Shown one piece after another: positions 1-64,000 of a stretch of 64,000 nt of DNA. The position numbers and the translations under genes were made by a program. The stretch is from assembly GCA_020073165.1 (NCBI GenBank), contig JAIQFP010000022.1, positions 16,936 through 80,935 on the forward strand, given 5' to 3'. Under the pieces are notes generated by a model. It ran no database searches. It was not told where the DNA came from and saw only the letters and a program-made list of their open reading frames with translations. This DNA is from Terriglobia bacterium. Lineage in GTDB: Bacteria > Acidobacteriota > Terriglobia > Terriglobales > Acidobacteriaceae. How positions within the stretch are numbered: the stretch's first letter is position 1; each line of letters starts with the position of its first letter.

Positions 1-45
1 GTGGCTTTCGACGCGCATCCCCAGGCTTTGTAAGCAAGAAAATGC

Positions 46-3000
46 TCAGAAACTGATGCGCAGGGCCAGTTGGATGATCCGGGGCTGGTAGGTGAACTGG
101 ATTTTCCCGAAGTTGGGATCGGCGATATTGGTGTTGGGGTTGATAAATTCGGTGTGATTCATTAGGTTGAAGAAATCCGCGCGCCCCTCCAGGTGGACAC
201 GCTCGGTCAAGGGGGTGGTCTTCGAGAAAGCCAGATTGATGTTGAACTGACCGGGGCCGCGGAAGAAGTTCCGGGGCAGGGTCCCGTAGGTGCGAACGGC
301 CGGATCGGCGACGGCCTGGGCATCGGTAGGGAATTGCTCTGTGGAGAAGCTCGTGGGATCGAAATAGAAGTTTCCCGGACGGCGGGGATCCATAATCCGG
401 ACGGGGCCGACCAGGTTGGCGCGCACCAGGTTGGCATCCCCCACACCCGAAGGGCCGGGACTGGTGAAGTCGAAGGCGCTGTTCAGGCTGGCAAACACGT
501 CCACTGGGAAACCGCTTCGCCAGCTCACGATGGGGAACACGCTCCATCCCTTAGTCACTCGCTTCGGTCCCGAACCCCATGCCTGATCGAAGGGCACTTC
601 CCATCCGCCACTGAAGACGATGCGATGAGTGATATCCATGTCGGATGAGGCGCGGAACAGGTTGGGCTGGTAGTAGGGAACTTCGAAGTTGCGGTTGGCA
701 AAGCCGGAGGCATTGTCGATGTTGTGGGAGTAGGTATAGGCCAAAGTGAAGTAAGAGCGCCCGAAGATACCGCCATCACTCATCTGTTTCTGCAAACTGA
801 GCAGCAAGCTGTTGTAGCTCGCGTTGGTGGCATTGCGGAATTCGCGCACCTGGGCAAAGCTGCATTGGAATGCGGTGTCCGCCGAGCAGCTGGCGTTGCC
901 GGGAGTGAGATTGAGCGTCCGATCGAAGGTGCCCAGCGCGAATGGATTGATGTCCACAAGCCCGGTGAGGCCATGGGAACTGCTGCCCACGTAGCTGGCC
1001 TCGACCACCGTGCTTTGAGCTACTTCCCGCTGAAAGGTCAGGTTGTATTGGTAGGTGTAGGGAGTGCGCAAGTGCGGCGCCACGACAAACACGTTGCCTG
1101 AGCCGCCAATCGGAAGAAATCCGGAGGCGGAGAAGTTGATATCGGATGCCGGCGGACGAGAAGGGAAAGGATCGGTTGTTCCGGCAAAAGGCTGCGACAA
1201 GAAAGTGGGTTCAGAGGATGGGTTTCCTGGCAGGGCAGGAAAGGAAAAACCGTCGCTGGCGAAAAACGGAGGCTTGCCGTTGAACTGCAGATTGTCCTCC
1301 CCTTTCAGGATGTCGTAGAAAACGCCAAACGCTCCGCGCAGGCTCATTGTTCCGTCGCCCTTCGGGTCCCAGGCAAAGCCGACGCGCGGCGCCCAATCGT
1401 TCTTGTCGGGGAAGTTGACCCCCTGTGGCGCGGCCGCATCTCCAGGGAACAGCATGCCAACCGGGGCATCCGTGAATACGTGGGACTGGCGGCCGGGGAC
1501 AATGGAGAAGGTGCGCCCTGCGGTGTCGGTCTTCGGCGTACTGTACTCGTACCGCAGGCCCAGGCTGAGCACCAGGTTCTTGCGCACCCGCCAGTCATCC
1601 TGCACAAAGCCGGATGCGAACTTGCTGCGGATGTTGGAGGGCGCCGCCGGGCCCTGGATGTACTGCGCCGGCAAGCCAAGCAGGAAGTCAGCAAAGGAGT
1701 TGTTCGAGGTGGTCGAGCTACCGGAGCTGCCCGAACTTCCTGCAAATACAAACTGGCCGTTGACCGCAAGGGAAAAAAAGGAGCTGTTCTGGAAGGCAGA
1801 GAAACTGCCACCGAATTTCCAGCTATGCTTTCCCCGCGTCCAGGTCAGGACGTCGGAATAGGCGAAAGTATTGTCGGTCACCCGTTGCGGTCCGTTGATG
1901 CCGAAGCCGGTGAGCAGCCCGACATCGAAAAACAAATTGGCAGGACCCGTGGGCAGGTCGGGATTGATGCCGATGCCCAACGCCGAAGGCGTGGGCAGTG
2001 GTGCGGCAGGATTTTCCGCGTTGACCGACACTCTCTGCGCCGTCATGCGCAACTCATTCAGCAGATTCGGCGAGAAGATATGGGTATACGCGAAATTCGA
2101 AAAGTAATCATGGAAGTCGGAGGCGTCGGGATACCCCGGGACCGTAGCGTAGTCGAAAGGGGTTAGCTGGTCGGTGCGGTCCCAGCCGAGCGTGACTGCC
2201 AATTTGTCGTTGGCTCCCAGATCAAAATCGAACTTTGTTGTCAGTTCATCCCGGTTCGAGGTGAAGCGTTCTTGGGAGTTGAGGAGCCCGTCCGGAGAGG
2301 TGGGGATCAATCGCGCAGCAATGTAATTCTGCGCCACGCTGTTGATGCGAGTGGGATCGATGATGGCTTGGGCAGCCAGCGCTGTGTCGGGCTGGAAAAA
2401 AGGAAAAGCTTGGAGAAACGTCGCAACCCCGGTATCAACGCTACCGCCCGGTCCGGAGTGCGAGAAGTCGCCTCCCAGTTCCGCCGGGGTGAAGGTGGGA
2501 ATGTCGTGTTGCACCAGGTCCTGAATCTGCCGTTCCCCCTGGTAACCGACGAAAAAGAAGTAGCGGTCCTTGCCGCTGACGACTTTGGGAATGGTGAAAG
2601 GGCCGCCCAGGGTGCCGCCAAATTGGTTGCGCTTCAGAATGTTGCGGGGCAGTCCGTTGAGCTTGTTAAGAAAGCTGTTGGCGTCAAGAGCGTCGTTGCG
2701 CAGGAAATCGAACCCTCCGCCGTGGATCTGATTGGTACCCGACTGCGTCGCGACCGTAATCACGCCGCCGGAGTTGCGGCCATATTCGGCGGGGTAATTG
2801 CTGGTCAGGATGCGGAACTCGGCGACCGTGTCGGGATTCGGTGAATACACCGTGCGATTGTCAACCAGATCATTGTTCAGTCCGCCGTCAAGCAGGTAAT
2901 TGATCGAATCGCCCCGGTTCCCGGCAATGTCGAAAGTTCCGGCGCCAAGAAAGTCGAGGTCGGCCGGGGTTACACCCGGTTGCAGCAGAGCCAGGTCGCG

Positions 3001-3456
3001 AATGTCGCGGCCATCGAGTGGGGCATTGCGCACCACATCGCCGGTGACCACCTTGCCCAGAGCGGGACTGACGGTTTCCACCGGCTGGGCCTTGCCTGAG
3101 ACTTCAATCTGCACCGGAGCGGCGCCCACCTGTAGCTCGATGCTCAGGCCGCGCACGTCCCCGACATGAAGGATGACGTCCTTGATCTCCGCTACAGAAA
3201 AGCCTTCCTTCTGGGCCGTGACCAGATAGTTTCCGGGCTGTAGAAATGGGACTGAGAAATATCCGTCCTGGTTGGTGGTGGCTTCGCGCTTGAGTCCCTG
3301 ATCGAGATTCAGGAGCGTAATGCGAACCCCGGGGATGACGCTGCCGTTCTGGTCGGAGACGGAGCCGGCCAGGGCGGCACGCTGGGCCTGAGCCATGCCG
3401 CAAAGTGCGCAGCATACCATCGCACCTCGTAGCAACGCTCTCAGCGTCTTGATCAA
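46..3456 (-). CDS. TonB-dependent receptor, Oar-like
   Basis: Outer-membrane receptor of 1136 aa that should import a bulky ligand using TonB energy; the ligand cannot be read from the sequence. The start is TTG at 3456 with purine-rich GAAGAGAG upstream, giving a clean signal peptide that ends near residue 24 (GMAQAQ). Residues about 28-115 resemble a carboxypeptidase-regulatory beta-sandwich (VSDQNGSVIPGVRITLLN). A plug region follows (PLDGRDIRDLALLQPGV, INYLLDGG), then a long beta-barrel ending in a terminal Phe (LALRISF), as expected for barrel assembly. Oar-like receptors of this build are abundant in Acidobacteriota. It lies directly downstream of a sigma/anti-sigma pair on the same strand, which may control it. 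Confidence 0.93.
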   Translation of the reverse strand: MIKTLRALLRGAMVCCALCGMAQAQRAALAGSVSDQNGSVIPGVRITLLNLDQGLKREATTNQDGYFSVPFLQPGNYLVTAQKEGFSVAEIKDVILHVGDVRGLSIELQVGAAPVQIEVSGKAQPVETVSPALGKVVTGDVVRNAPLDGRDIRDLALLQPGVTPADLDFLGAGTFDIAGNRGDSINYLLDGGLNNDLVDNRTVYSPNPDTVAEFRILTSNYPAEYGRNSGGVITVATQSGTNQIHGGGFDFLRNDALDANSFLNKLNGLPRNILKRNQFGGTLGGPFTIPKVVSGKDRYFFFVGYQGERQIQDLVQHDIPTFTPAELGGDFSHSGPGGSVDTGVATFLQAFPFFQPDTALAAQAIIDPTRINSVAQNYIAARLIPTSPDGLLNSQERFTSNRDELTTKFDFDLGANDKLAVTLGWDRTDQLTPFDYATVPGYPDASDFHDYFSNFAYTHIFSPNLLNELRMTAQRVSVNAENPAAPLPTPSALGIGINPDLPTGPANLFFDVGLLTGFGINGPQRVTDNTFAYSDVLTWTRGKHSWKFGGSFSAFQNSSFFSLAVNGQFVFAGSSGSSGSSTTSNNSFADFLLGLPAQYIQGPAAPSNIRSKFASGFVQDDWRVRKNLVLSLGLRYEYSTPKTDTAGRTFSIVPGRQSHVFTDAPVGMLFPGDAAAPQGVNFPDKNDWAPRVGFAWDPKGDGTMSLRGAFGVFYDILKGEDNLQFNGKPPFFASDGFSFPALPGNPSSEPTFLSQPFAGTTDPFPSRPPASDINFSASGFLPIGGSGNVFVVAPHLRTPYTYQYNLTFQREVAQSTVVEASYVGSSSHGLTGLVDINPFALGTFDRTLNLTPGNASCSADTAFQCSFAQVREFRNATNASYNSLLLSLQKQMSDGGIFGRSYFTLAYTYSHNIDNASGFANRNFEVPYYQPNLFRASSDMDITHRIVFSGGWEVPFDQAWGSGPKRVTKGWSVFPIVSWRSGFPVDVFASLNSAFDFTSPGPSGVGDANLVRANLVGPVRIMDPRRPGNFYFDPTSFSTEQFPTDAQAVADPAVRTYGTLPRNFFRGPGQFNINLAFSKTTPLTERVHLEGRADFFNLMNHTEFINPNTNIADPNFGKIQFTYQPRIIQLALRISF

Positions 3457-3634
3457 GCGGCTCTCTCTTCAGGGTTCACGGGCTCTGCGAAGGGGTTTAG
3501 GGGAGCGTCCGTCGGACAGAGAATAGCACGCGTTGACGCCTACTATCCCCCCTTCGTAGTAGCGCTCAACAGTCAAACTTAAAAGCAAAAAGTCCCCGAG
3601 TAGAACAGGCACTCTCGCCGGAAGCGGATTTCGG
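3457..3634. other. Spacer between anti-sigma gene and receptor with hairpin
   Basis: This 178-base gap holds an imperfect hairpin around 3538-3566 (CTACTA and TAGTAG arms around a C-rich loop). No gene is supported. It could be a weak attenuator or the receptor promoter region; nothing firmer can be said. Confidence 0.3.
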
Positions 3635-5554
3635 CTAGGTGCCCATGCGCCGCAGAACGGCGAGCAGCCGGGCCAGGCTGGAGGCCGTTTCCGGCGTCGG
3701 CGGTGAAGCCGTAAAGAGCGCACGTACCAGATCGTTCTGCTCCCGCGCCAGCCGCAGCAAAGTCTCGCTGGACTGCTGGCCGGTGTCCACTTGGGCTACG
3801 TTGGCGGTGAGAGCCGCATCGGCGATTTCGGAGAGCATCTCGGACTGACGCTGCGCCAGCGTGGAAATCCAGCGGCGGTGGTCCTGGCGCATCTGCTCAA
3901 CTTTCTGCGCGGCGGCGGAAGAGAGGCCAGAGCTGCGCTCCGGGGAGAATTCCCGGTCCAATCTCTTCAAAGCCCAGGCATGAAGAAAGGTTTGCTGCGC
4001 CAGGGTAACCACCTCGTTGGAGAACGCTGCCACCTGCTTGCCGGTTTCCTCGGATGAAACTCCCGGTTGAGCGAAGTGGCGGTAGAGCTGCTCGTAGAGC
4101 GGCACCTTCGCGCTGGAGAGGTCGGCGAGTGTCGCTCGGGTGACGGGACTGCCGCTGGCCGGCGGTTTGTCTTCGAATTGGTCCGGCGGGTTGTACAGTT
4201 CCGAGCCGCTCTTGAGTTCGCGGGGCACGAATACTTCCACCCGCAACGGACCGCTCACAGATTTCAGAGATTGGCGGATGACCTCGCGACGGGCGCTGCC
4301 GTCCACCAGACCTTGAACCAGGAGGGAACCGTCGGACATGGGAAATAGGTTGATTTCTTCACCCAGGCAGGCATCCGCACGATGCAAAGACTCGGCAGCT
4401 GCGACTTCAGCATCGCTGGCATGGGAGTTGGTGTAAGAAAGGGGCACAGGCTTGCGCAATTGTGCAGCGGGAGCAGAACGACCGGAGGACAAATTGGAAA
4501 TGTCCACCGGGGAGTTCACGCGGGCCAACTCCACATTGCGCGGCTCGGAAGAGAACGAGGTGCGAGTGAAACGGTATTCCCAGGAGGCGCTCTGGTGCGT
4601 GGTAATGATGCTCAGACTGGTCGGCGAGTAGTCGCGGCTGCTTACTACCAGCATCGCCTCCGCGATTCCCGAAGGATGACCGGGAGCGAAAGGATAGTGC
4701 AGTTCGAAGGCGCTCCCATCCCGCCGGGCGGAAGCCGTGGTGTCTCCCCGCGATGCGACCAGGCGGCGGAATCCGGCCACCGAAACATCCGGCACCCAGC
4801 GCTGCGCCGCCAGGTATTGCAAGAGTGGTGCCTCCACACCGTCACCCAACAGTACTGCCGCGAGCGTGGGCTCCGGCATCTGTCCGTCATTCTTGACCGT
4901 GGCGTTTTCGATCGAACCCGAGGGAAGCTGCGCGCTCACATACGCGACCGGGGAAGCTGAGTCGCGCACCACTACGATGGTACCGAGCGGCTTTGGGATC
5001 TTGCTCGTTCTATCGATCCGGTCCACACGGACCAGGCTGCGCGTTACCTGCCCCGTACTCGGGAAGTGTGCGTTCTCGTAATTCTCTGCTCGCAGCAGCA
5101 CGGTGTCGGCCGAGACCCGGGTGTTGAGCACATCGGTGAACATGGCGACCAGCAGACATGCCGCGACGAACGCAGCCAGTACAGCCCGGCGAGGTTGGAG
5201 CAGCGCGTGGCCGAGATGACGGAGTTGATTGCGCCAGATCGCGAGGCGCTCGCTGAGAGGCAACGGAACCGCTGCCACGGCTGCCGCGTGCCTGGCCAGG
5301 CGCTGGCGAAACTGTTCGATCCGCGACTCCGAGAGCACCGATGCATCCGGCAACAGCTCCTTGCGGGCGCCGAGGAAATTGTCGATGCTGTTCTGAATAG
5401 CCGCCAAATGGCTGCGGCACGTCCAGCAGTTTTCCAGGTGAGCGCACGCCGCCTCCATTTCGCCTCGCAGCAGCTCCCCGTCCTGGTACGCCACCAGTTG
5501 AGTCTGGCTCAGATGCGGGGGAAGGAGCGCGTTGCGGTCAGGCGCAATGCCCAT
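3635..5554 (-). CDS. Anti-sigma factor with zinc-finger (zf-HC2) domain
   Basis: Membrane-anchored regulator, likely sequestering the sigma factor encoded just upstream. The N-terminal zf-HC2 motif is visible (HLENCWTCRSHL, about residues 42-53 from the chosen Met). One membrane span follows (AVLAAFVAACLLVAMFTDVL, about 130-150). The remaining ~490 residues are an extracytoplasmic region without a family I recognise, helical near the C-terminus. I chose the Met at 5554; an ATG at 5566 is also possible. Either start overlaps the end of the sigma gene, indicating translational coupling. It is much longer than a minimal anti-sigma factor, so the C-terminal part may be a sensor. Confidence 0.8.
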   Translation of the reverse strand: MGIAPDRNALLPPHLSQTQLVAYQDGELLRGEMEAACAHLENCWTCRSHLAAIQNSIDNFLGARKELLPDASVLSESRIEQFRQRLARHAAAVAAVPLPLSERLAIWRNQLRHLGHALLQPRRAVLAAFVAACLLVAMFTDVLNTRVSADTVLLRAENYENAHFPSTGQVTRSLVRVDRIDRTSKIPKPLGTIVVVRDSASPVAYVSAQLPSGSIENATVKNDGQMPEPTLAAVLLGDGVEAPLLQYLAAQRWVPDVSVAGFRRLVASRGDTTASARRDGSAFELHYPFAPGHPSGIAEAMLVVSSRDYSPTSLSIITTHQSASWEYRFTRTSFSSEPRNVELARVNSPVDISNLSSGRSAPAAQLRKPVPLSYTNSHASDAEVAAAESLHRADACLGEEINLFPMSDGSLLVQGLVDGSARREVIRQSLKSVSGPLRVEVFVPRELKSGSELYNPPDQFEDKPPASGSPVTRATLADLSSAKVPLYEQLYRHFAQPGVSSEETGKQVAAFSNEVVTLAQQTFLHAWALKRLDREFSPERSSGLSSAAAQKVEQMRQDHRRWISTLAQRQSEMLSEIADAALTANVAQVDTGQQSSETLLRLAREQNDLVRALFTASPPTPETASSLARLLAVLRRMGT

Positions 5555-6107
5555 TTTGCACCTCAAATTTCTTCAGACCGCGAGCCAGGTAGACGCTGAC
5601 CGCTTTCGGGCTGATTCCCAGGACTCCGCCGATCTCCTGGTAACTCAAACCTTCCGCGCGCAGCGTGAGGCAGTGCCGTTCCCTTTCATTCAAGACCTGC
5701 AGCGAGTCGGCAATACGTTCCTGCTGGATCAGTTCGTCTTCGGTGGAGCGGGTGCCTTCGGCGCGGCTCCGTTGCGAAACCCACTCCGCCACGGCCAACT
5801 CGTGAATGCCGTTCCGGCGGATGTGATCGATGGCGAGGTTGTGCACGACCCGGTAGAGCCAACTGCGAATGTTGAGGATGTCGGAATTCCTTTTCAGCTG
5901 GTCGAAGAGCTTAAGAAAGGCAACCTGCACCAGGTCTTCGCTCTCGCCCGTGGAGCCGACCACCTGGTAGGCGTAACTGAGCAAAGAGGGACGCAGCGTG
6001 GCATACAACTCCACAATGGTCTCTTCCAGCTGCTGGCTCTTGCGGTGGTTCTCAACCTGCTCTAGCCCCAAAACCGGGGACAAATTGAGGATGCTTGCTC
6101 GCTCCAT
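5538..6107 (-). CDS. ECF-type RNA polymerase sigma factor
   Basis: 189 aa with sigma-70 region 2 (YAYQVVGSTGESEDLVQVAFLKLF, cut here conceptually at the VQVAF helix; then RSWLYRVVHNLAIDHIRR) and region 4 (LNERERHCLTLRAEGLSYQEIGGVLGI, ending SVYLARGLKKF). It directs polymerase to a small regulon. The overlap with the downstream anti-sigma gene forms the usual ECF/anti-sigma pair. A signal for its own promoter was not identified, although two short palindromes lie upstream. Confidence 0.9.
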   Translation of the reverse strand: MERASILNLSPVLGLEQVENHRKSQQLEETIVELYATLRPSLLSYAYQVVGSTGESEDLVQVAFLKLFDQLKRNSDILNIRSWLYRVVHNLAIDHIRRNGIHELAVAEWVSQRSRAEGTRSTEDELIQQERIADSLQVLNERERHCLTLRAEGLSYQEIGGVLGISPKAVSVYLARGLKKFEVQNGHCA

Positions 6108-6437
6108 GTGACCCTGGCCAAGCTATGAGACGTCGCCGGTTGGACACGGCGAACTACGCCCTTTCGACCATGCACAGGGCATGGCGGGCTCCCCTGTATA
6201 TACACTAAACACGGTGTTCTACGACCCCTTCCCCCACAAAATATTTTGTTGCGCATGTGCTGTTAGTAAATCTCGGCCGCCGGGCGTCACAACAATAACA
6301 AACAGGGCTCTCCGGCTGTCAGGGGAAACGGCAGCGGGACCCCGGTAGGTTGCAACTGTGGGAGTGGCTCCGCAGCACCCGGAGCCGACGCAGTGTCTGG
6401 GCCCAGACCTTAAGTACAAAGCCTGGCTGGCTCGCTG
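6108..6437. promoter_or_regulatory. Intergenic region with palindromes upstream of the sigma gene
   Basis: 330 bases between the divergent sigma gene (minus) and the small LuxR-type gene (plus). It contains a perfect 14-base palindrome ACAAAATATTTTGT at 6236-6249 and a shorter one AACAC-G-GTGTT at 6208-6218. Both sit in a local AT-rich patch in otherwise GC-rich DNA and are candidate operators or promoter parts for the divergent genes. Confidence 0.35.
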
Positions 6438-6710
6438 GTGAACCGGGCCGATTTGACGGCCGTGAAGGAACTGGACACAACACGACTTCCCGCGGGTAGC
6501 CGTGAGGGGGAGTTCCTGTCCCTGCGGGAGCAAACGATCATTCGGCTGGTGGCCCAGGGGGTACCTGACCCGGCCATCGCAGCGCAGCTCTACATCAGCG
6601 AAGCCCAAGTCCGGGACCATCTGGTCGAGATCTTCAAGAAGCTGGCCATGGCGGGGCTCCTGGACCAGCTTGTGTATGTGGGCGAGGAAATGCCGCAGGC
6701 AGATTGTTAG
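6438..6710 (+). CDS. Small LuxR/GerE-type HTH protein
   Basis: 90 aa, almost entirely a GerE-type helix-turn-helix: LSLREQTIIRLVAQG, then DPAIAAQLYISEAQVRDHL, then VEIFKKLAMAGLLDQL. No receiver or other sensor domain is present, so it is a stand-alone DNA-binding module like GerE. The start is a GTG at 6438 without a clear Shine-Dalgarno; an in-frame GTG at 6462 is an alternative. It is divergent from the ECF sigma gene. Target unknown. Confidence 0.65.
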   Translation: MNRADLTAVKELDTTRLPAGSREGEFLSLREQTIIRLVAQGVPDPAIAAQLYISEAQVRDHLVEIFKKLAMAGLLDQLVYVGEEMPQADC

Positions 6711-7062
6711 CAGGAAATTTGGGTTTGGCCGACAGCCGCAGATGCAGGCGGCGGGCATTGCAAGATCAGTTCTCGGCGCCCTGTCAGTGACCACTGTTCG
6801 ACCCCTTGGAAGCCTGGTCCGCCCCCGGATCAGGCTTCATTTTTCTGCATTTGTCCTCGCGAGCAGCCCGGTTTTCCCCAACAGCCGCCGCCCGCGTCCA
6901 CCGATTGAAAAATCCGGCACGGTGTGCAATATCTTGCATCTTGACTGATCCCGGCATGGAGTAGACACTTGCACTGCGACTGAAGACTCCCTCCCGCAGC
7001 GGTTACCCAGCCGACCCAGGAACCGCTGTCTCTCACTCGTGGAATGGTCTGAAGGAGACCTG
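6711..7062 (+). promoter_or_regulatory. Upstream region of secreted VCBS protein with shared element
   Basis: 352 bases without a gene. At 6925-6947 lies a 23-base element (TGCAATATCTTGCATCTTGAC plus TG) that recurs with 20 of 23 identities at 9713-9735 on the minus strand. The element ends in TTGACT, which with 17-base spacing to GACACT could be a promoter. A Shine-Dalgarno AAGGAG at 7052-7057 precedes the ATG at 7063. Confidence 0.4.
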
Positions 7063-8739
7063 ATGAAAGCCCTCCAACTCGCCGTTGGATTCACCCTGTT
7101 TGCCACTGCTTTGCTGTCAGCTCAAACATCCCGAGTGCCGCTGGTGGACCAACCCGCCGTCCCCGCCAGCGTGGCCCCCGGCGGGCGGTCCTTCACTTTG
7201 AAGGTGAATGGCGTGGGCTTCGCTTCCGGTGCTTTCATCACTTGGAACGGTCATCCTCTATCGACCATTTTTGTGGACAGCCATCACTTGCAGACAACAA
7301 TTACTCCACCCTTGATCCAAGACCCTTCCACGGCTCTGGTCGGAGCGGTCAATCCGGGAAATCGCTTTTCCAACAACGTCTTTCTGCAAGTGATAAACCC
7401 CTCACCTCTGAATGGAGTCCCCAGTATCAGCAGCTACTCAGCCGGGGTGCAGCTGCAAAGAATAGTGGTAGGAGACTTTAATAACGACGGCAGGATGGAC
7501 ATTGTAGCCTCCGACAGCAACTTGGGTGGTATTTCCGTTCTTCTCGGCGCAGGCGATGGCACTTTTCCGGCGGCCGTGCACTACCTGGCTGGTGCGTCGG
7601 CGTTCGGCATCGTCGCAGGCGACTTCAATGGCGACAAGAGGGTCGACATCGCTGTCACCAACTCCGGTACCCAGAACTCCGTCAACCTCCTGCTCGGCAA
7701 AGGTGACGGAAGCTTCCGGGCTGCGACCCCGTTTCCCGTCGGCTCCAATCCGGTCGCGATAGCAGCCGTCGATCTGAACAATGACGGCAAGCTGGACCTC
7801 GTAACCTGCAACCACAACGGCGGCAACATTTCAGTTCTACTGGGCAATGGGGACGGCACTTTCCAGCCGGAGGCCGAGATTGACGCGGGAACGTCTCCGT
7901 CGTCTGTCCTGGCGGCAGATTTCAATGGTGACGGCCGCATCGACCTGGCGGTCTCCAATCAGGGGAGCAACGACGTTTCCATTCTTTATGGCAACGCCGA
8001 CGGGACCTTCAGGAAACCAGTGCAGGTCCCGGTAGGGACAGCGCCGCTCTGGATCGCCGCAGCGGACTTGAACGGTGACGGTTTGGTTGATCTGATTACC
8101 GCCAACAGCGGCAGTTCCAACCTCTCGATTCTAATCGGGAATCAAAACGGCACCTTCCAGCCGCCAACTGCCGTGAACACCCTGCAGAATCCAGAGTCAC
8201 TGGCAGTCGGCGATCTAAACGGAGACGGCAAGGTGGATCTTGCCGTGGCCGACGCCACCAAAATCAGCATCCTGCTGGGCATGGGAGACGGCACCTTCGC
8301 GCGGCGCGCGGACTACGATGGAAAAAGATATCTTGGGCTGGCGGCGGGAGACTTTAACGCCGACGGCCGCCTTGACCTGGCTACAGTTAGCGGCACCACC
8401 GCAGTGGACGTCTCGCTGCAAACTACGGTGGCGCTCTCGCCCGTCTCGCTTGCCTTTGGCGGGCAAAAGGTTGGCACCGATAGCCCGACCAGGACCGTCG
8501 CCCTCCGCAACCTCGCCACCACCACGCTCAATGTCTCCGACATCAGCATTGTCGGCACCAACGCCGAAGACTTCAGTCAGAGCAATGACTGCGGCACACA
8601 AGTCGACGCGAGGGGCTCTTGCCAGATCACAGTTGTGTTTACTCCCACTGCCACCGGGGTCCGGAGCGCCACGATTCAAATCAGCGATGACGCCATTGGC
8701 GGTGTGCAGATCATCGTTCTCACCGGAACCGGAATCTAG
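7063..8739 (+). CDS. Secreted FG-GAP/VCBS-repeat protein with choice-of-anchor D domain
   Basis: 558 aa, exported (signal peptide about residues 1-20, ending LLSAQ). Residues about 25-120 form an IPT/TIG-like beta domain. About seven FG-GAP/VCBS repeats follow, each with a calcium-type DxNxDG motif (GDFNNDGRMD, GDFNGDKRVD, VDLNNDGKLD, ADFNGDGRID, ADLNGDGLVD, GDLNGDGKVD, GDFNADGRLD), which predicts a beta-propeller. The C-terminal ~100 residues resemble an ASPM-SPD-2-Hydin choice-of-anchor D fold. I chose the ATG at 7063, with AAGGAG five bases upstream, over the GTG at 7039. Likely extracellular or surface; ligand unknown. Confidence 0.85.
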   Translation: MKALQLAVGFTLFATALLSAQTSRVPLVDQPAVPASVAPGGRSFTLKVNGVGFASGAFITWNGHPLSTIFVDSHHLQTTITPPLIQDPSTALVGAVNPGNRFSNNVFLQVINPSPLNGVPSISSYSAGVQLQRIVVGDFNNDGRMDIVASDSNLGGISVLLGAGDGTFPAAVHYLAGASAFGIVAGDFNGDKRVDIAVTNSGTQNSVNLLLGKGDGSFRAATPFPVGSNPVAIAAVDLNNDGKLDLVTCNHNGGNISVLLGNGDGTFQPEAEIDAGTSPSSVLAADFNGDGRIDLAVSNQGSNDVSILYGNADGTFRKPVQVPVGTAPLWIAAADLNGDGLVDLITANSGSSNLSILIGNQNGTFQPPTAVNTLQNPESLAVGDLNGDGKVDLAVADATKISILLGMGDGTFARRADYDGKRYLGLAAGDFNADGRLDLATVSGTTAVDVSLQTTVALSPVSLAFGGQKVGTDSPTRTVALRNLATTTLNVSDISIVGTNAEDFSQSNDCGTQVDARGSCQITVVFTPTATGVRSATIQISDDAIGGVQIIVLTGTGI

Positions 8740-8818
8740 ACGCACGTCCTCTCTTGAGGGAAACTCCCGTAACAAGAGCACGCTGGCGTGAAACCTGGAA
8801 GAAATCTGCGCAAGAAAA

Positions 8819-8850
8819 GACCGCTAGGGGTTGCCTAGCGGTCCGGATAG
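8819..8850 (-). terminator. Rho-independent terminator of the secreted protein gene
   Basis: A perfect 10-bp stem, GACCGCTAGG (8819-8828) with CCTAGCGGTC (8834-8843), and a 5-base loop. Read on the minus strand it is followed by TTTTCTTG. It sits just past the stop of the minus-strand gene ending at 8860. Confidence 0.8.
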
Positions 8851-8859
8851 GTGAGGTTG

Positions 8860-9525
8860 TTAGTTTCCGTCGACTTCGTACGCGGACCGCGAGTAGCCCG
8901 AGGGCACCACGTTCCAGTCACCCGAGGGGTTCCCGGTCTGGTTGAAGGCGAATGGGCTGGATACGTCTGTGATCCCACGCACTTCATCCCAGGTCAGTTC
9001 CACAGTCGAAGTGCCTTCCTGAGCCACGATCCAGTACGGCGTGCCGGCATTCAGAGTGGTGTTGCAGCTAGTGCAATTGAACTCGACGAAGTTACCGCCG
9101 ATTCCATTGTTGAAGTTCGAGATGCCGTTGCAGGCGGTCAGCGGACCCTCAAGAATGGAACCCGGGGCCCCGCCTGCATCCGACTCGAGGTAGACGTTCA
9201 GTTCACCGGGGTTGTTGTCCCCGCCGCCGAGCGTGTAAACCGCCATCGGTATATACGCATCAGCAAACGTTACAGTCGACGTTGGTGTGAAGCCCTGGGC
9301 TATTACTTGGTTGTTGAAGTTGCTGCCATCCACGAAGTAACCCGTGGTGTTGTTGAACTTGTGATGCAGCGGACCAGTCAGGTTGGTGTACACCAGCTTG
9401 CTCCCTTTGCCGGCGCAGAACTGCATGTTGCCTCTAGCGTGCAAACCGGTCGGCACCCGTTGCGCGAGAAGCGGCGTTGAGATTAATACCGCGAGTGCGA
9501 CGACAAAAGCGATTCTCTTGATCAT
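8860..9525 (-). CDS. Secreted hypothetical protein (choice-of-anchor-like)
   Basis: 221 aa with a classic signal peptide (KRIAFVVALAVLISTPLLAQ). The mature part is beta-rich and Asn/Gly/Thr-rich, with phrases such as VYLESDAGGAPGSIL, LTACNGIS and GTPYWIVAQEG. These resemble the choice-of-anchor beta domains found in secreted Acidobacteriota and PEP-CTERM-type proteins, but I cannot assign a named family. Cysteines CNGIS, CTSC and the early FCAGKG could form disulfides. It has its own terminator (8819-8850). Its upstream region carries the element shared with the VCBS gene. Confidence 0.6.
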   Translation of the reverse strand: MIKRIAFVVALAVLISTPLLAQRVPTGLHARGNMQFCAGKGSKLVYTNLTGPLHHKFNNTTGYFVDGSNFNNQVIAQGFTPTSTVTFADAYIPMAVYTLGGGDNNPGELNVYLESDAGGAPGSILEGPLTACNGISNFNNGIGGNFVEFNCTSCNTTLNAGTPYWIVAQEGTSTVELTWDEVRGITDVSSPFAFNQTGNPSGDWNVVPSGYSRSAYEVDGN

Positions 9526-9949
9526 TCACTCCTCCATGTCGGTGTTGGTCTCGATTCGAATAGGGCCTAACTTCGCTCCACAACTCTGCAAGCATCGGAC
9601 AAGCCGTAAACTGGCAGGCCAACCTGAGGGGATTTGTGGTCCGTTTCCATTCACACACCACTCGACCATGCCCTTCAGTCGGGCCAGAGGAGTCTCATCC
9701 TGTCTGCCCTCGCTGTCAAGATGAAAGATTTTGCATGTTGTGTGAGATGGCCAGCTTAGCGGATACCGCGAGGCGGTGGAGACGTTTTGCACTGGTGCTG
9801 GTGCGGGTCCAACACGCACCCGATGAGTCGAGCCAGCAGATTCCGCTGTGGTCTCTGCCAGCGGCGAGCGGTAGAAAAGTATGGGGTAGAAAGTCCCCGA
9901 AGCAAGAAGGCTGCGCCGCGCACACTTAGAGTGGAGGCGCAAGGTGCGA
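9526..9949 (-). promoter_or_regulatory. Intergenic region with shared 23-base element
   Basis: 424 bases with no convincing gene. At 9713-9735 (minus strand) lies TGCAAAATCTTTCATCTTGA plus CAG, nearly identical to the element at 6925-6947 in front of another secreted-protein gene. In both copies TTGAC(T/A) is followed 17 bases later by GA(C/G)ACT. Confidence 0.4.
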
Positions 9950-11902
9950 TCAGTGACTTTCCTGCTGCCTCAGTTGCGTGGCCAGGGCCCGTTCGCGGCT
10001 GGCGGTTTGCTGATCTCCCAACTCCGCGTACGCCTCGGCCATGTATTGGTGGGCTTTCGAGGAGTTCGGGTTCAAGTCAATGGCTTGCTGGAGGCAGCCC
10101 AGCGCGGACGCTGGATCTTTTTGCATGACAAAGATGAACCCGAGCAGCAAATCAGCTTCGAAGTATTTCGGTTTCAGCTCCAGCGCCTTTTGCAAAAGCT
10201 TCTTCGCCTCTTCCACCCGGTTGGTGCGGGCGTACACCGAAGCCAGGAGAAATCGCACTTCCGCCGAGAGTGGAGAGCCAGCCATTGCGGCTTCCAGTTC
10301 CGGGGCTGCCGCGTGCAGGTCATTCGTCTTCTCCAGCGCCAATCCCAATTGGTAGTGCGCCCACGCATAATCCGGCTGCAGTTCTGCCGATTTGCGCAGA
10401 GCTGGCAAGGCGTTCTGATATTTCCCCAGGCGGATCCATGCCCCGCCTAAGGCATCATAGGCGTCTACGATGGTGGGGTCCTTGGCGACCACTTCCTCCA
10501 GCTTGGCGATCGCCTCCTGATAACGGCCGTCTTCGATCCACAAGTTCGCATCAGTGATGTCGTTTGCCAGCGAGATCTTGTCCTTGGGGTCAGCGCCACC
10601 AGCCTTGGGGCCAATCTTGCTGGCGCGGAGGCCAACATATCCCAGCGCGTGCAGCTTGGCCTGCTGTTCGGGATCAAGGTTAGTCTCCGGCGAAGGAGCC
10701 AAGCTGCGGGTCTGCTCTCGAAACTTGGTGAGTTGCTCGGCCAGAGTGCCACTCACTGCCGGCGACGTGGATGCCAGATTGCGCTCTGCCGCCGTATCAC
10801 TGGTTTCATCGTACAACTCCTGCCGGGGTGCCTCGACAAACAAGTACTTTCCGGTTCGCAATGCGCGCAGCGAACTCCAGCCATACGCGCGGCGGGGGTA
10901 GTCGGTCTCCGAGTACGCTGGACGATCTTCCGTCTCCGCGCGTCTGTTGATCAGCGCGATCAAAGAATGGCCCTGCATCGCTTTAGACTTGGCGGCTCCC
11001 GCCACTTCCAGCATGGTCGGCAATACATCAACCAGCTCCACGCGATCATCAATGCGCTGGCCTGCTGCGCGTTGCGCCGGCATCTTGAACAACAGCGGCA
11101 CCCGGATGGTAGGGTCGTACAAAAAAATTCCGTGACCGCGCTCGCCATGCTCTCCCAGGGCTTCGCCATGGTCCGCCATCACCGCGATCAGCGATTCGTC
11201 ATAAAGGCGGGCCGCGTGCAACTGCGCGAGGAGTGTGCCGACCACGGAGTCCACATATGCGATCTCTCCGTCATACGGCTCAGACCGGAAACGTCTGGCG
11301 AATGGTTCTGGGGGATCGTATGGCGCATGCGGGTCGTAGAGATGGATCCAGACAAAAAATGGGGCGCCGGTGTTCTTCCTGATCCACGCCAGCGCGTGCC
11401 CCACCACCTCGGCACCGCGCCTCTCCACGCTGCGATAGCGGTCTTCATCCGGATTTTTCAGGTGAAAACCGGCATCGTATTCTTGAAAGCCACGATCAAA
11501 GCCCGGGGCACTCCCCTTGGGGTCCATCATGGTGGAGCCGACAAAGGCCGCAGTACGGTACCCAAGCTTGTGCAGGATCTCGGGAGCATAAGGAAGGTCG
11601 ACCGGAAGGGCCACGCCGGGATAATCCACCTTATGAAACTGCGGATAGGTCCCGGACAGGATGGTGGCGTGGGAAGAAGTGGTGAGCGGAACCTGGGAGT
11701 AGGCGTGGGTGAAAACCACGGACTTTGCCGCCAAGCCGTCCAGGTTGGGCGTAAGCCCCCGCTGCGACCCGAGGAAACCCATACGGTCGGCGCGCGTGGT
11801 GTCCAAAGTGACCAGGATTATGTTCGCTTTCCTAGTCACAGCGAGGGCGGGGGAAACCAGAAGGAACAACAGCAGTGGCCGACACCAACGGCGCAGGGGC
11901 AT
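9950..11902 (-). CDS. Sulfatase-fold hydrolase/transferase with C-terminal TPR repeats
   Basis: 650 aa: signal peptide (LLLFLLVSPALAV), alkaline-phosphatase/sulfatase domain about residues 25-430, then about five TPR units (about 450-640, for example PDYAWAHYQLGLALEK). Metal-binding motifs are visible: VTLDTTRADR near the N-terminus and MADHGEALGEHGERGHG. The position that holds the formylglycine Cys/Ser in true sulfatases (C/S-x-P/A-x-R) reads TTSSH, with Thr as the potential nucleophile. That is closer to phosphoethanolamine- or phosphoglycerol-transferase logic. Likely periplasmic; substrate unknown. Confidence 0.8.
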   Translation of the reverse strand: MPLRRWCRPLLLFLLVSPALAVTRKANIILVTLDTTRADRMGFLGSQRGLTPNLDGLAAKSVVFTHAYSQVPLTTSSHATILSGTYPQFHKVDYPGVALPVDLPYAPEILHKLGYRTAAFVGSTMMDPKGSAPGFDRGFQEYDAGFHLKNPDEDRYRSVERRGAEVVGHALAWIRKNTGAPFFVWIHLYDPHAPYDPPEPFARRFRSEPYDGEIAYVDSVVGTLLAQLHAARLYDESLIAVMADHGEALGEHGERGHGIFLYDPTIRVPLLFKMPAQRAAGQRIDDRVELVDVLPTMLEVAGAAKSKAMQGHSLIALINRRAETEDRPAYSETDYPRRAYGWSSLRALRTGKYLFVEAPRQELYDETSDTAAERNLASTSPAVSGTLAEQLTKFREQTRSLAPSPETNLDPEQQAKLHALGYVGLRASKIGPKAGGADPKDKISLANDITDANLWIEDGRYQEAIAKLEEVVAKDPTIVDAYDALGGAWIRLGKYQNALPALRKSAELQPDYAWAHYQLGLALEKTNDLHAAAPELEAAMAGSPLSAEVRFLLASVYARTNRVEEAKKLLQKALELKPKYFEADLLLGFIFVMQKDPASALGCLQQAIDLNPNSSKAHQYMAEAYAELGDQQTASRERALATQLRQQESH

Positions 11903-11994
11903 GGGAGCGTCACTATATCACTAGACTGAACCCCCTCAGGCACGACTGCTCTTGCAACGCGCGTACAGTCGGCAAGGCATGACGCAGGCTTCCA

Positions 11995-12684
11995 CTAGTC
12001 GATAGCGACCTGCCAGCCCAGCTTTTCGTCCTTTGCCACGGTGAGCGTGATCGACGTGGGATCTCCATGATAGAAATTCGCCCCATACTTCTGAATCAGG
12101 GCGGCGCGGTCCCAGGTATTGAAGCTCTTGACCATTGATCCCGAAGCGTCAAAAAGATTGCCCAACTTATTCGATTCCCACCTCCAGGTAAAGTCGATGA
12201 CCGCCCGTTCCGGGTTGATCATCTTCACATTCGAGACGGCTACCAGCTTCCGCTCGGCAATGGGGATCAAATAGACATCGGTACCGTCCTTCTCTTTCGA
12301 CTTAGCCACTCCGGGAATTTCCTCGATCAGTCTCTGACCCTCCAGGGTGAGTGCGACCGGGGTGATGGTGCCATAGGCGCCGGTATCTTTGCCCAGCCTG
12401 ATCAGACCTGCCTTTTCCAGCAGCTTGTAGTTGGGGTCATGCGGCTTGTCGTCCACGCTGCCTTTCACCATCCCGGTATGGAAGCGTATGGTGGCGGGAC
12501 CCTGGGCCTTAAGGGCCGACGCCGCAATCGTACTGGCCTCGGTGTTGGTGAGAACCTTCCGGCTCTGCAGCACAAAATACCCGGCTACCCCGACGATGGC
12601 CAGGATCAGTGTCACAATCAGCAGCAAAGGCACAACTGAGGAGCTTCGTTTTTCCAGTTCCAGCTCTTGTTCAAACATCGCCAT
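11995..12684 (-). CDS. Membrane-anchored hypothetical protein
   Basis: 229 aa with a short cytoplasmic N-terminus (FEQELELEKRSSS), one membrane span about residues 18-40 (VVPLLLIVTLILAIVGVAGYF) and an extracytoplasmic domain of about 185 residues. The domain has no motif I recognise; WRWESNKLG and WDRAALIQKYGANFYHG are its most distinctive stretches. It is a single-gene unit. A perfect CRP-type palindrome lies about 85 bases upstream of the start, so it may belong to the regulon discussed for the Crp/Fnr protein at 40833. Confidence 0.6.
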   Translation of the reverse strand: MAMFEQELELEKRSSSVVPLLLIVTLILAIVGVAGYFVLQSRKVLTNTEASTIAASALKAQGPATIRFHTGMVKGSVDDKPHDPNYKLLEKAGLIRLGKDTGAYGTITPVALTLEGQRLIEEIPGVAKSKEKDGTDVYLIPIAERKLVAVSNVKMINPERAVIDFTWRWESNKLGNLFDASGSMVKSFNTWDRAALIQKYGANFYHGDPTSITLTVAKDEKLGWQVAID

Positions 12685-12766
12685 CCCTCCCGCTCAGACT
12701 TACCCGGCGTTGGTTTTCCTGCCGTGTACCTTCACGACAATTCTCCGCGAAAGCCTCATAGCAGGA

Positions 12767-12782
12767 TGTGATGCGGCTCACA
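12767..12782. promoter_or_regulatory. CRP-type palindrome TGTGA-N6-TCACA
   Basis: A perfect TGTGA-TGCGGC-TCACA site, extended by A and T to a 7+7 inverted repeat. It lies 83-98 bases upstream of the minus-strand gene at 12684 and about 400 bases upstream of the plus-strand gene at 13183. It matches the E. coli CRP consensus and the sites at 40702, 46039, 41600, 52841 and 52863. Confidence 0.6.
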
Positions 12783-12784
12783 TG

Positions 12785-13182
12785 GCAGTGTTCAGGTAAC
12801 CCGGAGAGCTTTGCGCTTACCGAGGAGGGCGGCGTGGTGACTGAGAGCAGTGGACTGCCAATGCCCGCTGGACACCAGGCTCGCCACGTGGAGGAGCGTT
12901 TGGGCGACTTCAAATCGGCGTACGGGGATCAAACTGCATTGCACCACAGTCTTCAATTCACAAGGGAGCTGGGAGGCATCGCCAGTTGCTCTGCAAGGTG
13001 CAGCCGTTTAGTTGCAAGTGTTTTCACTCCAACCCTTTGGGAGACGCCGCCGGGCATTGCAAATATCTTGGTTTCAATAGTTTAAGATTGGCTTTCGCTG
13101 GCACCGCGATTGCCCTTCAAACTGGCGAAGGGAAGTGCTGGCGTCCGGCTTCTTCTCTGCAGACTCCCGAAGGACGAACTTC
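12785..13182. other. Intergenic region
   Basis: About 400 bases with no supported gene upstream of the TonB C-terminal protein. At 13058-13070 there is TGCAAATATCTTG, similar to the first half of the elements at 6925 and 9713. The match is too short to be certain. Confidence 0.3.
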
Positions 13183-13632
13183 ATGCCGCTGCGGAAACTC
13201 TGCTCGATCATTTTGATAGCGGCGCCGGCGGTGTGCTTTGGATCGGTGAATGCCGCCTTGCTGCGGGGGCCGCTTGGCCAACCTTCGCTCACCGCGCGCG
13301 AACGCCAGCTCTGGACCTCGGCCGTCCACGACTCCGAGTTCGCCACCATGCCGCACACCTCGGCGCGTACCAATTGCGAGGCTACGCAGCCGCCCGAGGC
13401 TTTGGCCACTCCCAATCCGTTGCTGGAGCAGCCTGACGCCAGCGCTAAGATCCGGGTGAGTTTCATCATCGGCACCGACGGCCGCGTGCATAGTCCCCTG
13501 ATTCTGGAGAGTGCCGGCCCGGCTGAGGACCGCACAGTGCTGGATGTCGTGCGTTCCTGGCGTTACCGTCCCGCCATGTGCAACGGCGTTCCCACCGAGG
13601 CGGAGGCCAAGATCGAGTTTTCAAGCCGGTAG
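13183..13632 (+). CDS. Exported TonB C-terminal-domain protein
   Basis: 149 aa from the ATG at 13183, with GAAGGA eight bases upstream; the signal peptide is LRKLCSIILIAAPAVCFGSV. The C-terminal half matches the TonB_C fold: IRVSFIIGTDGRVHSPLILES, cut before the core VVRSWRYRPAMCNGVP. The usual long Pro-rich linker and membrane anchor are absent, so it is a soluble periplasmic TonB_C-like protein rather than a full energy transducer. Function unknown. Confidence 0.65.
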   Translation: MPLRKLCSIILIAAPAVCFGSVNAALLRGPLGQPSLTARERQLWTSAVHDSEFATMPHTSARTNCEATQPPEALATPNPLLEQPDASAKIRVSFIIGTDGRVHSPLILESAGPAEDRTVLDVVRSWRYRPAMCNGVPTEAEAKIEFSSR

Positions 13633-13665
13633 ACGAATCTCTTCGGCTAGAATGAGCGCTACCGC

Positions 13666-14676
13666 ATGGACCACGAAAAACGGTCAGAGCCAGCCATGAA
13701 TCTGCCGACGGACCCCGAGGGAGGACCGGTGCCAGACTCAGTGCTGGACGAGTTCTTCAGTCGCCTGAAAGCCGACATGGGCCATCGCAAACCCGGCCAG
13801 GAGGCCATCAGCGCGGCGCTGCAGGCCATTCAGCACCTTGCGGTCGAGGTGGATAGCGAGGAATCTGTGAAAGCTGCGACAGAGCCGGACGCACCGCGGA
13901 CGTGCGTGATTTGCGGCGCGCAGAATCGCGAGCAAAACCGGTTCTGTGCCACCTGTGGTGTTCCCCTCCTGGAGGCTCCATCGGAACTTGAAAGTTCCGT
14001 TCCTCCGCAGGCGGTACCGGCGACGCATCCCTGGCAGCAGGTTTCCGCGCCTCCGACCGGGCAGCACCACTATCACCACCACTATCACCATCATTATTTC
14101 CCCACCACCGACGGCGTTTCGCAGCCGGTTGCCACCGAGCTGCGTGGCGCGAACGATAGTTCAGCGGCACGCGACACCAGGCAGCGGGCGCCGCTCCCTG
14201 GCGCTGCGTTGAGCCGAGCGGAAGCCGCGGTCCGAAAAATGACCCAGGACTGGGCGCTGGCCTGCAACACCAAGCAACTCGATGACCTGGTGGACTTCTA
14301 TGCTGCGGACGCGCTGGTGCTGCGCTCCAATGTCCCTCCGGTACGCGGGACAGCCGCCATTCGCGAGTTCTTCTTCGCTGTGCTCGATGCCGGTCTGGGC
14401 GAAGTGGAGATGGAACCGCTCCGCGTAGAGTTGTTCGGAGATGTCGCTTACGAAGCAGGCCGTTGCAAGATGCTGGTTCCCGTCGCCATGGGAAAGCGGC
14501 GTGAAGAGAGGGGCAAGTACCTAATGATTTTCATGCGCCAGGGTGGGGAGTGGAAGGCCGCAGCCGACTGCTGGTCCAGCGACCTGAGCCTGGGCGTCGC
14601 CGCGGAACCCGCTGCACGATCCAGCCTGCAAGCTCCTGGGACTCCTGTGCCCAGGCCGCCACGCAAGAGCGCGTGA
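13666..14676 (+). CDS. Zinc-ribbon / His-rich / SnoaL-like domain protein
   Basis: 336 aa. A double-Cys zinc ribbon occurs at about residues 80-100 (CVICGAQ, then CATCG). A strikingly His/Tyr-rich tract follows near residue 127 (HHYHHHYHHHYF). The C-terminal ~120 residues form a SnoaL/DUF4440-like ketosteroid-isomerase fold (TQDWALACNTKQLDDLVDFY, then VRGTAAIREFF). That fold binds small hydrophobic ligands or serves as a structural module. No signal peptide is seen, so it is probably cytosolic. The His tract may bind Zn, Ni or Cu. ATG at 13666 or 13696. Confidence 0.65.
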   Translation: MDHEKRSEPAMNLPTDPEGGPVPDSVLDEFFSRLKADMGHRKPGQEAISAALQAIQHLAVEVDSEESVKAATEPDAPRTCVICGAQNREQNRFCATCGVPLLEAPSELESSVPPQAVPATHPWQQVSAPPTGQHHYHHHYHHHYFPTTDGVSQPVATELRGANDSSAARDTRQRAPLPGAALSRAEAAVRKMTQDWALACNTKQLDDLVDFYAADALVLRSNVPPVRGTAAIREFFFAVLDAGLGEVEMEPLRVELFGDVAYEAGRCKMLVPVAMGKRREERGKYLMIFMRQGGEWKAAADCWSSDLSLGVAAEPAARSSLQAPGTPVPRPPRKSA

Positions 14677-14697
14677 GCCGCGAGGATCATTCTGACG

Positions 14698-15924
14698 CTA
14701 ATGCCGGTAGACGGTTGTGGCGGGATGATAGTTCCGCCAGTCGAACCAGTAGTCCTTGAGGGCCGGTAATTGCTCCAAGCAGTGGCCCGTGGCCGGACCC
14801 ATGGTGGCGCAGCCCCGAAAATTCCATTCGCTGCCAGACGAGGAATCGACGAGCACCCAATCCGCGCTGCCACTCTTGCGGAACAACTCAAGGTCGGCTC
14901 CGTCCAACCGGCTCCGAAAAGCGCGCACCGACTTCCCGTCGGGTGCCATCACCAGCAGGATCGGCATCCCACCGAGCCGGTCCTGGATGGGGGACTGCGC
15001 CGAGAGCGCATTCAGCGGATAGGCGCGACTGACGCCGCTTACATCAAGCCCTACGACTACATCCCGGGATTGCAGTCCGCTGCCCGGAAAGCTGAGCGGG
15101 GTCGGCAACCTCTGCACCTCCGGTTCCCAGTCGTTCTCGTAATGGCCTTCATCGGCCGCAACCGGAGTGAGCACTTGCCCGGCGGGAGATTCCTGCTTCC
15201 ACAATCCGAAAGTCAACTCGTCACTGACAACCGGATCGAGCACTTGTCCTTTCAGCGTGCCGAAAATAGCTCTTCCCGTGACCTGCTGCCACCAGCTACC
15301 CGTTTCTTCATCGCGCATGAGAAAGTTTTGGTTATTGATTCCCGCCAGGCGAAAGTGCAACGCGCGTCCACCCACCGTACGTTTCCACACCAGACCGGTG
15401 TGACAGAGCGTTCAATAGGTGACCGCGATGGGTATGCCCCCCACGATGTCGTTGACCACGTGGTGATATGCCATGGCGCGGATGGGATAGGCGCGGACAT
15501 CGCTGCCGAAGCGGACTGCCATCACCATCTGTGCGGGATCCAGCTTGACGTTTGCCGCAGACTCGAACCCGGGTAAGGCGACGGGATGGAACATCCACTC
15601 GAAATAATCCACGCGCGCCATGACTGCGGCCGCTGAAGCCAGGCCAACACCCAAGACCAGCAAGGCTTTCTTCCAAGTTGAAGTGCGCCGCCACAGGAAA
15701 AGTGCCAGAAGCAGCGCCAGGGCCGCCGTTAACAAACTTCCAAGCGGCGCCTGCTGTCGCACCGCCATGGCCAACGAGAGCGCATCGGGCGTCTGCGGTC
15801 GGAAGGGCCGGATGATGAACGCTGGAACAAAAAAGAGGCCAACGCTCGTCAACACCAACAGCGCGAACAGCAGGCCTGGAGCAAGGTGGTTTCTCTTCAT
15901 CCGAATCTGCGCTGCGGTGGTCAA
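14698..15924 (-). CDS. DUF3179 protein with in-frame UGA: candidate selenoprotein
   Basis: Reading through one UGA (15412-15414) gives a continuous 408-aa DUF3179 protein. The N-terminus has two or three membrane spans (FALLVLTSVGLFFVPAFII; LLTAALALLLALFLW). The family core spans the UGA: DVRAYPIRAMAYHHVVNDIV, then GGIPIAVTY-U-TLCHTGLVWKR. In DUF3179 proteins this position is Cys in the VTYCxLC motif, so the UGA replaces the first Cys of Cys-x-x-Cys (U171, C174). The frame is open and conserved on both sides. The start is TTG at 15924 with GGAGG nine bases upstream. Alternatives are a nonsense-mutated pseudogene or a sequencing error (UGC to UGA). Role of the family is unknown; a redox function is implied by UxxC. 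Confidence 0.7.
15386..15402 (-). other. Candidate bacterial SECIS hairpin after the DUF3179 UGA
   Basis: Nine bases after the UGA, the minus strand folds into CACACC-GGTCT-GGTGTG: a perfect 6-bp stem with a five-base loop that begins GGU. Bacterial SECIS elements lie inside the reading frame just after UGA and carry a loop G (often GU). As I recall, the E. coli fdhF loop also contains GGUCU. The spacing here is slightly shorter than in fdhF. Confidence 0.5.
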
Positions 15925-16063
15925 AGCCGGTCGCCTCCGTCTGGCTCAGGCAAACCCTCCAATTCTATCCTCATTCTGTCGTTAGGCGTTCGGGCATGGC
16001 GGTTGGTGATGAGCCTTGAGGAGCGACGATCAATCCGCGCGCCGGCCGCGACCGAAAGCAAAA

Positions 16064-16092
16064 GCCCCGATCCTGCTGAGCAGGATCGGGGC
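16064..16092 (-). terminator. Terminator of the minor pilin operon
   Basis: A perfect 13-bp stem, GCCCCGATCCTGC (16064-16076) with GCAGGATCGGGGC (16080-16092), and a three-base loop. On the minus strand it is followed by TTTTGCTTT. It lies 23 bases past the stop of pilX. Confidence 0.9.
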
Positions 16093-16114
16093 GGGTTAGC
16101 TGGTTAGTGGTTGG

Positions 16115-18766
16115 TTAGTAGGGAGTGAAGTCCTGGCGATAACTCACGTTGTTGACGTCCTCAAACTGGGGCGTACCCGGCGGCAGGTTGTTCGGGTTCA
16201 GGAACAAGCTGTCGAACGAATACACACGGTTGGGCGGACTGTACACCGTGGTGCAACACTTGAAGACCCCGGTGGCGTATTGCGCGTAGAACAAGCTCAC
16301 CAGTGAGCCCTGGTAGTTCAAGTTGCCCGGCCACTGCTCGATGTAGCGCAGGAAGTTGTGCACTCCGCCGTCGGTACCGTAGTCGGCGGCCGCGCCCCAG
16401 CCCTGCGGTTGCGGGAAGTTGAAGTTCTTTCCGGCGGCAATGGCCACTCTATACCAAGTGTCGACTGCCACCCGGCTGCCCGGTGTCGTGGGATAGTAGA
16501 AGCTCTTGAAATCGCTCCAGCCATTCTTGGCCAAGGTTGGTAAGGGCGCCGGTCTCGAAAGCAGGGTGACCGCATCGGCAATCACCGCCGCGGCGGAATC
16601 CGGGGTGGCGAAGGCACCGTTAGCATTGTAGTCACCCAGGATGTACACCGGGTTCTCCGAGGCCACGGTAAAGCCGCCGGTGCCGTCCTTCCGCGTAGGC
16701 AGCTTGCCCAGCGTGCCGTCCACCAGCCGTAGCACGTGGCGCGCAGCGGAAACCCGGTTCTTGCGGGCCAAGGTCAGGCATTTGACGCGCTGGTACGGGT
16801 TAAACGGCGGTAAGTTGTTGATCGAGGGCGCCGGGGTAACGAAGGCGTCCATGATCGTTTTGGCGCCCCAGTTGTCCGCCAGTCCATTCTGGTTCACGTC
16901 CTCCGGAGACTGCACGGTGCCAGGGTTATTGGGATCCAGGGCGTTGTCGGGTGTCCCCAAGGCCGACGCCTTGTTGATGGTGTCTTCGAAGCCGTACTCA
17001 CCCGTCAAAGCCGGCGGAACGGTGTTCGGACTTAGTGCCATTCCACGGCGGTCCGAGAAGTACAGCAGGTAGCCGTTGAGGGTCTGCTCGTCGACCAGCT
17101 TCCCGTTGGCGGAGTTGACCAGCCAGGAACGCAGGTTGCCTACATCCAACTCCACCACGTTGATCACGCCGTTGGCGGCGCAGGTGGCATTGACGCCGGT
17201 CTTGCCCGGGTCGGTGTCGCGCACTTCACCTTCGCGCGCATCGTACATGTTGATCGGGTACCAGTTGTAGCGGGTCGCGGTCGCGGAGTTGCTCTCCGGC
17301 AAGGTGTTGGTGACAGTTTCGTCCGCGTTGCGGTCTGCCAGTTGCTGGAAGATCAGAATGGCATTGGGATTGGGCCCACCGGCAGCGCCGGGCGCCAGAC
17401 CGCGCGCGAAGCCCAGTTTTAGCCATTCATTGGTGACACCTATCCAGGTGCCGTCTGGCTTCTTGACCTCTACCCGCAGCCAGCCGTCAATGAGCGGCCA
17501 CCGTTTTGTACCGACGTATAGCGTGGGCGGGATCTGGTCCCCGGCCGCATCGATATACTTGTCGCCGGCGACAGTGCTGGCATAGGCGAAGTGCACATTG
17601 CCGACGCCCGTGACCGGAACACCAGCGGTGTAGGTGGCGCCCAGGCCGGCTTCTTCACTCAAGAGCACGTCCTCACCGTCGTTCAGAGTAGCGTCTGCGT
17701 CCGGGTGAAGGTCCGTCTTGAGGTCTCCCAGCAGGATGCGGATTTGTGCCTTGTTGTAAAGCCTCGAAGTGGACAGCGTCGTCCCGGTCGCTTCATTGGC
17801 GGGCGGTTTGCGGATGATCTGGATGGGTCCCACGCCGGCGCCCACAAAGGGCAGCTGCAAAGCTTTCGCTCCCGTAAGGCCGTTCAGAATCCAGCCGTTG
17901 TAAGTGCCGGTGGAAATGCCCACCCAGCTCCCGTTCGGAGCTCCCGTAGGCGGCGGCCCGCCGGTGTAGCTCCCCCCCGAAGGCGGGTTCACGTTCGTTG
18001 GCGGATTGATTCCCAGGTTGATGCAGTGGGTTGCGCTTTTCGGCGGGTCACATGCATTTGCGGTATTGGGAATGTAAACCGGTCCGCCGTGGCTGGACGT
18101 GGCGGCGCCAACTCCATTCGCCAGTTGGTCGCGGATCACTTCCTTGGCCGCAGTAATCTTGGAGTGGAAGGTCAGGGTGCCTCCCGGAGTGATGAAGAGG
18201 CTGCCATTGGTGGCTACCCGGCCGGCGAAGTCGAAGTCAGGTCCGGGGAAATAGCTCAGATCGCTGTCGGAGAACACGCCGAACTGGAACACCGGGATAA
18301 GCGCGACCTCCACCGAGCGCTGCATGCGCACCGACGCGCCGGAGGGGCGCTGCGAGGTCACCGACAGTGTTATGGGGATGATTTCTGCCACCAGGCCGGC
18401 GTTGGGTCCGGACTTGACGTTATCAATATTGGTCACCGGGTTGCCTTTGGCATCCACCGGCACATTGATGTTGTACTCCGTGAAGGCGACGTGGGGAACG
18501 TCCGGGGGAAAGGCGTTGAGGGCGGTGATGCTGCCGACCGACGGGGCCTGATTTGCGGTGTACAGATTCCCCAGGTCGGAGGTCATCTTCTCCATGCCCG
18601 CTTCCGCGCCGTAGTAGGCCAGGTTGTTCTCCATGTCATTCCCACCCACACGGGCTTCCGTGTTGGTCATGTACATGAGACCGACGGCCAGGCCTGACAT
18701 CAGCAGCAGCAGCAGCAGGGCTGCGATCAACGTGAAGCCTTTCGCACGGGACTGATTGGTACCCAT
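16115..18766 (-). CDS. pilX: PilX-like minor pilin / pilus assembly protein
   Basis: 883 aa from the ATG at 18766, chosen because AGGAGA lies eight bases upstream. It starts with a type IV pilin-like leader (QSRAKGFTLIAALLLLLLMSG); the prepilin peptidase would cut before the Phe. The membrane helix is followed by TNTEARVGGNDMENNLAYYGAE, as in PilX N-terminal domains. The large C-terminal part is rich in Asn, Pro and Gly and lacks a domain I recognise. It is far longer than proteobacterial PilX, as is usual in Acidobacteriota. Last gene of the fimT-pilV-pilW-pilX operon. Confidence 0.85.
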   Translation of the reverse strand: MGTNQSRAKGFTLIAALLLLLLMSGLAVGLMYMTNTEARVGGNDMENNLAYYGAEAGMEKMTSDLGNLYTANQAPSVGSITALNAFPPDVPHVAFTEYNINVPVDAKGNPVTNIDNVKSGPNAGLVAEIIPITLSVTSQRPSGASVRMQRSVEVALIPVFQFGVFSDSDLSYFPGPDFDFAGRVATNGSLFITPGGTLTFHSKITAAKEVIRDQLANGVGAATSSHGGPVYIPNTANACDPPKSATHCINLGINPPTNVNPPSGGSYTGGPPPTGAPNGSWVGISTGTYNGWILNGLTGAKALQLPFVGAGVGPIQIIRKPPANEATGTTLSTSRLYNKAQIRILLGDLKTDLHPDADATLNDGEDVLLSEEAGLGATYTAGVPVTGVGNVHFAYASTVAGDKYIDAAGDQIPPTLYVGTKRWPLIDGWLRVEVKKPDGTWIGVTNEWLKLGFARGLAPGAAGGPNPNAILIFQQLADRNADETVTNTLPESNSATATRYNWYPINMYDAREGEVRDTDPGKTGVNATCAANGVINVVELDVGNLRSWLVNSANGKLVDEQTLNGYLLYFSDRRGMALSPNTVPPALTGEYGFEDTINKASALGTPDNALDPNNPGTVQSPEDVNQNGLADNWGAKTIMDAFVTPAPSINNLPPFNPYQRVKCLTLARKNRVSAARHVLRLVDGTLGKLPTRKDGTGGFTVASENPVYILGDYNANGAFATPDSAAAVIADAVTLLSRPAPLPTLAKNGWSDFKSFYYPTTPGSRVAVDTWYRVAIAAGKNFNFPQPQGWGAAADYGTDGGVHNFLRYIEQWPGNLNYQGSLVSLFYAQYATGVFKCCTTVYSPPNRVYSFDSLFLNPNNLPPGTPQFEDVNNVSYRQDFTPY

Positions 18767-18816
18767 AACGGTTCTCCTCAATTCCTCCATACGTGTCCTT
18801 CCAGCTAGCTTTCCCC

Positions 18817-19956
18817 TCATTGGTAGCGATCCTTGAAGCTCATGTCACGGGCGCTGACCGAAGTGGCCAGGTTCAGTGTCTGGAACCCTTGCTTGCCACC
18901 CGGCATGGGGCTGCGCGTCATCACGCTGAGATTCACCTTGCGGATCTGGTTGGGGGACTTTCCGGCGGACATCCCGGCATCCTTCAGATTGGCGGTGGCC
19001 ACGCCGGCCACGTCGTCATAAATGTCGTAACTGGCTTGCAGCCCGGCCACGTTCTCTGCGACCGGCACCGGCGACTGCCCATTCACCTGTTTCATCAGGC
19101 GGGGCGGCCCATCGTCTGCGGTATAGCGGATCCCGTCTGCTCCCGCAGGAATGTCGATGTAATAGGTGAGCACCAGGAGGCGGTTGCAGACGATCGGCGG
19201 CGGGACTGCCGGCGGGGCCGCGCCTCCCCAAAGCGCCTTGATATTGCCGCCGGCCGCGGTGTTCTGATTGATACGGAGGGCGTCGCCGTTGGCAAAGGTC
19301 ACCACACCCCCGGCCCCGACCAGCGTGACCTCGCCTATCGCCTGTCCCACGCTGTTGCTGAACAGGATCAGGTCACCGACTTTCAATCCCACTGCGGGAT
19401 CATTGATGGCTGGCGGCGGCCACGGCACGGGTAGTGGATTAGGGGCGGGATTGACCGGGGTGAAGGTTGCCTGACTGCCACTCGCGTTCAGCGCCACGCT
19501 GTACTCGTTCAGCGGGAAGGTGGTGTCCGTGTAGGCGATCGTAAGCACGTCGGTAGGCGGACTCAGCACCCCCGCGGCCGTCATCACTTTCAACCCGGCT
19601 GCCGGGTTGGGAATCACCCCGTAGAGGTGATTGTTGATGGGATAAATATTGTTGGTGGTGTAGCACGTGGTCTGGTCGCAGCCGAAAAGCGAACCCGTGG
19701 CCCCGGCCCCATCCGGCAACTGTACTCCGCCCGAGGTGATGCCGGCGCCCGCCAGGCTGATGTCTTTGGCCATCATGTCCAGCGCAGCCCGGCCGTCCTG
19801 CTGCATTTCGGCGCGCTGGGTTACCAGGAAGCTGGCGCCCAGCGCCTTGCTGAACAGGTTCACGGCTGCAGATAGAATGACCAAGCCCATGGCCATGGCT
19901 ACCAGCAACTCCGCCAAGCTAAAGCCACGATTTTTCGTTCTGTCGCTACGCCTCAT
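18817..19956 (-). CDS. pilW: PilW-like minor pilin
   Basis: 379 aa with a prepilin leader KNRGFSLAELLVAMAMGLVI (processing after Gly, Phe+1, Glu+5) and the phrase QQDGRAALDMMAKDISLAGAG typical of PilW. The rest is a beta-rich minor-pilin head with VAENVAGLQASYDIYDD near the C-terminus. It lies between pilV and pilX on one strand and would join a pilus tip or priming complex. Confidence 0.88.
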   Translation of the reverse strand: MRRSDRTKNRGFSLAELLVAMAMGLVILSAAVNLFSKALGASFLVTQRAEMQQDGRAALDMMAKDISLAGAGITSGGVQLPDGAGATGSLFGCDQTTCYTTNNIYPINNHLYGVIPNPAAGLKVMTAAGVLSPPTDVLTIAYTDTTFPLNEYSVALNASGSQATFTPVNPAPNPLPVPWPPPAINDPAVGLKVGDLILFSNSVGQAIGEVTLVGAGGVVTFANGDALRINQNTAAGGNIKALWGGAAPPAVPPPIVCNRLLVLTYYIDIPAGADGIRYTADDGPPRLMKQVNGQSPVPVAENVAGLQASYDIYDDVAGVATANLKDAGMSAGKSPNQIRKVNLSVMTRSPMPGGKQGFQTLNLATSVSARDMSFKDRYQ

Positions 19957-19967
19957 GAGTCATCCCT

Positions 19968-20567
19968 CTAGCGGAACTGGGAAATGTACGCGCCCACGGC
20001 ATACGTCTTCTGCGTGGCCTTGAACTGACTGGTGGTGTAGGTCACGGTGACGGTAATGGAGCGCAAGGTCGAATCGATGCCGCCACCCGGAGCCCCGACG
20101 TTGGCAATGGCGATAGTGCGCTGGTAGTTGTTGAGGGGCTGCATCACGTCATCGGCAGTGCCCAGCACTCCGTCGGGCCCCGGCAGCACCAGGCACTGCG
20201 AAGGTCCGGGACAATAGGGGTTGGCATTGGTGTCGTCGGCGGTCCCATCCAGCCCGTCTTTACCGGGGTCCAATACAGGCTGAGCGTTGTCCAGGAAAAT
20301 GCCGCCGTTGCTCACATTCTGAATCTGGTTCCAGGTGATCTGCGAAGTGTTGCGCGCGGTGAAGATACTCTCCAGCGTGGCCGCCGCTTCCTGCTTGGCG
20401 ATCATGTCTTCCTGCGCCGAGTTCGTGGAGGCCAGGGCCACGGAAAACATGGCCAGCATGCTCACCATGCCGATGGTGAGCACCACGATCGAGAACAACA
20501 CTTCCAGAATGCTGAAGCCCTGCTCGGCCGGGCGAGGGCGAAGCTCGGAGCGAATTTGTCCAGCCAT
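19968..20567 (-). CDS. pilV: PilV-like minor pilin
   Basis: About 199 aa from the Met at 20567 (MAGQIRSE). An in-frame Met at 20573 would overlap the upstream gene by four bases (ATGA-like coupling). The prepilin leader is AEQGFSILEVLFSIVVLTIG, cleaved before Phe. NSAQEDMIAKQEAAATLESIF resembles PilV proteins. Only 11 bases separate it from pilW, so the genes are co-transcribed. Confidence 0.85.
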   Translation of the reverse strand: MAGQIRSELRPRPAEQGFSILEVLFSIVVLTIGMVSMLAMFSVALASTNSAQEDMIAKQEAAATLESIFTARNTSQITWNQIQNVSNGGIFLDNAQPVLDPGKDGLDGTADDTNANPYCPGPSQCLVLPGPDGVLGTADDVMQPLNNYQRTIAIANVGAPGGGIDSTLRSITVTVTYTTSQFKATQKTYAVGAYISQFR

Positions 20568-20569
20568 CG

Positions 20570-21247
20570 TCATTGCTGACTCCAGTGCGGAATCCCGGCG
20601 GTCTGCGATGCGTACAAACGCCATCCGCGTATGCGGCCTGCGGAACCAATCATGGTGATGGCCCGCGAACTGTAAAGCTCGTTGACCCGCGCCAGGTAGA
20701 CCACGCCGTTGTTGATGTTGTTGTTGACGTCGCGCGCCGACCCGTCAGGGAAAAAGTAAATCTGGTTTTCCACGCCGCCTGCCACCCCGATATCGAACTG
20801 CACCGCCTTGCTACCCGTGCCCAGACCGTCGGGGGTGGTCGTGACCGTGTTGGGGATCCCGGGTATGTTCAAGAACTGAATGTCGGGGGGGAGGGTCATC
20901 TGGTTGACCACCGGGCCGACCAACCCGGCATCCATGCGGTTGATCTGGATCATGTTGGTACCGGGAGGAAGGCCGACGGGATTGAAAGTCACCTGATAGG
21001 TTTTGCGGTTGTCGACAGCCCATTGCCGCGCCTGCCGGAGCGTCATCAAGGTCCCGTTGTAGGCGGCGTTCAGGCGCGCATCCTGCCACGCCGGCCGCAG
21101 GCTGTAGTACGAGATCCCACTCATGATCAGGACGATGCTGATCGCGATCAGCGCCTCGATCAAAGTAAAACCGCGTGCATTCTTGGAAGGCATGTGCCCT
21201 TTCTTGGGAGAGGCTGGCTCGCGGTTCATGTCGTGTCCAGGGGTCAT
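20570..21247 (-). CDS. fimT: FimT/GspH-type minor pseudopilin
   Basis: 225 aa with a prepilin leader at about residues 20-45 (KNARGFTLIEALIAISIVLI) and the GspH/FimT-like phrases LMTLRQARQWAVDNRKTYQV and YFFPDGSARD. First gene of the minor pilin operon. The most upstream Met is used here; the Met before PSKNARGF is an alternative and gives a shorter leader. Confidence 0.85.
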   Translation of the reverse strand: MTPGHDMNREPASPKKGHMPSKNARGFTLIEALIAISIVLIMSGISYYSLRPAWQDARLNAAYNGTLMTLRQARQWAVDNRKTYQVTFNPVGLPPGTNMIQINRMDAGLVGPVVNQMTLPPDIQFLNIPGIPNTVTTTPDGLGTGSKAVQFDIGVAGGVENQIYFFPDGSARDVNNNINNGVVYLARVNELYSSRAITMIGSAGRIRGWRLYASQTAGIPHWSQQ

Positions 21248-21495
21248 AAGACCTCACTGCCGCCATCTCGGCGTAGGAGACTGGCGCACTTAACCGCAGA
21301 CCAGAGGGAGGTTGAGACCGGCACGGAAATCCTGCCGGGCCATCGCGCTATCGATCATCGTATGGAGGGGTTGCGGGAGCGTCAAAGCACCGAAGTACCA
21401 GTCCTCAACCCTGGACTTCCGTAACGTAATCGGGCGGGGTAACTCTGGTCACTTTGGCATTGCAGCAGAGCAAAACCCCTGCGCCGCCAACTGCT
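21248..21495. other. Promoter-bearing gap upstream of the pilin operon
   Basis: 248 bases between fimT and the minus-strand zinc-ribbon gene. No gene, terminator or clear promoter was recognised. Confidence 0.3.
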
Positions 21496-21903
21496 TCAGG
21501 CGCTGTGCGCCCGGGCCGCGCCTTTGCCGCTCTTGGTGCGCGTGCTGGGGACGTAAGCGCAGGAGCGGAAGTCGTAGTGCTCCGCCATGCAAGCTGGACA
21601 AAGATGGAGTTGGTGGACCTTGCAGTGGATGATCGGGGCGTCACCCTTGCACAAGTCGCAGCCGCCACGGGACCGCCGCGCAGGGGGTGCTGCCTCGACG
21701 GACCCGGCTGTGCCTTCCAGGATCCGCGCCTTCAGGTAAACACCTGTGGCCATCACCAGAGCCCCGAACGAGAACAGGCTGGCACCCACACCCATCAAGC
21801 TGACGTCATTGTGGTCGCGTATCATGGCGGGCACGAACGACAGTGCCACGAACATCGCCACCCCACCACAAGCCATGAGCCAATTGCCTGCTCTTGCTGA
21901 CAT
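21496..21903 (-). CDS. Two-span membrane protein with C-terminal zinc-binding Cys cluster
   Basis: 135 aa from the ATG at 21903, preceded by GGAAGGA. Two hydrophobic spans (LMACGGVAMFVALSFV; MGVGASLFSFGALVMATGVYL) precede a cytosolic tail. The tail holds a B-box/zinc-ribbon-like cluster: CDLCKGDAPIIHCKVHQ, then CPACMAEHYDFRSC. I do not recognise a named family. The longer upstream extension in the same frame has no good ribosome site and is not used. It is divergent from the PilZ protein. Confidence 0.5.
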   Translation of the reverse strand: MSARAGNWLMACGGVAMFVALSFVPAMIRDHNDVSLMGVGASLFSFGALVMATGVYLKARILEGTAGSVEAAPPARRSRGGCDLCKGDAPIIHCKVHQLHLCPACMAEHYDFRSCAYVPSTRTKSGKGAARAHSA

Positions 21904-22099
21904 TCTCTGTGTCCTTCCGGCGGAGAGGAAAATCCGCGCGCACCTCGGCTTACAAGCCTGCAGAAACGCTCCCAACATATCGGTTTCGTGACGTCCCCTC
22001 CAGATGACGAAAGTCACTTTCGTCGTCCGCGCCCAGACTCAGGGGGTCACCGCAGTAACTTGTCGCGGCTTCGAGCCCGACCCTACCATGCACAGTAGT

Positions 22100-23188
22100 A
22101 TGGCGCTCACATCCCTCGTAGTGTGCGCGGACGCCAAGGCCGTTCCGCTGCTCAGCCGGATTCTGTCCGACCTGGGTATTGGGGTCGAGCACTGCGAGGA
22201 CGCGCCCACCGCTCTGGCGCGGCTAGCCACCCAGCCGTTTGACGCCCTACTGGTCGATTGCAAGGATGAGCCGGCGGCGATCGGACTGATTGCGAACGCC
22301 CGCCGGGCCCCCGTCAATCGGGCCACTCTGGTCATTGCCATGGTGGATGGCCGCAACCGGGTGCGGGATGTGTTCGCCAGGGGCGCCAACTTCATTCTGT
22401 ACAAGCCGATTTCGTTGGAGCGTGCCAGCACCAGCTTGCGCGCGGCACGCGCCCTGATGCGGCGGGAGCGGCGGCGCAACCAGCGCATCTCTGTACACGC
22501 TCAAGCTGCCATCGACTACGCCACCACGGAGAACGCGCCAGCCACGGTAGTGGAGTTGAGCGAGTCTGGCATGGGCATCCAGTCCGAGGGAAAGTTGCCC
22601 GCGCGCGGCAAAGTCTATTTTCAGTTCTCCTTGCCGGGGCAGGCCGGCTCCGTCCGGCTCTCTGGCGACGTGGTGTGGCAGGATTCTACAGGGCGGGTGG
22701 GCATCCGTTTCGCCGATGTGCCACAGGCTTCGCGGCGTGTGCTCGGCCAGTGGCTGCAGGCAAATCTGACGCGGTCGAGTGACGGAAACAATCTGCCGTC
22801 GGCCTCCGTCAATCCGCTTGCGGGCCTAGGATTGCTTTCGGTGTCTTCTGCCGATCGCCGCGAGCGCTCGCGCCACGCCTGCCAACTGGGCGCGGAGGTT
22901 TACCGCCTGGGAAGCAATGTCCCCACGCGCTGCAGCCTGAGCGACATTAGCACTGGCGGCTGTTACGTGGAGACCACCGATCCTTTTTCCTCAGGGACGG
23001 CAGTGCAAATCGTGGTGCGCACGCGCGACATCAAGCTGCGAATCCAGGGGACGGTGCAGGCGGTGCATCGCGCTTTCGGCATGGGCGTTGCCTTCAGCCT
23101 GAAGACGGCGGAGGAACGAGAACAGGTGCAACAACTGATTGCTTTGGTAGCACAGCCCCCGGAGTTGAGCTCGCTGGTCGAGCCTTGA
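22100..23188 (+). CDS. Receiver-like protein with two PilZ domains
   Basis: About 362 aa from Met at 22100 (22088 is possible). Residues 1-120 resemble a response-regulator receiver with the acceptor Asp retained (DALLVDCKD) and Lys near the end (LYKPISLERA). Two PilZ domains follow. The second has a complete c-di-GMP signature: RRERSRH for RxxxR and DISTGG for D/NxSxxG. The first is weaker (RRRNQRI, ELSESGMG). PilZ proteins read c-di-GMP to control pili, motility or polysaccharide. Its place between the pilin operon and UDP-sugar genes fits that. Confidence 0.75.
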   Translation: MALTSLVVCADAKAVPLLSRILSDLGIGVEHCEDAPTALARLATQPFDALLVDCKDEPAAIGLIANARRAPVNRATLVIAMVDGRNRVRDVFARGANFILYKPISLERASTSLRAARALMRRERRRNQRISVHAQAAIDYATTENAPATVVELSESGMGIQSEGKLPARGKVYFQFSLPGQAGSVRLSGDVVWQDSTGRVGIRFADVPQASRRVLGQWLQANLTRSSDGNNLPSASVNPLAGLGLLSVSSADRRERSRHACQLGAEVYRLGSNVPTRCSLSDISTGGCYVETTDPFSSGTAVQIVVRTRDIKLRIQGTVQAVHRAFGMGVAFSLKTAEEREQVQQLIALVAQPPELSSLVEP

Positions 23189-23221
23189 ATCGTTTCTGGT
23201 CTCTTCACTCCCCGGCGAGTC

Positions 23222-24178
23222 TTACGCTCGCGCCGTCTCTTCCTGCAGCGCTTTGCGGAAGTAATCGAGCGACAGGCGCAGGCCGGCCTCCAAATCGATC
23301 TTGGGTTCCCAGCCCAACAAGGTCCTTGCCTTAGTAATGTCCGGACGCCGCTGCTTGGGATCATCCTGGGGTAGCGGTTCGTACTTGATTGCGCTCTTGG
23401 ACCCCGTCACTGCCAGCACGTGCTGAGCGCACTCCAGGATGGTGAACTCAGTGGGATTCCCAATGTTCACAGGCAAATGCTCCGATGACTTCGACAGCCG
23501 AATGAAGCCCTCGATTTCATCGCTCACGTAGCAGAAGCTGCGTGTCTGCTTGCCGTCCCCGTATACCGTGAGGGGCTCGCCGCGTAACGCTTGCTTCATG
23601 AAATTAGGCACCACGCGGCCATCGTTCAGTTGCATGCGCGGGCCATAAGTATTGAAGATGCGCACGATGCGCGTGTCCACCTTGTGATAGCGGTGATATG
23701 CCATGGTCACTGCTTCGGTGAAGCGCTTGGCCTCGTCGTACACCGAACGCGGCCCGATGGGATTCACGTGGCCCCAATAGGTCTCCTTCTGCGGATGCTC
23801 CAGCGGATCGCCGTAGCACTCCGACGTGGACGAAACCAGGTACTTTGCTCCATACTTGCGCGCCACTTCCAGCGCATGAAATGTCCCCAGGGAACCAACT
23901 TTGAGCGTGTCAATGCCGTGCACGGTGTAGTCCACCGGGCTGGCCGGGCTGGCGAAATGAAACACGTAGTCCACTGGCCCGCAATCGAAAGGTTCATTGA
24001 TGTCGAGCTTGCGGAACTCGAACCGCGGTTCGTTGCGCAGATGATCGAGGTTGGGCCGACGTCCGGTCAGAAGGTTATCAACGGCAATCACCGCATAGCC
24101 TTCTGCCAGCAGGGCGTCACACAAGTGGGAGCCCAGGAAACCAGCTCCGCCAGTTACCAGGGCGCGTTTTTGGCTCAT
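23222..24178 (-). CDS. uxs: UDP-glucuronate decarboxylase (UDP-xylose synthase)
   Basis: 318 aa extended short-chain dehydrogenase converting UDP-glucuronate to UDP-xylose with bound NAD. The Rossmann motif [11 protein letters not shown] is at residues 9-19, the catalytic triad is in [11 protein letters not shown] and the Y-x-x-x-K motif in SVYDEAKRF. The phrase FNTYGPRM is also typical. It overlaps the upstream UDP-glucose dehydrogenase by four bases (ATGA), so product passes directly from one enzyme to the next. Cytoplasmic supply of sugar nucleotides for exopolysaccharide. A related UDP-sugar epimerase is less likely. Confidence 0.88.
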
Positions 24179-25590
24179 GATTTCTTGAGATTCCTCGGGG
24201 AAGTAGCTGCGTCAGCCGCCTGAGTTTCGGGAGTCGCCGGCTGCCGGCCCACACTGTAATAGGTGAAGCCCTGTGCCGCCATCGCGTCGGGATGATACAG
24301 GTTGCGCCCGTCGATCACAATGGGGTACTTCAATTCGCGGTGCAGGCGACCCAGGTCCAGCGCGGCAAACTCTTCCCACTCGGTCAGGATGAGCAGCGCG
24401 TCTGCCCCCCGGGCCGCTTCGTAGGCGCTGCCGACGAACTCCACGTTGGAGGTGAGGACTTCGCGCGCCCGTTCGCCGGCCGCGGGATCGTACGCGGCAA
24501 CCTGGCAGCCTTCCTGCAACAAGGATTGCACCAGCCGGACGGCGGGCGACTCGCGGATGTCGTCTGTGCCACCCTTGAAAGCCAGGCCCAACACGCCCAG
24601 TCGCTTGCCGCGCAAGGTCCACAAAGCGTTGCGCACTTTGCGTAGGAAGCGCTGCCGCTGGTCTTCATTAATGCGGATGACTTCGTCCAGCAGGCGAAAC
24701 TCGTAACCGCTCTCCCGCGCCACCGCGCGGAACGCCATCAGGTCCTTGGGAAAGCAGGAGCCGCCATAGCCGATTCCGGGACTCAAGAAACGTGGCCCAA
24801 TGCGGCTGTCCGTCCCGATTCCCTGGCACACCTGCTGCACGTTCGCGCCCACTGCTTCGCAGATCGAGGCCACGGCGTTGATGAAGGAAATCTTCATTGC
24901 CAGGAACGCATTGGACGCGTGCTTGATCAGTTCCGCACTCTTGGCGCTGGTAACAATCAGCGGCGGTGGAACCTGTGCCCGGTCGGGCCGTGGGATGGCG
25001 TCGGCGCGCCGGTAATAGCTGCCGTCGGTCAGCGGAGCATAGATCTGGCGCAACACCGCGGCGCAGCGCTCACTGTCGGCACCCACCACAATACGATCGG
25101 GATAAAGAAAATCGGTGACCGCCGTACCTTCACGCAGAAACTCAGGATTAGAGGCCACGTCGAACGAATCCGGCGGCGCTGCGTTGCGCAGGATGATCTT
25201 GCGCACCCAGTCGCTGGTGTACACCGGAACGGTGCTCTTCTCGACGATGACCTTATAGCCGTTGATTGCCCCGGAAATACTGCGCGCCACCGACTCCACG
25301 TATGAGAGATCGGCCTCGCCCTGCTCCGTAGGCGGGGTGCCCACCGCGATGAAAACAGCGGCGCTGGCTCGCACGGCTGCCTGCAGGTCGTCGGAAAAAT
25401 TCAACCTCTTGCCGCGGTGACGTTGCAGCAACTCGGGCAGGAAGTTCTCGTGGATGGGGACCTGGCCGCCTTGCAAGGCCGCCAACTTCTGCTCATCCAC
25501 GTCCACCAGGATTACCTCGTGGCCGAGGTCGGCAAAACACGCGCCCGCCACCAGCCCGACATATCCCGACCCCACCACCGCGAGGCGCAT
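24175..25590 (-). CDS. ugd: UDP-glucose 6-dehydrogenase
   Basis: 471 aa; oxidises UDP-glucose to UDP-glucuronate with two NAD+. The N-terminal Rossmann motif is [20 protein letters not shown], cut after His. The catalytic Cys sits in [14 protein letters not shown]. The central and C-terminal UDP-binding domains are complete ([16 protein letters not shown]). Normal family length. Co-transcribed with uxs. A palindrome AGTGA-CGACTG-TCACA lies 54 bases upstream. Confidence 0.93.
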
Positions 25591-25644
25591 GCAAGAAGCT
25601 CCTGAAGACCCTTAATTTATCAGCTTTCCCCCTCGGGAGGGGCA

Positions 25645-25659
25645 GTGACGACTGTCACA
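25645..25659. promoter_or_regulatory. GTGA-N6-TCAC palindrome upstream of ugd
   Basis: GTGA-CGACTG-TCAC with a following A. It lies about 55-70 bases upstream of the ugd start on the minus strand and matches the palindrome class found at other promoters in the window. Confidence 0.4.
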
Positions 25660-25768
25660 CGTTGTCCACAGGGATGCGTCTGTAGAGACGCAGCTTGCCG
25701 CGTCTCCGGAGGCGTTACCGCAGAGGGCGTGCCGGCCATGGCAGCCGAGGACTGGCGTCACAGGCGTA

Positions 25769-25784
25769 GGTGACTGCGATCACC
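25769..25784. promoter_or_regulatory. GTGA-N6-TCAC palindrome upstream of a small membrane protein
   Basis: GGTGA-CTGCGA-TCACC, a perfect 5+5 inverted repeat 47 bases before the start of the 51-aa gene at 25832. Its spacing and arms equal those of the site at 41599-41614 (AGTGA-CTGCAA-TCACT); even five of the six spacer bases match. Confidence 0.45.
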
Positions 25785-25831
25785 GCCTGCGCGGTAGCCA
25801 AAAGTCAGAATGAGAGTCGAGGAGGTGCAGC

Positions 25832-25987
25832 ATGCCAGTCCTCATGATCGCCTTGGTCGCGCTCGGTGTCTTTGGCGCCATTGGCGCCCTGTTGGTCACC
25901 GCTATGTTTCTGGAGACCCGGATGCAGAAAAAGAACCACGAAGCGCCAGGTTTGGACGCGGGAGCCGTTCCGGCAGGCAAGCACTAG
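25832..25987 (+). CDS. Small single-span membrane protein (51 aa)
   Basis: The ATG at 25832 follows a very strong ribosome site (GAGGAGGTG, 25818-25826). The product has one membrane span at about residues 3-26 (VLMIALVALGVFGAIGALLV) and a polar tail (ETRMQKKNHEAPG) ending in Lys-His. I do not recognise the family. The strong ribosome site, the promoter-proximal palindrome and the well-formed span make it credible despite its size. Confidence 0.6.
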   Translation: MPVLMIALVALGVFGAIGALLVTAMFLETRMQKKNHEAPGLDAGAVPAGKH

Positions 25988-26030
25988 AAGGCGTCCACCC
26001 ACCTCATAAAGACTTATCACGCCAGGGTGT

Positions 26031-26567
26031 TCAATCGTGGCCAACCCACTCGGTCCGCAGCCGCGGGGGCCGCATTAAGGTCTGCACCACCACGCAATAC
26101 TGTTCCGTTCTCTCCCGCAATCCGCGCATCTGTTCCGGGGTTGCCTTGGGCGCAGCCACATCAAAATGAAGATGAATGCCGTCAAAGCCGACGGGCACGT
26201 CTTTTGATATGCCAAGGGTACCTCGAAGATCCAAGTCTCCCTCCACCGTGACCGCAATGCGTTCGGTTGGTATGCCCATAGCTGCAGCCACCATCTGACA
26301 GGTGATCTGCGCTCAAGCCGCCAAGGCCCCAAGCAAAAGGTCACCGGAACAGGCGCCGGTACCGCCGCCCCCGACTCCCTTGTGGGCCTCGGCCTGGTAG
26401 ATGGCACGTCCGATGTCGACCGAGCATGCCACCGGAACATCCGTCTCCCCAGCTTTCACCCGGATTGTGATTCGCGAGGCATTTGGGTCGCTGCGATATT
26501 GCTCTTTCAGCGGCTTCTGAAGCGATCGAATATCCACCGCAACCTCTTTCTTCTGATTCTTGGCCAT
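26031..26567 (-). CDS. OsmC/Ohr-family protein with in-frame UGA: candidate selenoprotein
   Basis: Read through the UGA at 26313-26315, the frame gives a full-length 178-aa OsmC-family protein. The conserved helix reads GGGGTGACSGDLLLGALAA-U-AQITCQMVAAAMGI, written here in two parts around the UGA. In OsmC relatives the U position (U85) is the redox-active Cys of the LGALAAC motif. The partner Cys occurs later in TEQYCVVVQ (C158), as in peroxide-reducing OsmC/Ohr enzymes. The ATG at 26567 is chosen, though the ribosome site is weak. It follows the MFS gene on the same strand. OsmC-like selenoproteins have been reported in metagenome surveys. Alternatives are a nonsense mutation or sequencing error. 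Confidence 0.75.
26284..26310 (-). other. Candidate bacterial SECIS hairpin after the OsmC UGA
   Basis: Two bases after the UGA the minus strand can fold GCAG-(A)-TCACC against GGTGG-CTGC: nine pairs including one G-U, one bulged A, and an eight-base loop UGUCAGAU with G at its second position followed by U. Bulge plus loop GU is the bacterial SECIS pattern. The loop is closer to the UGA than in E. coli fdhF, so the assignment is tentative. Confidence 0.4.
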
Positions 26568-26615
26568 TTTTCGCTGACTGGCTGACCCACGGTTCCAAGA
26601 GTTCCGCGCAAACAC

Positions 26616-27863
26616 TCACGCGCTTCCCGTCGCGGGCGCTTCCCCCGTCTCCTCCCGCATAAAACTCTTTCCCTTGTTCTCCGAGCCCAGCGCCACCACG
26701 GTGATCAGCAGCGCGATGTTGGTGATCTCGAAGGCGGCCAGCGCCCAGGCGTAGCCCAGGTGGTCGCGCAGCGCGTACTCGATGGTGTTGGTAGGGGCGG
26801 CAAACAGAATGCCGAGCTGGTAGGCGAAGCCCGGCATCAGTCCGCGCACCGCGTCAGGAGCCAGTTCGTTAAGATGTGCGGGAATGATGCCCCAAGTCCC
26901 CTGCACTCCCACCTGCATCATGAATGCGCCCAGGGCCAGCATGGCCAGGGAGCCGCCGAATGTCCACACTGGAATCATCGCCAAAGAGAGGAGGAGCGCT
27001 GCAATCATGCTGCGCCGCCGGCCGAGTTTTTCCGAGAGATGGCCGAAAGCAATCGCACCCAGTACCGCGCCAATGTTATAGAGGATGGCCATGTAGGAGA
27101 CGATTGCCGGGGCGAAGCCTCGGGCCGACTTCAGAAAGTCCGGGTAAAGATCCTGCGTGCCGTGAGAGAGGAACATCATGAGCGTCATCAGCAAGACCAG
27201 ATAGAAAAAGATCTTCCAGTGGCCGCTGGCGGTTTTGACGATGGCGCCTAACGTTGGAGCCCGGTGCTGCTTCCACGCTTCCGACTCCCGCACCCGGTAG
27301 CGGATATAGAAGGCCAGCAGCGCCGGCGCGCCGCCCACCCAGAACATGGCGCGCCATCCCCAGACTGGAGAAAGGGGCAGAATCACTCGTGCCGCCACCG
27401 CCGCCAGCAGGTATCCGATGGAATAGCCACTCTGCACGATGCCCGACAGAATGCCGCGCCATTTTCCCGGCGCGCTTTCCATGGCCAGGGACGCGCCCAC
27501 GCCCCACTCTCCGCCCATGCCGATGCCGTAGATGGTGCGCAGAATCAGGAACACGGTGTAGTTGGGCGCGAAGCCGCAGAACAGTTCGATCAGCGAAAAG
27601 AAGACAACATTCGCCATCAGCGGCTTGCGCCGTCCGTAGCGGTCGGCGAGCAAACCAAACACCACCGCGCCCACCGGGCGCATGGCCAGCGTGGCGAACG
27701 TGGTGAAGATGATCTTCTCTTTGGAGACGTGAAACTGGGCCGACAAAGTGTCAAACAGAAATACCAGGACGAAGAAGTCGAAGGCGTCCAGCGTCCAGCC
27801 CAGAAAGCTGGCGGTGACCGCATGCCATTGGTCGCTGCGCGAGAGCGGGGTGGGCCCCGGCAT
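26616..27863 (-). CDS. MFS transporter, sialate/lactate:H+ symporter-like
   Basis: About 415 aa from Met at 27863, with twelve predicted membrane spans. The opening WHAVTASFLGWTLDAFDFFV and the loop ADRYGRRKPLMANVVFFS (between spans 2 and 3) are typical of the SHS/aromatic-acid MFS group. A second such loop is GHLSEKLGRRRSM. The likely cargo is a monocarboxylate or other organic acid by H+ symport; the exact substrate cannot be read. It is followed immediately by the OsmC gene. Confidence 0.8.
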   Translation of the reverse strand: MPGPTPLSRSDQWHAVTASFLGWTLDAFDFFVLVFLFDTLSAQFHVSKEKIIFTTFATLAMRPVGAVVFGLLADRYGRRKPLMANVVFFSLIELFCGFAPNYTVFLILRTIYGIGMGGEWGVGASLAMESAPGKWRGILSGIVQSGYSIGYLLAAVAARVILPLSPVWGWRAMFWVGGAPALLAFYIRYRVRESEAWKQHRAPTLGAIVKTASGHWKIFFYLVLLMTLMMFLSHGTQDLYPDFLKSARGFAPAIVSYMAILYNIGAVLGAIAFGHLSEKLGRRRSMIAALLLSLAMIPVWTFGGSLAMLALGAFMMQVGVQGTWGIIPAHLNELAPDAVRGLMPGFAYQLGILFAAPTNTIEYALRDHLGYAWALAAFEITNIALLITVVALGSENKGKSFMREETGEAPATGSA

Positions 27864-28039
27864 GGTGGTGGACCTTATCCTCAATCAGTCCGCGAATTCG
27901 TCTGGACGCGCCATCAGAACATGATTGCGGCAGCTTGGCAATGCTCTCCACGATGCCCCGGTCACTCCCGGGAGTGACCCCAATCACGGCTGAATGCCGC
28001 AGGTCGCGAGAGACTCTTAATGGAGTGGTTCGCCCGGAG
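27864..28039. other. Gap upstream of MFS gene
   Basis: About 176 bases with no supported gene; it should contain the minus-strand promoter for the MFS-OsmC unit, but no clear boxes were seen. Confidence 0.25.
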
Positions 28040-28187
28040 CAGGTGACCGATTCCGGCCGCTACGCGGTCTCTCAGGAGTCCGACCGCGGTCTGTTCAAGA
28101 CCCCATGCCTGCGCAACATCAACGTGACGTCGCGCACGACGGCAGTCTGAAGGACTTGAAGCAAGTGATGGATCTCAAGAACGCGTC
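28040..28187 (+). pseudogene. Remnant of a cytochrome c peroxidase (MauG/CcpA) gene
   Basis: The plus strand encodes VTDSGRYAVSQESDRGLFKT, then PCLRNINVTS, which matches the C-terminal region of diheme cytochrome c peroxidases (GRFKTPTLRNVALT). After a small deletion and frameshift near 28131 the frame resumes as AHDGSLKDLKQVMDL, the YMHDGSLxTLxEV motif. Start, heme motifs and the rest are missing. A decayed gene fragment between MFS and GAF-TonB genes. Confidence 0.65.
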
Positions 28188-28359
28188 TGCCCCAAAGCAG
28201 CTGTGGGCAGGGTTTTAGCTGGCGTTTGCAGTTGACAAGCGCCCTTGTTTCGGAGGAAACTCCGCTCAAATCGGCTCTAATGTGCTTGCTCCCCCACCGC
28301 CACAGGGAAGCGTCCTGTATGGCGGGCAAGCTCTGACATGTGATACCAGGGCTCCTCCC

Positions 28360-29733
28360 ATGGCTCATCAACCCATGTTGCGGCCCGATCCGCCTGAGCA
28401 TCGGCCCTCCGATCCCTCAGACCCTCTCGAACCCGAGATGGACGATCCGGACGCTGGGCTCTACCTGGCCCGCTTGGCCAGTACCCTGGCGGCGCATGGC
28501 GGAGGCGCGTCGTCCTCCGATCTTGCCCTCGACCTGGTGCTCAATGAAATCGTGGAGCAGGCGCGCCTGGCGACCACCGCCACCGGTGCGGCCATCGCTT
28601 TGCTTCGTGGCGAAGAGATGGTGTGCCGCGCCACCAGCGGGGCCAACTCTCCGGACCTGGGGGCACCGCTTGACATGCATTCCGGGCTCTCCGGGGCCTG
28701 CGTCCGAACCCGGGAAATGCAGCGCTGTGACGACGCCGAGACCGATCCCCGCGTTGACTCCGCCGTCTCGCGCACTCTGGAGGTCCGCTCCGTTCTGGTG
28801 CTGCCGGTGCTGGATGGAGAGGAGTTGCTGGGCGTCTTTGAGATCTTTTCCCCACGGGTGGGCGCCTTCAGCGAGCGTGATGTGCAGACCCTGCAAGCCC
28901 TCTCCCGACGGATTGTGCACAGCGTCCGTCGCGCAGCGGAGACACCAGTTCCAACACCCCCGGCTGCGGAGATTATTTCTGTATCAACCAGCGCCGGCGA
29001 ACGCGTCGTACCTCGTTCGCTGGATGCGATCCGGCGGATTGCGCTGCCAACGCAACCGCGTCGGCGCGATCGCTGGACCGACCTGCTGAACGCGGTTGTG
29101 ATTGCATTAGCCTTGCTGCTGGGATGGATGGTGGGCCGCGTCGGCTGGGAACAAGCCAAGGGGAGTCCGTCCCGCGTCAGTGCTCCCGCGCCCAAGCCGC
29201 AGACCACGCAGTCCACACCGCCATCGGCGCCCGCTCAGAACCAGGTCGCGCCTCAGCCCAGCGCGAAGAAGGGCGCGGTTCCGACCGCGCTCAAGACTGA
29301 GCTCAAACAAAGCGCCGGGACGGAGCCTCCCACAGATGGCTTAGTGGTGTACGAGAAAGGCAAAGTCATCTTTCGGATGACGCCTGCGCCAACCGCACCC
29401 CGGGCGCCGGACGGCGTCGCCGGTCACAGCGAAGAGGGAACTGACGCCACCCTGGTCTCGCTTCCCGCGGAAGTGGCCAACACCTACCTGGTGCAGCGTG
29501 TCGAACCGGTCTATCCGGAGGCGGCAAGGCAACAGCACCTTCAGGGTGCGGTGGTCCTCGATGCCGTGGTGGGGAAGGATGGCATCGTCCGCGAAGTGAG
29601 AGCGGTTAGTGGAGATTCCCAGCTCACCCCCGCAGCGGTGGAGGCGGTCCGGCAGTGGCGTTTCAAACCCTACTTGCTGAACGGCTCGCCTGTTGCCTTT
29701 CAGACGCAAATCACTCTGAACTTCGCACCTTAG
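28360..29733 (+). CDS. GAF-domain / TonB C-terminal fusion protein
   Basis: 457 aa from the ATG at 28360, although no strong ribosome site precedes it. Residues about 40-190 form a GAF domain (ALDLVLNEIVEQARLATTAT; then VLPVLDGEELLGVFEIFSPR). A single membrane span follows at about 250-270 (LLNAVVIALALLLGWMVG). A Pro/Ala/Gln-rich periplasmic linker leads to a TonB_C domain (VEPVYPEAARQQHLQGAVVL; VRQWRFKPYLLNG). The layout places a ligand- or redox-sensing GAF in the cytosol and a TonB-like end in the periplasm. This suggests a sensor-gated energy transducer or a signal protein. Confidence 0.75.
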   Translation: MAHQPMLRPDPPEHRPSDPSDPLEPEMDDPDAGLYLARLASTLAAHGGGASSSDLALDLVLNEIVEQARLATTATGAAIALLRGEEMVCRATSGANSPDLGAPLDMHSGLSGACVRTREMQRCDDAETDPRVDSAVSRTLEVRSVLVLPVLDGEELLGVFEIFSPRVGAFSERDVQTLQALSRRIVHSVRRAAETPVPTPPAAEIISVSTSAGERVVPRSLDAIRRIALPTQPRRRDRWTDLLNAVVIALALLLGWMVGRVGWEQAKGSPSRVSAPAPKPQTTQSTPPSAPAQNQVAPQPSAKKGAVPTALKTELKQSAGTEPPTDGLVVYEKGKVIFRMTPAPTAPRAPDGVAGHSEEGTDATLVSLPAEVANTYLVQRVEPVYPEAARQQHLQGAVVLDAVVGKDGIVREVRAVSGDSQLTPAAVEAVRQWRFKPYLLNGSPVAFQTQITLNFAP

Positions 29734-29889
29734 GTCTGAGCCGGGGAGAAGCACGCTTTCTCCACCCATGTCCTTTTCGCCCGTAGCCTCATAAAAAATT
29801 TTTTATGCCGGAAATCCGCGTCCAAAGCTGCTCCCACTGATCTAATCAGCCTCAGGATCATTTTGCATCCCGCGGAAGGAGTCCGCCGC
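29734..29889. promoter_or_regulatory. Spacer with 18-base AT palindrome
   Basis: 29790-29807 is a perfect palindrome: CAT, six A, six T, ATG. It is an isolated AT block in GC-rich DNA, 83 bases before the DMT transporter start. It could be an operator or a weak terminator for the gene ending at 29733. GAAGGAG lies nine bases before the ATG at 29890. Confidence 0.4.
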
Positions 29890-30843
29890 ATGGAAACGAC
29901 CTCGAGGCCGCCCGCCTGGCAGGTGCTGCTCGCCTTCGCGATCATCTATTTTGTCTGGGGCTCCACCTTTCTGGCGATCCGCGTAGGCGTGCGCGAGGTG
30001 CCGCCGTTTCTTCTTGCGGGCATGCGCTTCCTGGTTGCCGGAGTTGCCCTGTTCGGCTGGATGCGAGCCAAAGGAACTCCGTCACCCAATCTTCGCCAGT
30101 GGGGCGCGGTGTCGTTGCTCGCCGTCCTGATCTTTGTCCTCGACTACGGCCTGCTGTTCTGGGCCGAGAAGCGCGTACCCTCGGGCATAGCTGCCGTCAT
30201 GATGGCCACCATCCCCGTGTTCATGACCACGTCGGAGATCCTCATCCTCCGCACACAGCGCCTGAGCGCCCGGCTGGCAATCGCTCTCCTCGTAGGCATC
30301 GGCGGCGTGGCGGTGCTCGTCAGCCGCACGCTCACCTTCGGAGAAGCTCCGATTGACACCGCCGGCGCCGGCGCCCTGATTGTGGCCGCCATCAGTTGGT
30401 CGGTGGCGTCGGCGCTTACCCGCAAATTACCGCTGCCCGCCGCAAAAGCCATGAGTTCCGGAGCCCAGATGCTTGCCGGAGGAGTATTGCTCACTTTGAC
30501 CGCGGCGTTTCTCGGGGAATTCCGAGGCTTCCACGTCCAAGCGGTCTCCCGCGGAGCCTGGCTCGCTCTGGCTTATCTGATTGTGGCGGGGTCCATCGTC
30601 GCCTTCACGGCGTATGTCTGGCTCATCCATCACGAATCGCCTACCCGGGTGGGTACTTATGCTTACGTAAATCCGGTAGTCGCGGTTGTACTAGGGTATT
30701 TCCTTGGAGGAGAAGCAATTGGCCCGCGCACTGTTGTCGGAACGGCACTTGTGCTGGTCAGCGTGGTGGTGATCACTACCACACCGGCCAGGACACGCGA
30801 GACCCCGACCTGGCGTGGCGAACCGCAGGAGGTCGAGCCGTAA
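29890..30843 (+). CDS. DMT-superfamily (EamA) transporter
   Basis: 317 aa with ten predicted spans in two EamA repeats. The first starts LLAFAIIYFVWGSTFLAIRV and the second AISWSVASALTRKLP. Closing phrase RVGTYAYVNPVVAVVLGYFL is characteristic of EamA exporters. The start at 29890 is supported by GAAGGAG nine bases upstream. Probably exports an amino acid or metabolite; the substrate is not readable. Confidence 0.88.
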   Translation: METTSRPPAWQVLLAFAIIYFVWGSTFLAIRVGVREVPPFLLAGMRFLVAGVALFGWMRAKGTPSPNLRQWGAVSLLAVLIFVLDYGLLFWAEKRVPSGIAAVMMATIPVFMTTSEILILRTQRLSARLAIALLVGIGGVAVLVSRTLTFGEAPIDTAGAGALIVAAISWSVASALTRKLPLPAAKAMSSGAQMLAGGVLLTLTAAFLGEFRGFHVQAVSRGAWLALAYLIVAGSIVAFTAYVWLIHHESPTRVGTYAYVNPVVAVVLGYFLGGEAIGPRTVVGTALVLVSVVVITTTPARTRETPTWRGEPQEVEP

Positions 30844-30860
30844 AACCAACCCAGTATAGG

Positions 30861-31586
30861 CTACGATTGCGATGGCAGGTTGTGAACGATGGATTTCATT
30901 GCCCCAGATCCCCACACCTGGCCGCGTTGGAGCGCAAATAGCGCCAGTTCCACCCGGGTGGAGACTCCCAGTTTTTCAAATACCCGGAACAGATAATTCT
31001 TGATGGTGTGTTCGCTCAAGTCCAGCCGCTGCGAAATTTGGCGGTTGCTCAGCCCTTCGGCGACCAGCCGCGCAATCTCCAGTTCGCGCTTGCTCAAGGG
31101 CCGCGACCCGGCCAGGTTACGGGGCTCAATCGTTCCCGGCTGCACCAGCGCGTCCAGCACGAAGTCCAATTCCGCCGAACTCGCCCACACTTGCCCCTCG
31201 TAAACGCACTGGATGCACTTGCACAAGGTCTGGAACGAATCCGACCGGCAGAAGACGCCGCTGGCGCCACAGCGAAATGCTTCCACCACCGCGTTGCGGT
31301 CGAGCGCATCCAGCAACACGATAGTGCTGGCCGCGGGCCGCAGCGCTCGCACCTCGCGCACCAGGCGAATGCCGCCAACGGGATTGTCCGGGAAGCTGGT
31401 GCTGATTAACAACACCTGGAAGGAAGCGCTCTCCAGCGCCGACAAGACTTCTCTGGGAGTGACCGCCGGCACCGCGTAGTAACGCTTACTGCGCTGTAAC
31501 GCGTCCGCCAGCAGGCGGCAACTCATCGCAGCTGCATCTGCGACCAGGACGCGAATCCTGGGATCGGAATTGGGGAGCGAAGCCAA
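30861..31586 (-). CDS. NarL-like regulator with degenerate receiver, LuxR HTH
   Basis: 241 aa. An N-terminal receiver-like domain (IRVLVADAAAMSCRLLADAL) lacks the phospho-acceptor Asp: the strand that should end in Asp reads VLLISTSFPD. The usual Lys motif is also changed (GVFCRSDSF). The C-terminal GerE-type HTH is complete (LSKRELEIARLVAEGLSNRQ; LSEHTIKNYLFRVFEKLGV). So it probably does not respond to phosphorylation. The start is TTG with a weak ribosome site. A close paralogue lies at 34158-34976; the two flank an ATPase/kinase pair of exopolysaccharide type. Confidence 0.8.
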   Translation of the reverse strand: MASLPNSDPRIRVLVADAAAMSCRLLADALQRSKRYYAVPAVTPREVLSALESASFQVLLISTSFPDNPVGGIRLVREVRALRPAASTIVLLDALDRNAVVEAFRCGASGVFCRSDSFQTLCKCIQCVYEGQVWASSAELDFVLDALVQPGTIEPRNLAGSRPLSKRELEIARLVAEGLSNRQISQRLDLSEHTIKNYLFRVFEKLGVSTRVELALFALQRGQVWGSGAMKSIVHNLPSQS

Positions 31587-32033
31587 CGCTTAGACCAACC
31601 GCGAACGGGTAACGAGCGGCGGAATTCTACGTTGAATACCTCGCAGCCACAAGGAGTCCTAAGCCCCCTCTTATCGGACGCTTGTGCCTCCAGCCGGGGA
31701 TTGGCGACAACAGTGCCCAAGAGCTTTAATTTTCAATGTGTTGGCCTGTTCCTGCTGCACACGTTGCGGCAAAACATGGCCAGCAAAACAGAGACTTTAG
31801 TCTCCCCCACTTTATACTCTTGCCGGGGTATACTTTGTCGGGCAGAGTTGTAGGCAGGTCGGTATCTTCGATCAACCCCCGCGGAGAACCCCTTGTATCA
31901 ACAGCTACTTTGCTGAATTAATCTATTCTTCATTGCAGGTTTTCCGAAGTTCGACGGGAATTGCTCCTCCTCCCATAAATGCGGGCACTGGTTTCGCACG
32001 GGCCCGCTACGGCACCATCGCTGGAGACCAGGG
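31587..32033. promoter_or_regulatory. Divergent regulatory region with ACTTTAGT palindrome
   Basis: 447 bases between the divergent NarL-like gene and the ExeA-like gene, AT-rich for this genome. At 31791-31804 lies the perfect palindrome GAGACT-TT-AGTCTC. A TATACT box occurs near 31829-31834. GGAG precedes the ATG at 32034. The ACTTTAGT core recurs at 35213-35220 upstream of the paralogous regulator. Confidence 0.45.
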
Positions 32034-33095
32034 ATGTACTTGAAGTTTTTTGGACTGCGGGAAGAGCCATTCGGCGTGACGCCGGATCCGCGCTTCCTCT
32101 ATCTAGGGGCCGCCCATCGCGAGGCGATTGCTTCCCTCTACTACGGCATCGAGGCCGGCCGCGGATTCCTGGGCCTGATCGCCAAGCCCGGCATGGGCAA
32201 GACCACGATCCTGTTTCATCTGCTGGAAAAATTCCGCAGTTCCGCGCGCACTGCGTTTCTGTTTCAGACGCAGTGCACCTCGCGCGAGTTCATGCGCTTC
32301 CTGCTGGCTGAGTTGGGATACAACGACGACGGTCAGGATTTCGTGCGCATGCACGAAGAGTTCAACAAGCGTTTGCTGCAGGAGGCACGCGCCGGCAATC
32401 GTTTTATCGTAGTGATTGACGAAGCCCAGAACCTGGAGCCCTCGGTGCTGGAGACGGTGCGCCTGCTCTCCGATTTCGAGACCCCCCGCGCCAAGCTGCT
32501 GACGATTATTCTGGCGGGACAGCCCGAACTGGCCAGCAAACTCGCCAGCCCGGGCCTGGCCCAGCTGCGCCAGCGGGTCTCCATCGTCAATCGCCTGGAG
32601 CCCCTGCCCTCCTGGGAGATTAAGAACTACGTCGAGCACCGCCTGCAGGTTGTCGGCTATCAGGGCGACCCGCTGTTTACCCCGGAAGCGCTGGCAGAAA
32701 TCGCCCGTTTCACCGAAGGCATTCCCAGAAACGTCAACAATTTCTGTTTCAACGCTCTATCGCTGGCCTGCGCTTTGCGGCAAAAAACCGTGGATCTACC
32801 CATTGTGCAGGAGGTGATTGCGGACTTGGACATCAGTAAGCACGTTCCCGAGGTGTCGTCCGACGCGCCTGTTGCCCAGGTGCCCGTGCCCACCGCCAAC
32901 GTGCCGCTGCCGCGCCGCGAGGAGGTTCCCCTGACGGCTTCTCGGGCTCCCGGCGGGAACGGAGCGTCTTTGACTCCGGCTGAAGCCAGGGCCTACATGC
33001 AGCAGTTGGCCGCGAAACTGAAAAGCTGGCAGGGGGCTCTGGATCGCACTACCAAGCCACATGAGGTGCGGACCGGCAGACACTCCTCGGATTAG
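32034..33095 (+). CDS. ExeA-like AAA ATPase (exopolysaccharide/XrtA-associated type)
   Basis: 353 aa. N-terminal FFGLREEPFGVTPDPRFLYL is the signature of the ExeA/GspA-like ATPases found in secretion and PEP-CTERM exopolysaccharide loci. Walker A AKPGMGKTTILF is near residue 48 and Walker B RFIVVIDEAQ near 122. The arginine-finger region is LRQRVSIVNRLEP. Residues after about 270 are a low-complexity linker and a short helix. GGAG lies seven bases upstream. Probably cytoplasmic or membrane-associated. It is followed by a CpsD-like protein. Confidence 0.85.
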   Translation: MYLKFFGLREEPFGVTPDPRFLYLGAAHREAIASLYYGIEAGRGFLGLIAKPGMGKTTILFHLLEKFRSSARTAFLFQTQCTSREFMRFLLAELGYNDDGQDFVRMHEEFNKRLLQEARAGNRFIVVIDEAQNLEPSVLETVRLLSDFETPRAKLLTIILAGQPELASKLASPGLAQLRQRVSIVNRLEPLPSWEIKNYVEHRLQVVGYQGDPLFTPEALAEIARFTEGIPRNVNNFCFNALSLACALRQKTVDLPIVQEVIADLDISKHVPEVSSDAPVAQVPVPTANVPLPRREEVPLTASRAPGGNGASLTPAEARAYMQQLAAKLKSWQGALDRTTKPHEVRTGRHSSD

Positions 33096-33179
33096 ATGTG
33101 GCATGACCGGCACCAGCGAGTGTCATCGCTCGGGTCAGTTCCGCCGCCTGGGATCAAGAAACGCTAAAGGACCCCCGTT

Positions 33180-33968
33180 ATGAGCAGAAACTTCGAACTG
33201 TTACAGAAGCTTGGCAAGGAACAGGATCTGCTGTCTCCGACTCCCGCCGACGGCAACCAAAAGGAGTCCTCTCCAACTCCGGTGCCGACTGTCGTAGTCC
33301 CCAGCGCCACGTCTGCCGGGAGTCCGTCGGCGACCCTCGCCGCCGGCAGCCTGGAGCAGGTCAACGCCCTGGCCCAGCAACTGTTCATCATTCCGGCTGC
33401 CGATGCGCCGCGCACCGTGGTCTTCGCCAGCACCGAGCCGGGCACGGGTTGCACCTGGGTCTGCGCCCACCTGGCGGAAGTCCTGGCCAGCCGTGTCGCT
33501 GGCTCCGTCTGCCTGGTGGACGGCAATCTGCGTGACCCCGGTTTGCATCAGCACTTCGGCGTCGAAAATGCCGGCGGTCTGTCGGACGCGTTGCTGCGCC
33601 TCGATCCAATTCGCACCTTTGCCCGTTCCGTGGCCCTGCCCAACCTCTGGCTGATCAGCGCGGGCCCGGGGGGAGAGAGCGTGCAGGCGCTGTTGACCTC
33701 TGACCGCATGCGCTTGCGCCTCACCGAACTGCGCGCCGAGTTTGACTTCGTGTTGGTGGACTCTTCCGCCCTGAGCGTTGCTAATGACGCCATTGCCCTC
33801 GGCAGCATGAGCGACGGCGTGGTCATGGTGCTGAAGGCGAACGCCTCCCGCCGCCAGGTTGCGCGCCAGGCCATCGACGACTTACAGGGTGGCAAAGCCA
33901 AAGTTCTGGGAGCCGTTCTCAACCAGCGCACCTTCCCCATCCCGGATGCGCTGTACAAGAAGCTCTAG
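33180..33968 (+). CDS. CpsD/CapB-like protein with degenerate P-loop
   Basis: 262 aa resembling bacterial tyrosine kinases (BY-kinases) of exopolysaccharide loci. Walker A reads TEPGTGCTW, so the invariant P-loop Lys is replaced by Cys. Walker A-prime (VCLVDGNLRDPGLHQHFG) and Walker B (FDFVLVDSS) are recognisable but altered, and no C-terminal Tyr cluster is present. The first ~65 residues are a disordered linker. Most likely a pseudo-kinase or scaffold for the ATPase or a chain-length regulator. AAGGA lies eight bases upstream of the ATG. Confidence 0.7.
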   Translation: MSRNFELLQKLGKEQDLLSPTPADGNQKESSPTPVPTVVVPSATSAGSPSATLAAGSLEQVNALAQQLFIIPAADAPRTVVFASTEPGTGCTWVCAHLAEVLASRVAGSVCLVDGNLRDPGLHQHFGVENAGGLSDALLRLDPIRTFARSVALPNLWLISAGPGGESVQALLTSDRMRLRLTELRAEFDFVLVDSSALSVANDAIALGSMSDGVVMVLKANASRRQVARQAIDDLQGGKAKVLGAVLNQRTFPIPDALYKKL

Positions 33969-34057
33969 AAGAAGCATCGACATGACATCGAAGGATGTTT
34001 CCACCAACAAGACTTCGATGAGCTGCTGACAAACATCTCTTCTTGATTCTTAGGTAT

Positions 34058-34086
34058 TGCGCCGGGATCCTTCCGGCGCATTTTTG
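34058..34086 (+). terminator. Rho-independent terminator of the ATPase/kinase-like unit
   Basis: Perfect 8-bp stem TGCGCCGG (34058-34065) with CCGGCGCA (34073-34080), a seven-base loop, followed by five T (34081-34085). About 90 bases past the CpsD-like gene. Confidence 0.88.
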
Positions 34087-34157
34087 TATCTCCACAATTC
34101 TCAATTGGTGTAATCGCCTTCCATGAGAAGGCCGGCTGGAAAAGAATCGTTGCTGTC

Positions 34158-34976
34158 TTACGGCCGTGTTCGCGGCGGAATCTGCTGTCCCGAGGCCAAC
34201 GGCATCCCCGGTATCGTCGCCGGCGGCCCAACCACCTTAGCGACTCCTCCCAAAGGCAGTCTCCGGGTGTCATTCACTGCGGTGTCCGTCACCGCGCTGC
34301 CCAGACTGTAGGCGTAAAGCACGACTTCTACGCGCTTGGAGACGCCCAGCTTGTCGAAGATGCGGAACAGATAATTTTTCACCGTGTGCTCGGTGAGCCC
34401 CAGCCGCTGCGCGATTTCACGGTTGGACAATCCTTCAGCCACGCAGCGCACCACTTCCTGTTCCCGCCGCGAAAGCAACGCTGCGCCCCGCGCGTCAATC
34501 ATCCGCAGCGGCAGCGCCTCTCCCAGGGCTTCCAGCAGGTAGCGCAACTCTTTGCTGTTGGCCCAGACCTGGCCTTGCTCCACGCAGTGGATGCACTTGG
34601 CCAGCGACTTCAGCGACTCGCTGCGGCAGAACACGCCGCGCGCCCCCGCCCGGAAGGCTTCCACCACCTGGCCGCGCTCGGAAGCGTCGAGCAGCATGAC
34701 CACCCGGGTTTCCGCGCGCACGGCATGCAGCTCGCGGACTACGTCAAACCCCATGCGTGGGTTGTCATCCAGCTCCGCGCTGATCACCACCACCGACGGC
34801 TTGTCCTTCAACACGGCCGCCACGATAGCTTTCCCGTCTGAAACGGGAGCCAGCACCTGAAAGCGCTTGTCGCGCTCCAGGGCAGCGGCCAGCAGTTGGC
34901 TGTTCATGCGCGTGCTGTCAGCGGCCAGCACTCGGATCAGCTGAGTAGTTTCAGGCAGAGAGATCGCGTGAGCCAT
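34158..34976 (-). CDS. NarL-like regulator with degenerate receiver, paralogue
   Basis: 272 aa, clearly paralogous to the protein at 30861-31586 (shared EAFRAGARGVFCRSES versus EAFRCGASGVFCRSDS; shared KNYLFRIFDKLGVS). The phospho-acceptor Asp is again missing (VVVISAELDD), so both proteins have pseudo-receivers. The C-terminal LuxR HTH is intact (LSRREQEVVRCVAEGLSNRE). It has a ~50-residue C-terminal tail not seen in the paralogue. It converges with the terminator of the kinase-like gene. Confidence 0.8.
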   Translation of the reverse strand: MAHAISLPETTQLIRVLAADSTRMNSQLLAAALERDKRFQVLAPVSDGKAIVAAVLKDKPSVVVISAELDDNPRMGFDVVRELHAVRAETRVVMLLDASERGQVVEAFRAGARGVFCRSESLKSLAKCIHCVEQGQVWANSKELRYLLEALGEALPLRMIDARGAALLSRREQEVVRCVAEGLSNREIAQRLGLTEHTVKNYLFRIFDKLGVSKRVEVVLYAYSLGSAVTDTAVNDTRRLPLGGVAKVVGPPATIPGMPLASGQQIPPRTRP

Positions 34977-35600
34977 AGGGTCCCGAATAAAAGCGGGCAG
35001 AGCTTTGCGGGCGCTCTGTCGCGCTGGATTGTTCCTTCTAACCGGGGAAACTGGTCAACTGACACCAGGCTTGGTTACTGGTAGCTTGCTTGAGACGAAG
35101 CGCTTGGGCGGGGAAACGGCCTGCAGGTCTTCGAACAGGCACACCCAATTCGCCGCCACCCCTGGCGGCTGTTCTCCGGGACTTTAGACCCACATCCGGG
35201 GGGTGTAAATGGCACTTTAGTGCCAGAAGGCGAACGGCTCCGCCCCTAAAGGCGGCGTCTGGCAGGGGTTCTGGGGTTGTCGAGGCCCGCTCAGTGGTGA
35301 GGGTGGCCCTCCGAGTCTCTCGCTCTTTTTAGAGACATGGCGCCGGGTAGAGCGGATAACCCAGGTCCGACCCAACCCTGTTGGATCATGTCAAGAGACT
35401 GGGCATACCCTTTCAGCCCATTGTCCGGGAGCCCACTCGCACCCGGGACGTAGCCCACCCAATCAAGGCCCGCTAACCATTTCTCCTCCGACTCCGTCTA
35501 ACGCCATCAACAAGCGACCCAAGATACGTTGTCTCCTGCACCTCGGGAGACGGACGCTTCCCGCGGCCACCGGCGCCCATCGTACCGGAAGGAGAGCTCG
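34977..35600. promoter_or_regulatory. Long intergenic region with palindromes
   Basis: 624 bases between divergent genes and no supported ORF. GGG-ACTTTAG-ACCC lies at 35178-35191. The perfect inverted repeat TGGCACT-TT-AGTGCCA lies at 35210-35225. The two centres are 33 bases apart (three helical turns) and sit about 205-250 bases upstream of the regulator start, as in its paralogue. GTCTCT/AGAGAC arms around 35315-35335 form another hairpin. GGAAGGAG precedes the GTG at 35601. Confidence 0.4.
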
Positions 35601-36749
35601 GTGAAATACGCACTTACAGCTGTCGTGGTCCTGATGTTGTCGGTGACGGTTTTCAGCCAGGAATCGTCGGAGTTGTCCACGCCTCCCAACGGAGACAACG
35701 AAAGGGCGGAAGTCTCCCAGTGGATCGGGCCGGTAAATATTTCGATCGAGTACCACAGCCCGCACGTGCACAATCCGGCGACCAACGATCGCACCGGACA
35801 CATCTGGGGCGAGCTGGTGCACTACGGCTTCTTTGACGAGGGCTTCGGGCCGACCAAGGGCGCGCCGTGGCGTGCCGGGGCCAACGAGAGCACCTCCATC
35901 ACCTTTTCCCACGACGTGAAGGTTGAAGGCAAAGACCTGAAAGCCGGCACCTACGCGCTCTTCCTGGATGTGGAGCCAAGCGGGCCTTGGTACTGGATCT
36001 TCTCCAATCACGTGGGTTGGGGCAGCTTCCAGTATGACCCCAAGGACGACGTGCTGCGCGTGCCGGTCACGGCGCAGGACGCGCCCTTCACCGAGTTCCT
36101 GACCTACGGATTCGACGAGCGCCGGCCGGACTCCGCTGTCGCGTTCCTGCAGTGGGAGAAAAAGTGGATTCCGTTCAAGATCGAGGTTGCCAACGTAAAC
36201 GAGCTGTACGTCGCGAGGATGCGCCAGGAGCTTCAGTCGTGGGCTGGGTTCCGGTATGAGGATTGGCAGACGGCCGCGCAATTCTGTGCCGACAACAAGA
36301 TCAATCTGGAGGAAGCGCTGACCTGGGCGGACAAGGCCATCAATGCGCCGTTCCGGGGAGCGACCGTCGGGCACGAAGACTTCACCACCCTGCAGACCAA
36401 GGCCGCCGTGCTCGAGGCCATGGGGCGCCAAGCCGACGCGGACGCGGTCATGCAGAGGGCATTGCATTTGCCCGGCACCGACGCGGTATATGTCTACGCC
36501 TATGGTGTGCGGCTACTGCGCGGCGGCAAGAATGACCAGGCGATGGAAGTCTTCACCTTTAACCAGCAGCAACATCCCCAAGAAAGATTCTGGACCTACC
36601 TGGGACTGGCTCGCGGCTACACCGCTCTCGGCAACAAGAAAAATGCCATCGCCAACTGGGAGATCGTTCTCCGCAATGTCCCCCCCAACATGATAAGCAG
36701 AACGGCGGGTTTTGAAGCGGCGTTGAAAAAGCTTAAAGAGAGCAGCTAA
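35601..36749 (+). CDS. DUF2911 protein with TPR-like C-terminus
   Basis: 382 aa from GTG 35601, preceded by GGAAGGAG at six-base spacing; the signal peptide is YALTAVVVLMLSVTVFSQ. The DUF2911 domain covers about residues 30-190 (VNISIEYHSPHVHNP, APWRAGANESTSITF, AGTYALFLDVE). A helical TPR-like region follows (GLARGYTALGNKKNAIANWE). Exported, periplasmic or outer-membrane associated. No biochemical role is established for DUF2911 that I can name. Confidence 0.82.
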   Translation: MKYALTAVVVLMLSVTVFSQESSELSTPPNGDNERAEVSQWIGPVNISIEYHSPHVHNPATNDRTGHIWGELVHYGFFDEGFGPTKGAPWRAGANESTSITFSHDVKVEGKDLKAGTYALFLDVEPSGPWYWIFSNHVGWGSFQYDPKDDVLRVPVTAQDAPFTEFLTYGFDERRPDSAVAFLQWEKKWIPFKIEVANVNELYVARMRQELQSWAGFRYEDWQTAAQFCADNKINLEEALTWADKAINAPFRGATVGHEDFTTLQTKAAVLEAMGRQADADAVMQRALHLPGTDAVYVYAYGVRLLRGGKNDQAMEVFTFNQQQHPQERFWTYLGLARGYTALGNKKNAIANWEIVLRNVPPNMISRTAGFEAALKKLKESS

Positions 36750-36819
36750 CGGGTGCCGGGGGCGCCGCTTGCCTCTCCGCCAAACCGCGGGTGCCCCCTC
36801 GCTTCGCGGGTTTGCCAGG

Positions 36820-37644
36820 CTAGCTGTAGGCCAGTTCCTTGGCCCGCTGCGCCGCTTTGACCACGGCCTTGATCAGCGTGACCCGCAGCTTGCCCTCTTC
36901 CAGTTCCATGATTCCGTCAATGGTGCATCCCGCCGGGGTGGTGACCGCGTCTTTCAGCAGGGCCGGGTGGTCGCCGGTTTCGAGCACCACCGTGGCCGCT
37001 CCCAGCGTAGTCTGGGCGGCGAGTAAAGTTGCGATGTCGCGCGGCAAGCCGACCTTCACGCCAGCCTCCGCCAGCGACTCTAGGATGATGTAGATGTAGG
37101 CGGGCCCGCTGGCCGAAAGCCCGGTGACCGCGTCCATGTGCTTCTCGTCCACCACCACGGTGCGGCCGACCACGCTGAACAGGGCGCTTGCCATCTCGGC
37201 ATGCTGAGGCTTGGCAAACCTGCCCTTGCAGAACGCGGTCATGCCGACGCCCAGCACGCAGGGCGTGTTGGGCATGGCGCGGATCACGGGAACCTCGCCG
37301 GCCAGCGCCTTCTCGATCTGGTTGGTGGCAACCGACGCCGCCACAGAAATGATGAGCTGATTCGGCGAGACGTTGGGACGGATCTGCTCCATAACCTCCT
37401 GCACGACCTGCGGCTTGACGCATACAAAGATGATGTCGGCGCCACGCACGGCAGCCAGGTTGTCGGTGCCCACGGGCACGCCCAGCTTCTCGGTCAGGCA
37501 GCGGGCGCGGTCTTCATGGGCCACCGTGGCGCAGGTCGCCTTAGGAGAGAGCAGCCCTTTGTCCAGCAGCGCCTTGAGCAGAATCCCGCCCATCTTGCCC
37601 GCCCCCAGAACCGCCACCCGTTTTCCCGCAAAATCGGCTGCCAT
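36820..37644 (-). CDS. proC: Pyrroline-5-carboxylate reductase
   Basis: 274 aa; reduces pyrroline-5-carboxylate to proline with NAD(P)H in the cytoplasm. The Rossmann motif VLGAGKMGGILLKAL is at residues 11-25. The ProC signature is near the C-terminal half (MDAVTGLSASGPAYIYIILE) and the closing DAVTTPAGCTIDGIMELE is typical. The start at 37644 was chosen because GGAGG lies seven bases upstream; the longer open frame upstream has no coding signal. Confidence 0.95.
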   Translation of the reverse strand: MAADFAGKRVAVLGAGKMGGILLKALLDKGLLSPKATCATVAHEDRARCLTEKLGVPVGTDNLAAVRGADIIFVCVKPQVVQEVMEQIRPNVSPNQLIISVAASVATNQIEKALAGEVPVIRAMPNTPCVLGVGMTAFCKGRFAKPQHAEMASALFSVVGRTVVVDEKHMDAVTGLSASGPAYIYIILESLAEAGVKVGLPRDIATLLAAQTTLGAATVVLETGDHPALLKDAVTTPAGCTIDGIMELEEGKLRVTLIKAVVKAAQRAKELAYS

Positions 37645-37883
37645 GTTGTTGCCTCCGTTGCTGATCGTGCCTGCCCCTCGTCCGCCCCGGCGGGGCCAAC
37701 TCCCGAAACCCTCTGAAATTGCGCTGGAAAACCGCTGCGGAACCGGGAGGAGAAACCTGCTGCGGACCCGAGGGGCGGTCAGAATACCACAAAACAGTCG
37801 CCGGTCGTCGGTCGTCATTACTCGCAAGTGGTCAACCGATCCGTGCCAGGTGACTTCGCTACCGACCGACTGACGACCAGCGA

Positions 37884-39095
37884 CTACAGTCCAAATCCCT
37901 CGGCGGCCATCTGCACAATCATTCGTCCGATGGGCAATGACGCGGTCGCGGCCGGAGAAGGCACGTTGTAGACGTGCAGCATGTTGTCGGCGCAGACGAA
38001 CTGGAAATCGTCCACCAGCGAGCCGTCGGGCTTGAGCGCCTGGGCGCGCACTCCGGCGCCGTCTGCCACCAAGTCGGCGCTTTGGATCTCCGGCAACAGC
38101 CGTTGCAGGGCCTTGACGAAAGCTGGCTTGCTGAAGGAGCGGTAAAACTCTCCCGCGCCGTGGCGCCAATGTTTCGCGGCCATGCGGCGGAACCCGCGAA
38201 ACCCGAATGTTTCGGCAGTATCCCGCAGGCTGAAATCGAAATGACGATAACCCTCGCGCTTGAAGGCCAGCACGGCATTGGGCCCGGCATCCACGCCGCC
38301 ACGGACACGTCGGGTGAAGTGCACACCGAGAAAAGGGAACTGCGGGTCCGGCACGGGATAAATCAGCGCCCGCACCAGGTATTGCTTCTCTGGCACCAGA
38401 TCGTAGTATTCGCCGCGGAAGGGAACGATCAAGACTTCCGGCTTCTGGCCAGCCATGCGGCTCACGCGATCGCTGTGGAGTCCGGCGCAGTTGACGGTGT
38501 AGCGGGTGGAGAAGGCGCCGCGGGTGGTTTCTACGACGGTCTCGCCTCCGAGTCGAGCCAGACCCGTGACTTTCGTGTCGGTTTGTACACTGCCACCTTG
38601 CGAGCTGACGAGTTCGGCGTACTTCTGGCTGACGGCGGCGTAGTCAGTTATTCCGGTGCCGGGCACGTGGATGCCCTGCAATCCGGCGCAGTGGGGTTCG
38701 AGGTCGCGCAGTTGTGCCGCATCGAGAAGCTTCAGACCGGTAAGGCCGTTGGCTTGTCCACGCACGAACAAGGTTTGCAGCGCCGGGACCTCTGCTTCCG
38801 TGGTGGCAACGATCAGTTTCCCGCAGACCTGGTGCGGAAGGCCATACTCGCGGCAGAACTCGACCATCGCGGCTGCACCTTCCACGCAAAGCCGCGCCTT
38901 CAGCGAGGCTGGCTTGTAGTAGATGCCGGAGTGAATCACACCGCTGTTGTGCCCGCTCTGGTGGCGCGCGACAGCAGATTCTTTTTCGACCAGCAGCAAC
39001 CGCAAGTTCGGGAAGCGTCGGGTGAAATGCATTGCGGTGGAGAGGCCAACGATACCTCCGCCGACAATGACGACGTCGAAGCGTTGATCGGGCAT
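37884..39095 (-). CDS. lhgO: L-2-hydroxyglutarate oxidase-type FAD oxidoreductase
   Basis: 403 aa from Met 39095. The FAD-binding Rossmann motif is DVVIVGGGIVGLSTAMHF at residues 6-23. The LhgO-typical stretch is ARHQSGHNSGVIHSGIYYKP, whose His residues bind the flavin. RALIYPVPDPQFPFLGVHFT also matches LhgO. It oxidises L-2-hydroxyglutarate to 2-oxoglutarate, passing electrons to the quinone pool in E. coli. Full length for the family. Other DAO-family acid oxidases are less likely. Confidence 0.9.
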   Translation of the reverse strand: MPDQRFDVVIVGGGIVGLSTAMHFTRRFPNLRLLLVEKESAVARHQSGHNSGVIHSGIYYKPASLKARLCVEGAAAMVEFCREYGLPHQVCGKLIVATTEAEVPALQTLFVRGQANGLTGLKLLDAAQLRDLEPHCAGLQGIHVPGTGITDYAAVSQKYAELVSSQGGSVQTDTKVTGLARLGGETVVETTRGAFSTRYTVNCAGLHSDRVSRMAGQKPEVLIVPFRGEYYDLVPEKQYLVRALIYPVPDPQFPFLGVHFTRRVRGGVDAGPNAVLAFKREGYRHFDFSLRDTAETFGFRGFRRMAAKHWRHGAGEFYRSFSKPAFVKALQRLLPEIQSADLVADGAGVRAQALKPDGSLVDDFQFVCADNMLHVYNVPSPAATASLPIGRMIVQMAAEGFGL

Positions 39096-39229
39096 GGGTA
39101 CTTGGACCAAGCTAATGCTAAACGCGCCCGTGGGCGTAAGGGTAGATGGAGGATGGTTCGCAGCATCGCGCTGGGAAGAAGTGCCGAACCTCGCTCGGCC
39201 ACCCACTCGAGGACGTCCGGGCCTACGGG

Positions 39230-39820
39230 TTACCGCTTGTACCTGCCGATCAGTTCGGCCTGCGCCAGGACGTGGCCTTGCATGGCGTGCTCGACCTCCT
39301 GCTTGGTGGCTCCCGGCTTGAGGTTGAGCTTGGCATCGAGCGCATAGAGCTTGAAGAAGTAGCGATGCGGCTTGCCCGGGGGCGGGCAGGGACCTCCGTA
39401 ACCGATCTTACGGAAATCGTTGCGCCCCTGGCGTCCGCCGCTGCCCAATTCGTCTATCTTGCTTACGCCCTCGGTCAGGCTGCTCGCGGACGCGGGCAGG
39501 TCGTATAGCACCCAGTGGGTCCAGGTCCCGACGGGGGCGTCGGGATCGTCAGCAATCAGGGTGAAGCTCTGCGTTGCGGACGGGGCTCCGCCCCAGGAGA
39601 GTTCCGGGGAAACATCGGCACCATCGCAGGTGAATTTCTTTGGGATGTCGCCGCCGTTGGGAAAACTGGTAGTGGAGATTGCCAGTGCCATGGTGCGTCC
39701 TCTTTGTGCAGCGCTCGGCCCAGCAGAGTTTCCCGCACCCGCTGGCATCGGGACAATAAGAACGAGAGCCGCAATCGCGACCAGCGATGCGAACTGTGCG
39801 GAACCCTGCTTGCCGTTCAT
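39230..39820 (-). CDS. Exported YbhB/YbcL-family (PEBP-like) protein
   Basis: 196 aa with a signal peptide (LVAIAALVLIVPMPAGAG). The PEBP-fold motifs are FTCDGADVSPELSWGGAP, then LIADDPDAPVGTWTHWVLYD, and GGPCPPPGKPHRYFFKLYAL. Members bind small anionic or phosphate-containing ligands; the bacterial role is unclear. A TonB-type gene lies just upstream on the same strand (24-base gap), so they may be co-transcribed. Confidence 0.88.
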   Translation of the reverse strand: MNGKQGSAQFASLVAIAALVLIVPMPAGAGNSAGPSAAQRGRTMALAISTTSFPNGGDIPKKFTCDGADVSPELSWGGAPSATQSFTLIADDPDAPVGTWTHWVLYDLPASASSLTEGVSKIDELGSGGRQGRNDFRKIGYGGPCPPPGKPHRYFFKLYALDAKLNLKPGATKQEVEHAMQGHVLAQAELIGRYKR

Positions 39821-39844
39821 ACGCGACTCCGGAGAGTCGGGAGA

Positions 39845-40642
39845 TCAATAGGTGGAGATGGTGAAGTTCACGGTGATGCGGGCCTCGGTCTCGACCGGCT
39901 GCCCGGCTTGGTAGTAGGGCTTGAAGCGCCACTGCTTCACCGCTTCGCGGGCGGCGCTGGACAGAATGGCCGGGCCGCTGACCACCTGCAGGTCCTGAAT
40001 AGCGCCTTCCTTGCCGATCAGCGCCTGCAGCACCACCGCGCCCTGCACCTTCATCTGCTTGGCCAGCAGGGGATAGTTGGGCTGCACCGGATGCGAGACC
40101 ACCTGCACGGTGTCGGGAGAAAGCTGTACCCGCTCGGCAGCACTGGCGACCCCCGAGTTCGAAGTGGCGGGAGCGGACGGTTTCGGCTGCAGGTCTACCT
40201 TGATGGAATTGTTCGTAGACGGGACAGTCTGACGCTGGCCGCCGGCGACAACTTCCACCTCTAGTGGCGGAAGCACCGCCCGGTTCGCCGTGACAGCTGG
40301 AGCCGCGGCTGGTGACGGGGCCGTGATCGGCACCGGTGACGCTGCGCGCTTTGCTTTGGCCCGCGTCGATCCAGGAGTACGCGCAGCAGGGGTTTGCGGC
40401 TGGGCCTGGTCAGCAGTTGCGGGGCCGCCCTCGTCGACCACATCGGACCCGGCAGCCTGGTTGGAGGGGAACCAGAATTGGCGGTCCTTGATCAGAACCA
40501 CAATGAGAGCAACCAGAAGCAGGGCCAAGGCGATCAGCATCAGGCGGCGCTGCTTCTGTTCGGAGCCGGCGGCGAGCGGCGCCCCGACCTCCGGATGGCG
40601 GTTTACCATGGGGAAATCCCCTTGTCCAGGTCCCAAATCCAT
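39845..40642 (-). CDS. tonB: TonB-family energy transducer
   Basis: 265 aa: cytoplasmic N-terminus, one span at about residues 34-52 (LMLIALALLLVALIVVLI), a long Ala/Pro-rich periplasmic linker, and a C-terminal TonB_C domain (VQPNYPLLAKQMKVQGAVVL; VKQWRFKPYYQAGQPV). It would couple inner-membrane energy to TonB-dependent receptors; ExbB/ExbD are not in the window. Start at 40642 or 40609. Divergent from the Crp/Fnr gene across a region with two CRP-type palindromes. Confidence 0.8.
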   Translation of the reverse strand: MDLGPGQGDFPMVNRHPEVGAPLAAGSEQKQRRLMLIALALLLVALIVVLIKDRQFWFPSNQAAGSDVVDEGGPATADQAQPQTPAARTPGSTRAKAKRAASPVPITAPSPAAAPAVTANRAVLPPLEVEVVAGGQRQTVPSTNNSIKVDLQPKPSAPATSNSGVASAAERVQLSPDTVQVVSHPVQPNYPLLAKQMKVQGAVVLQALIGKEGAIQDLQVVSGPAILSSAAREAVKQWRFKPYYQAGQPVETEARITVNFTISTY

Positions 40643-40701
40643 GCCCCTTAGTATGCCTTGAAACGGCGGGGGAAGCCAGTAAAAGCAAGGTTGGGCTGCC
40701 C

Positions 40702-40717
40702 TGTGAGGGATATCACA
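40702..40717. promoter_or_regulatory. CRP-type palindrome TGTGA-N6-TCACA
   Basis: Perfect TGTGA-GGGATA-TCACA, 60 bases upstream of the minus-strand tonB start and 115 bases upstream of the Crp/Fnr start. A second site is centred 71 bases downstream. Likely operator for both divergent genes. Confidence 0.6.
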
Positions 40718-40772
40718 GTCAGGTGTGCCTCAAGTCACAGCTAAGGGTTCCCCCTGGGCGGACACTAGAGTA

Positions 40773-40788
40773 CGTGATGCGGGTCACA
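40773..40788. promoter_or_regulatory. Second CRP-type palindrome before the Crp/Fnr gene
   Basis: CGTGA-TGCGGG-TCACA, one mismatch from TGTGA-N6-TCACA, 44 bases before the chosen GTG start. Its position suggests autoregulation of the Crp/Fnr gene. Confidence 0.55.
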
Positions 40789-40832
40789 GGAACTTGGCCC
40801 GTTTGCCAGACCGGCGTCACCGGGGGTGGTTT

Positions 40833-41555
40833 GTGCTCTCACCATACGGACTCGACATCATCGAAAGCTGTCTGACCTGCAAAATGCGGGTAGACCGCAT
40901 TTTCTGCGACCTGCCGACATCGGCGCTGCAGTCCTTCGAAAATATCAAGTACGCCACCGCATACCCCAAGGGGGCGGTGCTGTTCGTGGAGGGGCAGGCG
41001 CCGCGCGGCATTTTCGTGCTGTGCAAGGGCCGGGTGAAGCTTTCCATCTGCGCCACCGACGGCAAGACCCTCATCCTGAAAATTGCTGAGCCGGGAGAAG
41101 TGCTGGGCTTGAGTGCGACGGTTTCCGGAAAGCCTTATGAACTTACTGCCGAGACCATCGATCCCTGCCAGGTGAACTTCGTCAAGCGGGAAGACTTTCT
41201 CCGCTTCCTCAAGGATCAGCCTGATGCCTGCTTCAAAGTGGCCGAACAGTTGAGCGACAAATACAACAACGCCTGCCATGAGGTACGCTCCCTGGGACTG
41301 TCGCACTCCGCCGGGGAGAAGCTGGCCAAGCTGCTGCTGGAATGGAGCTCGAAGAACGGCGAGGCCGCCAAGCAGGAACCGCGCTTGAAGATGGCGCTCA
41401 CCCATGAAGAGATCGCGCAAATGATCGGAACTTCGCGAGAGACGGTTACCCGCCTGTTCGCCGACCTGAAGAAACGGCAGATCGTGCAATCCAAGGGTTC
41501 CACCCTGGTGATTCGGAACAAGGCGGCTCTGAAACTGATCGCCAGCAATAACTGA
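40833..41555 (+). CDS. Crp/Fnr regulator with FNR-like cysteines and CRP-like recognition helix
   Basis: 240 aa from GTG 40833. Near the N-terminus SCLTCKMRVDRIFCDLP gives Cys-x2-Cys-x8-Cys. A fourth Cys in AETIDPCQVNF aligns with FNR Cys122, so an O2- or NO-sensitive [4Fe-4S] cluster is plausible. The cyclic-nucleotide-binding barrel fold is complete (GAVLFVEGQAPRGIFVLCKG; EPGEVLGLSA). The C-terminal HTH reads MIGTSRETVTRLFADLKKR. Its Ser-Arg-Glu-Thr-Val-x-Arg equals the CRP helix that reads GTGA, not the FNR helix. It fits the GTGA-N6-TCAC sites in this window. Confidence 0.85.
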   Translation: MLSPYGLDIIESCLTCKMRVDRIFCDLPTSALQSFENIKYATAYPKGAVLFVEGQAPRGIFVLCKGRVKLSICATDGKTLILKIAEPGEVLGLSATVSGKPYELTAETIDPCQVNFVKREDFLRFLKDQPDACFKVAEQLSDKYNNACHEVRSLGLSHSAGEKLAKLLLEWSSKNGEAAKQEPRLKMALTHEEIAQMIGTSRETVTRLFADLKKRQIVQSKGSTLVIRNKAALKLIASNN

Positions 41556-41598
41556 CCGTCCCGAAACGGTTCGGCCTGTGCGTGCGGTCACGATCAGG

Positions 41599-41614
41599 AG
41601 TGACTGCAATCACT
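41599..41614. promoter_or_regulatory. GTGA-N6-TCAC palindrome before the truncated Crp/Fnr gene
   Basis: AGTGA-CTGCAA-TCACT, a perfect 5+5 inverted repeat ending 33 bases before the ATG at 41648. Confidence 0.5.
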
Positions 41615-41647
41615 GTCTTCTCTCAGCCGCGGCGGTATCACAGCAAT

Positions 41648-42142
41648 ATGGAGAGCGCAATCCAACAGAGCTGCTTCGAATGTGTCCTGCGGCCGGACCG
41701 GCTCTTCTGCGACCTGCCTTCCGACGCGCTGGAAGCCTTTGACCTGATCAAATCCCTGACCCTGTACCCGCGGGGTACCATCTTGATGCGGGAAGGGCAG
41801 CCGGCACGTGGTGTGTTTGTGCTCTGCCAGGGCAGGGCCAAACTCTCGGTGTGCTCGGAAACGGGCAAGCGCCTTACCCTTCGTATCGCGGGGCCCGGTG
41901 AGGTCCTGGGGCTGAGTGCATCCTTGTCCAGCAGCCCGTATGAAGTGACGGCAGAGACTCTGGACAATGCACAGGTGGCGGTGGTCAAGCGCAAGGATCT
42001 GCTCCACTTCCTGCGCGACCACCGCGAGGCGTGCCTCCAGGTGGTGCACCTGCTCAGCCAGGACTTGCATACTGCCTACGACCGGGTGCGTTCCATTGGA
42101 TTGGGTCGCAGCCGTCGGTCCCGGGCCCCGCACCTGCACTGA
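41648..42142 (+). CDS. Truncated Crp/Fnr paralogue without DNA-binding domain
   Basis: 164 aa from the ATG at 41648. It parallels the preceding protein through the N-terminal Cys-x2-Cys-x8-Cys (SCFECVLRPDRLFCDLP), the barrel (GTILMREGQPARGVFVLCQG; GPGEVLGLSA) and the dimer helix. It stops after YDRVRSIGLGRSRRSR with no HTH. The fourth FNR-type Cys is replaced (TLDNAQVAV). No HTH coding was found downstream in any frame. It could form heterodimers with the full-length paralogue and damp it, or be a decaying copy. Confidence 0.7.
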   Translation: MESAIQQSCFECVLRPDRLFCDLPSDALEAFDLIKSLTLYPRGTILMREGQPARGVFVLCQGRAKLSVCSETGKRLTLRIAGPGEVLGLSASLSSSPYEVTAETLDNAQVAVVKRKDLLHFLRDHREACLQVVHLLSQDLHTAYDRVRSIGLGRSRRSRAPHLH

Positions 42143-42615
42143 GAGAGCGGCACCTCGTCAGGAGAGAGTCTTCGCAAGGAATGACTGCCTGACGAAGTGT
42201 GTCCATAAGTAGCTGCGCTTCTCTGCCTGCCTCTCCGGCCACCATCACCAGTCGAAAAACGCATCCTGCGGAAGCAGCTTCAGGGTTGTCAATGGATTAC
42301 CATTCTTGGAACATTTGCGAAATCCCTAGTCTTTGACTCTGCCGGTTGGTTTACGCTTGCGGAAGCCGCATGCTGCTTCGTCGAACCCAAAAGGACCCGC
42401 GGCGACCATCCGGTCTGGCTTTCGTGTCGGAGGTGGCGCCCCACAATAGGCCCGGAGAACAGTCTGCTTTCGCGGAAGGCCGAGGACGTCCCAAGTGAGG
42501 GTCGGTCTGACAAACTAAGAAGTTGTGGAAGATGCTTTGGGCTAATCTTGCAGGCTATGTTTCACGGCCAGTGACCAGAGCCCCGAGGGCAACGCTGCAC
42601 GAGGGAGCGTGAGGT
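42143..42615. other. Intergenic region upstream of the cytochrome conduit
   Basis: 473 bases with no convincing gene and no full GTGA-N6-TCAC palindrome. It should contain the promoter of the dmsE-mtrB-like pair, but no clear boxes were recognised. Confidence 0.3.
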
Positions 42616-43551
42616 ATGAGGAAAGCACGGAGAGATCAATGGCTGGCAGTCGGCTCGGGAATGGCGGCCTTGCTTCTATTGGTGGCGGCGCTACCCGCCG
42701 CTGGAGCGAAACCCGAGGAAAAAGCAGCAGCGTCCAAAGACACGTCCCAGTACGTGGGCTCGGACACCTGCAAGACCTGCCACGAGGACATTTACAAGAA
42801 CTTCGAGACCACGCCGCACTGGAAGACAACTTTCAACAAGAAGGGACCGGAGTGGCAGGGCTGCGAAGGCTGCCACGGGCCGGGCGCGGAACACGTGGCT
42901 GCGGGTGGGGATAAGAGCAAGATATTCACCTTCAAGGACGTGTCGCCGAAAGAGGTCAGCAAGCGCTGCTTGGAGTGCCACCAGTACGGGGAAGAGCACG
43001 CCAACTTCGACCGATCCCAGCACAATATCAACGACGTGAGCTGCATCGCCTGCCACTCACCGCACCACTCGAAGGACCGTGAGTTCCTCCTGGTGCAGAA
43101 ACAGCCGGACCTGTGCTTTACCTGCCACACCGAAACCAAGCAGGATTTCTCGCGACCCTTCCGCCATCGAGTGGAACAGGGTCTGGTTCGATGCACCGAC
43201 TGCCACAACCAGCACGGCGGATTTCTGACCAAGCAGTTGCGGGCCACCGCAGCCCAGGATCAGGTGTGCTTCAAGTGCCACGCCGACAAGGCGGGGCCGT
43301 TTGCCTTCGAGCATGAACCGGTGAAGACCGAGGGTTGCGTTGCTTGTCACTCGCCCCACGGATCCACGAATCCGCGACTGCTCAAGCGCAGCCAGATCAA
43401 CCTGCTCTGCCTGGAGTGCCACACCCTGACGGTGGATTCTCCGGTGCCGGAAGCCCCGTCGTTCCACAACCAGGCGCAAAAATATCAGGCGTGCACCATT
43501 TGTCACGTCGCCATCCACGGGTCGAACTTCGACCACTTCTTCTTCAGATAA
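42616..43551 (+). CDS. DmsE/MtrA-type decaheme c-type cytochrome
   Basis: 311 aa with a signal peptide (GMAALLLLVAALPAAGA) and exactly ten CxxCH heme motifs: CKTCH, CEGCH, CLECH, CIACH, CFTCH, CTDCH, CFKCH, CVACH, CLECH, CTICH. The spacing and the opening YVGSDTCKTCHEDIYKNF match the DmsE/MtrA family. These form a heme wire plugged into an MtrB barrel and carry electrons across the outer membrane. The barrel gene follows after 10 bases. Periplasmic and outer-membrane spanning. Confidence 0.92.
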   Translation: MRKARRDQWLAVGSGMAALLLLVAALPAAGAKPEEKAAASKDTSQYVGSDTCKTCHEDIYKNFETTPHWKTTFNKKGPEWQGCEGCHGPGAEHVAAGGDKSKIFTFKDVSPKEVSKRCLECHQYGEEHANFDRSQHNINDVSCIACHSPHHSKDREFLLVQKQPDLCFTCHTETKQDFSRPFRHRVEQGLVRCTDCHNQHGGFLTKQLRATAAQDQVCFKCHADKAGPFAFEHEPVKTEGCVACHSPHGSTNPRLLKRSQINLLCLECHTLTVDSPVPEAPSFHNQAQKYQACTICHVAIHGSNFDHFFFR

Positions 43552-43561
43552 GGGGGAGGCC

Positions 43562-45967
43562 ATGAATCACCTGTCATTCAAATGCATGAGGTTGACCATG
43601 GGCGGCCGCCCCCGGAGTGGTGCGCAGCGCTGCCACCGCCGCGACTGGGGCGCAGCGTTCGCGTTGTTGCTGGCGCTGGGCTGGTTGCTGTCTGGACTTG
43701 CCGCCGGGCAGAGCGCCAGCACACCGTCCGAAGGGGTGGACAACGGCAACTACAACTACCAGGGCTCGTTTGAATTCGGGTATCGCTTTGTGGATACCAA
43801 CGGCAGCCCGTTTGTGTACAACACCTTCGTCAACCAGCAGCAGGGGCCGCGCCTGTTTGAACAAACGCTCAGCATACGCTCGCTTAATCACGAAGGCACC
43901 GTATACGACAGTCTGTTCCTGAGCAGCTTCGGCTGGGGCGGCGATCCGGAGAACGCCAGCCGCCTGCGCATCTCCAAGAACAAGTGGTACAACTTCAACA
44001 TGACCTTCCGGCGCGACCGGAACTTCTGGGACTACAACCTGCTGGCCAACCCGCTGAACCCACCCAACGACGTCATCCAGGTCAACAACAGCCCGCACCA
44101 GTTCCAGACGGTGCGACGCATGTACGACTACAACCTGACGCTGCTGCCGCAGTCCATGGTGCGCTTCCGCCTGGGATACTCGCGCAACAACATGGAAGGA
44201 CCGGCGTTAAGCAGCATCCACGAGGGCACGGAGACAGTAACTTTCCAGAATACCCGTACGCTGCTGGATGCATACCAGATCGGAGTGGACTTCAAGGGAC
44301 TGCCGAAAACCAGCATCAGCTACGATCAGTTCCTGCAATACTACAAAGGGGACACATCCTGGGCGGACACGAACCTGTTCTCCTTCCAACTGGGTCCGGG
44401 GCTCCCCGTGGATCCGGGCATCATCTACAATCTTGCCGCAAAACAGCCGTGTGCCGCGCCGATCCTCGATCCCACCACCGTTCCGCCGACCTACAACCCG
44501 TCGTGCAACGGTTTTCAGGCCTATGCCAGGTCTGCGCCAACCCGCGTCTCCTACCCCACTGAGCAGCTGACCTTGCAGTCGAATTACCTGCCCAAGATTG
44601 ATCTCTCATTGCGAGGTTCATATAGCTCGTCAGACAGCGGCGCGAATAATTACTTGGAGCAGTTTGTCGGCTTGTCGACGCGCAGTGCGCTCCGGATCAG
44701 CGATACCACTGGGACGTCGACGGCGAAGCGTGTCGTGGCCAATGCGGATTTGGGAGTCACGGTGCACGTGACGGAGAAATTCCGCATCGTAGACAGCTTT
44801 CGCTTTTCCAACTTCCGCATTCCCGGCACCTGGACGCTACAGAACGCATCGTTCTTTGCCGCCACCTTGACCACCGCGGCCAACGTGTTCGATCCCGCGA
44901 CCTGCCCACCGCCCTTTACTGCCGCCACCTGCCCGCAGCACACCACCAACTCGGGACCGGACCTCGCCAATGATTTCTTCCTGAACTTCCTCAAGCAGGA
45001 TTGGAAGGTCAACACCATCGAGTTCGAATACGATGTAACTCCGCGCATCTCCAGCCACGTGGGCTACCGCTACGAACGCCGCAGCATCGTCAACAGCTTT
45101 GCGGATTTCCAGCTGCAGACCTTCTTCCCGACGCTCGCCACGCGCGGTAACTGTGCAACCGGGACGGTAGATCCCAATGGTGTGTGCACAGTGATCGTGC
45201 CCGACACGGAAAACCCGGGCAAGGAATCCCTGGAAATCAACGGGCACTCTTTTCTGTTCGGCGTCGCTGCGCGCCCAAACGACGCTTTGCGCGCCAGCTT
45301 TGATCTGGAGTTGTTCTCCGCCGATAACGTGAGCACCCGCATCAGCCCGCGCAATCTTCAGCACTACAAGGGCCGGGTCAGCTACAAGCCGAAAGACTGG
45401 ATCAATTTGGCGGGAACCATCAACATCCTGGAAAGCCGCAACAACGAGGCCACCATCAACCACCTGGAGCACAACCGCAACTATGGCTTTACGCTGATGC
45501 TGAACCCCAAGCCGAAGTACGGTTTGGAGTTCGGCTACAACTACGACGACGTCTTCTCCACTACGAACATCTGCTTCGTAGCGACCCCGACGCCTCCGGG
45601 CACGACCACATGCCCAGGGGACACGGCGTTTCTGCAACAACCTTCCATTTACAACAACAAGATTAACTTCGGATACACGAACATCATGTTCAAGCCCATT
45701 CCGCGGGTGACCGCCAATTTGGGCTACAACCTGACCAGCACCAGCGGGAACACCCTGCTCCTGAATCCCAACCTGACCACGCTGGGGTCCCTGGCCTTCA
45801 ACTTCCATAAACCCACCGCCTCGGTGGATGTGGACCTGGCCAAGGGCTTCACCTGGCGGACGGCCTGGAACTACTACGACTACAACGAAAAATCGGCTCC
45901 GGGGTTGGTGGCGCCGCGCGATTTCCAAAGCAATTCTGCGACGCTTTCTTTGCGCTACGCCTTCTGA
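43562..45967 (+). CDS. MtrB/PioB-family outer-membrane beta-barrel
   Basis: 801 aa from the ATG at 43562, with GGGGGAGG just upstream. The N-terminal signal is FALLLALGWLLSGLAAGQ. Mature start NYNYQGSFEFGYRFVDTNGS resembles MtrB/PioB barrels. Alternating amphipathic strands continue to a terminal Phe (SLRYAF). Several long loops carry Cys pairs (CAAPILDPTTVPPTYNPSC and others), possibly disulfide-bonded. MtrB is about 700 aa, so this one has bigger loops. It would sheath the decaheme protein encoded upstream. No separate surface cytochrome (MtrC-like) was found. Confidence 0.88.
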   Translation: MNHLSFKCMRLTMGGRPRSGAQRCHRRDWGAAFALLLALGWLLSGLAAGQSASTPSEGVDNGNYNYQGSFEFGYRFVDTNGSPFVYNTFVNQQQGPRLFEQTLSIRSLNHEGTVYDSLFLSSFGWGGDPENASRLRISKNKWYNFNMTFRRDRNFWDYNLLANPLNPPNDVIQVNNSPHQFQTVRRMYDYNLTLLPQSMVRFRLGYSRNNMEGPALSSIHEGTETVTFQNTRTLLDAYQIGVDFKGLPKTSISYDQFLQYYKGDTSWADTNLFSFQLGPGLPVDPGIIYNLAAKQPCAAPILDPTTVPPTYNPSCNGFQAYARSAPTRVSYPTEQLTLQSNYLPKIDLSLRGSYSSSDSGANNYLEQFVGLSTRSALRISDTTGTSTAKRVVANADLGVTVHVTEKFRIVDSFRFSNFRIPGTWTLQNASFFAATLTTAANVFDPATCPPPFTAATCPQHTTNSGPDLANDFFLNFLKQDWKVNTIEFEYDVTPRISSHVGYRYERRSIVNSFADFQLQTFFPTLATRGNCATGTVDPNGVCTVIVPDTENPGKESLEINGHSFLFGVAARPNDALRASFDLELFSADNVSTRISPRNLQHYKGRVSYKPKDWINLAGTINILESRNNEATINHLEHNRNYGFTLMLNPKPKYGLEFGYNYDDVFSTTNICFVATPTPPGTTTCPGDTAFLQQPSIYNNKINFGYTNIMFKPIPRVTANLGYNLTSTSGNTLLLNPNLTTLGSLAFNFHKPTASVDVDLAKGFTWRTAWNYYDYNEKSAPGLVAPRDFQSNSATLSLRYAF

Positions 45968-46038
45968 GGTTCTCCGGTTCCGGGGGAAGGGTGGCGGTTT
46001 CGCCGCCCTTGCCAGGTCGCCGACTACGGGCCGCCCCA

Positions 46039-46054
46039 TGTGATCTGCATCACA
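46039..46054. promoter_or_regulatory. CRP-type palindrome TGTGA-N6-TCACA
   Basis: Perfect TGTGA-TCTGCA-TCACA, 92 bases before the start of the CbcL-like gene. Suggests separate control of that gene by the local Crp/Fnr-type regulator. Confidence 0.6.
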
Positions 46055-46146
46055 GTTGCGGGTGAGGTCAGGCACTGCCCGGCGGCACCGGTTCCGCGAA
46101 GAATGGAGATGCGGTGGGGTTCTAGGACGCAGGAGGCCGGGCGGGT

Positions 46147-48228
46147 ATGGCGATTGGCAGGAACCTTCGGAGCGCGGGCAGGAGGGGGAATAAACGGGTT
46201 CTCTTCATGGTCTTGGCCCTGCTGCTTACCACTGCGCTCGCCTGGGCGGCGCAGAAACCCTCCCCGGCCCCGCCGAAGCCCACCAATGACGAATGTTTGG
46301 CCTGTCACGGGGACCCAACCCTGACCAAGGAAGTCAACGGCAAGCGGGTGAGCCTGTTCGTGAACCCGGATACCTTCAAGATTTCCATCCACGGTGGAAT
46401 GTTTACCTGCGTGGATTGCCATACCGACCTCAAGAGCGCACCCCATGATGGCACCCCGGCCAAAGTTTCCTGCGCCACCTGCCACGCCGATGAGCAAGGT
46501 ATCTATGACCGCAGCTATCACGCCAAGGCCATCAAGGCGGGCGATGGTCAGGCTGCCACTTGCGTGAATTGCCACGGCAGCCCGCACGAACTGCTGCCCG
46601 CATCCGATCCCAAGTCAAGGGTCAACCATGCCAACATCCCGGCCACCTGCGGCAGCTGCCACGGGCAGAAGAAGCTGATGGAAGCGAGCGGTCACAGTGC
46701 TCAGCCATTCCTCTCATATGAGGACAGCGTGCATGGCCGCGCCGTGGCCGGAGGTTCGGAGAAAGCGGCGGTGTGTACCGACTGCCATGGCACCCACGAG
46801 ATCCTGGCCGCAAGCGATCCCAACTCGTCCATTTTCAAGTTCAATGTGCCGACTACTTGTGCGAAATGTCACCAGCCCGTGAAACAGGAGTTCATGCAGA
46901 GCATTCACGGGCAGGCGATCGCGCGCGGGAACGGGCAGGCCCCGGTGTGCACGGATTGCCACGGGATTCACACCATCAAGGCGCCCACCGATCCGAATTC
47001 TTCCGTTTCTCCCCAGAATCTGGCGCGCATTACCTGTGCCCGTTGCCACGAAGGCGTGCGCCTGTCGCAGGAATTCGGGCTGCCCGGGCGCAGAGTCTCG
47101 ACGTACCTGCAGAGCTATCACGGCCTCGCGTCGGAGCTGGGCTCATCGGTGGTCGCGAACTGCGCGAGCTGCCACGGCGTGCACAACATTCTGCCCTCGA
47201 GTGATCCGCGGTCCACCATCAACCGCGCCAATCTGGTGAAGACCTGTGGCCAGTGCCATCCCGGAGTGACCGAGAAGTTCGTCACCGCGGAAGTACACGT
47301 GAACGCGCCGCTCTCGGCTGACACCGGCAGTATCGCGGTGCGCTGGATTCGTAAGTTCTATCTCGGCATGATCGCGCTGGTGATCGGTGGCATGGTGCTG
47401 CACAATCTCATCATCTGGCGCCGCAAAGCCCTGCTCCGTCGCAAAGTCGAGCAGCGCGTAGTGACGCGCATGAGCCGCAATCAGCGCATTCAGCACTGGC
47501 TGCTGCTGGGCAGCTTCATCGTACTGGTCATCACCGGGTTCGCACTGAAGTTCCCGGATTCCTGGTTCGCAGCGCTGCTGGGAATGGGCGAGAAAGTGCG
47601 CGGCATCACCCACCGGGTGGCTGCTGTCGTTCTGATAAGTGTCGGCGCCTACCACCTGTTCTACGTTATTCTCAGCCGTGACGGCCGCCGACTCGTAGGC
47701 GACTTCCTGCCGGTCCCCAAGGATGCTTCCGACGTGTGGCGCACTTTGCGCTACAACCTTGGTATGGATTCGGAGAAACCGACGTTTGCCCGCTTCAACT
47801 ATGCTGAGAAGGCAGAGTACTGGGCGCTGGTGTGGGGCCTGATCGTGATGGCGAGCACCGGCATGATGCTCTGGGCCAAGGTCGCCGTAGGCAACCTGCT
47901 GCCGCGCTGGTGGCTGGATGTAGCCACGGCCATCCACTTCTACGAGGCGGTGCTGGCCACCTTGGCTATCGTGGTCTGGCATTTCTACCAGGTGTTCCTC
48001 GATCCCGACGTGTACCCCATGAATTGGGCATGGTGGGACGGCAAGATGTCATTCGAGCACTACCGCGAAGAGCACGCGTTGGACGCTGCAACGCTGCTGG
48101 AGGCGGCCCGCACCCAACCTGCTGAACCCGTCGAAGCGGAGGCAGCAGCACCCGCGACCGCGGACACGGCCGTTCCCGAGGTCCCAGTTCCTGAGGCGGA
48201 GCGGGAGCCGGTGGATTCTCACAAATGA
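46147..48228 (+). CDS. CbcL-like fusion: 11-heme c cytochrome plus b-type membrane domain
   Basis: 693 aa; signal or anchor VLFMVLALLLTTALAWA. The periplasmic part (to about residue 385) has eleven CxxCH motifs: CLACH, CVDCH, CATCH, CVNCH, CGSCH, CTDCH, CAKCH, CTDCH, CARCH, CASCH, CGQCH. A FdnI/HydC-like diheme b domain with about five spans follows, with His-bearing helices (IQHWLLLGSFIVLVITGFAL; HRVAAVVLISVGAYHLFYV; IHFYEAVLATLAIVVWHFYQ). Geobacter CbcL, a menaquinol oxidase for extracellular acceptors, has the same architecture. AGGAGG lies ten bases upstream. Confidence 0.85.
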   Translation: MAIGRNLRSAGRRGNKRVLFMVLALLLTTALAWAAQKPSPAPPKPTNDECLACHGDPTLTKEVNGKRVSLFVNPDTFKISIHGGMFTCVDCHTDLKSAPHDGTPAKVSCATCHADEQGIYDRSYHAKAIKAGDGQAATCVNCHGSPHELLPASDPKSRVNHANIPATCGSCHGQKKLMEASGHSAQPFLSYEDSVHGRAVAGGSEKAAVCTDCHGTHEILAASDPNSSIFKFNVPTTCAKCHQPVKQEFMQSIHGQAIARGNGQAPVCTDCHGIHTIKAPTDPNSSVSPQNLARITCARCHEGVRLSQEFGLPGRRVSTYLQSYHGLASELGSSVVANCASCHGVHNILPSSDPRSTINRANLVKTCGQCHPGVTEKFVTAEVHVNAPLSADTGSIAVRWIRKFYLGMIALVIGGMVLHNLIIWRRKALLRRKVEQRVVTRMSRNQRIQHWLLLGSFIVLVITGFALKFPDSWFAALLGMGEKVRGITHRVAAVVLISVGAYHLFYVILSRDGRRLVGDFLPVPKDASDVWRTLRYNLGMDSEKPTFARFNYAEKAEYWALVWGLIVMASTGMMLWAKVAVGNLLPRWWLDVATAIHFYEAVLATLAIVVWHFYQVFLDPDVYPMNWAWWDGKMSFEHYREEHALDAATLLEAARTQPAEPVEAEAAAPATADTAVPEVPVPEAEREPVDSHK

Positions 48229-48372
48229 AGTTCTGCAAAAGGGACTTTGCTTTGCTGTTCAAGGTGGGGAAGAATCTTGTCCTCACTTCTATAGACATGA
48301 TTCGTGACAAGATGGACACTCGATACCGAGCAGGCCTTGTGAGCAAACAGAGACAGTGGGCGGAGACAACGA

Positions 48373-49902
48373 ATGACTGAGCCGCAGCCAGACCGGATCA
48401 AGCCCTGGAGCAGAGTGCGTCAACTGCTGCGCAATCCCATCAGCCTGGCAGGCGTGGCCCTTGCGCTGGTCAGCCTGGCCAACATTCTCTTCCTGTTCGT
48501 GATTGACCTCGTGGAGGCGCGGCCGACCCCTTACATCGGCATTCTGGCCTACATGGTGGGGCCGGCATTTTTCATCCTGGGACTGGCGCTGGTTCCGCTG
48601 GGGATCTGGTATGACCGGCGGAAGCGGCGGGGCCAGCAGGCAGGCGAGGCGACACGCTATCTGCGCATTGACTTCAGCGATCCCAGCCACCGCGGAGCCT
48701 TGTCTTTCTTTCTCACGTTTCTGGTCGTCTTCATCCTGATGAGTGTGGTGGGCAGTTACCGCGCCTACGAGTTTACGGACTCGGTGCAGTTTTGCGGGCA
48801 GTTATGTCATTCGGTGATGAATCCGGAGTTCACGGCGTACCAGCATTCGCCACATGCCCGGGTGGCGTGTGTCGAATGTCACGTGGGGGCGGGGGCTACG
48901 TGGTATGTGAAATCCAAGTTGTCGGGAGCCCGGCAGGTGTTTGCCACAACCTTCAATACTTATCCGCGGCCCATCCCCACGCCGGTCCACAACCTGCGCC
49001 CGGCACAGGAAACCTGCGAGGAGTGCCATTGGCCGGCGCGGTTCTACGGCGCGCAACTGAAGGTGTTCACTCACTACGCCAGCGACGAGAAAAATACCCC
49101 ACGGCAGATTCGCATGTTGATCCGGGTTGGCGGCGGCGATCCGGCCACGGGTGCGCCGGAGGGCATTCACTGGCACATGAATATCGCCAACGAGATCACC
49201 TACGTGGCGGCCGACGAGCAGCATCAAGTGATTCCCTATATCCACGTCAAAGACATGCAGGGGCGGGTGACCGAGTATTATGCCAGCGACTCGAAGTTGA
49301 GCAAGGAAGAGGCCGCCAAGGCCCCCAGGCGGCGCATGGACTGCGTGGACTGCCATAATCGGCCAACCCACATTTACACGCCCCCGGACCTGGCTGTGGA
49401 CCAGTCGCTGCTGGCCCGGCGTATGGATAGCTCGCTGCCTTTCCTGAAACAGCAGGCGGTTTCGGCGCTGACCGGAAAATATGACAGCACGCCCCAGGCC
49501 ATGCAGGGCATCGCCAAGGAGATGCACGAATTCTACGAGAGCAAGTATCCGGAACTGTCGAAGAGCAAGGAACTGGAGATTCGTAACGCCATTGACGAAG
49601 TGCAGAAGATCTACGCCCGTACCATATTTCCGGAGATGAAGCTGAACTGGCAGACGCATCCCAACAATGTCGGGCATTTCTACTTCAACGGCTGCTTCCG
49701 TTGTCACGACGGACAGCATGTGAGTACAGATGGCAAGACCTTATCCAAGGACTGCGACACCTGCCACACCGTGCTGAGTCAAAGCGAAGGAGCCACCAAG
49801 CTTGTGTCAGCGGAGGGGGCCAAATTCCAGCACCCGGTGGACCTGGGCGACCTGACACAGGTGAACTGCAGTGACTGCCACACCGGGGGGGTGGGGCCGT
49901 AG
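48373..49902 (+). CDS. NapC/NirT-type 7-heme quinol dehydrogenase, ImcH-like
   Basis: 509 aa with three membrane spans in the first ~130 residues (ISLAGVALALVSLANILFLF; YMVGPAFFILGLALVPLGIW; ALSFFLTFLVVFILMSVVG). Heme motifs: an unusual CGQLCH (CX3CH) at 141-146, then CVECH, CEECH, CVDCH, CFRCH, CDTCH, CSDCH. The stretch after the first heme (SVMNPEFTAYQHSPHARVAC) is typical of NapC quinol oxidases. Seven hemes with a NapC core recalls Geobacter ImcH. Passes quinol electrons to periplasmic cytochromes. GGAG lies eight bases upstream. Confidence 0.85.
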   Translation: MTEPQPDRIKPWSRVRQLLRNPISLAGVALALVSLANILFLFVIDLVEARPTPYIGILAYMVGPAFFILGLALVPLGIWYDRRKRRGQQAGEATRYLRIDFSDPSHRGALSFFLTFLVVFILMSVVGSYRAYEFTDSVQFCGQLCHSVMNPEFTAYQHSPHARVACVECHVGAGATWYVKSKLSGARQVFATTFNTYPRPIPTPVHNLRPAQETCEECHWPARFYGAQLKVFTHYASDEKNTPRQIRMLIRVGGGDPATGAPEGIHWHMNIANEITYVAADEQHQVIPYIHVKDMQGRVTEYYASDSKLSKEEAAKAPRRRMDCVDCHNRPTHIYTPPDLAVDQSLLARRMDSSLPFLKQQAVSALTGKYDSTPQAMQGIAKEMHEFYESKYPELSKSKELEIRNAIDEVQKIYARTIFPEMKLNWQTHPNNVGHFYFNGCFRCHDGQHVSTDGKTLSKDCDTCHTVLSQSEGATKLVSAEGAKFQHPVDLGDLTQVNCSDCHTGGVGP

Positions 49903-49920
49903 TGGCAGATTGCGGAAGCC

Positions 49921-51189
49921 CTAACTCTCGATCTGCCTGATGTAAAGCCGCAGGCCGATCAAGGCCAGAGCGATCGCGATCAGGGAGATGGCCAACCCAA
50001 TCCGCCGATAGTTGCGTTCGGCAAGGGCCTGTTGTCCTGCCGTGTAGTCCTTTGCGGCGGCTGCGACACCGAGTTTGACATCTGCTCCGACGCGGTCAAC
50101 ATTGAAACTGTGAATGGTGACGCGGGCCTTGGTCAGGGCATCTCTAGCCTGCGTCAAATCCAGCTTGGGCTGGCTCACTTCCATGCCGGATCGCTCGGCA
50201 GTCCCCAGAATCTGGTCCGCATTCCCAATCGCCACTGCGAGTTGAGCCAACTGTTCCCTGATTTTCCCAGCTGCGGCATACCCAGCATCGCCTTGCGTGT
50301 GGCATTGGGTGCAAACCGCCTTGTCGCCGGTTCCGATGAATTCGTCGGTTGGGTGCAGGATGCCATGATTGCTGTGGCAGGTCACACAGCCCGGCAGGCC
50401 AGCGGAGGCGAACGCTTCTTTATGCGGGCTGGTGTCAAATAGTTGGGACTGGAACACGTGGCAGGTGGAGCAAACGTTGGCCACGCTGGCGACGCCCGGC
50501 GGAGTCGCGCCATGATTGCCATGGCAGGTGGTGCAGGTCGGGGCGCTTAAGTCCCCGCGCACCGCCAGCGCGTCGTGGTGGACGCTCTTGCTGTACTCCG
50601 CAAACTGGTTGGTGGGGATTTTGTAGCTGCTCATGTAGGCAGCATCGGCGTGACAGCGCGAACAGGTGGTCGCCACATTGACGGGATTCACCGTAGAACG
50701 CGGGTCACTGGGCGCCCGCAGATCATGGACACTGTGACAGTCGGTACAGACAGCAACCTTGGTGTCGCCGCCGGCCAGGCGCTTGCCGTGCACGCTGGTC
50801 AGATATTGGCTAAGCTGGTCGGTACGCAGACTCGGGTTAAAGCCCCGGATGTATGCCGGATCCGAGTGGCAGCTTCCGCATAACGCTGGGATCTGCTTGC
50901 GATCAATCTTGCCTTTCCAGCCGGCTTTGCGGCTCATGGCTTGGTCGGCATCGTCACTGGTCGCATCGCCCCCGTGGCAGTTCACGCAGGTCAGACCCTT
51001 CTGGGCATGAATATCCTGACTGAATTTGTCTTGGGTTACTCCGAAGGGATCAGGCAGCGTGGAGTGACAATCGAGGCACGAGTTCTTGGCCTGTCCGTAG
51101 CCGAAGCTGGCTGACAGCCCAAGGAAAGCTGCCAGCAGGAGCCAGCGGACGCCAGCGCGGGATCGGGTGCTACTTGGCAAAATGGCCAT
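49921..51189 (-). CDS. Membrane-anchored 9-heme c-type cytochrome of the bc operon
   Basis: 422 aa; signal peptide ([18 protein letters not shown]), nine CxxCH motifs (CLDCH, CVNCH, CGSCH, CTDCH, CSRCH, CTTCH, CSTCH, CVTCH, CTQCH), then a helical stretch and one C-terminal span ([19 protein letters not shown]). It overlaps the cytochrome b gene by 20 bases. It probably replaces the cytochrome c1 of a classical bc1 complex and takes electrons from the Rieske protein. Periplasmic, tail-anchored. Confidence 0.85.
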
Positions 51190-52255
51190 AGACAGTCATA
51201 CCTGCTACATAAGCCAGAGCAAAGATTGCAACTCCGGTGATCCACCGCTTGGTTCGCGAGGGGTGATCGCTCTCGAAAAACGGTAACAGCAGCCACAACA
51301 GCCCGATCACTCCGAAGGCCAGTACTCCTAGAATTTCCCCATCAATGAACCACACCTTGGGAGGAATCAGCTTGAGCGTCTGGAACATAAAAAGGAAGTA
51401 CCACTCGGGCTTGATTCCCGCCGGCGCCGGCACAAAGGGGTCTGCCTTGACCCCCAGGTTCCAGGGGAAGATTGCAGCCAGCGCTCCCAGCACTCCCAGA
51501 GCCACGTACCAAGCCATCAGTTCGCGCAGCAGGAAATTGGGAAAGAACTTCATCTCGCGTTTCACGGACGGGTTCGCGGTCCACTCCACTTCCAGTTTCG
51601 GAGGCACACTGATGCCGAGGCGCTGCACCAGCAACACGTGGACGAGAATCAGCAGAGTTGCCAAGCCCGGCAGCACGGCCACATGAAATCCAAAAAAACG
51701 GGTCAGGGTGGCGCCAGTCACCTCCTCGCCGCCACGAAGGAAAATCATCATCGGCTTGCCGACGATGGGAACTTGTCCCGTGATCTCGGTGCCCACCTTG
51801 GTGGCGAAGAAAGCCAGCGTGTTCCACGGCAGCAGGTAGCCGCTGAAGCCGAATCCCATCACCAGGAACAGCAGGATGACTCCGCTGACCCAGGTGAGTT
51901 CACGCGGCTTGCGGTACGCCTTGAGGAACAGCACGCTAAACATGTGGGCGAACGCAGTAAAGATCATCAGGTTGGCCGACCAGGAGTGGACGGAACGAAT
52001 CAGCCAGCCAAACTGCACCTGCGTCATGATGTACTGGACGCTCTCGAAGGCTTCGTTTGCCCCCGGCCGGTAATACAAAAGCAGCAGGATTCCGGTCAGC
52101 ACCTGGATGACAAATAGAAAGAGAGTGATGCCTCCAAGGAAGTACCAATAAGAAAGGCGGTGCAAAGGAACAGCTTTTTCCCGCAAGGGAGCGATCAGGT
52201 CATCCCATTCGAAGCGCTCATCCAGCCACTGCCGCAGCTTAGGTAGAGGATTCAT
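51170..52255 (-). CDS. Cytochrome b (b6 plus subunit IV-like) of a bc-type complex
   Basis: 361 aa with about eight spans. The b-heme His pairs lie in [20 protein letters not shown] and in [20 protein letters not shown]. The quinol site motif is [11 protein letters not shown]-terminal b6-like and C-terminal subunit-IV-like halves are fused in one chain. Works with the upstream Rieske protein to oxidise quinol. Overlaps the 9-heme cytochrome gene, so the subunits are made together. Confidence 0.93.
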
Positions 52256-52256
52256 C

Positions 52257-52721
52257 TCAGGCTTCCCGGCGGCGCCTCACGAAGATCTCCTCGCCGCGAA
52301 CTTGCACTTCGTAACTTTCCAAAGGACGTGGCGGGGGCCCAGAGATGTTCCGGCCGTTCAAGTCGTACATGCCGTTGTGGCAGGCGCACCAGACTTCATG
52401 CAAGTCATCGCGATACTGCACGGTGCAGGAAAGATGAGTGCACGTCGCCGACATGGCACGATACTGCCCATCGGCGGTGCGGATCAGCAATCCGGGGCGG
52501 TTGCCGAAGCGAAAAATCTTGCCGCTGTTCGGCTTCAATTCTCCGACCCGGCCGGCAACGACGGAATCGGCGCCCAAGTCGGACGCTTTGGGCGGAATCA
52601 AGTAGCGCAATACGGGATAGAAGAAAGCGGCCGCTGTGGCCAGAAATCCGCCACTCAGCAAGACCTCCACAAAACGTCTGCGCGGCAACGGCGCTGACAG
52701 CCGCTCACTCGGGTTGATCAT
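52257..52721 (-). CDS. Rieske iron-sulfur protein
   Basis: 154 aa with an N-terminal uncleaved membrane anchor ([20 protein letters not shown]) beginning with twin Arg, as in Tat-routed Rieske proteins. The [2Fe-2S] ligands are in CTHLSC and CACHNG. It is the first gene of the minus-strand operon Rieske-cytochrome b-9-heme cytochrome, one base from the next gene. Its promoter region, shared with the divergent radical SAM gene, has two GTGA-N6-TCAC sites. Confidence 0.93.
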
Positions 52722-52840
52722 CCCTGCTTACCTGTCGCCATAGCGGTCTCTCGGATGGCTTCCAGCATCGTAAACCCAGGACCTCAGATTCCACTGAAAA
52801 ATATGGGTTAAAGGATCGCATTTTCACGGGCTTAAGCATA

Positions 52841-52854
52841 GTGACGTGGATCAC
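52841..52854. promoter_or_regulatory. GTGA-N6-TCAC palindrome 1 between bc operon and radical SAM gene
   Basis: GTGA-CGTGGA-TCAC, followed by A. It is 120 bases upstream of the Rieske start and about 100 bases upstream of the radical SAM start at 52957. Confidence 0.5.
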
Positions 52855-52862
52855 AATTGCTC

Positions 52863-52876
52863 GTGATACGAGTCAC
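52863..52876. promoter_or_regulatory. GTGA-N6-TCAC palindrome 2 between bc operon and radical SAM gene
   Basis: GTGA-TACGAG-TCAC with flanking C and G (5+5 symmetry). Its centre lies 22 bases from that of palindrome 1, two helical turns, so two dimers could bind on the same DNA face. Confidence 0.55.
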
Positions 52877-52956
52877 GGCCTGCGCGGTCATCGTTCTCTA
52901 TCGTGACAGCAGGGGTGAACAGCAATTCCCCAGGTGAAGTGCGAAGGAGGCCGTAC

Positions 52957-54216
52957 ATGGCTTCGTCAAATGGCAATGGGAATCATGGGAATCATACCGG
53001 GGACAACAAGCCCCGTCTCGTTTTCTGGGAAGTCACCAAGGGCTGCAATCTGCGCTGCATTCACTGCCGGGCCAGCGCCACCGAACTAAGTTCTCCCGAC
53101 GACTTGAACACGCGCACCGCCCTGGGCATCATCGATCAGATTGCTGAGGCAGCCAATCCCATCCTGGTTTTGAGCGGCGGCGAGCCGCTTTACCGCTCCG
53201 ACATTTTTCAACTGGCCCGCTATGCCACCGACAAAGGCCTGCGGGTGGCTCTGGCCACCAACGGGACGTTGGTCACCAAGGACGTGGCGCGCATGATCGT
53301 GGACTCCGGGGTGAAGCGAGTTTCCATCAGCCTGGACGGCGCCGATGCCCTCACCCACGACACCTTCCGCGGTATACCGGGCGCATTCGATGCGGCGGTG
53401 TATGGCTTGCGCAACCTGAAGTCCCTGGGCATGTCAGTGCAGATTAACATGACCATTGCCCGCCACAACGCGCGCCAGCTCCCGCAGGTGCTGGAACTGG
53501 CGAAGGCGCTGGGCGCTGATGCCCTGCACACGTTCCTGCTGGTGCCGGTGGGATGCGGCGTGGACATTGCCGCCGAACAGATGGTCGCTCCCGAAGAGTA
53601 CGAGCAGATGCTGAACTGGTTCTACGACCAGTCACTCGAGGGAGGCATCGAGTTGAAAGCGACCTGCGCCCCGCATTACTTCCGCGTGGTGCGGCAGCGA
53701 CGTGTGGCCGAGCGCAAAGCGGCCGCGGCGGCATCGCAGGTCCTAACAGCGGCGGATCCGGCAAGCATCGGTCCGACTGAGATGATCATGCCGGGCTCCA
53801 CCGGGATCTCGCTGAAGCCGCATGGGACGGGGCATCCGGGCGGGCATCCGGGTGGCCATCCTTCCGACATGAACGCCACGACCAAGGGCTGCCTGGCGGG
53901 CACAGGCGTGTGCTTCATCTCGCATGAAGGCGAGGTCTATCCCTGCGGATATCTGCCGGTGATTGCCGGCGATCTGCGGAAAGAAAAATTTGTGGATATC
54001 TGGGAGAAGTCGGCGGTGTTTAACCAACTGCGCGACACGGGCAACCTGAAAGGGAAGTGCGGCTGCTGCGAGTTTCGCAATATCTGCATGGGCTGCCGCG
54101 CGCGCGCGTTTGCGGCGACCGGCGACTATCTGGATGAAGAACCGTTCTGCGTGTACCAGCCACGCATGAAGAACGGGAACGAAAAGAAGGCAGAAACGCC
54201 GGCCGTGATTCGTTAG
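52957..54216 (+). CDS. AhbD/NirJ-like radical SAM protein with SPASM domain
   Basis: 419 aa from the ATG at 52957, with GAAGGAGG just upstream. The radical SAM cluster motif is KGCNLRCIHCRAS (CX3CX2C) at about residues 29-41. The C-terminal SPASM region holds further Cys (TGVCFISHEGEVYPCGYLPV; GKCGCCEFRNICMGCRARAF). The wording matches AhbD (Fe-coproporphyrin decarboxylase, heme b by the siroheme route) and NirJ (heme d1). A Gly/His insertion (GTGHPGGHPGGHP) near residue 300 is unusual. It may supply heme for the nearby cytochromes. AhbD versus NirJ is undecided. Confidence 0.75.
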   Translation: MASSNGNGNHGNHTGDNKPRLVFWEVTKGCNLRCIHCRASATELSSPDDLNTRTALGIIDQIAEAANPILVLSGGEPLYRSDIFQLARYATDKGLRVALATNGTLVTKDVARMIVDSGVKRVSISLDGADALTHDTFRGIPGAFDAAVYGLRNLKSLGMSVQINMTIARHNARQLPQVLELAKALGADALHTFLLVPVGCGVDIAAEQMVAPEEYEQMLNWFYDQSLEGGIELKATCAPHYFRVVRQRRVAERKAAAAASQVLTAADPASIGPTEMIMPGSTGISLKPHGTGHPGGHPGGHPSDMNATTKGCLAGTGVCFISHEGEVYPCGYLPVIAGDLRKEKFVDIWEKSAVFNQLRDTGNLKGKCGCCEFRNICMGCRARAFAATGDYLDEEPFCVYQPRMKNGNEKKAETPAVIR

Positions 54217-54248
54217 CCGGCGCAATTGTTTGGATTGGAGTAGAAGTA

Positions 54249-54431
54249 ATGGCACGAGTAATTGCGTTTTACATTCCTGCCAGGTTTCGCCGCATCGTGA
54301 AGTGGGTTCCACTGCAGCAGCGGGGCAAAGTGCTCCCGTTTCGTTCGACTACCGGTCGTCCCACCTTTGAGCGTAGCGGATGGTTTGGCGGGCTGGCGGC
54401 TCTACGCCAGCCGCGCCCATATTGCCGGTAG
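54249..54431 (+). CDS. Small basic protein (AKVIEFYIP family), copy 1
   Basis: 60 aa. The first 32 residues align with the small protein at 59750-59869: MARVIAFYIPARF against MAKVIEFYIPARF, then VKWVP, then RGKV. GGAG precedes the ATG. A C-terminal extension (about 28 residues) is not shared. No function known to me; the conservation of two copies at opposite ends of the NO cluster argues that it is translated. Confidence 0.65.
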   Translation: MARVIAFYIPARFRRIVKWVPLQQRGKVLPFRSTTGRPTFERSGWFGGLAALRQPRPYCR

Positions 54432-54452
54432 CGCTCCGGTACAATACCGTGT

Positions 54453-55160
54453 GTGCCGGATACCAGGAACAACCATGCCGCTGCAACTCTGTCCAAAGTG
54501 GCCATCTTTTCCGGTCTGACCGAGGTCGAGCTGAATTTTCTAGCGCAGCACGCGGTACCCCGGCGCTACACCGCGGGCGAGATGGTTTTCAGCGAAGGCG
54601 AGCCCTGCTCCGGGCTGTACGTGGTGGAGTCGGGGCATATTCGCATCTTCAAGAGCTCAGCCGGCGGGCGGGAGCAAGTGCTGAGCGTGGATGGTCCGGG
54701 AAGCTCGGTGGCGGAACTGCCGGTTTTCGATGGCGGGAATTATCCGGCTTCTGTCGCGGCAGTGGAGGACGCCACGCTGCTGTTTGTAAGCAAGCAGGAC
54801 TTCCAGGCTTTGTGCCTGACGCATCCCCAGGTAGCGCTGAAAGTGTTGCGGGTGGTGGGGGCGCGGTTGCGCCGCCTGGTGGGCATCATCGAGGAACTCT
54901 CGTTTACCACGGTGCGGCACCGCCTGGCATCGTTCCTGTTGCGGCTGGCGCAGAAAGAAGGCAAGCAGGCACGCGGGGGCGTGGAAGTGATTCTGCCCGC
55001 CAGCAACCAGGAGTTGGCCGCGCAGATTGGCACGGTACGCGAACTGGTCTCCCGCAATCTCAGCCGCTTCCAGTCCGAGGGCCTCATCCAGATCGAAGGC
55101 CGCAACGTGATCATCTCCAACTTGAAGGCCCTGGAAGCCGAACTCGCCAGCGCTGACTAG
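54453..55160 (+). CDS. Crp/Fnr-family regulator, DNR-like
   Basis: 235 aa from GTG 54453. It has a cyclic-nucleotide-type barrel (MVFSEGEPCSGLYVVESGHI) and a C-terminal HTH (LAAQIGTVRELVSRNLSRFQ). No N-terminal Cys cluster is present, so a [4Fe-4S] sensor is unlikely; DNR/NnrR proteins sense NO through heme. Its place directly before RIC, NnrS and NO reductase suggests it controls them. A small inverted repeat CGGTA-CAA-TACCG (54437-54449) sits just before its start. Confidence 0.85.
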   Translation: MPDTRNNHAAATLSKVAIFSGLTEVELNFLAQHAVPRRYTAGEMVFSEGEPCSGLYVVESGHIRIFKSSAGGREQVLSVDGPGSSVAELPVFDGGNYPASVAAVEDATLLFVSKQDFQALCLTHPQVALKVLRVVGARLRRLVGIIEELSFTTVRHRLASFLLRLAQKEGKQARGGVEVILPASNQELAAQIGTVRELVSRNLSRFQSEGLIQIEGRNVIISNLKALEAELASAD

Positions 55161-55183
55161 TCCTTTCCCCGGCTGCAATCCCC

Positions 55184-55197
55184 GTGACAAAAGTCAT
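55184..55197. promoter_or_regulatory. Imperfect GTGA-N6-TCAT palindrome before RIC
   Basis: GTGA-CAAAAG-TCAT, one mismatch from the local consensus, 78 bases before the RIC start. Confidence 0.35.
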
Positions 55198-55275
55198 CGG
55201 CACCGGCGGTGCCCTGCTTTAGGTTGAAGGAGTGCAAGGCGGCCGCGGGATTCAGGACCGCCGGGGAGAAGCATC

Positions 55276-55995
55276 ATGACCATAACTGCGGAAAAGACCG
55301 TTCGTGAACTGGCGCTCGAAATTCCCAACGCCACCCGGGTTTTCGAGAAGTTGGGCATCGACTATTGCTGCGGCGGGGGAAAGTCGCTGGAAGAAGCCTG
55401 CACCGCGGCCCACCTGTCGACTGACCACGTCCTGGACGCCCTGGCAGGGGCTGCCCAGCCCACTGTCCAGGCCCAACATGACTGGCCGTCTGAATTGCTG
55501 GCGGACCTGGTGGACCACATCACCCAGACCCATCACAAGTACACGCGCGAGGAGATCGCCAGACTGCAGCCGTTGCTGGACAAGGTCTGCTCCGTGCACG
55601 GGAAGAACCATGCTGAGCTGCTGGGCATCCGCGAGACCTTCCGCGGGCTTAGCCAGGAACTCACCATGCACATGATGAAGGAAGAGATGATGCTGTTCCC
55701 CTACATCGTGCGCATGGAGGAAGCCGTATTGCAGAAAGAGCCGGTGCTGCCGCCACCCTTTGGCAGCGTGCAAAACCCGGTGCGCATGATGATGGGAGAG
55801 CACGACTCCGCCGGCGAGGCATTGCGCTCGATGCGCGAGGCCAGTCACGGCTATGCGGCACCGGACGACGGCTGCTTCAGCTACCGCACGCTCTACCAGG
55901 CATTGGGAGCGTTTGAAGCGGATCTGCACCAGCACATTCACCTGGAGAACAACATCCTCTTCCCACGCGCGGTGGAAATGGAAGAGTCCCACTGA
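55276..55995 (+). CDS. ric: RIC-family di-iron protein, iron-sulfur cluster repair
   Basis: 239 aa. The N-terminal ScdA_N/DUF542 domain (ATRVFEKLGIDYCCGGGKSL) and a C-terminal hemerythrin-like domain with His/Glu ligands are clear (HITQTHHKYTREE, MHMMKEEMMLFPYI, MMGEHDSAGEAL, HIHLENNILFP). RIC (YtfE/ScdA) proteins repair iron-sulfur clusters damaged by NO or peroxide. First gene of ric-nnrS-norZ. GGGAG lies upstream. Normal length. Confidence 0.95.
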   Translation: MTITAEKTVRELALEIPNATRVFEKLGIDYCCGGGKSLEEACTAAHLSTDHVLDALAGAAQPTVQAQHDWPSELLADLVDHITQTHHKYTREEIARLQPLLDKVCSVHGKNHAELLGIRETFRGLSQELTMHMMKEEMMLFPYIVRMEEAVLQKEPVLPPPFGSVQNPVRMMMGEHDSAGEALRSMREASHGYAAPDDGCFSYRTLYQALGAFEADLHQHIHLENNILFPRAVEMEESH

Positions 55996-56013
55996 GAAGG
56001 ATCGGGAAAGACA

Positions 56014-57342
56014 ATGCCAGGGTTGGCGACGCGGTTAGAAAGACAACAGGGACGGCCGCTCACAGCGGAGGAAATCTTCGAGATCACGCGGGCGCGGGAG
56101 ACAGCTCTCTCGCGCCTGCTTGTCGTTTACATTACAACGGGCCTGTTCTTCATGCTGCTGCCGGGGACGTTCCTGGGAGTATGGAACCTGCTGGCCATCA
56201 GCGCCCGGCATGCCGCGGACTCGGTGACGCCGGCCTGGATCCAGGCCCACGGGCACGCGCAGATCTTCGGCTGGATCGGCACCTTCATTCTGGGCATCGG
56301 GTTCTACTCCATTCCCAAGTTGCGGCGCAGCGATCCGTTTGCGTTATTCATTCCATGGCTCTGCTGGGGCCTGTGGACGGCCGGCGTGGCGGCGCGCTGG
56401 CTCACCAACGTTTACCAGTGGCATTGGCGCTGGATGCTGCCGTTTTCGGCTGCGCTGGAACTGGCTGCCTTTCTGATTTTTTTCGCCACAGTGTCGGGTC
56501 ACCGTTCGAAAGAGTCCGCGCCTCCGCAACGCTGGGTGCTGGTCGTAGCCGCAGCATCGCTAGGACTGCTTCTGAATCTGCTGGTGAACCTCGGTGCCAC
56601 GCTGTACATTGCCGCTCGTGCCGCTGGCCCGGCGTTTCCGGCGGAGTTTGACCAGCGTTATCTGGTGCTCTCTACCTGGGGATTCCTGGTCCCGTTTGTC
56701 TGGGGATTCAGCGCCAAATGGCTCCCGGTTTTTCTGGGGCTACGGCCGATCCGCGAACGAGCGCTGTTGTGGGCGGTGGCTTTGAATTCGGCTGGAGTGC
56801 TGACCGCGCTCGCCGGCTGGATGACGAGCGCGGCAGGTGCGTTGCTGATCGGCATGGTGGTGGTTTGTGGGGCGCTGCGCTTGTTCGAAGCCCCGCAGCA
56901 AGCCGCCAAAGTCAAGGGAGTGCACCGCAGCTTCCCGGCGTTTGTACGCGCGGCTTATCTGTGGGCGATGGTGGCGGCGGCGCTGGGAATGTGGGCCGTG
57001 TTCTCCGCTAACCCGCTGGGAATCTGGGGAGCTTCCCGCCACGCCCTGACTGTTGGATTCCTGGCAACCATGGTCTTCAGCATCGGCCAGAGAGTGCTGC
57101 CCGCATTCTCCGGCATGCGGCTGCTGTTTAGCACCAAGCTGATGTTCCTGGGATTGCTGCTGCTCACGGCCGGGTGCCTGCTGCGGGTGAGTTCTGAAAT
57201 CCTGGCTTATCAAGGCTTCGCCGGCTGGGCCTGGCCTTGGCTGAAAGTCTCCGCCATCACCGAGATGACCGCAGTCACAATATTTGCGGTGAATTTATTG
57301 TGCACATTTGCCAGCCGCCCCACCGGGCTCGCGCCGATGTAA
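56014..57342 (+). CDS. nnrS: NnrS-family heme-copper membrane protein
   Basis: 442 aa with about twelve spans. NnrS hallmarks are visible: HGHAQIFGWIGTFILGIGFY near residue 74 and RHALTVGFLATMVFSIGQRV near 345. NnrS lowers NO toxicity by limiting dinitrosyl-iron complexes. It lies between ric and the NO reductase, 18 bases after ric. Confidence 0.9.
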   Translation: MPGLATRLERQQGRPLTAEEIFEITRARETALSRLLVVYITTGLFFMLLPGTFLGVWNLLAISARHAADSVTPAWIQAHGHAQIFGWIGTFILGIGFYSIPKLRRSDPFALFIPWLCWGLWTAGVAARWLTNVYQWHWRWMLPFSAALELAAFLIFFATVSGHRSKESAPPQRWVLVVAAASLGLLLNLLVNLGATLYIAARAAGPAFPAEFDQRYLVLSTWGFLVPFVWGFSAKWLPVFLGLRPIRERALLWAVALNSAGVLTALAGWMTSAAGALLIGMVVVCGALRLFEAPQQAAKVKGVHRSFPAFVRAAYLWAMVAAALGMWAVFSANPLGIWGASRHALTVGFLATMVFSIGQRVLPAFSGMRLLFSTKLMFLGLLLLTAGCLLRVSSEILAYQGFAGWAWPWLKVSAITEMTAVTIFAVNLLCTFASRPTGLAPM

Positions 57343-57400
57343 TATATCGTCACACGACAGTTCAAACAGAACAGAACCCTTCATAGAAAGGTACGCATTC

Positions 57401-59698
57401 ATGTCCTACAGGAAGCTGTGGATCGCTTTGGTCCTGGTTCTCGTAGTCTCCTTTGCGGTGCTGGGCGGGGTTGGAATCAAAGTGCTGAACAGCGCACCGC
57501 CCATCCCGGCACAAGTCGTCACTTCCGACGGCCGGGTGCTGTTCGACGGCAGCACGATCCAAGATGGGCAAGGCGCATGGCAGTCGATCGGCGGACAGGA
57601 GGTCGGCACCATCTGGGGTCACGGCTCCTACGTTGCGCCCGACTGGAGTGCTGACTGGCTGCACCGGGAATGCGTGTTCACTCTGGACCGTTGGGCGAGG
57701 GACTCGGGAGCGGCCAGCTACGCAACGCTCACGCCTGAGCAGCAAGCTGGCCTGCGGGAGCGGTTGCAACTCATGATGCGCCGCAATACTTATGATCCGG
57801 CAACCAGAGCCATCACGCTGGATCCGGTGCGCGCCGAGGCCTTTGATGCCTTGAGCGGCTATTACGCGGACGTCTTCAGCAATGGCCGCGACCAATACGC
57901 CATCCCCAAGAATGCGCTGAGCGATCCAGCCAAACTGCGCGACATGAGCGCATTTTTCTGGTGGACGGCGTGGGCCGCATCCACCGACCGGCCGGGTGGG
58001 AATGCAACCTACACCCAAAACTGGCCGCACGAGCCGCTGGTGGGAAATCAGCCCACGGGCGGAACGATCGTGTGGAGCGTGGTCAGCTTTGTGTTGCTGC
58101 TGGCGGGGATCGGTGGCATGGTCTGGTATTTTGCCTCGCAGCAACGGACGGTAGCCGAAGAATTGTTGCCGGAGCACGATCCCCTGTTGGGCTTTAAGCC
58201 TACGCCCTCGCAGCGCGCCACGGCCAAGTTCTTCTGGGTGGTCGCCGCGCTGTGGGTGGTGCAGGTGGCGCTGGGGGCAATTACCGCGCACTACGGAGTC
58301 GAAGGCTCGGGCTTCTATGGCATTCCGCTAGACCGCTGGCTGCCGTACAGCGTTACCCGTACCTGGCATTTGCAGCTCGGAATCTTCTGGATCGCAACCT
58401 CATGGCTGGCTACGGGCCTGTACGTCGCTCCTGCGGTGAGCGGGGTAGAGCCAAAGGGGCAGAGGTTTGGGGTGAACGCGCTGTTCGGAGCACTGCTGAT
58501 TGTGGTTGTAGGCTCGCTGGCCGGCGAGTGGATGAGCATTCAGCACAAGTTGGGCAATCTCTGGTTCTGGTTCGGTACCCAAGGCTACGAATACGTAGAC
58601 CTGGGCCGCTTCTGGCAGATTCTGTTGTTCGTGGGGCTGACCTTCTGGCTATGGCTGATGTGGCGCGGCCTGAAGCCTGCGTTGGTGAAGAAGGACAAGA
58701 ACTACTCGCTGCTGCTGATGTTCCTGATTTCCAGTATCGCAATACCGCTGTTCTATGCCGCCGGCCTGATGTACGGGCAGCGCAGCAACTTGGTGACGGC
58801 GGAATACTGGCGATGGTGGGTGGTCCACCTGTGGGTGGAAGGCTTCTTTGAAGTCTTCGCCACCGTGGTCATCGCATTTCTGCTGACGCGGCTGAAGCTG
58901 CTTTCGGTAGTAACCGCCACTCGGGCCGTCATGTTTTCGACCGTGGTGTTTCTATCGGGCGGGATCATCGGGACGTTCCATCATCTTTACTTCGCGGGAA
59001 CCCCAAACATCGTGCTGGGGCTGGGCTCGGTGTTCAGCGCGCTCGAAGTGGTGCCCCTGGTGCTGATCGGGTTTGAGGCCTGGGAGAACATTCGTCTGGC
59101 GCGGGCGCGCGAACAGCACATCTGGCTGACCGCGTACAAGTGGCCGATCTACTTCTTTGTGGCGGTGGCGTTCTGGAACTTTGTGGGCGCCGGGTTATTC
59201 GGTTTCCTGATCAACCCGCCCATCGCGCTCTACTACATGCAGGGACTAAACACCACGGCGGTGCACGGGCATACTGCGCTGTTTGGCGTGTATGGGATTC
59301 TGGGCCTGGGGCTGATGCTGTTCTGCCTGCGCGCGCTGCGTCCGGGGATGGCGTGGAAGAACGGCCCGCTGTGGCTGGCGTTCTGGTGCATCAACATTGG
59401 ATTGGGACTGATGGTGCTGATCAGCCTGTTGCCCATTGGGTTGATGCAGGCGTGGGCGTCGGTGGAGTACGGGACGTGGTACGCGCGCTCGGCGGAGTTC
59501 ATGCAGACGCCGCTGATGAACACGCTGCGCTGGATGCGGATGATCGGCGACAGCGTGTTTGCCCTGGGCGCGGTGGCGCTGGGCTGGTTCGTACTAGGCT
59601 TGGCGACCGGACACTCCTACGACCAGCGCGGCTACGTCGCCGAGGGAGAATGGATGGTGCGGCCGCAGACTCCGCCTCGTCCCCATCCGGCAGACTGA
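57401..59698 (+). CDS. norZ: Quinol-dependent nitric oxide reductase (qNOR)
   Basis: 765 aa from the ATG at 57401. The N-terminal periplasmic cytochrome c-like extension lacks a CxxCH motif, as usual in qNOR, and takes electrons from quinol. About fourteen spans in total. The heme-iron-copper oxidase-type core has His motifs in RTWHLQLGIFW, HLWVEGFFEVFA, HHLYFAGTPN and HGHTALFGVYG. It reduces 2 NO to N2O. No nitrite reductase gene was found nearby, so detoxification is more likely than full denitrification. Confidence 0.95.
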   Translation: MSYRKLWIALVLVLVVSFAVLGGVGIKVLNSAPPIPAQVVTSDGRVLFDGSTIQDGQGAWQSIGGQEVGTIWGHGSYVAPDWSADWLHRECVFTLDRWARDSGAASYATLTPEQQAGLRERLQLMMRRNTYDPATRAITLDPVRAEAFDALSGYYADVFSNGRDQYAIPKNALSDPAKLRDMSAFFWWTAWAASTDRPGGNATYTQNWPHEPLVGNQPTGGTIVWSVVSFVLLLAGIGGMVWYFASQQRTVAEELLPEHDPLLGFKPTPSQRATAKFFWVVAALWVVQVALGAITAHYGVEGSGFYGIPLDRWLPYSVTRTWHLQLGIFWIATSWLATGLYVAPAVSGVEPKGQRFGVNALFGALLIVVVGSLAGEWMSIQHKLGNLWFWFGTQGYEYVDLGRFWQILLFVGLTFWLWLMWRGLKPALVKKDKNYSLLLMFLISSIAIPLFYAAGLMYGQRSNLVTAEYWRWWVVHLWVEGFFEVFATVVIAFLLTRLKLLSVVTATRAVMFSTVVFLSGGIIGTFHHLYFAGTPNIVLGLGSVFSALEVVPLVLIGFEAWENIRLARAREQHIWLTAYKWPIYFFVAVAFWNFVGAGLFGFLINPPIALYYMQGLNTTAVHGHTALFGVYGILGLGLMLFCLRALRPGMAWKNGPLWLAFWCINIGLGLMVLISLLPIGLMQAWASVEYGTWYARSAEFMQTPLMNTLRWMRMIGDSVFALGAVALGWFVLGLATGHSYDQRGYVAEGEWMVRPQTPPRPHPAD

Positions 59699-59706
59699 AA
59701 CGAAGA

Positions 59707-59735
59707 AGGCGCCCGGTTTCGCCGGGCGCCTCTTT
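59707..59735. terminator. Bidirectional terminator between norZ and small gene
   Basis: Perfect 10-bp stem AGGCGCCCGG (59707-59716) with CCGGGCGCCT (59722-59731), a five-base loop, followed by CTTTGC on plus. It separates two convergent genes. Confidence 0.8.
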
Positions 59736-59749
59736 GCTGGTCTTCTTGC

Positions 59750-59869
59750 TTAGGCCGACTTCCTGACTTCAGCCGGGAACTCGATCACCTTGCCGCGCAG
59801 ATCTTGCGGTACCCACTTCACCTTCTTGTGAAAGCGGGCAGGAATATAGAACTCAATCACCTTTGCCAC
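59750..59869 (-). CDS. Small basic protein (AKVIEFYIP family), copy 2
   Basis: 39 aa from a GTG at 59869, chosen because GGAGG lies six bases upstream and because the product then aligns from residue 1 with the copy at 54249. An ATG two codons earlier would abut the ribosome site. It reads MAKVIEFYIPARF, VKWVPQDLRGKVIEF and ends PAEVRKSA. Basic and amphipathic; no known domain. Convergent with norZ. Confidence 0.6.
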   Translation of the reverse strand: MAKVIEFYIPARFHKKVKWVPQDLRGKVIEFPAEVRKSA

Positions 59870-60652
59870 AGCCATCCTCCGATCCAAGTGCAGCCCGCGC
59901 CCTCGTTCGTCACCGCGAGGGCGTGAGCTCAATTACCTGGTTAGATGCGTTTCGGGCCGGGAATGTTCAGGAGTTCCACGCTTCCATGTCAATCTTTTGT
60001 AACTACGGGCTTACAAACGTGCGCCGCATTCACGCAGGGGCGCTCCCGGCGGGGTCTTCGGAGGAGGGCGTCGGAGCCGGATAGATCCAGAAGAAAAAAA
60101 ATTCATGTCAAATTCGGCATAACAAACGGGTTGCGGGTGCTAGATTTCGCAAAGTCCGGTATCCATTGGAGTTAGCCGCAAAATCGGGAGCCGCAAGGAC
60201 TTAGCAGGGCCGGGGTGGGAGGCAGAGGGGTGATCGAGAGGCAAGGGGGCTGGCGACGATGGCGGGAACGGAGCGATTGCGGCGATTACTGCTGAGCTAT
60301 TCATTATTTATTACAATCTACTATAAGCATAGCATATTGGGCAGGGTAAATGGGACATGGGCGGGAAGTTTTATTGGCAATGGGATGAGGGGGTTAGGGG
60401 AGGCGGGAGGGTTTTAGGGGCTTGACAGCGGCGAAGGGCCTGGTGACCGGGCCACCCGCCAGGCAATCGGTCCCAGCCCGAGCTTACCTTTGTTGCCTGA
60501 AATGAGGGAATGTCCCGTCTGTCCCCGCATTTCCCGCATTTCCCACGCCCATCCCCCTAAGGCGGTGTCCGCGCGGGTGGGCGAGTGGGTGGGCGCGAAA
60601 AAAGGGGGTGCACAACGTTGCCAAAGTGGGGGAATGGGGATACCCTGTCGGC
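59870..60652. other. Gene-free region
   Basis: About 780 bases without a supported ORF. An AT-rich island at about 60297-60345 contrasts with G-rich flanks (60346-60420). A divergent REP-like copy lies at 60501-60533. Nothing else is recognisable. Confidence 0.4.
60501..60533 (+). repeat. Diverged REP-like copy
   Basis: GAGGGAATGTCCCGTCTGTC followed by CCCGCATTTC resembles the RAYT-linked repeat at 62411-62443, especially CCGTCTGTCCCCG. Less symmetric than the other copies. Confidence 0.4.
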
Positions 60653-61303
60653 GTGAAAAACATGAGGATCCCGAATATGACTCCGAATACGGTCTGCGCG
60701 AATTTGCTCGTGGTGATGTTTGCCGTGCTGACGGCTGTGACGACGTCGGCGCAAGCAGGATCGGAGGTCAAGCCAGCGGCGTCGGCGATGCCGCCCGAGT
60801 TACAGCGGGTTCGTGCCGCACTCGAAAAATACCAGGACCCGGTGGTGGCAATCCGCGACGGATATCTTTCGACTCTGGCTTGTATCAATTTCCCGAATCG
60901 CTCCCTGCCCGGGCACGAGCAGTATCCCAAGGGCGCTATGGGTGTGCACTTCCTGAACGCGCAACTGATTGGGCCGGTGCTTGATCCCATGAAGCCCCAG
61001 ATTCTGCTGTACGAACCGGAAGCCGGCGGAAAGCTGCGATTGACGGGCGCGGAGTGGTTTGTTCCGCTGGCCATGGCGAAGGAACGGCCCAGAATATTCG
61101 ATCACGATCTGCTAGGGCCGATGGAAGGTCATGAGCCGCTGATTCCGGCCGAGATGGCGCACTACGACCTGCATGTGTGGCTGTTCAAGGACAATCCCGA
61201 AGGGATGTTTGCGCCGACCAATCCGGCGGTAAAGTGCGCGGGATATTCCTATGCGCTCGACCTGGACTCGACGAAGATGGTGGCGGAAGGGATGAAGCAC
61301 TAG
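60653..61303 (+). CDS. Secreted hypothetical protein
   Basis: About 213-216 aa (GTG 60653 or ATG 60662) with a signal peptide ending near TTSAQA. The mature part has conserved-looking motifs: YQDPVVAIRDGYLSTLACI, YPKGAMGVHFLN, VLDPMKPQILLYEP, AEWFVPLAM and HYDLHVWLFKDNPEGMFAP. I recall similar hypothetical secreted proteins in other bacteria but no function. A fixed Cys pair and many His suggest possible metal binding. Free-standing gene. Confidence 0.65.
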   Translation: MKNMRIPNMTPNTVCANLLVVMFAVLTAVTTSAQAGSEVKPAASAMPPELQRVRAALEKYQDPVVAIRDGYLSTLACINFPNRSLPGHEQYPKGAMGVHFLNAQLIGPVLDPMKPQILLYEPEAGGKLRLTGAEWFVPLAMAKERPRIFDHDLLGPMEGHEPLIPAEMAHYDLHVWLFKDNPEGMFAPTNPAVKCAGYSYALDLDSTKMVAEGMKH

Positions 61304-61329
61304 ACTTTGGGCAATGTGGGGATAGATGG

Positions 61330-61362
61330 TATTGGGGACAGTTCCGTCTGTCGCCGAATTTC
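61330..61362 (+). repeat. REP-like palindromic repeat, copy 1
   Basis: Contains GGGGACAG-TTCCGT-CTGTCGCC, an 8-bp stem with one mismatch, embedded in a 33-base unit that starts TATTGGGG and ends CGAATTTC. Confidence 0.65.
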
Positions 61363-61590
61363 TGTCCAATCGTAAGCGTAGCGCCGAAGGTCGCGACTAT
61401 TTCTATGGCGATTCATTTCCAGGGAGTTCTTGAATGTGCCCCCAATCAATTCTCGCCACCCATAACCCCTCCTCGGTAGAGTAAGTGGCCATCCCCTCCG
61501 TTTCTAGTTCAAGAGAGCACAAGATCATCTTCGTGCCCTCTCGCAGGATAATCCCTAGTCGATTCAAATCCTATTCATTCGCTATTCATT

Positions 61591-61617
61591 CGGGGACAGA
61601 CGGAAGTGGCCCCAATT
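61591..61617 (-). repeat. REP-like palindromic repeat, inverted copy
   Basis: On the minus strand it reads AAATTGGGGCCACTTCCGTC followed by TGTCCCCG, inverted relative to the copies at 61330 and 62411. It lies 84 bases before the transposase start. Confidence 0.65.
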
Positions 61618-61700
61618 TCGTCTTCCCAATCCGGGAAATCACCCGTTCAAATTCGCTCGATGCCGTCGAAACCCCGACCGGCTCCTGTTACCTTGTCGCC

Positions 61701-62405
61701 ATGGCACGCCTGCCTCGCGTGGTCATCGTCGACGTTCCGCATCATGTTACGCAGCGCGGCAACTCCCGGCAAGTGATCTTCAGCAGCGACGCCGATCGCC
61801 TCACCTATCTGGAACTCCTGCGGCAGCACTGCGAACTCTACCGCCTTTCCCTCCTGGGCTATTGCCTGATGTCCAACCACGTGCATCTGATCGTCGTTCC
61901 CCGCACCGCCCCGTCGCTGGCACAGGCTCTCAAACATACTCACGGACGCTATGCTACTTATTGGAACGCCCGCCAGTCCTCCAGCGGACATGTGTGGCAG
62001 GGACGGTTCTATTCCTGCCCGCTCGACGAGTCCCATCTCTGGACCGCGCTCCGCTATGTGGAGCTCAATCCGGTGCGCACAGCCATGGTGGAAGCCCCCG
62101 AGAAGTGGAGATGGTCGAGCGCCGCGGCGCACTGCGGTCTCGCCGCCCAGAGTTGGCTGGAACTGCAGTTGTGGCAGAAGCGCTGGACGGTGGAAGAGTG
62201 GACCCGCTATCTTGCCGCCGGAGAATCACCGGCCGAGGTGACAGCACTGCGCCGTTTCACCCACACCGGCAGGCCGTTGGGAAACGCCGCGTTCGTCGCC
62301 CAGCTGGAACAATCCACCCGGCGCCTGCTCGCTCCGCGCAAACGAGGCCGCCGCCAAAAACTCGTTCTTGATTCTAACCAACGGCAGATCGCCTTTGTCG
62401 CCTAG
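61701..62405 (+). mobile_element. REP-associated tyrosine transposase (RAYT)
   Basis: 234 aa from the ATG at 61701 (Y1_Tnp, IS200-like superfamily). N-terminal LPRVVIVDVPHHVTQRGNSR, the HUH motif MSNHVHLIVVP, and the catalytic Tyr region HGRYATYWNAR are clear; LWTALRYVELNPVRTAMV is also family-typical. It cuts single-stranded REP hairpins. It is flanked by an inverted REP copy on the left and a direct copy on the right, so the REP-RAYT-REP layout is complete. Confidence 0.9.
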
Positions 62406-62410
62406 TCAGA

Positions 62411-62443
62411 TATTGGGGTCAGTTCCGTCTGTCCCCGAATTTC
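62411..62443 (+). repeat. REP-like palindromic repeat, right copy
   Basis: TATTGGGGTCAGTTCCGTCT followed by GTCCCCGAATTTC; the stem is GGGGTCAG with CTGTCCCC (one mismatch). It starts six bases after the transposase stop and also forms the 3' end of the minus-strand RHH gene. Confidence 0.65.
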
Positions 62444-62580
62444 CCCACCCGCAGGATCGCCTCGCGGCACCACTCCCCGAGCGTCCGACCGTCGGCCTGC
62501 GCCGCCGTTTCCAGTTGCGCGTATTCTTCTTCGCTGACCTTGAAACCGATGGATTTCGTGCGCAGCGGCGGCTTCACCAT
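62419..62580 (-). pseudogene. Ribbon-helix-helix (CopG/MobC-like) protein, cut by a REP copy
   Basis: A 53-aa frame: MVKPPLRTKSIGFKVSEEEY, then AQLETAAQADGRTLGEWCRE and AILRVGKF. This matches small RHH proteins with an N-terminal beta strand (KSIGFKVSEEEY). The last residues (GDRRN) and the stop come from the REP-like copy at 62411-62443, so the original C-terminus is lost. Could still make a short DNA-binding protein. Confidence 0.6.
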
Positions 62581-62634
62581 GTCGGGGCCTTCTCTCTCGC
62601 CATCACAGCCGAGACTAGCAGCCGTGCTTAAGAA

Positions 62635-62679
62635 TCAACAAGTTCGCCTGCGTTAACTTCAGGTTGCTCTACAGCACCC
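62635..62679 (+). repeat. 45-base imperfect direct repeat, copy A
   Basis: Begins TCAACAAGTTCGCC and ends TTGCTCTACAGCACCC. About 35 of 45 bases match copy B at 62714-62758; the period is 79 bases. Only two copies, so not a CRISPR. Confidence 0.5.
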
Positions 62680-62713
62680 GGATCGGCAGGATTTTCCTCT
62701 AGCTGTTCTGCTT

Positions 62714-62758
62714 TCAACAGGTTCGCGCACGGTAACCGGAAGTTGCTCTGCAGCACCC
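62714..62758 (+). repeat. 45-base imperfect direct repeat, copy B
   Basis: Begins TCAACAGGTTCGCG and ends TTGCTCTGCAGCACCC; pairs with copy A. Confidence 0.5.
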
Positions 62759-63201
62759 TTTCAGGGGTGGAGTGTCACCCTTACTCCCCGTGCGCAGCAC
62801 GGCTAAAAAACCTCAACCCCGCAACCGCACTCCGGGAGCACGAAAAACTCACCCCCACCGTGCCCGATTCGCCACACTGCACGGTCAGCAATCGGCGGCA
62901 GAATCGGGACCGGAAAGCATCGCTAATCGGACCTGGATCAGGGCACGGATCGGAGGGCCAGGACACCCGGAATCAGGAACGGATCGGCACCGGCAAGATG
63001 GCAAGGCCGCGCCACAGATCGGCGCGGCCAGGGAACCAAACCCGCAGCTAAAGAAAAACTCTCCGAACCGGATTACCTGCCCCCCGACCCTTACCCGCTC
63101 CCGGATCGCACGCCCTGGCCGCCCAGGAACGCAAACGGAGGCTGCTCTGCTCGGCGGTCGAAGTGAGTGTACGTGGCTCCCAACACGCCCAGACCGGACA
63201 G

Positions 63202-63636
63202 CTAGGAGGTTGCGACCGTTGTCGCCGATCCCTCCTCAATCCAGGAAACCTGAACATCCCTCGCAGCTATGTTGATGAACGAGTTCCACTCATGCACGAA
63301 GAATCGGTAACACGAGACTCCGGGCGGAAGAGTCCTGTAGAGTCCTTCAAGGGCTGGGAATGTATCAGACTTGGCAGGGTCTCCAGAGACATTCAGAGCA
63401 GTCCCATGAGGCACGTACCGATAGCTAGGATCAGGAGGGTCAATCACGCAGAAATACAGGCCCGAAACCCGCAGCTCTCCGATTCTGTAATCCTCTCGTT
63501 TCGGGCCGTCCGGATTCCCGAAGTCCAACGCCATTCTTAGGACCGCAGACCCGCTCACGTAGTCGGTTCTCATGCTGTGGAGTTGCGCATCATGGAATCC
63601 ATTTGGCAGCTCGTTCTCTAGCTCTTCAAACGTCAT
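63202..63636 (-). CDS. Hypothetical cytosolic protein
   Basis: 144 aa from the ATG at 63636, supported by GGAGGAG nine bases upstream. No signal peptide. The opening MTFEELENELPNGFHDAQLH resembles small cytosolic proteins often found singly in bacterial islands, some of them immunity-like, but I cannot name a family. Mixed alpha/beta with GLYFCVIDPPDPSY and FFVHEWNSFINI as notable stretches. Confidence 0.55.
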   Translation of the reverse strand: MTFEELENELPNGFHDAQLHSMRTDYVSGSAVLRMALDFGNPDGPKREDYRIGELRVSGLYFCVIDPPDPSYRYVPHGTALNVSGDPAKSDTFPALEGLYRTLPPGVSCYRFFVHEWNSFINIAARDVQVSWIEEGSATTVATS

Positions 63637-64000
63637 TTCGAAGTACTCCTCCCGCAAGAATGCGTGGCGTGAGATGTCGAAAGCATGACCACTGCCCCTC
63701 AAGGACCAGCGCTGCCAGAGGCAGCCAACGCCCCGCCGAGCAATATGGCTTCCTCTGGAGTTGCAGCTCCGGCTGTAACAATAGGCGGGTGGCCCAGGTC
63801 TCGCCGGTCAAAGTATAGACTAGGTCGTGGGTTTGTTCGGCACCTTAAGGAAACTGGGGGTGCCCCAGGTCTCGCGGGGTTCGAGACCTGGGTAGGCGGA
63901 CCGTCGGCACCATAAGCTTTAGGCTGCGGGATGCCATATCTCAGCTTCAGCACCTGCGGTCACGGCATTCATGTGATGAAAGCTGTACGTAGGTGGGCAT
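63637..64000. other. Terminal region without a supported gene
   Basis: 364 bases to the window edge. Overlapping frames are weak. A strong hairpin lies at 63864-63892 and a partial copy of its left arm (GGCCCAGGTCTCG) at 63791-63803. Confidence 0.35.
63864..63892. repeat. Perfect hairpin element with GGTCTCG arms
   Basis: CCCAGGTCTCG (63864-63874) pairs perfectly with CGAGACCTGGG (63882-63892) around a seven-base loop; GGGTGC precedes it. It resembles interspersed palindromic repeats of soil Acidobacteriota, but its copy number cannot be judged here. Confidence 0.5.

Follow-up and report, generated by a model that had tools for sequence, protein, structure and literature searches.

DUF3179 proteins carry in Pfam only the name of a family of unknown function (PF11376), but they are listed as a selenoprotein family with the motif UxxC/T in two reviews (PMC9312934, PMC13188914), the first of which credits the listing to Zhang and Gladyshev 2007 (its reference 63). 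The string "Acidobacter" is absent from the main texts of both, and three known selenoprotein genes have been counted in one Acidobacteriota genome (PMC12013277). The published model of the bacterial SECIS (bSECIS) comprises a loop of 3 to 9 nt with a G in its first two positions, a stem of 4 to 16 bp, an MFE of −7.5 or lower and a spacing of 16 to 37 nt from the UGA to the apical loop (PMC13188914, Fig. 2). The gene studied here lies in a 64,000-nucleotide stretch of DNA from a Terriglobia bacterium (the window), and an earlier note on this DNA took it for a possible new selenoprotein family. That novelty falls, because the reviews list DUF3179 and NCBI names close homologues (e.g., P0050 and P0109) "DUF3179 domain-containing (seleno)protein"; the window gene is a well-supported further member of a known family. 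It resembles the published DUF3179 selenoproteins in its Pfam family, in having Sec first in UxxC, and in having Cys homologues, but it belongs to an acidobacterial branch that is marked by a GGUCU hairpin with 15 nt between UGA and loop and by three helices predicted to span the membrane; a second branch carries UxxA, V, or D.

The gene occupies positions 14698..15924 on the minus strand and has 408 codons when its UGA is counted as Sec. It probably starts at a TTG (15922-15924), which has a Shine-Dalgarno-like GGAGG (15934..15938, minus strand) 9 nt 5' of it, with an ATG at codon 9 as an alternative start, and it ends at a TAG (14698-14700). The lone UGA of the frame, the predicted Sec codon 171, is at 15412..15414 (minus strand) in the motif AVTY-U-TLCHTGLVW. 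The Pfam DUF3179 match (residues 118-403, E 1.1e-63, 215.9 bits against a curated cut-off of 27) spans this site, so that the frame is indeed open and family-like on both sides of the UGA, and the UGA aligns with the invariant Cys of VTY-C-x-L-C in relatives, giving U-x-x-C, as had been claimed. The 80 named relatives listed are from Terriglobia or other Acidobacteria, nearly all of them MAGs, and the closest among those listed is 82% identical, which makes an uncultured acidobacterium, likely from soil, the most probable source. A scan of the window for UGAs from which the next stop lies 120 codons or more away in both directions found 21, that of the DUF3179 gene included. Because a UGA in a long open frame is common here and the folding energy of the hairpin is ordinary (see below), the case for Sec rests on comparison. 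In sequence comparison the evidence is far above chance: the UGA is conserved, synonymous hairpin bases are kept only together with it, and it co-occurs with the Sec machinery.

At the site, 105 alignable loci have 101 TGA, 3 TGC, and 1 TGT codons (duplicates included), and TGA stands at exactly this codon in all of 31 further loci (duplicates not merged), which were chosen because TGA had already been reported in them. The codon is TGC or TGT in each of the 36 distinct loci without UGA; neither TAA nor TAG was found among the aligned sites read. The frames of the relatives continue past the site to the next stop with similar lengths, three loci running off their contigs. On a quick, unrooted tree of 122 rows (L184, L191, L198, L199, L133, L146, L147, L173, L174, and part of L034-L129 left out), UGA and Cys changed into one another 7 times, at least 5 of these changes being required by starred branches. 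In the window's own family, f1, the 10 Cys genes form one clade placed among UGA genes, and this clade appears to have exchanged Sec for Cys upon loss of the machinery (SelB). L047, a very divergent UGA form with the motif TF-U-VVC on a long branch, perhaps represents a separate subfamily.

In E. coli fdhF, the SECIS is a coding-region hairpin directly after the UGA, with the apical loop GGUCU about 18 nt from it. The perfect 6-bp hairpin described in the earlier note was found as claimed: CACACC-GGTCT-GGTGTG (15386..15402, minus strand, 17 nt), with the apical loop GGUCU at 15392-15396, begins 9 nt after the UGA and likewise lies in the coding region just past it. It is shorter than the fdhF element, its UGA-to-loop distance is 15 nt versus about 18 nt, and no bulged U was seen. 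The loop, stem, and MFE agree with the bSECIS model (GGUCU of 5 nt; 6 bp, or 7 with a U-G pair; −13.4), and the spacing is 15 nt strictly, or 16 nt when the G and U at the two ends of the loop are counted as a pair, against the model range of 16-37. No Rfam family matched at the hairpin in the region searched (15300-15500). Its folding energy, computed on 48 nt counted from the UGA, is ordinary (MFE −13.4 kcal/mol and z −0.24, equalled by 69 of 200 shuffles). A sharper signal comes from genes that encode the identical peptide CHTGLVW after U/C-x-x, namely 93 of 109 distinct UGA genes and 10 of 36 distinct Cys genes (for this count, two locus ids that stand for one genome were merged only if the 350 nt around the site were identical). 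The exact 17-nt hairpin is present in 90 of the 93 UGA genes and in 0 of the 10 Cys genes, and random synonymous coding with the surrounding codon usage would give it in 0.6%. Pair counts separate the two less sharply: all 6 pairs form in 91/93 UGA genes and in 1/10 Cys genes, the remaining nine Cys genes form 4 or 5 of 6, and random coding gives 6 in 22%. A stem-loop 3' of the UGA that selection has kept, as expected of a bacterial selenoprotein, is what these codon choices indicate.

The genome of the window (4.6 Mb in 35 contigs, 100% complete by the tool used) contains all four of the machinery genes selA, selB, selC, and selD. The tRNA-Sec scores 70.3 bits and is called tRNA-SeC(tca) by ARAGORN, selB scores 370.7 bits, and selA is over its cut-off. 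Since selD (L020, C2:127687-128313) also has one in-frame TGA, in the motif AAG-U-ASK, the genome holds at least two predicted selenoprotein genes. Within f1, selB is over the cut-off in 8/8 UGA genomes (G000, G001, G007, G011, G015, G023, G026, and G029) versus 0/10 Cys genomes (G150, G186, G211, G219, G227, G286, G381, G389, G411, and G422; G404, E 4.9e-4, was excluded), with a Fisher p of 2.3e-5 that overstates independence, the genomes being related. No tRNA-Sec was found in the 10 f1 Cys genomes at E ≤ 1.2e-10, a threshold set after the values were known and stricter than that of Rfam; the nearest, in G186 (3.4e-9), may pass the Rfam cut-off. Across the phylum, at least 46 of the 396 genomes sampled carry a UGA form, and TGA was confirmed at the site in all 46. 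Among the matches listed, 41 of these have selB over the cut-off, 40 have a tRNA-Sec at E ≤ 1.2e-10, and 45 have at least one of the two; selB in the 46, again among the matches listed, differs from that in the other 350 genomes with p 1.2e-4. In the whole sample, 302/396 genomes pass the Rfam threshold for tRNA-Sec and 254 have selB over the cut-off.

It might be proposed that the UGA is a real stop, so that the gene is a pseudogene or encodes two proteins, a 170-aa N-terminal membrane piece and a C-terminal piece from a downstream GTG. Mechanical ORF calling does split the gene into ORFs of 170 aa and, from a GTG, 230 aa, and the protein database contains pieces of about 230 aa (P0002 and others). 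However, the codon is only ever TGA, TGC, or TGT among the aligned sites read, the frames show no decay, the hairpin sequence is conserved only with UGA, and Cys takes the place of UGA in the f1 genomes lacking selB, so that a real stop is very improbable. Even less credence is due to a UGA read as Trp, Cys, or another amino acid by a recoded genome or a suppressor: the frame would be open under any sense reading, but the gene has a single UGA and ends in its own TAG, selB and tRNA-Sec co-occur with the UGA, TGC or TGT stands in its place in all 36 distinct non-UGA loci, and the SECIS covaries. Both the pseudogene and read-through that does not involve Sec were rejected on conservation, Cys-only replacement, and machinery co-occurrence. 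Neither the random stops with frame decay nor the absence of selB or selC that the earlier note had named as refuting its reading was found, and the alternation of UGA and Cys codons that it had looked to homologues for is seen. The conserved UGA, the UGA-only hairpin, and the machinery genes together make a Sec codon with a bacterial SECIS very likely, and on this strong computational evidence we are confident that the gene encodes a selenoprotein with Sec171 in U-x-x-C, predicted to be a membrane-anchored oxidoreductase.

A distant branch, with the motif mostly W-U-P-L, has its hairpin elsewhere. A 7-bp stem at +17..23/+29..35 places the loop (CGTGT in 18 of 29 distinct loci) 20 nt from the UGA. 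Over the 29 loci, 192 of 203 pairs are formed (7 pairs in 21, 6 in five, 5 in three). When the 3' halves were permuted 5000 times, the mean was 165 (sd 3.2, maximum 181), which is no strict probability since the sequences are related, and sliding gave 49-89. Compensatory changes (pair types GC/TA/CG, CG/AT/TA, and GC/AT) are present, and 36 Cys homologues form 1-5 of the 7 pairs. The covariation points to a second SECIS geometry in the DUF3179 selenoprotein family. The motif varies as well. UxxC is present in 73/89 UGA rows of the tree set; in the other 16 (L138, L140, L149, L151, L155, L159, L180, L183, L185, L188-L190, and L193-L196) the second motif position is A, T, V, or D, and Sec is the lone Cys-like residue of the stretch that runs from 75 residues ahead of the site to the C-terminus. 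Because these forms exist, UxxC is not obligatory, and A, V, or D, besides T, widens the published UxxC/T motif.

AlphaFold2 places three helices at the N-terminus, to which a transmembrane role is assigned by prediction: residues 14-37 (15814..15885), 46-78 (15691..15789), and 83-104 (15613..15678), all on the minus strand. Two DUF3179 repeats with a predicted Rieske-like fold follow on the same strand, the first with Sec171 (residues 118-255, 15160..15573) and the second (residues 284-406, 14707..15075) with neither Cys nor Sec at the matching position; the repeats match each other at 99.9% (E 2.6e-30). In an alignment of 69 sequences, for 36 of which (and likewise for P0001) TGA was translated as Cys, four columns never vary, namely 171 (Cys/Sec), G195, D205, and G222; His154 is conserved in 67/69, and the second Cys (174) in 59/69. 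Judged from this alignment, position 171 is the only invariant position capable of redox chemistry. Unlike Rieske ferredoxins and NirD-type small subunits (2qpz, 3c0d, 4aiv, and 2jo6), DUF3179 does not conserve the C-x-H / C-x2-H pairs that hold the cluster: across the 69 sequences no such motif stands in columns that are invariant or nearly so, and 205 and 208 are D and T/S. D205 and T208 fall about at the second ligand pair (by eye and via repeat 2), and Sec lies on another strand. DUF3179 is predicted to be a tandem Rieske-like fold without iron-sulfur ligands. The Rieske motif CPLH-G resembles CPLC-G. On this likeness we considered Sec171 as a surviving cluster ligand and dropped the idea, because the alignments (collinear repeat 2 to Rieske and repeat 1 to repeat 2, plus offsets of the structure-match ranges) indicate that it is D205/T208 that coincide with the second ligand pair, Sec171 sitting on an earlier strand. 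No thioredoxin-like fold that could underlie UxxC was among the best 50 matches per Foldseek or VIA search. The profile search of the PDB gave no match for the window protein, a lone single-sequence PDB match (E 0.11) was weak and taken as chance, and NCBIfam has no model for it. The window also encodes a Rieske protein with C-x-H / C-x2-H ligands (L216, 52308-52562, minus strand).

Once inserted, Sec171 could serve not in redox chemistry but as a metal ligand, perhaps together with His154/Asp205, the Rieske-like scaffold being degenerate. Such a role would suit the predicted fold, the near-invariant His154 and invariant Asp205, and the UGA forms in which the examined stretch lacks any further Cys. 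We consider this unlikely, as UxxC in most UGA rows resembles a redox pair, Sec is freely replaced by Cys, and the Rieske-type ligand set is not conserved. For a redox selenoprotein, the ribosome would insert Sec at codon 171 by means of tRNA-Sec, SelB, and the hairpin that begins 9 nt after it, and the product would have three predicted transmembrane helices followed by the two Rieske-like repeats without iron-sulfur ligands, the DUF3179 domain probably facing the periplasm. Sec171, with His154 and Asp205, may carry out thiol/selenol redox chemistry; Cys174, where present, would resolve Sec171 as a selenylsulfide, and forms without another Cys would need an outside reductant. As a guess, the substrate might be a periplasmic peroxide or an oxidised thiol.

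No neighbour is conserved across the whole set of 100 loci. By eye, a PilX-like gene is upstream in 26 and a PilW-like gene in 20, a HAD-like hydrolase, absent from the window, lies downstream in 20, in the same orientation and at a median distance of 79 nt, and a zinc-ribbon/SnoaL-like gene is near the DUF3179 gene in 22. These look like lineage-specific surroundings, so we draw no function from them. In the window, minor type IV pilin-like genes (PilX-, PilW-, PilV-, and FimT-like by eye) lie upstream on the same strand (16115-21247, minus). The gap between the pilin-like gene and the DUF3179 gene contains an inverted repeat of 13 bp, GCCCCGATCCTGC ... GCAGGATCGGGGC, with TTTT after it on the minus strand (16060-16092), by eye perhaps a terminator.

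Because ordinary ORF calling cuts such genes at the UGA, they are easily misannotated. The set also amounts to a clean natural experiment: some genes code the same peptide with a SECIS and others without one, and in one clade Sec seems to have been replaced by Cys as SelB was lost. For PF11376, whose Pfam name says only that its function is unknown, the prediction of a Rieske-like fold without a cluster offers a structural idea that can be tested. More tentatively, and with some doubt, we suggest that DUF3179 may consist of exported, duplicated Rieske-fold domains that have given up the iron-sulfur cluster and carry redox chemistry on one Sec, which in one branch (16 of 89 UGA rows) has no Cys partner in the examined stretch. 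To our knowledge, the Rieske-like fold has not been linked to selenium before. If true, DUF3179 would represent a Sec enzyme with a fold new to selenium, spread phylum-wide, whose SECIS has two geometries and whose UGA and Cys forms have switched repeatedly, in one case in step with SelB loss.
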